Assembly (NCBI RefSeq): GCF_000520515.1
Contig: NZ_AZRY01000174.1
Location: 1 to 32,835 of the forward strand
DNA from: Arthrobacter sp. H20
Lineage (GTDB): Bacteria; Actinomycetota; Actinomycetes; Actinomycetales; Micrococcaceae
Direction: 5' to 3'
DNA: 32,835 nucleotides
Shown here: in pieces, positions 1 to 32,835 of the stretch
Numbering within the stretch: position 1 is the stretch's first letter
How the letters are laid out: every line of letters starts with the position of its first letter
Program-made: the position numbers and the translations under genes
Notes under the pieces: model-generated
Seen by the model: only the letters and a program-made list of their open reading frames with translations
The model's database searches: none
What the model was told of the DNA's origin: nothing

Positions 1-645
1 CGCGGTGCCGGTCTGCGCGGGGTGCGTCGGGCCAAAAGTCCGCGGACGACCGTACCGGGGCCCTTCTCGGAGCGGCCAGCGGATCTGGTCCGCCGGCAGT
101 TCACGGCGCCGGCCCCGAATTGTTTGTGGGTCGCGGACATCACCTACATTCGGACACTCTCCGGGTGGGTCTATGCGGCGTTCGTCCTGGATGTGTTCTC
201 CCGCCGGGTGGTCGGCTGGCAGCTGTCCACGACCCTGCACACGGATCTGGCGTTGGATGCGTTGGAGATGGGTTTGTGGACCCGTCAGCACGCTGGAAAA
301 GATCTATCCCAGCTCATACATCATTCCGACAGAGGAGTGCAGTATCGTGCCATCCGCTACACCGAAAGACTCGCTGAGTCCGAAGCAGTCGCGTCCGTCG
401 GCGCTAAGGGTGATAGTTACGACAACGCCATGGCCGAGGCCCTGAACTCGCTGTTCAAAGCCGAGCTGATCCGCAACAAAGGCCCGTGGACGGGCATCAA
501 CGACCTCGAAATCGCTGTCGCGGAATACATCGATTGGTACAACCATCGGCGCCTTCACAGCGAGATCGGCTACCGACCACCGGTGGAAGCCGAAACCGTC
601 TATTACTCAAAACTCCCGGCCATCAAAACGATGGAACGGGTCTAA
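1..645 (+). CDS. IS3-family transposase OrfB, 5' partial
   Basis: Open from the first base to TAA at 643-645, about 214 residues. It carries the retroviral-integrase-like DDE core of IS3 OrfB. The first catalytic Asp is in LWVADITYI, the second in IHHSDRGVQY, and the Glu lies in the segment following GDSYDNAMAEALNSLFK. The C-terminus has the usual IDWYNHRRLHSEIGYRPP motif. OrfB joins and cuts the element ends, normally as an OrfAB frameshift fusion. The N-terminal part and OrfA are outside the window. No lesion is visible in the part present. Confidence 0.9.
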   Translation, partial: RGAGLRGVRRAKSPRTTVPGPFSERPADLVRRQFTAPAPNCLWVADITYIRTLSGWVYAAFVLDVFSRRVVGWQLSTTLHTDLALDALEMGLWTRQHAGKDLSQLIHHSDRGVQYRAIRYTERLAESEAVASVGAKGDSYDNAMAEALNSLFKAELIRNKGPWTGINDLEIAVAEYIDWYNHRRLHSEIGYRPPVEAETVYYSKLPAIKTMERV

Positions 646-675
646 CAAACCCTCCACCAAACCCGGAGCTTGACA
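1..675 (+). mobile_element. IS3-family element, right-hand part (left end outside window)
   Basis: This is the right part of an IS3-family insertion sequence. It contains the C-terminal part of the OrfB transposase, followed by about 30 non-coding bases ending in GGAGCTTGACA near base 675. IS3 elements end in CA, so 675 is the probable outer edge. Immediately downstream, the sequence reads as the interior of an IS21 istA gene, so the IS3 copy appears to have jumped into an older IS21 element. The left end and OrfA lie outside the window, so neither the target duplication nor activity can be judged. Confidence 0.7.
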
Positions 676-1283
676 AACTGCCGGGGGTCGGGTTCGACGC
701 GGTGCGCTACGAGTCCCGCAAGGCCGACAAGACCTCAGAACCTGCTGATCGAGGGAAACACGTACGCGGCGGGGCCCTCTTTCCACGGGCGGATGCTCAC
801 GGTGGGATTGGGTCATGAGGTGGTGCAGATCCTCGATGAACACGCCGACCCGGTCCGCACTTTTCCGCGCGTCTTCGGGAAGCAGGCCCAGACGATCTTC
901 GATCCTGTCTCCCTGGTGCCGCTGCTGGTGACCAAGCCCGGCGCGTGGTCCCATTCACCTTGCGTGCCCTGGTCACCGACCCGGTACGCGAGTGGCTGGA
1001 TAAGGCCACAGCGACGGACCGGCGCCGCCTACTCAACGCGGTGGACGCCGCATCGGGCGCGGCAGGCTTCGACGCCGCGGTCGCTGCCGCCGACACGCTG
1101 ATCCGGCGCGGGGACGCCCCGGACATGGCCATGATCGGCATGCTAGCCCGCCGTCTGGCCAACGGCACCGAACCGCCAGCAGCGAACGTGGACCTGAGCG
1201 TCTACGACACCTTCACCACCTTGAACACCGCCGACACCGATACCTTCACCACTTTGAATACCAGCACGGGAGAAGTCGCATGA
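676..1283 (+). pseudogene. istA: IstA transposase C-terminal remnant, frameshifted
   Basis: Fragments of an IstA C-terminus appear in successive frames. GFDAVRYESRKADKT (about 690-735) is followed by NTYAAGPSFHGR...VFGKQAQTIFDP (about 755-950) in a second frame. The first frame then returns with LVTDPVREWLDKATATDRRR to the stop at 1281-1283. At least two indels, near 735 and 960, break the gene, and its N-terminal catalytic half is missing. The stop overlaps the istB start as ATGA, the usual translational coupling in IS21 elements. The assignment rests on this gene order and on the conserved tail before IstB. Confidence 0.75.
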
Positions 1284-2011
1284 ATTCGATCACCGTCCAG
1301 GACATCCTCGAAGCGGGGAAACAGTCCTCAATGACAGGCAGCGTGTTGACTGAATGGGCGGAGAAGGGCACCCCGAAGCAACGCGAGTACCTGCACGGGG
1401 TGCTGGCCGCCGAGCACGAATCCCGGCAAGAGTCCCGCCGCCAACGGCTGTTAAAGGCCGCACGGCTGCCGGCCCTGAAGTCACTCACGGGATTCGACTA
1501 CACCAGCGTGAAGTTCCCCGCGGACTACGGACGTGGCCCCCTCGAGTCCCTGGACTTCATCAACCACGCCCAGGACCTGGTCCTCTATGGCGACGTAGGT
1601 ACCGGTAAAACCCACATGGCCACCGCCCTGGTCGCGGCAGCCTGCCGGCAAGGCATCCAGGCCAGGTTTTTCACAACCTCCGTGTTGGTGATGATGCTGC
1701 GCCACGCGAAGGATGAGGGCCGGCTGGATAAAGAGTTGGCATCCCTTGCCAAGAACCAGCTCCTGGCAATCGATGAACTCGGCTACCTTCCGATAGACAC
1801 CGAAGGGGCCCGGCTGTTGTTCCAGGTGATAGCGGGCGGGTATGAAAAGCGGAGCCTGATCATCACCACCAACCTGGAGTTCTCCCGGTGGGGAACAGTG
1901 TTCGGGGACGACAACATGGCTGCCGCGATCATCGACCGATTAGTTCACCACGGGAGGCTGCTACAGTTCCGCGGCGAGTCCTACCGGGTCAAGAATGCCC
2001 TCATGAAATAG
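1280..2011 (+). CDS. istB: IS21-family helper ATPase IstB
   Basis: A 243-residue AAA+ ATPase of the IstB/DnaC type, which selects target DNA and stimulates the IstA transposase. Walker A is GDVGTGKT at residues 104-111 and Walker B is LLAIDELGYL at about 161-170. TTNLEFSRWG resembles sensor I, and an arginine-rich C-terminal helical part follows. The ATG start at 1280 overlaps the istA stop by one base. The reading frame is intact and of normal family length, although its partner istA is broken, so any activity would need an IstA supplied from elsewhere. Confidence 0.92.
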   Translation: MNSITVQDILEAGKQSSMTGSVLTEWAEKGTPKQREYLHGVLAAEHESRQESRRQRLLKAARLPALKSLTGFDYTSVKFPADYGRGPLESLDFINHAQDLVLYGDVGTGKTHMATALVAAACRQGIQARFFTTSVLVMMLRHAKDEGRLDKELASLAKNQLLAIDELGYLPIDTEGARLLFQVIAGGYEKRSLIITTNLEFSRWGTVFGDDNMAAAIIDRLVHHGRLLQFRGESYRVKNALMK

Positions 2012-2096
2012 ACCAACCGCCAACATGGCAAGAAACCAAGCCCACGTGGCCTGATTCTTAGCGCTGAAATGGCCGACTTAAAGTTGACGAAACACA

Positions 2097-2347
2097 CGTG
2101 GTCAGCGGATGCGGCGCCGCGTTCGGCTGAATGGGCGTGTGTCCCGAGTACGGCCAACGGGGCACCCTCGCCCGGCACCGCGATGGACGTCTTGCGGTCA
2201 GGGAAAAGGATGGGGCACTGCACTGGGTGCGCCATATAGCGGTGACAAAACAACGCCAAATACTGCTGCGATTCACAGCCGACCCGGTGTCTCGAAACCT
2301 CAGTGTCTTGAAACCCATGGGATTCGAGACGACTCCGGTTCACTTCA
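2097..2347. other. No confident gene; short open stretch of unknown meaning
   Basis: Between the IS21 edge and the GNAT gene there is no recognisable gene. A plus-strand frame from 2131 to 2376 reads CPEYGQRGTLARHRDGRLAV followed by VRHIAVTKQR, which looks protein-like in its first 45 residues. It has no clear ribosome binding site and runs into the 3' end of the opposite-strand GNAT gene. It may be the start of a small hypothetical protein or a gene remnant truncated at the IS21 junction. Confidence 0.3.
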
Positions 2348-2848
2348 TCAATGCTGTTCAACGCTCCATGCATTGACTCTGATTGGAACGCCCACGGGAT
2401 ACTCGAAGTCTTCCTCCGATTGCCAGATGAGCCCAACCCTCCGGCACAAGGCGTTGGACGCAACGTTATCGATCCGCGGGAAAGCGAACAGAGTGTTGCG
2501 GTCATTCTGAGCAGCGGCATCCAAAATGCACGCCTCGAGTGCATTGGACGCGAGCCCCCGCCCCTGAAATTGCGTCGCGATGCTCCAGCCAGCCTCGTAG
2601 ATGTCACGATTCTGGTTAGAGGCTTTCCAATAGCCAACCGAACCGACCGGGACTCGGGACCATGACGTGTTCACCGTGAACATATGCGCCTCGCCGGCCT
2701 CCCAGAGCCGCATATTTTTAACCTGTCGCTGTAAAAGCTTCTCGTTCGACTCGGGACCACCCAGATACCTGGTCATCTCTTCCGTATTCGATCGTTGCAG
2801 CACGGGAAGATCTTCGTCCGTCCAACGTCGTAGCACCACACCGCTCAT
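2348..2848 (-). CDS. GNAT-family N-acetyltransferase
   Basis: A protein of about 166 residues with the GNAT fold, which moves an acetyl group from acetyl-CoA to an amine; the substrate is unknown. It begins VVLRRWTDEDLPVL, the usual first strand of the RimJ/RimL-like subgroup. GWSIATQFQGRGLASNAL is the acetyl-CoA pyrophosphate loop (Q/RxxGxG/A), and NVASNALCRRVGLIW is the conserved C-terminal motif. The ATG at 2848 was chosen because homologous sequence starts there. The frame stays open upstream to 2983 (VRGYVPAATLAPLLD...), which does not look like GNAT sequence and may be a remnant of another gene. No strong ribosome binding site is visible. By eye it is more AT-rich than the metabolic block. 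Confidence 0.8.
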   Translation of the reverse strand: MSGVVLRRWTDEDLPVLQRSNTEEMTRYLGGPESNEKLLQRQVKNMRLWEAGEAHMFTVNTSWSRVPVGSVGYWKASNQNRDIYEAGWSIATQFQGRGLASNALEACILDAAAQNDRNTLFAFPRIDNVASNALCRRVGLIWQSEEDFEYPVGVPIRVNAWSVEQH

Positions 2849-3053
2849 GCTCAAACGGTACTCTTGGGCACCGCCACTCACCTCATGCCTCACTGAGAGC
2901 GGTCCCGCGTCCAATAACGGAGCCAAAGTGGCCGCCGGAACGTAGCCTCGTACAGTATCCGGATGACCCGGTAGGCGTCTCATGAATCAAGCGCCTCGAA
3001 ACCTATCGTTATCGGGACCCGAGCGATGGGCGTGATCACCTACCTAGATGGCC

Positions 3054-3863
3054 TCAACTTGACCGCCATGGAACCGTCGGGTCGATAAGCGTGTCGAGCA
3101 TGAGTTGGCACCAGGTGATGGCAGCATTGACCGCCAAATGAGCGTGCCGTTTGCTGAGACCAGCACGTGCGCCGGCACCGCCGTGTCCGGTCCCATATCC
3201 GCGGTTGCGCAATTCGGCCACACCTATGGCAATACTTAAAACACCTCCAAGAATCTTTCGGACAGCCTCAGTTCCGTCCGGCCCCAAGGTCGCGGAGGAC
3301 GGATGCAGACCAAGCGCCTGTTGTGCTTCCTTTACAAGAACTGGCAGATCCGTCCGTTCATCCATCTCCATTCCTCGCTCAATGAGCACAGTTTTGGCTG
3401 TGCTCTCGATAAGCTCTTTTGCGCTACCAATAGCCAAGGCAAGGTCGTCATTGACCGCGCGTTGAAGGCGATTTAGATGATCCTGAATAGCAGCCGGATC
3501 CGTTAAACCAGCAAGCACCGACTCGTCCAAACGTGGGCCCCGGGGCTGCCTTTCCAAAATTTCAAGCTTCCCAAAAGCTTCACCGAATAATTCGTCGACA
3601 AGATCTCGTCGTGCCTGCCATCCCTCATGCCCAGACGCCCCTTTCCGCATCCAATAAGAACGAAAGCCGGAGAAATTTCGAAAAGGAACCTCCAGGTTAA
3701 AATCTAAACGACTGCAGACAGCCTGAAGGGCGCGGAGGACTAAGGTGATTTGGGGCTCACTGAGCGTGTTGGTCCCGTCGGTTCCGTATCCGCGGAGTTC
3801 GCTATCAGCAAGTGTGAGAAGTGCCATCGCCCCTGCAACATCATCTTCGGTCCTACCCTCCAA
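3054..3863 (-). CDS. Abortive-infection-like protein (Abi_C domain), probably 5' truncated
   Basis: The visible protein is about 269 residues from a TTG at 3863. The C-terminal half matches the Abi_C type seen in abortive-infection and HEPN-like antiviral proteins: AIGSAKELIESTAKTVL at about 144-160, then VAELRNRGYGTGHGG at about 215-229 and KRHAHLAVNAA at 238-248. The RN...GTGH segment recalls HEPN RNase active-site motifs (R-x5-H from Arg221 to His227); nuclease activity is inferred only. The frame stays open upstream to about 3908 (NHWVSELDENLVRNLL), where an IS3 remnant begins, so the natural N-terminus was probably lost to that insertion. The gene is visibly AT-richer than the later operons, suggesting separate acquisition. 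Confidence 0.65.
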   Translation of the reverse strand: MEGRTEDDVAGAMALLTLADSELRGYGTDGTNTLSEPQITLVLRALQAVCSRLDFNLEVPFRNFSGFRSYWMRKGASGHEGWQARRDLVDELFGEAFGKLEILERQPRGPRLDESVLAGLTDPAAIQDHLNRLQRAVNDDLALAIGSAKELIESTAKTVLIERGMEMDERTDLPVLVKEAQQALGLHPSSATLGPDGTEAVRKILGGVLSIAIGVAELRNRGYGTGHGGAGARAGLSKRHAHLAVNAAITWCQLMLDTLIDPTVPWRSS

Positions 3864-3907
3864 TAGGTTCCGGACAAGATTCTCGTCTAGCTCGCTGACC
3901 CAGTGGT

Positions 3908-4070
3908 TGGGCCCCCGTTAGCAGTCTGATAGGGGCCCCGCGTTTTCCACCGGTCTTATGTGAATAGGAGCGGGTTGTTGAGGTCGTTCCAGAGTACTTC
4001 GTATTGGTCGGGGCTCATATAGCCGGTGTAGCTGTGCCGGCGTTTCCCGTTGTAAAAGTCCAGCCATACG
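3908..4070 (-). pseudogene. IS3-family transposase OrfB C-terminal remnant
   Basis: On the minus strand, 4070 down to 3957 encodes WLDFYNGKRRHSYTGYMSP followed by DQYEVLWNDLNNPLLFT and a stop. This is the typical C-terminal end of an IS3 OrfB. The rest was cut off by the ISL3 element starting at 4071 and is not found on its other side. Bases 3909-3939 hold a GGGCCCC/GGGGCCC inverted repeat just past the stop, near the expected IS3 end. The Abi-like gene begins abruptly beyond it. Confidence 0.75.
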
Positions 4071-4093
4071 GGCTCTCCGTGGTTCGTGGTGAA
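4071..4093 (+). repeat. ISL3 left terminal inverted repeat
   Basis: 23 bp starting GGCTCTCCGTGGTTCGTGGT, an exact reverse complement of 5432-5454. A third copy is at 7723-7745; there the identity with this left end extends to 29 bases. Confidence 0.92.
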
Positions 4094-4126
4094 ACCCGGG
4101 TTCGTGTCGTAAGCGCATAGGGGCTC

Positions 4127-5411
4127 GTGCCTGCTGTGGCGTACCCCGACGCTGCCACCATCGTTTTCAACCTGTCTGGCTACCAGGTCATTAGTGTCCG
4201 GATTTTGGCGCTGGACCAGCGCCGAATTCATGCCGAGTCGGTGTTGGAGGCTGGTTGCCGGGGCTGCGGGGTGATCAGCAGACGACGGCATTCCCGTCGC
4301 CTGCAGCGCATCCGTGATGTCCTTCTCGCGGGCCCGGTCGACGTCATGTGGGTCAGGTACAGGTTCTTCTGCGACGAGTCTGAATGCTCCAGGCAGACCT
4401 TCTCCGAGGCGACGCCGCAGGTCCCCGCGTTCTCCCACTCCACGGCTAGGCTGCGTCAGTCACTGGTTGATGCGGTGGTGGATTCGGACCGTGCAGCCGC
4501 GGAGACCGCGGTGGCTTTCGGGGTCTCGTGATGGCTGGTCCAGCGTGCTCTGGACGCTGCGGTATTGAAGCTACCCGATGTGGACACTCTGGCCCCGATG
4601 ATGCTGGGCATCGATGAGCACCGGTCCCGGTCCGTGCGCTTCTTCCAGGACCCGGAAACCAAGGCCTGGAAGCGGTTCGAGCCCTGGATGTCGACCATCG
4701 TGGATCTGGATACCGGGCAGGTCCTTGGCGTAGTCGATGGGAAGGACAGCACCGGTGTCGGGGACTGGCTGAAAGCCCGTCCGCTGCAGTGGCGGCTCGG
4801 CGTCCAGGTGGTCGCGATCGATCCGTCGGCGGCGTTTCGCAAGGCCTTGCGGATGTGGCTTCCCCGCACCGCTGTCAGCGTAGATGCGTTTCATCTGAGC
4901 ATGCTCGGCAATGCGATGGTGCCCGAGGTCCGTCAGCGTCTGACGCAGGAAGCCAAGGGCCGGCGGGGGGCGCGCCGTGGACCCGGTCTGGGCGAACCGG
5001 CGGCTGCTGCTCAAGGGTCAAGAGCGGCTCTCGGACCGGGCACGGAACCGGTTGGAGGTCGTCTTCGCCGTCGATGATCCCACCGGTCGGCTCCAGGGCG
5101 CCTGGGAGGTCAAGGAACAGCTCCGGACACTGCTGCGCACAGGCTGCCTCGAAGACGCCGCCGCGGCGAAGCAGGTCCTGCAGGAGCTGGTGGAACGAAC
5201 AGACCAGCCAGAAGCTCGCCGACTCTACCGCACCGTCTGCAGGTGGTGGGCCGAGATCGAGGGCCTCATCGTCACCGGTGCCACCACCGCGAAAATCGAA
5301 GCCAACAACACCGCGATCAAGAACATCAAACGCACCGGCCGCGGATTCGTCAACAACGCCAACTACCGCACCCGTATCATGTTGAGAAGCGCCGCCAGAA
5401 CAGCGGCCTGA
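4127..5411 (+). pseudogene. ISL3-family transposase, broken by nonsense and frameshift
   Basis: Reading through two lesions restores a normal ISL3 transposase of about 430 residues. The N-terminal zinc-binding part includes CRGCG and FFCDESEC. A TGA at 4529-4531 interrupts VAFGVS*WWLVQRAL, most simply a TGG-to-TGA change. The DDE core follows, with GIDEHRSRSVRFF (first Asp), VVAIDPSAAFRKAL (second Asp) and KIEANNTAIKNIKRTGRGF (Glu). The frame shifts near 4970 in the run CGGCGGGGGGCG, after QEAKGRRG, and resumes as DPVWANRRLLLKG. Both lesions should abolish the enzyme, so the element cannot move on its own. Confidence 0.88.
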
Positions 5412-5431
5412 ACATCCTCCCAGCAGGGGAA

Positions 5432-5454
5432 TTCACCACGAACCACGGAGAGCC
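5432..5454 (-). repeat. ISL3 right terminal inverted repeat
   Basis: 23 bp ending ACCACGAACCACGGAGAGCC, an exact reverse complement of 4071-4093. It marks the outer edge of the element 164 bp before poxB. Confidence 0.92.
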
Positions 5455-5618
5455 CCAGGGCCAGTGGGCGGTCTGGCGTAGTCCTCATTATGGCCCTTGC
5501 TGGAAAGCGCTCCGGCAGTTCTGGCCCGCCGCTGCGCCGGACTGCTTGGCATTCCCGGTAGCGGGTTTAAGCTGGAGGCGACTGATGCAAACACTCGATT
5601 CCTCCAGGAGGGTCCATC

Positions 5619-7367
5619 ATGGCCAAAGAACTTGCAACCCAGCTCATCGAGCAGCTTCAAGCCTCGGGAGTCAAGAGGATCTACGGGATTGTGGGTGACA
5701 GCCTTAATCCGTTGGTGGATGCAGTCCGCAGGACCGGCGGGTCGAGAAAGGGCGGAATCGACTGGATCCATGTCCGGCACGAGGAATCGGCCGCGTTTGC
5801 CGCCTCCGCCGACGCCCAGCTTTCCGGTGAACTTGCAGTCTGCGCCGGATCCTGTGGCCCGGGCAACCTTCACCTGATCAATGGTCTCTATGATGCCAAC
5901 CGCTCCGGGGCTCCCGTCCTGGCGATTGCCTCCCACATTCCGAGCAAGCAGATCGGCAGCGGCTTCTTCCAGGAAACCCACCCGGACCGGCTTTTCAACG
6001 AATGCTCCGTGTACTCCGAGCTGGTGAGCACCGCAGAGCAGGCACCTCGGGTGATGCACAGCGCCATCAGGCACGCGCTCGGCAAGCGGGGAGTCGCCGT
6101 CGTGACCCTTCCGGGCGACATCGCCAGCCTTGAGGCCAAAGCGCCGACGCCGTTGTGCGCTCCATTCATTCCCGCCACAGTGGTTCCGGCACCCGAAAGT
6201 GTGCAGCAGCTAGCGGACGCTATCAACGATGCCGACAAGATCGCCCTGTTTGCCGGCATCGGTGTGGAGGGTGCCCATGATGAGGTGGTGGCGCTCGCTG
6301 AGCACCTTGGCGCACCCGTGGGGCATTCGCTGCGGGGCAAGGATTTCATCCAATACAACAACCCGTATGACATCGGCATGACCGGGTTACTAGGGTACGG
6401 AGCGGCCGCGGAAGGCATCGAGGATGCCGATCTACTGATCCTGCTCGGCACCGACTTTCCCTACGACCAGTTCCTTCCGGATACGCGCACCGCACAGGTG
6501 GACCGGGCCGCGGAGAACCTGGGCCGGCGTACCGACGTCGACATTGCAGTGCACGGTGACGTTCTGCCCACACTCGCCGCGCTGATGCCGCTGATTAAGC
6601 GCAAGAAGAGCCGGCGGTTCCTGGACCAAATGCTCAAGAAGCACGACCACTTGATGAACAAGGCTGTGGGGGCATATACGCGTCGCGCCGACAGGATCAA
6701 ACCCATCCATCCGGAGTATGCGGCATCGCTGCTGGATCAGGTGGCCGCGAACGACGCCGTGTTCACGGCTGACACTGGAATGTGCAATGTGTGGACGGCG
6801 CGGTACATCAATCCGCTCGGAACTCGCAGGTTGATCGGCTCCTACCTGCATGGGTCCATGGCCAACGCGCTGCCGCAGGCTATTGGTGCGCAGTCGGCCT
6901 ACCCGGGACGGCAGGTCATTTCAGTGTCCGGCGACGGCGGGCTGTCCATGCTGATGGGTGAGTTGCTCACGGCGGTCGCGCACCAGTTGCCCGTGAAAGT
7001 TGTGGTGTTCAACAATGCGACTCTGGGAATGGTGAAGCTGGAAATGCTGGTGGAGGGGCTGCCGGACTACGGTGTGGACGTGCCCGAAACCAACTATGCA
7101 GCAATTGCCCGAGCCATGGGTTTCCATGCCGTGCGGATTGAGGATCCAAGGGAGATCGAGGGGGCGTACAGGGACGCCTTTGCGCATAAAGGGCCGTCCC
7201 TGGTAGAACTCGTCACCGATCCCAATGCACTTTCCATCCCGCCGAAGATTACCGGCGGACAGGTCATCGGGTTCGCGACCGCCATATCCAAAGTGGTACT
7301 GAACAAGGGTGCTGGAGAGGCAGTGAGCATGGCCCGGAGCAACCTGAGAAACATTCCCCGAGGGTAG
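5619..7367 (+). CDS. poxB: Pyruvate:quinone oxidoreductase (pyruvate oxidase) PoxB
   Basis: A 582-residue thiamine diphosphate and FAD enzyme that oxidises pyruvate to acetate and CO2 and passes electrons to membrane quinone. It closely follows the E. coli PoxB pattern: GIVGDSLNPLVDA at the N-terminus, the catalytic-Glu segment VRHEESAAFAA, then CAGSCGPGNLHLINGL and IGSGFFQETHP. The thiamine diphosphate motif GDGG is at 438-441, with FNN about 25 residues later. The C-terminal tail (AISKVVLNKGAGEAVSMARSNL) is equivalent to the lipid-binding tail of E. coli PoxB. The ATG is preceded by CAGGAGGG at 5605-5612. It lies alone between an ISL3 end and an iclR remnant. PoxB supplies acetate and quinol when PDH flux is limited, for example at low oxygen or in stationary phase. 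No frame lesion is visible. Confidence 0.93.
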   Translation: MAKELATQLIEQLQASGVKRIYGIVGDSLNPLVDAVRRTGGSRKGGIDWIHVRHEESAAFAASADAQLSGELAVCAGSCGPGNLHLINGLYDANRSGAPVLAIASHIPSKQIGSGFFQETHPDRLFNECSVYSELVSTAEQAPRVMHSAIRHALGKRGVAVVTLPGDIASLEAKAPTPLCAPFIPATVVPAPESVQQLADAINDADKIALFAGIGVEGAHDEVVALAEHLGAPVGHSLRGKDFIQYNNPYDIGMTGLLGYGAAAEGIEDADLLILLGTDFPYDQFLPDTRTAQVDRAAENLGRRTDVDIAVHGDVLPTLAALMPLIKRKKSRRFLDQMLKKHDHLMNKAVGAYTRRADRIKPIHPEYAASLLDQVAANDAVFTADTGMCNVWTARYINPLGTRRLIGSYLHGSMANALPQAIGAQSAYPGRQVISVSGDGGLSMLMGELLTAVAHQLPVKVVVFNNATLGMVKLEMLVEGLPDYGVDVPETNYAAIARAMGFHAVRIEDPREIEGAYRDAFAHKGPSLVELVTDPNALSIPPKITGGQVIGFATAISKVVLNKGAGEAVSMARSNLRNIPRG

Positions 7368-7401
7368 AGGACTGGTGGGTGACCCTCCGCCAGGTTCTGT
7401 C

Positions 7402-7722
7402 CTAGGGTCGACCACCAGTCAAGCTTCCATTGCCTCCGGCGACGATGCTGCGCTCGGTCGTGGAGGCAGCGGCCTGAAGTGCCGTTACATGCCGCGGGAT
7501 CATGGACTTATTGAACCAGGTGGTCGGTATGGCGGTAGTGAAGGCGGCGACCGGCTTTCCGTGCGCGTCGCGAATGCAGACGCCGAGTCCGCTGACTCCC
7601 TGCTCCGTCTCTTCTGTATTCGCACCGTAGCCCGCCTTACGCACGGCAGTCAGCCGCCTTTTGAGCGCCGGCAGCGCATGAATTCTTGCGGTGAGCCAGA
7701 GGGTCAGACCGCCCCGGTTGAC
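7402..7722 (-). pseudogene. IclR-family regulator, C-terminal effector-domain remnant
   Basis: The minus strand from 7722 to 7402 reads without interruption. It gives VNRGGLTLWLTARIHALPAL, then KRRLTAVRKAGYGANTEET, then EQGVSGLGVCIRDAHGKPVA. This is the second half of an IclR ligand-binding domain. The helix-turn-helix and first half are missing, because the frame ends exactly where the ISL3-type terminal sequence begins (7723). It is convergent with poxB, whose stop is 34 bases away. The complete gene may have regulated poxB or a neighbour now lost, but that is inference. Without the DNA-binding domain it cannot act as a regulator. Confidence 0.78.
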
Positions 7723-7760
7723 GGCTCTCCGTGGTTCGTGGTGAAACCCGGAGAGCCGTC
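7720..7760. repeat. Solitary ISL3 end inside a hairpin
   Basis: Bases 7723-7751 repeat the first 29 bases of the ISL3 element at 4071 exactly. They are followed by CGGAGAGCC (7749-7757), the outermost bases of the ISL3 right end. The whole forms an 11-bp stem, GACGGCTCTCC (7720-7730) with GGAGAGCCGTC (7750-7760). The simplest reading is an ISL3 copy reduced to its tips by internal deletion, or a one-ended remnant. It sits exactly at the truncation point of the iclR remnant. Confidence 0.75.
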
Positions 7761-7782
7761 ATAGACGCTGTTATCGGCGCAT

Positions 7783-9202
7783 TAGCCCCAATACCGTTTA
7801 CTTAGTGTTTTTTCTGTTAATCTTGGGGCATGGCGCGAAGTGGATGGATTAAGCCCGAAACCCCGGAACGGTTGAGTGATCATGTTTCGCTGGGTGTTTT
7901 GACGCGGACGTTCCCTCCGGATGTGGTGGACCGGGTGATCGCCCGGACCGGTGCGGGCCAGGCGCGGAACAGGCTGCTGCCGTCGCGGCTGATGGTCTAT
8001 TACGTGATGGCTATGGCGTTGTTCGCGGCGGGCTCGTATGAAGAGGTCATGCGTTCGCTGCTAGCGGGCATGGAGTGGATTACGGGCCGCTTCAAAGATT
8101 GGCAGATGCCAACGAAAGCCGCGATTTTCAAGGCGCGCACCCGGCTGGGCTCGACGGTAATGGCTGAACTTTTCGCGGAGGCAGCCAAGCCCCTCGCGGC
8201 GCCTGGAGGCAGCGGATTTTACAAGTCCTGGAGACTGGTCAGCGTTGACGGGACATGCCTGGACATTGCAGACACGCCAGCGAACGAGAAGTACTACGGA
8301 CGGCCAGGCACGGCCACCCTGATCAAGAGCGCGTACCCGCAGGCACGGGTACTCGGACTGGTCGAATGCGGGACACATGCGGTGATCGGGGCCGTAGTCG
8401 CCGGCTACGACACTGCCGAACAGGACATGTTTCCCGGGCTCCACGCGGACCTGGACGCCTCCATGCTGCTGATGGCCGACCGAGGGTTCTTCAGCTACCA
8501 CGCATGGAGGGACAGCGCAGCAACCGGTGCGGCACTGCTGTGGCGCATGAAGGCTAGCAACGTCCTGCCGGTGCTTGAGGAACTGCCCGACGGTTCGTAC
8601 CGCTCGGCGCTCTACGCCAACCCCAAGGCCCGTCGAAACAACACGGACGCAATCCCCGTCCGAGTGATTGAATACACCGTCACCAGCGGCGGGAACACCA
8701 GCAGTTTCCGCCTCATCACCACCGTCCTGGACCCGCGCGCAGCACCGGCACAGGACCTGGCAGAGCTCTACGGACGGCGCGGGGAAATCGAGTCCTGCTT
8801 CGACGAACTCAAAACCCACCAACGCGGCCCCGGAATCGTCCTGCGCTCCAAAACCCCCGACGGGGTCCTGCAGGAAATCTACGGCTACCTCTGCGTTCAT
8901 TACGCCCTGCGGTCCCTCATCGGCGAAGTCGCCCAATTGTTCGAAGAAGACCCCTTACGGTTTTCGTTCACACGCACTCTCCGGGCAGCACGGCGAACCC
9001 TCGCCGACCGCCCGGCTTTTTCCCCCTGACAAACTCCGGAAAGCCTTCGCCAGCTTCAGCGCAGAGATACTCCACGACCTCCTGCCGCCACGCCGACAAC
9101 GCAGCAACCCGCGCGTCGTCAAACGCAAAATGTCGGGCTGGCCACTAAAACGAATATCGAAACCGAGCATCCGAGTCGACTAAGTAAACGGTATTGGGGC
9201 TA
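7783..9202 (+). mobile_element. IS4-family insertion sequence
   Basis: A 1.4-kb element with perfect 23-bp inverted ends: TAGCCCCAATACCGTTTACT... at 7783-7805 and its reverse complement at 9180-9202. It contains one transposase gene with a late frameshift. The outermost base pairs of the repeat could be part of the target rather than the element. No clear longer target duplication is visible in the flanks. Intact, identical ends suggest a fairly recent arrival. Confidence 0.87.
7830..9183 (+). pseudogene. IS4-family DDE transposase with a late frameshift
   Basis: The main frame runs from ATG 7830 to TGA 9027-9029 (399 residues). The homologous C-terminus continues in the next frame as PPDKLRKAFASFSAEILHDL and ends KRISKPSIRVD at 9183, giving about 450 residues if restored. 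Catalytic segments are visible: SVDGTCLDIADTPAN (first Asp), LLMADRGFFSY (second Asp), and the IS4 YREK signature Y-x2-R-x3-E-x6-K in LYGRRGEIESCFDELK. The shift falls in GGCTTTTTCCCCCTGAC near 9015-9025, a homopolymer run, so it could be an indel mutation or an assembly error. The catalytic core is complete, so partial activity is possible. Confidence 0.88.
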
Positions 9203-9438
9203 GGACTGCCAGTCAGTGCCTGGCGGCGTTGACGAGGAAGGTCGGTGGTTGCGCCTGTGATGTCAATGCGGAATTTTCTGCCTACTCCTTTCATCCACAC
9301 CGTCGGACCGGATAGTTCTAAAGACCGCACTCCCAAGTACGGACCCAGATAACGTGGTCGGCCTGGGCGGGAATCACGAAACAGGCATCTTGGTATCGTT
9401 AGCCAACCTTCCAAACTTCCGCGGAAAAGAGAAACATT

Positions 9439-9771
9439 GTGAAAAAGGTGTCACTGACCGCGCTGATGCGCCACCAACTGGAAGCCGCACGGAGAGCCTC
9501 AAGCGGCCGCAGCGCCGATACAGTTTTCGGAGGCCACGAGCACGTCATGCGCCAGACAATGATCGCGTTGCGCGCCGGCAGCCACTTGAACGAACATGAA
9601 AATCCGGGCGAGGCGACGATCCATGTCCTGCAGGGCCGCGTATCGCTAACCGCTGGAAACAACTCCTGGAACGGTTCCCCCGGGGATTTACTCATAGTCC
9701 CCGACTCACGGCACGCATTGGAGGCCGTTGAGGATTCCGTTGTACTCCTTACCGTGGCCAAACACATGTGA
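9439..9771 (+). CDS. Small cupin-domain protein
   Basis: A 110-residue single-domain cupin beta-barrel starting at GTG 9439, after a purine-rich GGAAAAGAG stretch. The first cupin motif region is AGSHLNEHENPGEATIHVLQ followed by GRVSL. The second is GDLLIVPDSRHALEAVEDS. The His/Glu residues (HLNEHE and SRHALEAV) suggest a metal site, though the set is not fully canonical. The N-terminal helix LTALMRHQLEAARRASSGRSA is typical of a small actinobacterial cupin family of unknown substrate. It stands alone, 236 bp after the IS4 element and 320 bp before the CBS gene. Nothing regulatory stands out in 9203-9438. Confidence 0.8.
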   Translation: MKKVSLTALMRHQLEAARRASSGRSADTVFGGHEHVMRQTMIALRAGSHLNEHENPGEATIHVLQGRVSLTAGNNSWNGSPGDLLIVPDSRHALEAVEDSVVLLTVAKHM

Positions 9772-10091
9772 GAACAGTGGCGGTCCATCCTGAAGCGGCC
9801 ACGACCGTCCCGCACTGCGTAAGAGCGGCGTAAAGCAGTTTTACGTGCTTACCGGCGATAACCGGTACACGGCCCAACTCGTCGCTCATCAGCTCCGCAT
9901 TGATCACGCCGTGTCCGGATAGCGCGGAAACCGGCGGCAACCGACACGAAGGCCTCTGTCTGTAGGCAATCGGTACCCAAAGATGCCACCCGACCGACTC
10001 CATCTACCGTAGTTTGTGGATAGGCTGAGTTCAAGGAAGCCGGTAAAAGGGATTTGTCCTACTCCTGGCCGGACGAACCAGGAAGGTACCC
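9772..10091. other. Non-coding gap upstream of the CBS gene
   Basis: No gene is recognisable on either strand in these 320 bases. Two small inverted repeats can be seen: CGTAAA-gcagt-TTTACG near 9831-9847 and CTACCGTAG near 10004-10012. Either could belong to a promoter for the downstream CBS-pdh genes, but no convincing -35/-10 pair was found. Confidence 0.4.
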
Positions 10092-10580
10092 GTGATGGAA
10101 GCGAAGCTGGCAACCAAAGCCGCAGATATTATGAGCACACCGGTTTTCACTGCCTCACCGAATACTCTGGTTGAAGAAATTGCCGCCGTGCTTGGTCGGC
10201 ACCGCATCAGCTCTGTCCCCGTCGTTGATGGCGGTGAGCACGTAGTGGGTTTAGTCAGCGAATATGACTTGCTTGCCAAGTCTGGTTCTACTGCCGCCGA
10301 GGTGATGAGTACCGCCGTGATCAGTGTGAGCATTGATACCGCCATCGCTGATATCCGGCGCATGTTGATCGACCAGCGGCTCCGGCACCTACCCGTACTG
10401 CAGGATGGCCGCCTGGCCGGAATCGTAAGCCGCAGGGATATCGTGGCGCTTTTGGCCACCGAATGGGTCTGCGGTGTTTGCGGCGAGCCCACCCGCGGAG
10501 AGCATCCACCCGGTAGTTGCCCCAAGTGTGCCGCCACCGGAGACCGGTTCACTCTTCAGGAACAGCCTCCGGGTCCCTGA
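10092..10580 (+). CDS. CBS-domain pair protein with C-terminal rubredoxin-like zinc ribbon
   Basis: 162 residues from GTG 10092; the ATG at 10095 is equally placed, and AGGAAGG lies at 10080-10086. The first CBS motif spans about 8-62 (ADIMSTPVFTASPNTLVEEI) and the second about 68-120 (AAEVMSTAVISVSIDTAIAD). CBS pairs bind adenine nucleotides such as AMP, ATP, NAD or SAM and act as energy sensors. A four-cysteine ribbon follows, with Cys127/Cys130 (WVCGVCGEP) and Cys143/Cys146 (GSCPKCAATGDRF), spaced like a rubrerythrin-type metal site. The gene ends 70 bp before pdhA on the same strand, suggesting linked expression with PDH. The bound nucleotide and metal are unknown. Confidence 0.85.
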   Translation: MMEAKLATKAADIMSTPVFTASPNTLVEEIAAVLGRHRISSVPVVDGGEHVVGLVSEYDLLAKSGSTAAEVMSTAVISVSIDTAIADIRRMLIDQRLRHLPVLQDGRLAGIVSRRDIVALLATEWVCGVCGEPTRGEHPPGSCPKCAATGDRFTLQEQPPGP

Positions 10581-10650
10581 GCGTCCGGCACTGGCCACAG
10601 GTCGTATCCGGGGCGGAGCCGAAGGCAATTAATCAGATGGAGGCGCAATA

Positions 10651-11736
10651 GTGGTTGAAAAGACAGAAGTTACCATGGACAGCGGAGAGGGCACTGGCCC
10701 CGTTCCGGCTAAAGAACCGGCTGAGGTCCTGCTCGGTTATTACCGGGACATGGTGTTGATCAGATCCTTTGAACTCACGGCGGTGGAGATGTACAAGCGC
10801 GCCAAGATCGGCGGGTACTGTCACCTCAACCTCGGCGAGGAAGCCACCGTCGTCGGACTGACCGCCGCGCTACACAAGCGTGACTACCTCTTTACCACCT
10901 ACCGTGACCATGGCTACGCGCTCTCACGTGGCATGGCGCCGGGCCAGGTGATGGCCGAACTGTTCGGCAAAACGACCGGGGTGGCCAAGGGCCGCGGCGG
11001 ATCCATGCACATGTTCGACACCGAAACCCGCATGCTCGGCGGGTACGGGATCGTCGGTGGTCAAATACCGCCAGCCACCGGCGCGGCCTTGGCCCTTACC
11101 TACCGGGGAGAACCCGGACCGGACGCGGAAGCGGTGATGTGCCAGCTCGGCGACGGCACCACCAACATCGGGGCCTTCCACGAGTCGCTAAACATGGCCG
11201 CCATCTGGGACCTACCAATCGTGTACGTGATTGTAAACAACCGCCTGGGGATGGGAACGACGGTGGAGGCAGCCTCGGGCGAACCTGAGCTCTACAGGCG
11301 CGGTGCCTCCTACCGGATACCTGGTGAGCGGGTGGATGGCAATGATGTGCTCGCCGTCCGCGAAGCCGCCGCCGCCGCCATGGAACGCGCGCGCGCCCAA
11401 CGCCAGCCGGGCCTGCTGGAGGTTATGAGCTACCGCCTGAAAGGACACTCAGTGGTCGATCCGGCCCGCTATCGGTCCAGTGAGGACAATGAGCGGGCCC
11501 GGGAGGCCGATCCGATACCAGCTCTGCGGGGAAGCCTGCTGCAAGCCGGAATCATCGACGAAGAACACGCTACGGAGATTGAGCGGGAGGCCGACGAGCA
11601 GGTGAGCGCCGCGGTCGCGTTCGCTGATTCCAGCCCGGACCCTGCCCCCGGTGAGCTTTTCGACTATGCGTATGCCACGCCGGTTGCGAACGCCCCGCAT
11701 ACCTTGCCCGGCGATCCAGTAGTGGAGATGCCATGA
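10651..11736 (+). CDS. pdhA: Pyruvate dehydrogenase E1 component, alpha subunit
   Basis: 361 residues from GTG 10651, with ATGGAGGCG at 10637-10645 as the ribosome site; the ATG at 10675 is an alternative. E1 alpha/beta decarboxylates a 2-oxo acid on thiamine diphosphate and reductively acetylates the E2 lipoyl group. The thiamine diphosphate motif is GDG at 167-169 with NN at 196-197. GRGGSMHMFD and YGIVGGQIPPATGAALA are typical of pyruvate-type E1 alpha, as is the phosphorylation-loop region SYRLKGHSVVDPARYRS. An acetoin or branched-chain substrate is less likely but not excluded. The stop overlaps the downstream reading frame (ATGA at 11733). Confidence 0.92.
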   Translation: MVEKTEVTMDSGEGTGPVPAKEPAEVLLGYYRDMVLIRSFELTAVEMYKRAKIGGYCHLNLGEEATVVGLTAALHKRDYLFTTYRDHGYALSRGMAPGQVMAELFGKTTGVAKGRGGSMHMFDTETRMLGGYGIVGGQIPPATGAALALTYRGEPGPDAEAVMCQLGDGTTNIGAFHESLNMAAIWDLPIVYVIVNNRLGMGTTVEAASGEPELYRRGASYRIPGERVDGNDVLAVREAAAAAMERARAQRQPGLLEVMSYRLKGHSVVDPARYRSSEDNERAREADPIPALRGSLLQAGIIDEEHATEIEREADEQVSAAVAFADSSPDPAPGELFDYAYATPVANAPHTLPGDPVVEMP

Positions 11737-11753
11737 CCAGCGGAGGACACCAG

Positions 11754-12746
11754 ATGCCCGTCATCACCTACCGGCAGGCTTTGAACGATACGCTGCGCGC
11801 CGAGCTAACCCGCGACGAGAGCGTCTTCCTCATCGGCGAGGAAATCGGTATTTTCGAAGGTTCCTACAAGATCACCGCCGGACTGCTCGCCGAATTTGGG
11901 CCCACCCGGGTCCGGGACACTCCGATTTCCGAAGAGGGTTTCGTTGGGGCGGCCATCGGCGCGGCGATGCTGGGGATGCGACCTGTCGTTGAAATCATGA
12001 CGATCAACTTCAGCCTGATAGCCATCGACCAAATCGTTAACCATGCAGCTAAAATCTACGGAATGTTCGGCGGTCAGACCGCCGTCCCCATGGTGCTTCG
12101 TATGCCTGGAGGTGGTGGGCAGCAGCTGGCCGCCACCCACTCGCAGAACCTGGAAGTCTGGTATGCCCATGTGCCGGGTTTGAAGGTCGTTGCCCCCGCC
12201 ACTCCGGCTGATGCGAAGGCGCTCCTTACCGCGGCCATCCGCGACGACGATCCGGTGATCTTCTTGGAGAACCTGTCCCTGTACAACACCAAGGGCGAAG
12301 TTCCCGAGGGCGAACAGATCGCCGAAATAGGGAAAGCCGCCGTGACCAAAGAAGGCACGGACGTGACCGTGATTGCCTACTCGAGGGCCAGTGTGATCGC
12401 CCTCGAAGTTGCCCGGCAACTAGAGGATGACGGGGTTTCCGTTGAGGTGGTCGACCTGCGCAGCCTGCGTCCGCTGGACCGGCACACGATCTGTGCCTCG
12501 GTTCGTAAAACCAGCCGTGCTGTGATTCTTGAAGATGACTGGCTCAGTTACGGCATCGGCGCGGAAATCTCCGCAACCCTGATGGAAGGCGCTTTTGACT
12601 ATCTCGATGCCCCGGTCCGTCGGGTGGCGGCCGCCGAAGTACCGCTCCCCTACGCCAAACCACTCGAGTCAGCCGCGCTGCCCGACGCCAATGACTTGAT
12701 TAAGGTCATCCGCGAGTTGCTCGAGGCCACCAGTTTCACCCGATAG
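11754..12746 (+). CDS. pdhB: Pyruvate dehydrogenase E1 component, beta subunit
   Basis: 330 residues from ATG 11754. This start was chosen because CGGAGGAC lies 7 bases upstream and homology begins at MPVITYRQALNDTLRAEL. The in-frame ATG at 11733 would add seven residues and overlap the pdhA stop. It pairs with E1 alpha to form the thiamine diphosphate active sites. Recognisable segments are GEEIGIFEGSYKITAGLL, RVRDTPISEEGFVGAAIGAA, EIMTINFSLIAIDQIVNHAA and the C-terminal EVVDLRSLRPLDRHTI. The family's normal length is about 325-340. It lies between E1 alpha and E2 in one transcription unit. Confidence 0.92.
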   Translation: MPVITYRQALNDTLRAELTRDESVFLIGEEIGIFEGSYKITAGLLAEFGPTRVRDTPISEEGFVGAAIGAAMLGMRPVVEIMTINFSLIAIDQIVNHAAKIYGMFGGQTAVPMVLRMPGGGGQQLAATHSQNLEVWYAHVPGLKVVAPATPADAKALLTAAIRDDDPVIFLENLSLYNTKGEVPEGEQIAEIGKAAVTKEGTDVTVIAYSRASVIALEVARQLEDDGVSVEVVDLRSLRPLDRHTICASVRKTSRAVILEDDWLSYGIGAEISATLMEGAFDYLDAPVRRVAAAEVPLPYAKPLESAALPDANDLIKVIRELLEATSFTR

Positions 12747-12755
12747 GAACCCACC

Positions 12756-14045
12756 ATGCCTGACGTAGTCATGCCCCGCCTCTCCGACACGATGACCGAA
12801 GGTGTGCTCAGCCGCTGGCTCAAACAGGAAGGCGACACCGTCCGTAAGGGTGATGTCCTGGCAGAAATTGAAACCGACAAGGCCACCATGGACCTGGAAG
12901 CCTTCGAATCCGGCGTCCTGGAGCGCCTGCTGGTCCCCGAGGGAGCATCGGTTCCCATAGGCCAGCCAATCGCCGTCATCAGTGCTCCCGGCAGCGCCGG
13001 AGCTGGCCCTGCTTCTGGTGCATCAGGTCAAACCACTGCTACCAGTAGCAGTGAAGAAGGCGGGATTAAACGGCAGGAACTGAACCCAACGCCTGCAGAT
13101 TCGAACCAGCCCGCGGAGTCCGCTACCGTGATGCCGCCTCGTCCCGGACCATCCGCCCTGATCCTGATGTCTCCGCTGGCCCGGCGGATTGCCCACAAAC
13201 ACAACGTTGAGCTGAGCAACCTGACCGGCACCGGACCGGGGGGAAGGATTGTTCGGGCCGATGTTGAAGCTGCCGTCACCGCCCAGGACGTGGCGGTGCG
13301 ACGCGGCGGATCCCTTGTGCCGTCGGGCGATACACCTGTGACGGGTGTGGAGACAACAGCGGACTCTGAGGAAATTCCACTGTCCACCATGAGGCGGGTA
13401 ACGGCACGGCGCCTCACCGAGAGCGCAGCAGCTCCCCATTTCTTCCTGACCAATGTGGTAGACGTCGACCGTCTCCTGGCGTTCCGTACGGAAGTGAATG
13501 AACGGTTTGCTGAAATCGGCACCAGGGTCAGCGTTACAGACCTGTTGGTCCGTGCCTCTGCGGTCACCCTGCGAGCCCATCCGCACGTCAATTCCTCGTG
13601 GGGCCAGGACAAGATCATCCGCCACCATCGGATCAATATCGGGGTGGCCGTCGCTGTGGAAGACGGGCTCATGGTTCCCGTGGTTACCGACGCAGACAAA
13701 AAGGGTCTGGACGAGACAGCGGCCCAGACCCGCGCCTTGGCTGAACGCGCCCGTGCCGGGCGGCTGACGCCGGACGAATTCAGTGGCGGGACCTTCACCA
13801 TCAGTAACCTGGGGATGTACGGTGTCGACAACTTCACCGCGGTCATCAATCCGCCCGAAGCAGCTATTCTCGCCGTTGGGGCGGCCACGGATGAACCGTT
13901 CGTCCGCGACGGACAGCTGCTCACCCGCCGCGTAATGAAAATAACCTTGACCGCGGATCATCGTGTCCTCGATGGGGCGACGGCGGCGGCGTTTCTTCAG
14001 GATCTCAAACGGGCCCTTGAAGAACCGCTAAGAATGATTCTCTGA
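12756..14045 (+). CDS. pdhC: Dihydrolipoamide acetyltransferase (PDH E2)
   Basis: A 429-residue E2 core protein that transfers acetyl from lipoate to CoA. One N-terminal lipoyl domain spans about 1-77, with the lipoylated Lys42 in ETDKATMD. A flexible Ala/Pro/Ser-rich linker follows at about 78-135. The peripheral-subunit-binding domain is at about 139-174 (SPLARRIAHKHNVELSNLTG). The catalytic acyltransferase domain spans about 205-429, with His402 and Asp406 in DHRVLDG. It starts 9 bp after pdhB. No E3 (dihydrolipoamide dehydrogenase) gene follows, so E3 must come from elsewhere in the genome. It ends 3 bp from a convergent gene. Confidence 0.93.
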   Translation: MPDVVMPRLSDTMTEGVLSRWLKQEGDTVRKGDVLAEIETDKATMDLEAFESGVLERLLVPEGASVPIGQPIAVISAPGSAGAGPASGASGQTTATSSSEEGGIKRQELNPTPADSNQPAESATVMPPRPGPSALILMSPLARRIAHKHNVELSNLTGTGPGGRIVRADVEAAVTAQDVAVRRGGSLVPSGDTPVTGVETTADSEEIPLSTMRRVTARRLTESAAAPHFFLTNVVDVDRLLAFRTEVNERFAEIGTRVSVTDLLVRASAVTLRAHPHVNSSWGQDKIIRHHRINIGVAVAVEDGLMVPVVTDADKKGLDETAAQTRALAERARAGRLTPDEFSGGTFTISNLGMYGVDNFTAVINPPEAAILAVGAATDEPFVRDGQLLTRRVMKITLTADHRVLDGATAAAFLQDLKRALEEPLRMIL

Positions 14046-14048
14046 ACC

Positions 14049-14528
14049 TCAAGTGGCTCTCAAGTGAGCCAGGGTGAGCCCAATCGGGATGCTGATAAGG
14101 ATCACCACCAGTAAAATCCGGTAGGTCCACAGCGCCCACTGCGGCCCTTCACCCTTACCCCGTACCGTACGGATCAAGAGGGCGAGGGCTACGACGAGCA
14201 GCAGCCCGCCGGCATCAACGATCAATGGCGTACGGGCCACGGTTCCGCCGATCACGGCGGCACTGCCCACATTCCATGCCGCAAGTTCAGCCGCGACTAT
14301 TCGAGAGGTTGGTCGCTGCGGTGCCAGTGCGCTCTGAGCGGCGCCGAAGGCATTCTGTGCGACACCCGCCACCAGGACCGTATAGGCGGCAGCCCAGGAA
14401 CCGTGCTCAAGACGCAGCGGACCCGTGGCCGCGGCCACGAGTCCGCCAGAGACCACCCACGCGACCCCGAGGACTCGGAACAGGTCCGGGCGGACACTGC
14501 CGGCACGCACGGAATGGAGACCAGTCAT
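14049..14528 (-). CDS. Small four-helix membrane protein, unknown function
   Basis: 159 residues from ATG 14528. Four hydrophobic stretches are visible: about 18-36 (FRVLGVAWVVSGGLVAAATG), 47-66 (AAYTVLVAGVAQNAFGAAQS), 76-118 (long, containing IVDAGGLLLVVALALLI) and 133-153 (YRILLVVILISIPIGLTLA). There is no cofactor or catalytic motif and I do not recognise the family. It is convergent with pdhC (3-bp gap) and divergent from the truncated haemoglobin gene. The 88-bp region between the two starts could hold promoters for both. Confidence 0.6.
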   Translation of the reverse strand: MTGLHSVRAGSVRPDLFRVLGVAWVVSGGLVAAATGPLRLEHGSWAAAYTVLVAGVAQNAFGAAQSALAPQRPTSRIVAAELAAWNVGSAAVIGGTVARTPLIVDAGGLLLVVALALLIRTVRGKGEGPQWALWTYRILLVVILISIPIGLTLAHLRAT

Positions 14529-14591
14529 GAAGCGGTCCCGGTACTCGAGGCAACTGTTATATAGACCATCATGAGACTAACGGTACATGAC

Positions 14592-14608
14592 TTCTACAGC
14601 CTGTAGAA
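14592..14608. promoter_or_regulatory. 17-bp palindrome TTCTAC-N5-GTAGAA upstream of the haemoglobin gene
   Basis: TTCTACAGCCTGTAGAA lies 8 bases before the preferred ATG (14617) of the truncated haemoglobin gene. A TATATA stretch (14558-14563) upstream could be the -10 box, putting the palindrome in the 5' leader where a repressor could block transcription. The same TTCTAC-N5-GTAGAA pattern occurs once more at 27568-27584. The binding protein is unknown. Confidence 0.5.
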
Positions 14609-14616
14609 TAGACGAT

Positions 14617-15099
14617 ATGGAGAAGATATTACCTGATATCTGCAACCGCGAGGATATTCACCTGTTGGTCAGCGAATTCTACCGACGGGCCCTCATGGAT
14701 CAACTCCTGGGACCAGTCTTCATCGACGTCGCGCACATGGACCTTGAGAAGCACATGCCGATCATGTGTGACTTCTGGGAAACCGTGCTCTTACGAGCCG
14801 GACTGTACCGGCGCAGCGCGATGCAACATCACCTCGATCTCCATGCAAAGGCACCGCTGGGAGCCGAGCACTTTGACCGGTGGCTCGCTATCTGGACGAC
14901 AAACATCGACGAACACTATGCGGGAGAGAAAGCGGAGCTTGCCAAAGTACAGGCTGGCCGGATCGCCCAATCCATCCACCGCCGTCTGCAGGGGCGCTCG
15001 GGGAGCGGCTTCGAAACAATTGCCGCCCGTAAGACAACTGTGCCTGGTGGCGACGCCCCAACAAATGGCACTATTCTGACAACAGTCTCGACCGTCTGA
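14617..15099 (+). CDS. Group III truncated haemoglobin
   Basis: 160 residues from ATG 14617; an upstream in-frame ATG at 14587 would place the 17-bp palindrome inside the gene, so the later start is preferred. The globin domain spans about 1-130. FWETVLLRAGLYRRSAMQHH and LHAKAPLGAEHFDRWLAIW are the signature of group III truncated globins, with the proximal haem His in the LHAK/AEHFDRW region. The C-terminal 30 residues (Thr/Gly-rich) are a low-complexity tail. These proteins bind O2 and NO and are linked to NO detoxification in some bacteria; the role here is inferred. It is divergent from the membrane protein gene and followed by the AhpD-like gene. Confidence 0.87.
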   Translation: MEKILPDICNREDIHLLVSEFYRRALMDQLLGPVFIDVAHMDLEKHMPIMCDFWETVLLRAGLYRRSAMQHHLDLHAKAPLGAEHFDRWLAIWTTNIDEHYAGEKAELAKVQAGRIAQSIHRRLQGRSGSGFETIAARKTTVPGGDAPTNGTILTTVSTV

Positions 15100-15205
15100 G
15101 CACCGAGCCCCAACACTGGGGCGCTGCCGAAACGCGGCAAGATCGAAATATCCTTATACCGGTGGATAAGTACTGCCACCGCTATAGAATCAAAGGAAGC
15201 GTGCG

Positions 15206-15556
15206 ATGGCTGAAGATATGTATCCGAAAGCAACCTCCGATATGGCCCGGCGCCGTAAAGAACTCGCACCCGACATTGAGGACGCCTTCAACCGGTTCAG
15301 TAAGGAAGTCTTTAAGGACGGCGCCCTCGACGAAAAAACGAAGCAACTGATTGCCGTTGCCGTTGCTCACGTCACGCAGTGTCCCTACTGCATTGATGGG
15401 CATACCAAACTCGCCAGCCGTAAGGGCGCCACCGACGAGCAAGTCATGGAAGCTATCTGGGTCGCGGCGGAAATGCGCGCCGGCGGGGCGTACTCCCACT
15501 CCACCTTGGCGCTGCACGCGCTGCACGAAGGCGGCTCCACCACAGGCATACAATAA
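15206..15556 (+). CDS. AhpD-like carboxymuconolactone-decarboxylase-fold protein
   Basis: 116 residues from ATG 15206, after AAGGAAG at 15193-15199. It is a single CMD domain with the redox motif CPYCIDGH (C-x2-C-x3-H), as in alkylhydroperoxidase AhpD. KTKQLIAVAVAHVTQCPYC is the helix leading to the cysteines, and YSHSTLALHALHEGG closes the domain. AhpD of Mycobacterium tuberculosis reduces peroxides using electrons from a lipoylated E2 protein, so nearby pdhC is a plausible partner. Upstream lie TATAGAAT (15183-15190), a possible -10 box, and a CGGTGG/CCACCG inverted repeat (15160-15181). Confidence 0.85.
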   Translation: MAEDMYPKATSDMARRRKELAPDIEDAFNRFSKEVFKDGALDEKTKQLIAVAVAHVTQCPYCIDGHTKLASRKGATDEQVMEAIWVAAEMRAGGAYSHSTLALHALHEGGSTTGIQ

Positions 15557-15761
15557 CCTCGCGGCCCAGTCCCCGTCCTGGAGGAGGCGGATACTAAGCC
15601 GCCATGGGCCCGGAACCGCTCGATGCGTCCGTCGTTCCAAGCTAGGGCTATCCTTTGCAGTCATCCGGGCCATGACGAGCCAGCTTGTTCCCTAATTCAC
15701 GCCACTGATGCTTCTTCTCCCGAACCTAGCGGATCTGTTGGATCGACTCTAGGGTGAGGCT

Positions 15762-16499
15762 ATGGCGATTAGTTCTGCGGTTCAGGGGGTTTCGACGGCG
15801 AAACGGCAAAGGTTTCTACGTTCAACAGTTGTGCTCCATGCCGCGGCTGCCGTCACCGGTCTCATCATGGTGCTCTACCTTTTGGCGCACATGTACGGCA
15901 ACTATAAGGTTTTCTCGGGTCAGGTTGCCTTTGATGGGTACTCGCATTACTTACGCACGATGGGCGAACCTCTGCTGCCGCGCACAGGTGCCCTATGGAT
16001 CATCCGCGTAGTACTGCTCGCCAGTGTACTGATCCACATGTACGCCATCATTGCACTGTGGCGTCGTATGAGAAAGGCGACGGCGGGCAAGGGCGGCAGG
16101 CGTTATCAGAGTAGAAAAAACCCGCGCGGTGTCCAGCGTACCTATTCCTCGTTTACGATGCGCTGGGGCGGAATCATCATTTTCCTCTTCGTGATCTATC
16201 ACATTCTGCATCTGACGGTGAATGCCATCGCTCCAGGCGGCGCCTCCGAAAGCCCTTATGAGCGCGTGGTCAATGGTTTCTCAATCTGGTGGGTCGTTGC
16301 GACCTACGTAATCGCGATGCTGGCACTGGGTTTTCACCTGCGGCACGGATTCTGGTCGGCCCTGGCCTCGCTGGGAGCCAACACGAGCCCGGCGCGTCGA
16401 CGACTGTTCAACCAGACAGCTACTGTCCTCGCCGTGGTCATCACTGTCGGGTTTCTGATCCCGCCGGTCGCGATTCTCTTTAGAGGTGTTGGCTCATGA
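15762..16499 (+). CDS. sdhC: Succinate dehydrogenase cytochrome b subunit
   Basis: 245 residues from ATG 15762. Five transmembrane helices lie at about 22-45, 75-100, 135-155, 172-194 and 219-241. This is the single-anchor cytochrome b558 type that binds two haems and the quinone, as in Bacillus and actinobacterial SdhCAB. Candidate haem-ligand histidines are His26, His43, His92, His147/150 and His192/195. It heads the sdhCAB operon and overlaps sdhA by four bases (ATGA). A 205-bp region precedes it, with no clear promoter recognised. Confidence 0.9.
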
Positions 16500-18439
16500 C
16501 ACCGTGGTACACCGAGGGCGAACCTCTCCGGGACGCGACGACGCCTGCAGTTCCGATTGAGGATCGCTGGGATGCCCGCCGGTTCGAGACCAAACTGGTG
16601 AATCCGGCCAACCGCCGTAGGCTCTCGGTGATCATCGTCGGTACGGGGCTTGCCGGGGCATCAGCAGCAGCCACCCTGGGCGAGGGCGGCTATCACGTGA
16701 AAAGCTTCTGTTACCAGGACAGTCCCCGCCGAGCACACAGTATCGCCGCGCAGGGCGGGATCAACGCCGCAAAAAATTACCGTAATGACGGCGACAGCGT
16801 CCGGCGTCTCTTCTACGACACCATCAAGGGCGGCGACTTCCGGTCCCGCGAGTCCAATGTGTACCGCCTGGCGCAAGTGAGCACGGCGATCATCGACCAG
16901 TGCGTGGCACAGGGAGTTCCCTTTGCCCGCGAGTACGGCGGGCTGCTGGACAACCGTTCCTTCGGCGGCGTACAGGTCTCACGCACCTTCTATGCCCGAG
17001 GGCAGACCGGCGAGCAGCTGCTCCTAGGCGCCTATCAAGCGCAGGAACGCCAAGTTGCCGCTGGAACGGTCGAGGTATTCACCCGACATGAAATGCTCGA
17101 CCTGATTGTCATCGACGGCAAAGCACGCGGCATCATCGTCCGGGACATGGTCACCGGTGAGGTTGAGACTCACCTTGCCGATGCCGTGGTTCTGGCCTCG
17201 GGCGGTTATGGCAATGCGTTCTACCTGTCGACTAACGCGATGGGATGCAATGCCACCGCTATATGGCGTGCCCACCGCCACGGCGCGTTGTTCGCGAACC
17301 CGTGCTTTACCCAAATTCACCCGACCTGCATTCCGGTCAGCGGTGACTACCAGTCAAAACTGACGTTGATGAGCGAGTCATTGCGCAACGACGGGCGAAT
17401 CTGGGTGCCCAGCGAGGGCGGAGACGACCGCGACCCGCGGGAGATTCCCGACACGGACCGGGACTACTTCCTGGAACGGCTTTACCCCGCCTACGGGAAC
17501 CTCGTCACGCGGGATGTAGCCTCCCGCGCCGTGAAGAACGTCTGCGATGCCGGTTACGGGGTTGGTCCCGGCTCGCGTGGCGTGTACCTGGACCTCGCCG
17601 ACGCGATCAACCGGCTGGGCCAGGCCGCAATCAAGGAAAAATACGGCAACCTCTTCGACATGTACCAGCGAATCACCGGCGAGGATCCCTACCAGGTGCC
17701 CATGCGGATCTATCCGGCCGTGCACTACACCATGGGCGGGCTGTGGGTCGACTACGACCTGCAGTCCACCGTCCCGGGCCTATTCGTGATCGGTGAAGCC
17801 AACTTCTCCGACCACGGCGCGAACCGGCTCGGCGCCAGCGCCCTGATGCAGGGACTGGCCGACGGATACTTTGTGCTACCCAACACTATCGCCAACTACC
17901 TCGCCACAAACCCGATGCCGGCAGACATCGATGCATCGCATCCGGTCGCCGTCCGGACAGCGGACGCCGTGCAGGCCCGGATCCAGAAGCTGCTTACGAT
18001 CAAGGGCCAACGCACAGTCGATTCTTTCCATAAGGAGCTCGGCAACATTCTTTGGGAGAAATGCGGGATGGAACGCACCGCTGAAGGCCTAACCGAAGCC
18101 ATCGGACAGGTGCGGAAACTGAAGGAAGAGTTCTGGAACAACGTCAAGGTCACCGGCGAGAACGAGGAACTGAACCAGACACTTGAACGTGCCGGCAGGG
18201 TCGCGGACTTCTTCGAACTCGCCGAGCTGATGTGCATCGACGCCCTGCACCGGGCTGAGTCCTGCGGCGGCCACTTCCGCACCGAAAGCCAGACCGAGGA
18301 CGGCGAGGCGCTGCGCAATGACGACGAGTTCGCCTACGTCGCCGCCTGGAGTTTCACCGGAGGAGGGGAACAACCGGTCCTGCGCAAAGAACACCTGGAA
18401 TTCGACTTCGTCGAAATGACGCAGAGGAGCTACAAATGA
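16496..18439 (+). CDS. sdhA: Succinate dehydrogenase flavoprotein subunit
   Basis: 647 residues from ATG 16496. It oxidises succinate to fumarate with FAD, or the reverse in a fumarate-reductase role. The dinucleotide-binding motif is GTGLAG at 49-54. The covalent-FAD His is His81 in [36 protein letters not shown] belongs to the substrate domain, and [20 protein letters not shown] is the conserved C-terminal FAD contact. Length and motifs match the Bacillus/actinobacterial SdhA group. Both ends overlap their neighbours by four bases, so subunit ratios are probably set by translational coupling. Confidence 0.95.
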
Positions 18440-19203
18440 ATATCACCCTACGCATCTGGCGGCAGCAAAACGGGAGCGATGCGGGCGCCATGGTCACTTA
18501 CCGGATCGAGGACGTGGCCCCGGAAATGTCGTTCCTGGAGATGCTCGATGTCCTCAACGAACAGCTGACCCTGTCCGGGGACGACCCGGTCGCTTTCGAC
18601 AGTGATTGCCGTGAAGGAATCTGCGGCACGTGCAGCCTGGTGATCGACGGTATCGCCCACGGCCCCGAGGCGCTTACGGCCGTCTGCCAACTGCACATGC
18701 GGCATTTCGACGACGGTGCCGTGATCGACGTCGAACCTTGGCGCGCCGACCCATTCCCTATTGTGAAGGACCTCATAGTCGACCGCAGCGCCCTGGACCG
18801 CATCATCCAGGCCGGCGGATACATCACTGCCCCCACCGGCACAGCACCAGACGCGCACGCCACCCTCGTACCCAAAGACGCCGCTGACCGTGCCTTCGAC
18901 GCCGCGGTCTGTATCGGCTGCGGTGCCTGCATAGCCGCCTGCCCCAACGGTTCAGCGATGCTGTTCACCGGTGCGAAGGCCACCCACCTCGGCTCACTGC
19001 CGCAGGGGCAACCCGAGCGGAACTCCCGCGCGCTGGCGATGATCAACCAACACGACGCCGAAGGGTTCGGCGGATGCACGGAAATCGGAGAGTGCACCGC
19101 TGTCTGCCCGGTGGGCATCCCACTGAACATGATCTCCCAGCTCAACAGCGATGTGCTTTCCGCCCTGGCCCCGGGCAGAACCAGGAGGCCCCAAACCGGT
19201 TAA
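18436..19203 (+). CDS. sdhB: Succinate dehydrogenase iron-sulfur subunit
   Basis: 255 residues from ATG 18436. The [2Fe-2S] ligands are Cys58, Cys63, Cys66 and Cys84 (CREGICGTC...C). The [4Fe-4S] and third-cluster ligands are Cys159/162/165/169 ([12 protein letters not shown]) and Cys214/220/224 ([12 protein letters not shown]). Electrons pass from SdhA FAD through these clusters to the SdhC haems and quinone. All expected ligands are present, so the SDH complex looks functional. Nothing resembling a further subunit follows. Confidence 0.95.
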
Positions 19204-19638
19204 GGTGTGACTCCCACTGCTTTGAGCCAGATGACAATCGCGCACCGCTGCTGGGAGGAAGGTCCACACCATCGGAGGAATTCGACCTGCCGAATCCGGA
19301 GACAGAGTTAGAGGACGACGAGCGTGCTTTTGATGATGCCCACGGACCAGAAACCCAGTGTGTCATTTTGACTTTCGTATTGGGGCTGACCTTGAGGCAG
19401 CGGCGCGTATGTTCCTTGGTGCCGGGTATCGCGAGTGTGCGCCCTGATGATCCTGCCTCTTGAATTTGGTCATCTAGCACTGCACCGCGAGAAATTACCC
19501 GTGGCCACATCGCCATACACCGGCCGTTTCCTTCGGGTTCGTCGGTGATCATGTTACATAGGCCGGATCATGGTCCGGTCCCGATACGCTGTACATACAG
19601 GGCTATCTTTCACCGGTCGGCTAGGGTCAGGAGTTCGT
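19204..19638. other. 435-bp intergenic region; palindromes before the ATPase gene
   Basis: There is no confident gene. One frame reads FRIGADLEAAARMFLGAGYR at about 19373-19432, and another reads EEFDLPNPETELEDDERAF at about 19277-19333. Both are protein-like but have no start or continuation, so they may be gene debris. Just before the ATPase gene are two inverted repeats, CCGGA-TCATGG-TCCGG (19563-19578) and CTGTA-CA-TACAG (19589-19600). They are plausible operators for a metal-responsive repressor. Confidence 0.4.
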
Positions 19639-22455
19639 GTGTTTTCCAGTGATTCCCTCATTCCGCCAGGGAATGGGGCCGCAGCTGCCAATGCTCAGCA
19701 GGTCCCTTGGCACACCCTGTCCGTGTCCGGTGCTGTAGAGATCCTTGGCGTCGATCCGTCCGTCGGGCTGACGACAGCTGACGCGCAAACGCGGGCGCTG
19801 GAGCACGGACCGAATATTCTTGACGCAGCGAACAAGGTCCCTGCTTGGAAGAAGCTGCTGAAGCTCCTGGCCGAAAAGATGACCATTTTACTTGTTGTTG
19901 CCGCAACGGTGAGCGCCATCGTGTCCAGGGAATGGGAAACACCCGCGGTAATTCTGATCGTTATCATCCTGAACACGATGTTGAACTACCTCCAGGAAAG
20001 CCGCGCGGAAAGCAGCCTTGAAGCGCTGCGGAACATGACCGTAGACGCATCAAAGGTGAGGCGGGACGGACGTGAGCAGGAGATCCCCAACTCGGAACTG
20101 ACTCCTGGGGATATCGTGCTGTTGGAAGCGGGGGACTCGGTCCCGGCGGACGGCCGCCTGATCGAGGCGGCGAGGCTGCAGGTGGCCGAAGCCGCCCTGA
20201 CGGGTGAATCCCTGCCGGTGGAAAAGACAACCCAGTTCCTGGAAGACAGAAATCTGCCGCTTGCGGACCGGGTAAATATGGTTTTCATGAGCACAGATAT
20301 CAGCCGCGGCCGGGCTGCCATGGTGGTGACAGCAACGGGCATGAGCACCCGTATCGGAAGGATCGCCACACTGCTTGGAAACGCCGGTCATGATAAAACT
20401 CCGCTGCAGCGGCGGATCGATCAGCTTGCCAGGACGCTCACCCTCGTCGCCTTGGTCGTAGTCACCATGGTCTTCGTTCTCGGTCTGCTCCGCGGCCAGT
20501 CCTGGTCTGAACTAATGATCACCGCTGTCTCTCTCGCTGTGGCCACCATCCCTGAAGGGCTCACCGCCGTTGTGGCTTTCACCCTCGCTATGGGCGCCTC
20601 CCGACTTGCTCGGCGTGGCGCCATCATCAAACAGCTTTCCGCCGTCGAAACTCTGGGCAGTACCACCCACATTGCCACAGACAAAACCGGGACCTTGACG
20701 CTCAACGAGATGACAGTCCGTCGGCTCAGCACTGACGGCCGCAGCTTCCGAATCACCGGTAAGGGTTATTCGGCGGACGGGAAAATTCTGAGCGGTGACG
20801 GCAGGCCCCCACCGGAGATGATGGATGCCTTCCTGTGCATGGCATTATGCAACGACGCTTCCGTCAGGAACGGCGTGCTGGTGGGAGACCCTACCGAGGG
20901 CGCGCTAGTAGTCCTCGCCGAAAAGGGCGGAATCGATGTTGACGGCACACGCAAAGCCCATCCACGGGTGGCTGAAATTCCGTTCGATTCGGACTACAAG
21001 TTCATGGCAACCTTCCATGCACAGGACTTCGCCAGCGGGGACACCATCCCCGCCAGCTACCGTTGTTTTGCCAAGGGAGCACCGGGGGTGCTGATGGAAC
21101 GGGCGGACTCTCTCCTGACCGACTCCGGCATCCGCCCGCTCACCAAATCCGATCGCGATCGTATCCACGAAGACATCCAGGCCCTGGCGGCGGAGGGTCT
21201 GCGCACCCTGATGATTGCTGGAGGCCGGATGGATTCGGACCTGCCCTTGGACGCCGATGACCTCCGGGCTGCAGCTGACAACCTGACGGTGTATGCCGTG
21301 GTCGGAATCGTAGATCCGCCGCGCGCCGAGGCAGCCGAAGCGATTGCCATGGCACGGGAGGCCGGCATCGAGGTGCATATGATCACCGGAGACCACCTGG
21401 TCACGGCTTCGGCCATTGCTGCTGAACTGGGCATCAGCGGGGAGGCGGCTTCCGGAGCAGCGCTTGACGAACTTGACGATACCGAGCTGAACAGGCGCGC
21501 CGCGAGGTTCGGCGTGTTGGCCAGGGTTGCACCCGAACATAAGATCCGTTTTGTGAAGGCTTTGCAGGATGGGGGCAATACAGTCGCCATGACCGGTGAC
21601 GGTGTCAATGATGCCCCGGCTCTGAAACAGGCGGACATCGGTATCGCTATGGGTATCACGGGGACGGACGTGTCCAAGGGCTCGGCGAAAATGATCCTGA
21701 CCGACGATAATTTCGCGACCATCGTGTCAGCGGTCAAGGAAGGCCGGGGGGTTTACGCGAACATCATCAAATTCGTGAAGTTCCAGTTGACGACAGCGTG
21801 GGGCTTTGTGCTGATTTTTCTTGTGTGCGGAGTGCTGGGCCTGGCCGGCGGTGCACCATTCACGGCACTGCAGATCCTCTGGGTGAACATCATCATGGAC
21901 GGTCCACCCGCCCTGGCGCTCGGAGTAGACCCGGCCAGTCCGGATATTATGAAGGAAAAGCCACGGCCTGCGAATGAACCGCTGCTGACCCGTAACCGTT
22001 TACTACGGATTCTCGTTCTCGGCGCTGTCATGGCTACAGGCACCATCGCCATCCTCGCGCTGTCACCGGTCCTTTTCCCTGAAAGCTCTACGGATCCAGA
22101 CCTCGCCACAACCCTGGCATTTACGACCTTCGTTTTTTATCAAGTGTTTAACCTGCTTAACGTTCGCTCTGAATCCGGGTCCGTGTTCTCGGCGCAAACC
22201 TTCACTAACCGCAGCATCTGGGTGGCGTTAGCCGCCGTGGTAGTGCTCCAGGTGCTAGTGGTGAATCTACAGCTGCTGCAGGGCTTCTTTGACACCACAG
22301 CACTCACCTCCACCCAATGGGCGCTAGCCCTTCTGGTCGGATCCTCGGTCCTGTGGGTCGAGGAAATCCGCAAAGTATTTGCGCGAAATCTGCCGCACCC
22401 GGGCAAATCTTCTAACGCTGCAACCCACAGCGCTCTGACCAACCCACACTCTTAG
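19639..22455 (+). CDS. P-type cation ATPase, Ca2+/Mn2+ (PacL/CtpF) type
   Basis: 938 residues from GTG 19639, chosen for CAGGAG at 19628-19633; the frame is open upstream from 19570. Domains in order: N-terminal cation-ATPase segment (VPWHTLSVSGAVEILG), M1-M2, actuator loop with AALTGESLPVEK, and M3-M4 with PEGLTAVVAFTLA. The phosphorylated Asp348 lies in DKTGTLTLNEM, followed by the nucleotide domain with FAKGAPGVLMERA, the hinge TGDGVNDAPALKQADIGIAMG, and M5-M10. M6 has NIIMDGPPALALG, keeping the Asn and Asp of Ca2+ site II. M5 (QLTTAWGFV) lacks the site I Glu, as in one-site Ca2+/Mn2+ pumps. It exports divalent cations; the exact ion is inferred. Confidence 0.9.
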   Translation: MFSSDSLIPPGNGAAAANAQQVPWHTLSVSGAVEILGVDPSVGLTTADAQTRALEHGPNILDAANKVPAWKKLLKLLAEKMTILLVVAATVSAIVSREWETPAVILIVIILNTMLNYLQESRAESSLEALRNMTVDASKVRRDGREQEIPNSELTPGDIVLLEAGDSVPADGRLIEAARLQVAEAALTGESLPVEKTTQFLEDRNLPLADRVNMVFMSTDISRGRAAMVVTATGMSTRIGRIATLLGNAGHDKTPLQRRIDQLARTLTLVALVVVTMVFVLGLLRGQSWSELMITAVSLAVATIPEGLTAVVAFTLAMGASRLARRGAIIKQLSAVETLGSTTHIATDKTGTLTLNEMTVRRLSTDGRSFRITGKGYSADGKILSGDGRPPPEMMDAFLCMALCNDASVRNGVLVGDPTEGALVVLAEKGGIDVDGTRKAHPRVAEIPFDSDYKFMATFHAQDFASGDTIPASYRCFAKGAPGVLMERADSLLTDSGIRPLTKSDRDRIHEDIQALAAEGLRTLMIAGGRMDSDLPLDADDLRAAADNLTVYAVVGIVDPPRAEAAEAIAMAREAGIEVHMITGDHLVTASAIAAELGISGEAASGAALDELDDTELNRRAARFGVLARVAPEHKIRFVKALQDGGNTVAMTGDGVNDAPALKQADIGIAMGITGTDVSKGSAKMILTDDNFATIVSAVKEGRGVYANIIKFVKFQLTTAWGFVLIFLVCGVLGLAGGAPFTALQILWVNIIMDGPPALALGVDPASPDIMKEKPRPANEPLLTRNRLLRILVLGAVMATGTIAILALSPVLFPESSTDPDLATTLAFTTFVFYQVFNLLNVRSESGSVFSAQTFTNRSIWVALAAVVVLQVLVVNLQLLQGFFDTTALTSTQWALALLVGSSVLWVEEIRKVFARNLPHPGKSSNAATHSALTNPHS

Positions 22456-22482
22456 CCCATGACGCATGTATAGGTTAATGGC

Positions 22483-22800
22483 ATGACACCCCCAGCTCTC
22501 GCTGCTTCGTTCCTCGCGCTTCATCACAGCCCTACGCCGCTGCTGCTCGCCAATGCCTGGAGCATTGTCTTGGCACGGTTGTTCGCCTCGATGGGGTTCC
22601 ATGCGCTTGCCACAACCAGCGGTGGGTACGCTGGGCAGGCTCGACGGCCAGCTGACGCGCGACGATGCCCTCGAGTATGCAGCGGAGCTCGTGTAGGCGA
22701 CGCCCCTGCCCGTCAACGCCGACCTGGAAAGTGGTTTCGGGGATGATCCGGCGGTCGTCGCTGAGACGTTCGGCCTTGCGGTTCCGACCGGTGAGTATTT
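22483..22800 (+). pseudogene. Truncated PEP-mutase/isocitrate-lyase-like gene copy
   Basis: The first 50 codons read MTPPALAASFLALHHSPTPL, then LLANAWSIVLARLFASMG, closely matching the intact gene at 27539-28354. After about 22630 the frame shifts, and GRLDGQLTRDDALEYAAELV continues to an in-frame TAG (22694-22696), then NADLESGFGDDP. Homology stops near 22800, so only the first 110 or so codons remain, with one frameshift and one nonsense codon. It sits 27 bp after the ATPase stop. The other end was presumably lost when the IS21-like element at about 22809-23843 arrived. Confidence 0.85.
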
Positions 22801-22852
22801 GATGCTTTGAGCACCGCCCGATCGTGTGGTTCAGCCCCGCCATTCGTGCGGA

Positions 22853-22893
22853 AGAGCGCCAGCGGTGATGTGGCTGAGCACCGCTGGCGCTCT
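22853..22893. terminator. 15-bp perfect GC-rich hairpin
   Basis: Bases 22853-22867 (AGAGCGCCAGCGGTG) pair perfectly with 22879-22893 across an 11-base loop. It lies 11 bases beyond the istB stop on the minus strand. There is no T-run, so if it ends transcription it is not a textbook intrinsic terminator. It could also block transcription entering the element. Confidence 0.5.
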
Positions 22894-22903
22894 GCGTTAC
22901 GGA

Positions 22904-23653
22904 TTACGCGGTGGCCAGGGCCGTGTGTTCGCGCATGTTGTAGTTGCCCGTCTCGACCCAGACGGTGTTGTGGATGATCCGGTCCATGATCGCGTCGGCG
23001 TGGACGCCGGAGCCGAGGCGTTGGTGCCAGTCCTTTTGCTGATACTGGGTGCAGAACACCGTCGAGGTCTCGCCGTAACGACGTTCCATCAGCTCCAATA
23101 GCATTCCCCGCATCGATTCCGTTGGCTTGTCCAACAACCATTCGTCGATCACTAACAGGGTGAATGCGGCGTATTTGCGCAGGAATTTCCCGGACCCGCC
23201 GGGGGTGTCTTGCGCGGCAATCCATGCTTCCTCGAGGTCCGGCATCCGAACGTAGTGGGCGCGGATCCTGTTCTCGCAAGCGCGTTTGGCGATCGCGCAG
23301 CCCAGATAGGACTTCCCTGATCCGGTGAATCCTTGGAAAACAACGTTTTGCTGCCAGTCCACGAACGAGCAGGTGCCGAGCTGACTGAGCATCTGCTGGT
23401 TCAGGCCGCGCTCGTCCAGCAGATCGATGCGGCGCATGTCAGCGTTCGGGTAACGCAGTCCCGCCCGCCGGATGAGTCCAGCGATCTTGGAATGGGTGAA
23501 CGTAGAGTAGGCGTCATCGACGACCAACCGGACGCGTTCCTCGAAGGAGAAGCCCATCGATAGGGTCTCGTCCTGGATGTCGATTGCGTCCAATAACTCG
23601 CCGGCGTTCATCTCTCGGAGCTTGCGTTTGGTTTCTCCATCGAGGCGGCTCAT
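22904..23653 (-). CDS. istB: IS21-family helper ATPase IstB (second type)
   Basis: About 249 residues from ATG 23653 (MSRLDGETKRKLREM), preceded on its strand by GGAGGG. Walker A is QGFTGSGKSYLG and Walker B is FTLLVIDEWLLD. STVFCTQYQQKDWHQRLG is the sensor region and HADAIMDRIIHNTVWVETG the C-terminal motif of the IS21 helper family. It differs clearly from the IstB at 1280-2011, so two IS21 lineages are present. The frame is intact, but its istA partner is reduced to a short inverted fragment. Confidence 0.9.
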   Translation of the reverse strand: MSRLDGETKRKLREMNAGELLDAIDIQDETLSMGFSFEERVRLVVDDAYSTFTHSKIAGLIRRAGLRYPNADMRRIDLLDERGLNQQMLSQLGTCSFVDWQQNVVFQGFTGSGKSYLGCAIAKRACENRIRAHYVRMPDLEEAWIAAQDTPGGSGKFLRKYAAFTLLVIDEWLLDKPTESMRGMLLELMERRYGETSTVFCTQYQQKDWHQRLGSGVHADAIMDRIIHNTVWVETGNYNMREHTALATA

Positions 23654-23657
23654 CGGG

Positions 23658-23843
23658 TCCCTCCAGCGCGCCGCTGCGGAACTCACGGGGTGCTCGCATC
23701 ACACGGTGTCCCGGCATGTTCGGGACGCGGGTAAGCCGATCGCCGAGCCGGTCTACCGGGGCCGGGTCACCGACGCGTTCCTGCCCAAGATCGAGGAATG
23801 GGTCGAGGCCTCCAAGGGCAAGATTCGCGCCGATAAAGCCCAC
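23658..23843 (+). pseudogene. istA: IstA N-terminal fragment, inverted
   Basis: The plus strand reads LQRAAAELTGCSHHTVSRHV, then YRGRVTDAFLPKIEEWVEAS, then KGKIRADKAHE. This is the helix-turn-helix and adjoining part of an IS21 IstA. It ends at the junction with mrp and has neither start nor catalytic domain. It points away from the istB beside it, which shows an inversion or two overlapping deletions. Confidence 0.7.
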
Positions 23844-24304
23844 GAGAATCCGTAAACATCGGTGCCGATAATCCCTACCCGCAGGCCCTCGGCGGCCATG
23901 GCGGCCGCGAGATTGACAGTTACGCTGGATTTGCCCACGCCCCCTTTACCACTGGCCACAGCGTAAATCCGGGTGAGGGATCTCTCGTCGTTGAAAGGGA
24001 TCCCTGGGGCGGTTTGAGGCCCGCGAAGCTTTTCCTTCAGCTTATCGCGTTGCTGCTGCGACATGACGCTGAGGCGGACAATGACACTGTGTACACCATC
24101 CACCGCTGCCAGCGCCTTTTCCACATCGCGTGTGATCGTTCCTTTTAAGGGGCAACCCGCAATGGTCAGGAGGACATCAACAGTGACGGTGCCGTCGTCC
24201 TGCACAATGATGTTTTCCACCATGCCAACTTCGGTGATCGGGCGCCTGAGCTCGGGGTCCATGACGGTGGACAACGCCACACCTATTGACGCTTCCAGGG
24301 TCAC
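23843..24304 (-). pseudogene. mrp: Mrp/ApbC-type Fe-S carrier ATPase, 3' truncated
   Basis: The gene starts at GTG 24304, and its first 154 residues are intact. Residues 1-90 form the MIP18/DUF59 domain (VMDPELRRPITEVGMV and TIAGCPLKGTITRDVE). The P-loop is ASGKGGVGKSSVTVNLA at about 117-133, and VGIIGTDVYGFS follows at about 143-154. Mrp proteins are normally about 370-380 residues and carry the C-terminal CxxC that holds the Fe-S cluster; both that motif and the rest are lost at the IS21 junction. The family DxD motif is altered to GTD. The start overlaps the methyltransferase stop (GTGA), so they were one operon. The frame runs on into IS sequence to 23753, but the product should be inactive. 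Confidence 0.82.
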
Positions 24305-24981
24305 TTTCTGTCCTTTCGGATTGCCGGTCCCACATCGGAAACAGCCTCGATATTATTCACCCGGGTGTTGCCCGTCCAGGGAACCACCTCACTCGGTGCG
24401 CGTTGAGCGGTGAACGTGGCGGCCAGTCCACCGAACCGCCGCCGTACCGTCACCTCAGTCATGCCGAGTTCAATAAGTAGGCGCCGGAGGTCACCCTCGG
24501 AGACCAGCCGAATGTCGGCGTGATCGGCGCGATGGACGAGCCTCGCAATGGCGGTGTCCAAGAGGTCGTAGCCGATTAATACGCCGCCAGGGCGCAGGAC
24601 CCGCACCGCCTCGGCGAGAGCGCGCTCCCATGCACCGACATGGTGGAGCATCAGGAACGAAACCACCACATCGAAGGTTTCGGCGTCGAACCGAAGGCGG
24701 GTTGCGTCGCCTGTCACAGCATCGACTCGGTCGCCGTAGCCGGTTAGGCGGTGCCTGCTCGCCTCCACCATTGTCGGGTCAGGATCGAGGGCGGTCATGG
24801 TTATATCGGGGTACGCCTGCAGAAGTCGGGCGACCATAGCTCCCCCGCCTGATCCGATTTCAAGAACCCGTCCTTGTAGTTTCTGCTTACCAATCGCCCA
24901 GGGCAGGACTACCCTGCGCGCAAACACACCCCAGACGTTACTGCGGCAGAGGGCTTGTTCCAGTGCTGGCATAATCGGCAA
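24301..24981 (-). CDS. Class I SAM-dependent methyltransferase
   Basis: About 226 residues from TTG 24981, five bases after AAGGAGG; an ATG at 24972 is the alternative. Longer upstream extensions do not resemble the family. The SAM-binding motif I is VLEIGSGGGAMVARLL, the acidic loop is MTALDPDPTMVEASR, and DVVVSFLMLHHVGAWERAL with VRVLRPGGVLIGYDLL are motifs II-III of the Methyltransf_11 type. The substrate is unknown. It lies downstream of narK on the same strand and is coupled to mrp through a GTGA overlap. Confidence 0.85.
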   Translation of the reverse strand: MPIMPALEQALCRSNVWGVFARRVVLPWAIGKQKLQGRVLEIGSGGGAMVARLLQAYPDITMTALDPDPTMVEASRHRLTGYGDRVDAVTGDATRLRFDAETFDVVVSFLMLHHVGAWERALAEAVRVLRPGGVLIGYDLLDTAIARLVHRADHADIRLVSEGDLRRLLIELGMTEVTVRRRFGGLAATFTAQRAPSEVVPWTGNTRVNNIEAVSDVGPAIRKDRK

Positions 24982-25123
24982 TTGAGCCTCCTTCTGCTGA
25001 TACGGATGACGGCCTCCAGTATGGTGTAACACTCTCGGCTCAGCCATCATCTGTAAACCCATCTGGAGAGGTCCGAGAGGCAGAAACCGCCCTACCAGGT
25101 CAAGGATCTTAGCCTCGAAACAG

Positions 25124-26350
25124 TTACTTAATTTTGGCCGCAGGTTGCTTTCGTCTGCTTCCAACGGCGACCAAAGTGAACAGCAGCGCAATCAGTGCCG
25201 TGATGGTTAGCAGCATCAGTCCGATGAAGTAGCTTTGCTCTTCAGGGTTGTACGTCGCGCCCATGATCAGCGGTGGAAAGTATCCGCCCAGTCCGCCTGC
25301 CGCACTGACGATCCCCGATACTGCGCCTACCTTCCCTGCGGGTGAGAGGACACCAACCCAGGCGAAGACACCGCCAGCTCCCAGGCCCAGGGCTGCAGCC
25401 ATAGCCACAAACGTCGCGCCTGCGGTGATTTCAGTATCAGGGCGAAGCTGAACCATCCACGCCAGGACCGCAACCGCTGCGAGGGAGATAACCACCACCG
25501 GTTTGGAGCCGATTCTGTCCGCAAGGACGCCGCCCACTGGTCGCGCGAGGACGGCCGCAAGAGCGAAACCGGCGGTACGTGTTCCTGCGGATGTTGGGTC
25601 AAAATCATAAACATCCCGCAAATAGATGGGGAGGTAGTTGGAAAAAGAAACAAACCCACCGAAAACCACCGCATAGAGAAAGCCCAACTTCCAGGTCACT
25701 CCAAGTCTGGCGGCGCCCAGCAGCCTGGGTGCAACCGGTGTCGTACTGCGTGCGAACGCCGGTGAATCTCGCATGAAGAACCACACGACGCCCGCAGTGA
25801 TCATGAGCAAACCTGCAAGCGACAAGTGCGTTGGAACGTACCCCCACCAGGCCACCAAACGGGGCATGAGGAAAGCGGACAGTGCGGTTCCGCCCATTCC
25901 AGCACCGAAAACTCCGGTGGCAAAACCCCGCTTGCCCGGTTCATACCAGGCACTCACGAAGGGTATCCCCACGGCGAAGATCGTCCCGGCTATACCGAGA
26001 AAGAAGGCGGCAGCCACCAGCAGGTGATAGGAACCGAGCATCCCACCCAAAACAACCAACAACAGCGGCGGAACCGTGCCGAGGAGGATAAGCGTGAACA
26101 TGACTCGTCCGCCATAGCGGTCGGTAAGTGAGCCCACAATTATCCGGCCGAGTGCTCCCACGAGGATGGGCATGGCCACGAGAAAGGAGGTCTGCGCGGA
26201 ATTGAGCTCGAGCTGCTGTGTATAGAGCGCACCCATGGGTGCTATGACCGTCCAGGCCCAGAAACCAACAACGGATGCCACCGTGGCAAGAACGAGATTC
26301 AACGTCCGGCCTGGAAACATTGTCATTGATGGGGGTGCTTGAGCACTCAT
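25124..26350 (-). CDS. narK: NarK-type nitrate/nitrite transporter (MFS)
   Basis: 408 residues from ATG 26350, chosen because AGGGGGAA lies five bases upstream. It has twelve hydrophobic segments. The MFS loop 2-3 motif is GALGRIIVGSLTDRYGGR, and GFATGVFGAGMGGTALSAF is the glycine-rich nitrate/nitrite porter signature. A second glycine-rich stretch, SAAGGLGGYFPPLIMGAT, lies in the C-terminal half. The family exchanges or imports nitrate and nitrite across the cytoplasmic membrane. No nitrate or nitrite reductase gene is in the window. It is divergent from the Crp/Fnr regulator, a common arrangement for a local regulator and its target. Confidence 0.88.
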   Translation of the reverse strand: MSAQAPPSMTMFPGRTLNLVLATVASVVGFWAWTVIAPMGALYTQQLELNSAQTSFLVAMPILVGALGRIIVGSLTDRYGGRVMFTLILLGTVPPLLLVVLGGMLGSYHLLVAAAFFLGIAGTIFAVGIPFVSAWYEPGKRGFATGVFGAGMGGTALSAFLMPRLVAWWGYVPTHLSLAGLLMITAGVVWFFMRDSPAFARSTTPVAPRLLGAARLGVTWKLGFLYAVVFGGFVSFSNYLPIYLRDVYDFDPTSAGTRTAGFALAAVLARPVGGVLADRIGSKPVVVISLAAVAVLAWMVQLRPDTEITAGATFVAMAAALGLGAGGVFAWVGVLSPAGKVGAVSGIVSAAGGLGGYFPPLIMGATYNPEEQSYFIGLMLLTITALIALLFTLVAVGSRRKQPAAKIK

Positions 26351-26469
26351 TCGTTCCCCCTGCTGCGCCAGCGCCGGCATGTGTCGCCGTTTGCACGCCT
26401 AAAGGAGCCCACCCGCGGAGCAGCGATCCGGAGGAGGCATCGTAAGGTTCGACGATCCGCATCATCCTA

Positions 26470-26485
26470 TACCCGTTCCCGGGTA
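26470..26485. promoter_or_regulatory. Palindrome TACCCG-N4-CGGGTA between narK and crp/fnr
   Basis: TACCCGTTCCCGGGTA is a perfect 6+4+6 inverted repeat in the 256-bp divergent region, 120 bp upstream of narK and 122 bp upstream of the preferred regulator start. Its spacing fits a dimeric regulator, but the sequence is not an FNR or CRP box. The binding protein is unknown. Confidence 0.4.
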
Positions 26486-26520
26486 ACTTCGGGCAGGGAT
26501 TGACTAGACTTCATACACAA

Positions 26521-26545
26521 GATCCGTGCGCGGGATTAACGGATC
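26521..26545. promoter_or_regulatory. Inverted repeat GATCCGT-N11-ACGGATC before the regulator gene
   Basis: The seven-base arms at 26521-26527 and 26539-26545 are perfectly complementary, and TTGACT at 26500-26505 upstream resembles a -35 box. The repeat lies 62 bp before the preferred start at 26607, where self-regulation could act. No -10 box could be confidently assigned. Confidence 0.35.
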
Positions 26546-26606
26546 AACTGCCTTCGGGATCTGCCGGGTCCATGATGTTCGGCAGCGAAAAAATTTTCAC
26601 GAATGG

Positions 26607-27359
26607 ATGATAGTGCAGGAACGACGCCGGATCCCTCTGACGGAACGCTCTGCTGCACCGCACGTTTGTCCCCGCCCGGTGCGTCTTGAAGCACTGGAAC
26701 GCATGCCCCTGTTCGCAGCGCTGACCGCGACGGAAATCATTGATATTGAGCCGAGGATGCAGGCGCACGGCTACCATGCCGGGGAGTTGATTTACCGTTT
26801 CGGTGAAAATGCGACCAGTCTGTTCGTTCTGGCCTCTGGCACCGCGAAGCTGCATCGGCCCTCTGCTCACGGTCAAGATGTCGTGACGAACATTCTCGGA
26901 CCGGGCGAGAGTTTCGGGACACTGGGGATTTTGGGAGAGCCAACATATGCGGACAGCGCCGAAGCCATGGCCGTCTCGTGTGCCTTGAAGATATCAGCCA
27001 GTGTTTTTAGAGATGTCATGGACCGACATCCGCGTCTGGCACTGACTGTCCTGGATGAGGTTCTTCATCGCTTTGAACAAGCCCAGCAAACAATCCGGAG
27101 TCTGTCCGCCGACAACGTCCAACAACGCATCGCTTCCGCCCTCCTGACCTTGGCTGACAAGCTTGGCGACCCAAAGGGTGAAACAATCGGTTTGGAGTTT
27201 CCCCTGACACGTGCCGATCTGGCTGCCATGACGGGAATGACTCCCGAAACGGTCAGCAGGGTGATAAGCCGGCTTCGTGAAGACGGCATTGTCGACACCG
27301 GGCGACGCTGGACAGCCATTCTTGACCGCCCGCGGCTGGAAGCGGTAGCCCAGGGATGA
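26607..27359 (+). CDS. Crp/Fnr-family transcription regulator
   Basis: About 250 residues from ATG 26607; the frame is open from GTG 26526, and the start is uncertain because no good ribosome site is visible. The N-terminal cyclic-nucleotide-binding-like barrel contains YHAGELIYRFGENATSLFVL and ILGPGESFGTLGIL. The long dimer helix is DEVLHRFEQAQQTIRSLSAD. The C-terminal helix-turn-helix is LTRADLAAMTGMTPETVSRV. Its recognition helix has E-x2-S-R, the FNR pattern that reads TTGAT half-sites. The cysteine cluster of oxygen-sensing FNR is absent; only HVCPRP holds a Cys near the N-terminus, so any O2 or NO sensing would differ. A site matching FNR specificity is found at 28483-28502. Confidence 0.88.
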   Translation: MIVQERRRIPLTERSAAPHVCPRPVRLEALERMPLFAALTATEIIDIEPRMQAHGYHAGELIYRFGENATSLFVLASGTAKLHRPSAHGQDVVTNILGPGESFGTLGILGEPTYADSAEAMAVSCALKISASVFRDVMDRHPRLALTVLDEVLHRFEQAQQTIRSLSADNVQQRIASALLTLADKLGDPKGETIGLEFPLTRADLAAMTGMTPETVSRVISRLREDGIVDTGRRWTAILDRPRLEAVAQG

Positions 27360-27416
27360 ATTTCATGACACGGCGAACACGTCCAGACCACTTGGGGTAT
27401 GCCCGTCCCAGGCCTG

Positions 27417-27449
27417 ACCCCGCCGGTAGTTTGAGGGCCTGCGGGGTTT
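27417..27449 (+). terminator. Possible terminator after crp/fnr
   Basis: ACCCCGC (27417-27423) pairs with GCGGGGT (27441-27447) across a 17-base loop, followed by only two more T residues. It lies 58 bp after the crp/fnr stop, between convergent genes. The stem is short and the T-run is weak. Confidence 0.3.
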
Positions 27450-27538
27450 GGGGCACCCGGTTACGGGGTTTTGCTTGCGCCGGGTTGAAGGCTCCAGGCA
27501 GCAACAACTTGCATTCGCCGAGGTGTACGGCGTGGGAA

Positions 27539-28354
27539 TCAGGCACCGAACCTGGTAGAGGTAATTTTTCTACCGACGGTAGAACGGGAGGTATAGCCGT
27601 AGGTTCCCTGTTCGAGTAGCTCCCGCGCGGCATCGAATGCTGCTCCGAAGGCCGCAAACGCGAATGCGCCACCAACCGATATCCGGCTGACGCCGACGGA
27701 GCTTAACTCTGAGACGTCCGGTATGCCCGCCATCGCGAGCACGTTGACTGGGCGGTCCACCGACGCCACCACGGATCGGATGTCCTCTAACCGGGTGAGG
27801 CCAGGCGCATAAAGTACATCTGCGCCAGCCTCCTGGTAGGCCTGAAGGCGGCGGATCGTGTCGGCCAAATCGGGCCGGCCGTGGAGGAAGTTCTCGGCAC
27901 GGCCGGTCAGTACGAGCGGCGCCGGCCCCCGGTGAAAAGCTTCAGCGGCGGCGCGCACCCGCTCAGCGGCGAGGTCGAGTCCGTAGATGGGAGAGCCCGC
28001 GTCCCCGGTAAAGTCCTCAATCGACGCGCCCGCCAAGCCCGTCCGTGCCGCAAGCTTGAACGTTTCAGCCACGCCAGTGGGATCATCGGCGAATCCACTC
28101 TCCAGGTCGGCATTGACGGGTAGATCCGTCGCTTTCACGAGCTCCGCCGCGTGCTCGAGGGCCTCGTCGCGCGTCAGCTGACCATCGAGACGGCCCAAGG
28201 ACGCGGCATGTCCACTGCTGGTTGTGGCAAGTGCACGGAACCCCATTGAGGCGAATAGCCGCGCCGAACCGATACTCCAGGCATTGGCGAGAAGCAAAGG
28301 TGTAGGACCGTGATGAAGAGCGAGAAACCGGGCAGCAAGGTCTATGGGAGCCAT
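27539..28354 (-). CDS. PEP-mutase/isocitrate-lyase-superfamily protein
   Basis: 271 residues from ATG 28354. It is a TIM-barrel of the PEP mutase/2-methylisocitrate lyase superfamily, which makes or breaks P-C or C-C bonds next to a carboxylate using Mg2+. PTPLLLANAWSIGSARLFAS is the first strand, NADLESGF (Asp83, Glu85) and SIEDF (Glu113, Asp114) supply metal ligands, and TGRAENFLHG precedes the active-site loop. The KKCGH motif of isocitrate lyases is absent, so the reaction cannot be stated. It is divergent from the molybdoenzyme gene. A partly deleted relative is at 22483-22800. Confidence 0.85.
   Translation of the reverse strand: MAPIDLAARFLALHHGPTPLLLANAWSIGSARLFASMGFRALATTSSGHAASLGRLDGQLTRDEALEHAAELVKATDLPVNADLESGFADDPTGVAETFKLAARTGLAGASIEDFTGDAGSPIYGLDLAAERVRAAAEAFHRGPAPLVLTGRAENFLHGRPDLADTIRRLQAYQEAGADVLYAPGLTRLEDIRSVVASVDRPVNVLAMAGIPDVSELSSVGVSRISVGGAFAFAAFGAAFDAARELLEQGTYGYTSRSTVGRKITSTRFGA
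27568..27584. promoter_or_regulatory. Second TTCTAC-N5-GTAGAA palindrome
   Basis: TTCTACCGACGGTAGAA is a perfect 17-bp palindrome with the same outer six bases and five-base centre as the one at 14592-14608. It lies inside the last codons of the PEP-mutase-like gene, between convergent 3' ends, so a promoter role is not obvious. Confidence 0.35.
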
Positions 28355-28475
28355 TTTATTAGACTACATCTGCGTCACAGGCTGCACATTGGGGTCCATT
28401 CGAGGTCAGGTAGGACGCCAGGCAGGCCGGTGATCCGTTGCCCGCACACGCATGCCGCCCTGGCGACGCTATATA

Positions 28476-28534
28476 TTGATCAAGTATGATTCAGATCATA
28501 CTCCAGCAGCATATGGGCGCGTAAACTGTGAAAG
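28476..28534 (+). promoter_or_regulatory. FNR-type site and promoter for the molybdoenzyme-acn genes
   Basis: AGTATGATTCAGATCATACT (28483-28502) is a perfect palindrome (8+4+8). It contains TGAT-N4-ATCA, the core of the FNR consensus TTGAT-N4-ATCAA (8 of 10 positions match). An extra half-site, TTGATCAA, lies at 28476-28483. TAAACT at 28522-28527 fits a -10 box. If position 28527 is -7, transcription starts at 28534 and the palindrome is centred at -41.5, the standard position for class II activation by FNR or CRP. No good -35 box is present, as expected for an activated promoter. The divergent PEP-mutase-like gene could share the site. Confidence 0.65.
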
Positions 28535-28588
28535 CTATCAATCCTGAAAGATCGGGATAGCAGCCCGGGGCATCGGCGAAGGAACAAC

Positions 28589-32835
<4,247 letters not shown>

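Follow-up and report, generated by a model that had tools for sequence, protein, structure and literature searches.

Locus and features

The window, meaning the whole 32,835-nucleotide stretch of Arthrobacter sp. H20 analysed here (contig NZ_AZRY01000174.1), contains an island-like block at 5619-32538, situated among several transposase genes and carrying genes for PDH E1/E2, SdhCAB, a P-type ATPase, a NarK-like transporter, a Crp/Fnr regulator, a molybdoenzyme and an aconitase, with what we take to be a PoxB-like gene as well, some of the gene names in the block being presumptive. The NarK-like transporter, whose match lies below the family cut-off, adjoins the regulator gene, and a PEP-mutase-type gene on the opposite strand lies between the regulator and the molybdoenzyme. 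The 234-bp gap 5' of the molybdoenzyme gene holds the inverted repeat considered here.

26452-26465: degenerate related site ACGATCCGCATCAT, between the narK-like gene and crp
26607-27359, plus strand: Crp/Fnr-family regulator, 250 aa, proposed activator (Pfam, clade alignment, cysteine count)
28483-28502: inverted repeat AGTATGAT-TCAG-ATCATACT, centre 28492.5 (read from the sequence)
28487-28498: conserved core TGAT-N4-ATCA, unchanged in Arthrobacter sp. H5
28522-28527, plus strand: -10-like hexamer TAAACT (TAGATT in H5), first base 29.5 bp from the site centre
28534, plus strand: predicted transcription start, from the hexamer and class II geometry
28579-28583, plus strand: likely ribosome-binding site AAGGA (read from the sequence)
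28589-30388, plus strand: cytochrome b-molybdopterin fusion protein (sulfite-oxidase/MsrP-type; Pfam), proposed target
30415-32538, plus strand: AcnA-type aconitase, probably co-transcribed, 26 bp downstream of the molybdoenzyme

The molybdoenzyme matches Pfam Oxidored_molyb (1.8e-31, residues 437-575) and, weakly and below its cut-off, Ni_hydr_CYTB; no NCBIfam model reaches its cut-off on this protein, the MsrP model also staying below its own. The aconitase is cut short at 32538, with 707 aa vs 930 aa in H5.

The regulator and its family

The protein encoded at 26607-27359 belongs to the Crp/Fnr superfamily, with Pfam matches to cNMP_binding (PF00027, 2.1e-17) and HTH_Crp_2 (PF13545, 3e-21). 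In the clade alignment its recognition helix reads MTPETVSR, so that the E-x2-S-R motif which the earlier note had reported for this protein is indeed present, as E214-T-V-S217-R218. Aligned with FNR, the regulator lacks the four [4Fe-4S]-ligating cysteines and has only C21 and C125, the latter aligning two residues off the last cysteine of FNR. Both cysteines are kept in 11 of 12 aligned sequences, that of the window included, and the protein of genome G082 has neither. The best sequence match in the PDB is DNR (3dkw, E 1e-21).

Searches with a profile of eight relatives found this regulator in 25 of 396 genomes of the order, its own included (we take the order to be Micrococcales, from the named loci), and in 3 of 394 genomes sampled from the class; these three again belong to that order. 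The genome of the window encodes six Crp/Fnr homologues in all, the regulator itself among them.

Regulator and site do not fit a CRP/GlxR regulon, for which Arg at CRP position 180 and TGTGA-N6-TCACA are expected: Pro213 precedes E214, and the site reads TATGA-N6-TCATA. Pro213 is taken here to occupy CRP position 180, and Glu214 position 181, on a presumed placement of the CRP helix. These residues agree with the rule that Rodionov et al. 2005 give for T over G in the half-site, the accessible part of that paper associating the G in CRP half-sites with R180 (PMC1274295).

The candidate operator and promoter

The repeat consists of two perfect 8-bp arms around a 4-bp spacer, TCAG. It had been described earlier as a 20-bp perfect palindrome, which is correct for the arms; the spacer is not self-complementary, and the perfection is unique to the window copy. 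With the start assumed at 28534, 12 bp after the first T of TAAACT, the centre of the site falls at -41.5, so both the coordinates and the arithmetic of that earlier observation hold. Eight of ten positions match the FNR box TTGAT-N4-ATCAA, and a second FNR-like stretch, TATATATTGATCAA (two mismatches), lies just 5' of the repeat at 28470-28483. A search of 28300-28700 for sigma-70-type promoters gave none, which would be expected of an activator-dependent promoter, although this is weak evidence with only 0.5 expected in shuffles. Autoregulation was also considered and rejected for the window, because the narK-crp region offers only the degenerate site at 26452, with no TANNNT at +29.5 in either direction.

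Judged on the window itself, the site is only modestly beyond chance and constitutes weak evidence. Perfect repeats with arms of at least 8 and spacers of 0-12 number 10 in the window vs 7.15 expected, and those with a spacer of 4 number 1 vs 0.575; in Markov copies of the 234-bp intergenic region a spacer-4 repeat arises with P = 0.0055 and one of any spacer with P = 0.0445. When up to two mismatches are allowed, TTGAT-N4-ATCAA is found at 17 places in the window, where 7.26 are expected; TGAT-N4-ATCA is found at four (0.28 expected), three of them inside ORFs. Across the 3.44-Mb genome the exact GTATGAT-N4-ATCATAC is found once, and the core WTGAYN4RTCAW 57 times, which rules out the core alone as a genome-wide regulon finder. 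The pattern TGAYN4RTCA-N23-TANNNT has a single match in the genome, namely the reported site. The earlier note had named many equally good sites in coding sequence as a finding that would speak against the site; such sites exist for the bare core and not for the core combined with the spacing. The case therefore had to rest on comparison.

Recurrence of site and spacing beside the regulator

TGAY-N4-RTCA lies 5' of 17 of 32 regulators, against a mean of 0.44 and a maximum of 3 in Markov copies, and a spacer-8 count of 12/32 represents the same stretches read with a neighbouring ATCA. When tetramer inverted repeats 5' of the regulators are ranked, TGAC-N4-GTCA (12/32) comes second to the G+C-rich GGGC-N7 (13/32). 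Of the 26 TGAY-N4-RTCA sites that were oriented, 20 have a TANNNT hexamer whose first base lies precisely 29.5 bp from the centre, the other 75 offsets having a mean of 0.05 and a maximum of 1; the count is 18/24 once the window and H5 are left out, and 10/16 after removal of look-alikes. It has to be noted that the 26 sites were picked by site and position, the hexamer having been claimed beforehand only for that of the window, that two extra upstream matches (L181 and L193) were omitted, and that two of the 26 (L007 and L145) lie inside over-extended ORF calls. Six sites lack the hexamer at +29.5. Three of them, in Glaciibacter (read in the molybdoenzyme direction) and in Citricoccus and G089 (both read towards crp), carry it in the opposite direction; the others are the site of the Brevibacterium molybdoenzyme and those in L189 and L193. 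The fixed distance from site to -10 that characterizes class II promoters is found here and in most of the sites of the relatives, at +29.5 bp, the start itself being predicted.

Of the 27 genomes then known to bear the regulator, 22 were searched for the bipartite pattern TGAYNNNNRTCA-N23-TANNNT. It matched at 36 places, and 26 of these are no more than 9 kb from the regulator gene; such a nearby match occurs in 20 of the 22 genomes, the exceptions being G082 and G223. Six of the ten distant matches (two each in G217 and G223, one each in G368 and G082) lie on another contig, in front of an HMA or P1B-ATPase gene; of the other four, two were retrieved. For the other five regulator-bearing genomes the fetched loci contain a match within 1.5 kb in G377, G435, G420 and G274 and none near the regulator in G267. 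As a control, 24 related genomes free of the regulator (89.7 Mb from rounded sizes; best Crp homologue about 30% identical or less) yielded 23 scattered matches, none of which is followed by an HMA or P1B-ATPase gene within 900 bp. The pattern read backwards matched twice in the regulator-bearing set and 11 times in the regulator-free set. Since the chance rate is about one match per genome, it is the position of the matches that counts and not their number; at the rate of the regulator-free genomes, about 0.008 matches are expected in the window and 0.00006 in the intergenic region.

Site, spacing and regulator type, which the earlier note had judged separately and found to agree, recur together in the relatives, in 20 of 26 sites and 20 of 22 genomes. 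The designation of the site and regulator as FNR-type stands for the geometry and the helix and requires correction in two respects: the clade motif, as read from these sequences, is ATGAY-N4-RTCATG, not TTGAT-N4-ATCAA, and the regulator has two cysteines, not four.

Candidate target genes and their distribution

The regulator adjoins a molybdoenzyme or aconitase gene in six loci (L001, which is that of Arthrobacter sp. H5, and L007, L008, L014, L047 and L146). L146, which belongs to G082, carries at 4812-12504 a Crp/Fnr relative (46-48%) 5' of acnA (83%) and sdhCAB (64-77%), and no TGAY-N4-RTCA-type site lies beside this relative in the 14-kb stretch of the acnA-sdhCAB locus. In L146 the regulator family is accompanied by the same TCA genes, minus the usual cysteines and operator. 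The bipartite match of G082 is elsewhere (L223), before HMA/ATPase genes.

Seen from the enzyme, TGAY-N4-RTCA is present at most 300 bp 5' of 6 of 51 molybdoenzyme homologues (Markov mean 0.85, largest 5). The regulator is encoded in 8 of the 39 searched molybdoenzyme genomes (42 loci given), which rules it out as the general regulator of the enzyme. In Brevibacterium a similar site precedes the enzyme, but it has no hexamer at the +29.5 position, and the regulator was not found in that genome at E 1e-45.

The usual motif of P1B-type ATPases is CPC; the ATPase of the proposed regulon at L014 2301-4409 has, read by eye, GCPGALVIS in its place.

Closest promoters and divergence of the window copy

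In Arthrobacter sp. H5 the corresponding region differs from the window at 8 of 254 bases (about 97% identity) and so does not count as independent evidence. In its molybdoenzyme promoter TGAT-N4-ATCA is intact, as are the TA and the final T of the hexamer; GT instead of AC after ATCAT breaks the outer palindrome. In the 400 bp 5' of the 51 molybdoenzyme homologues, only H5 comes near the palindrome (12 of 14 letters), the rest reaching at most 10, and the perfect palindrome was discarded as a functional feature, being broken in H5 and not conserved. The differences between window and H5 include 28500, 28501, 28524 and 28526, of which 28500 and 28524 are conserved in the sub-group with the helix ETVSR. 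A second H5 match, 7.8 kb from the regulator, precedes a presumably DoxX-like gene (without a family hit), followed by ferredoxin, HMA and partial ATPase genes. Together with the NarK-like neighbour, the HMA, ATPase and ferredoxin genes of the relatives make oxygen, nitrogen oxides, thiol redox or metal the candidates for the signal sensed by the regulator.

A Citricoccus MAG encodes a regulator that is 71% identical and a molybdoenzyme that is 84% identical in the portion which its contig covers. Its site at L046:4342 reads ATGATCGAGATCATG, with TAGGCT at +29.5, and lies between a leftward gene starting at 4204, which we take to be cupin-like, and a small ORF at 4432, the molybdoenzyme following at 4756. 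Longer overlapping ORFs cover this site, so that the mechanical call places it inside one, and gene starts there are uncertain. The Citricoccus site on the crp side has its hexamer only in the direction away from crp, with the target at the contig end.

All four distinct sub-group sites outside the window read ATGAT-N4-ATCATG, whereas 20 of the 22 promoters of other relatives have GTCA as the right half. The helix is ETVSR in the sub-group and ESVSR for 19 of those 22 promoters, the pattern missing three. This offers a suggestion, from few sites, that the helix letter may be paired with the operator letters.

A 41-bp profile was trained on 22 other promoters with the Citricoccus matches held out; the 22 comprise six further promoters and 16 regulator-near matches. 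The latter come from the 23 such matches that lie neither in the genome of the window (G000) nor in G029, after near-identical copies had been dropped (one from G288, two each from G368, G433 and G308). The window site scores -4.3 on this profile (training minimum 30.0, median 39.3), the H5 molybdoenzyme promoter 6.6 and the H5 DoxX-like promoter 27.8. Among 1,385,690 control positions, 721 score at least as high as the window site, and the best control, at 10.3, lies above the H5 molybdoenzyme promoter, so the profile fails as a detector of the window site. The window copy has no G after RTCAT, a letter present in 24 of 26 regulator-near matches, and its hexamer is without the third-position G of the sub-group -10. 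This copy may be less effective than that of H5, or may be decaying along with the truncated aconitase.

A separate family of repeats

A second repeat, TTCTAC-N5-GTAGAA, occurs in the window at 14592-14608 and 27568-27584 and elsewhere in the same genome (loci L149-L154, L156, L158, L159 and L162). Eight exact copies are present in the genome vs about 0.07 expected from base composition; with up to two mismatches there are 65 vs 136 in the reversed control, so the relaxed form is not enriched. Exact copies lie by a gene of the penicillinase-repressor (BlaI) family, whose neighbour is presumably BlaR-like, and by genes for flavohemoglobin, HemQ, QcrC/CtaE and a rhodopsin; that in L151 has no clear target, and that at 27568 is within the end of the PEP-mutase ORF. 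One-mismatch copies lie by heme o synthase, CtaG and a presumably AtpI-like gene without a Pfam hit. One site is directly 5' of 14617-15096, which we take to encode a group III truncated hemoglobin-like protein (no Pfam hit at 1e-5). The set looks like a BlaI-type respiratory regulon.

Interpretation

The recurrence in relatives of the site, its spacing to the -10 hexamer and the nearby regulator supports reading the site as an activator promoter. We consider with good confidence that the neighbouring Crp/Fnr regulator uses it as a class II activator promoter, start and activation both being predicted; the most likely arrangement is that a class II site of the two-cysteine regulator drives the molybdoenzyme together with the truncated aconitase. 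In the model proposed here, a dimer of the regulator would bind over the -35 region through the helix P-E-T-V-S-R and contact RNA polymerase, which would switch on the molybdoenzyme gene and the adjoining truncated aconitase. A redox, oxygen or nitrogen-oxide signal, perhaps received through the two conserved cysteines, would control this, and is the least certain step of the model.

The alternative that survives best, and that we still regard as unlikely, retains the same regulator and has it act on a repressor operator, or has the window copy persist as a decaying remnant. The operon behind this copy has lost the end of the aconitase, the copy departs from H5 at the four positions named above, two of them conserved in the sub-group, and its profile score is low; however, the copy retains the TGAT-N4-ATCA core as well as the TA and the final T of the hexamer, and a 29.5-bp spacing fixed across the clade fits activation, not repression. 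It is very improbable that a different Crp-type protein, such as a CRP/GlxR-like global regulator, binds the site, even though the genome holds further Crp/Fnr homologues and TATGA-N6-TCATA matches what we take to be the CRP box at 8 of 10 positions, because the sites cluster at the regulator locus or before HMA/ATPase genes and not genome-wide. For a reading of the CRP type, moreover, the regulator has Pro at the position presumed to be that of R180. In the accessible part of the published analysis (PMC1274295), R180 is associated with the G of the CRP half-site. An equally slight chance is left to a fortuitous A+T-rich inverted repeat upstream of a gene, for 8-bp arms are not rare in the window and the bipartite pattern arises about once per genome, yet hardly any match is expected in this intergenic region, and the arrangement is seen again upstream of the Citricoccus operon and, in nearly all genomes searched, next to the regulator.

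Taking the activator-promoter reading further, the observations can be joined, tentatively and with somewhat less than even confidence, into a single picture, in which a Crp/Fnr sub-family, encountered here in a single order and recognizable by P-H-x-C-P and by another cysteine within [TS]CxL, would serve as a two-cysteine redox or metal switch, and not as an iron-sulfur FNR, for a small class II regulon. This regulon would comprise a CopZ-like HMA protein with a P1B-type ATPase, the DoxX-like gene and the island-borne cytochrome b-molybdoenzyme with aconitase, and the DNA preference might have shifted from TGAY-N4-GTCA (ESVSR) to TGAT-N4-ATCA (ETVSR) with one helix change. No earlier description of the regulon or of the helix-operator pairing was found in listings of open-licence papers.

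A palindrome picked out by eye has thereby become a testable regulon, with operator, spacing, regulator and candidate targets across some two dozen related genomes. An activator common to a metal ATPase, ferredoxin and aconitase neighbourhood would give a first lead on when the molybdoenzyme is used, and the pairs ESVSR/TGAY-GTCA and ETVSR/TGAT-ATCA may constitute a small natural experiment in the evolution of recognition helices.

Comparison with known systems

Class II promoters of E. coli FNR have TTGAT-N4-ATCAA centred at -41.5. The present system shares with them the 5-N4-5 geometry, the E-x2-S-R helix and the -41.5 placement relative to the -10, and differs in that the outer base is A and the inner T or C, and in that the regulator lacks the four cluster cysteines.

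DNR, the Crp/Fnr activator of Pseudomonas that responds to NO by way of heme, has the motif CTTGATnnnnATCAAG in the accessible part of PMC1274295. Its helix P-E-T-F-S-R resembles the P-E-T-V-S-R found here, and it gives the best PDB match noted above, but it is only distantly related, the likeness being one of sequence. No denitrification gene was found among the targets seen here, a NarK-like transporter merely lying nearby.

For HcpR the same part of PMC1274295 reports the motif TTGACnnnnGTCAA, and for HcpR1 of delta-proteobacteria and cyanobacteria wyTTGACnnnnGTCAArw. The TGAC-N4-GTCA core of HcpR1 is the commonest form in the regulator clade, and both proteins have a residue other than Arg at 180 and Glu at 181; however, HcpR1 occurs in other phyla and has other targets (hcp and frdX).

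FLP of Lactobacillus casei is a two-cysteine FNR-like protein that switches through a reversible disulfide linking the two. It is mentioned in the accessible part of PMC5039431. Like the regulator described here, FLP has one cysteine near the N-terminus and one in the beta-roll, with positions that are only roughly comparable.
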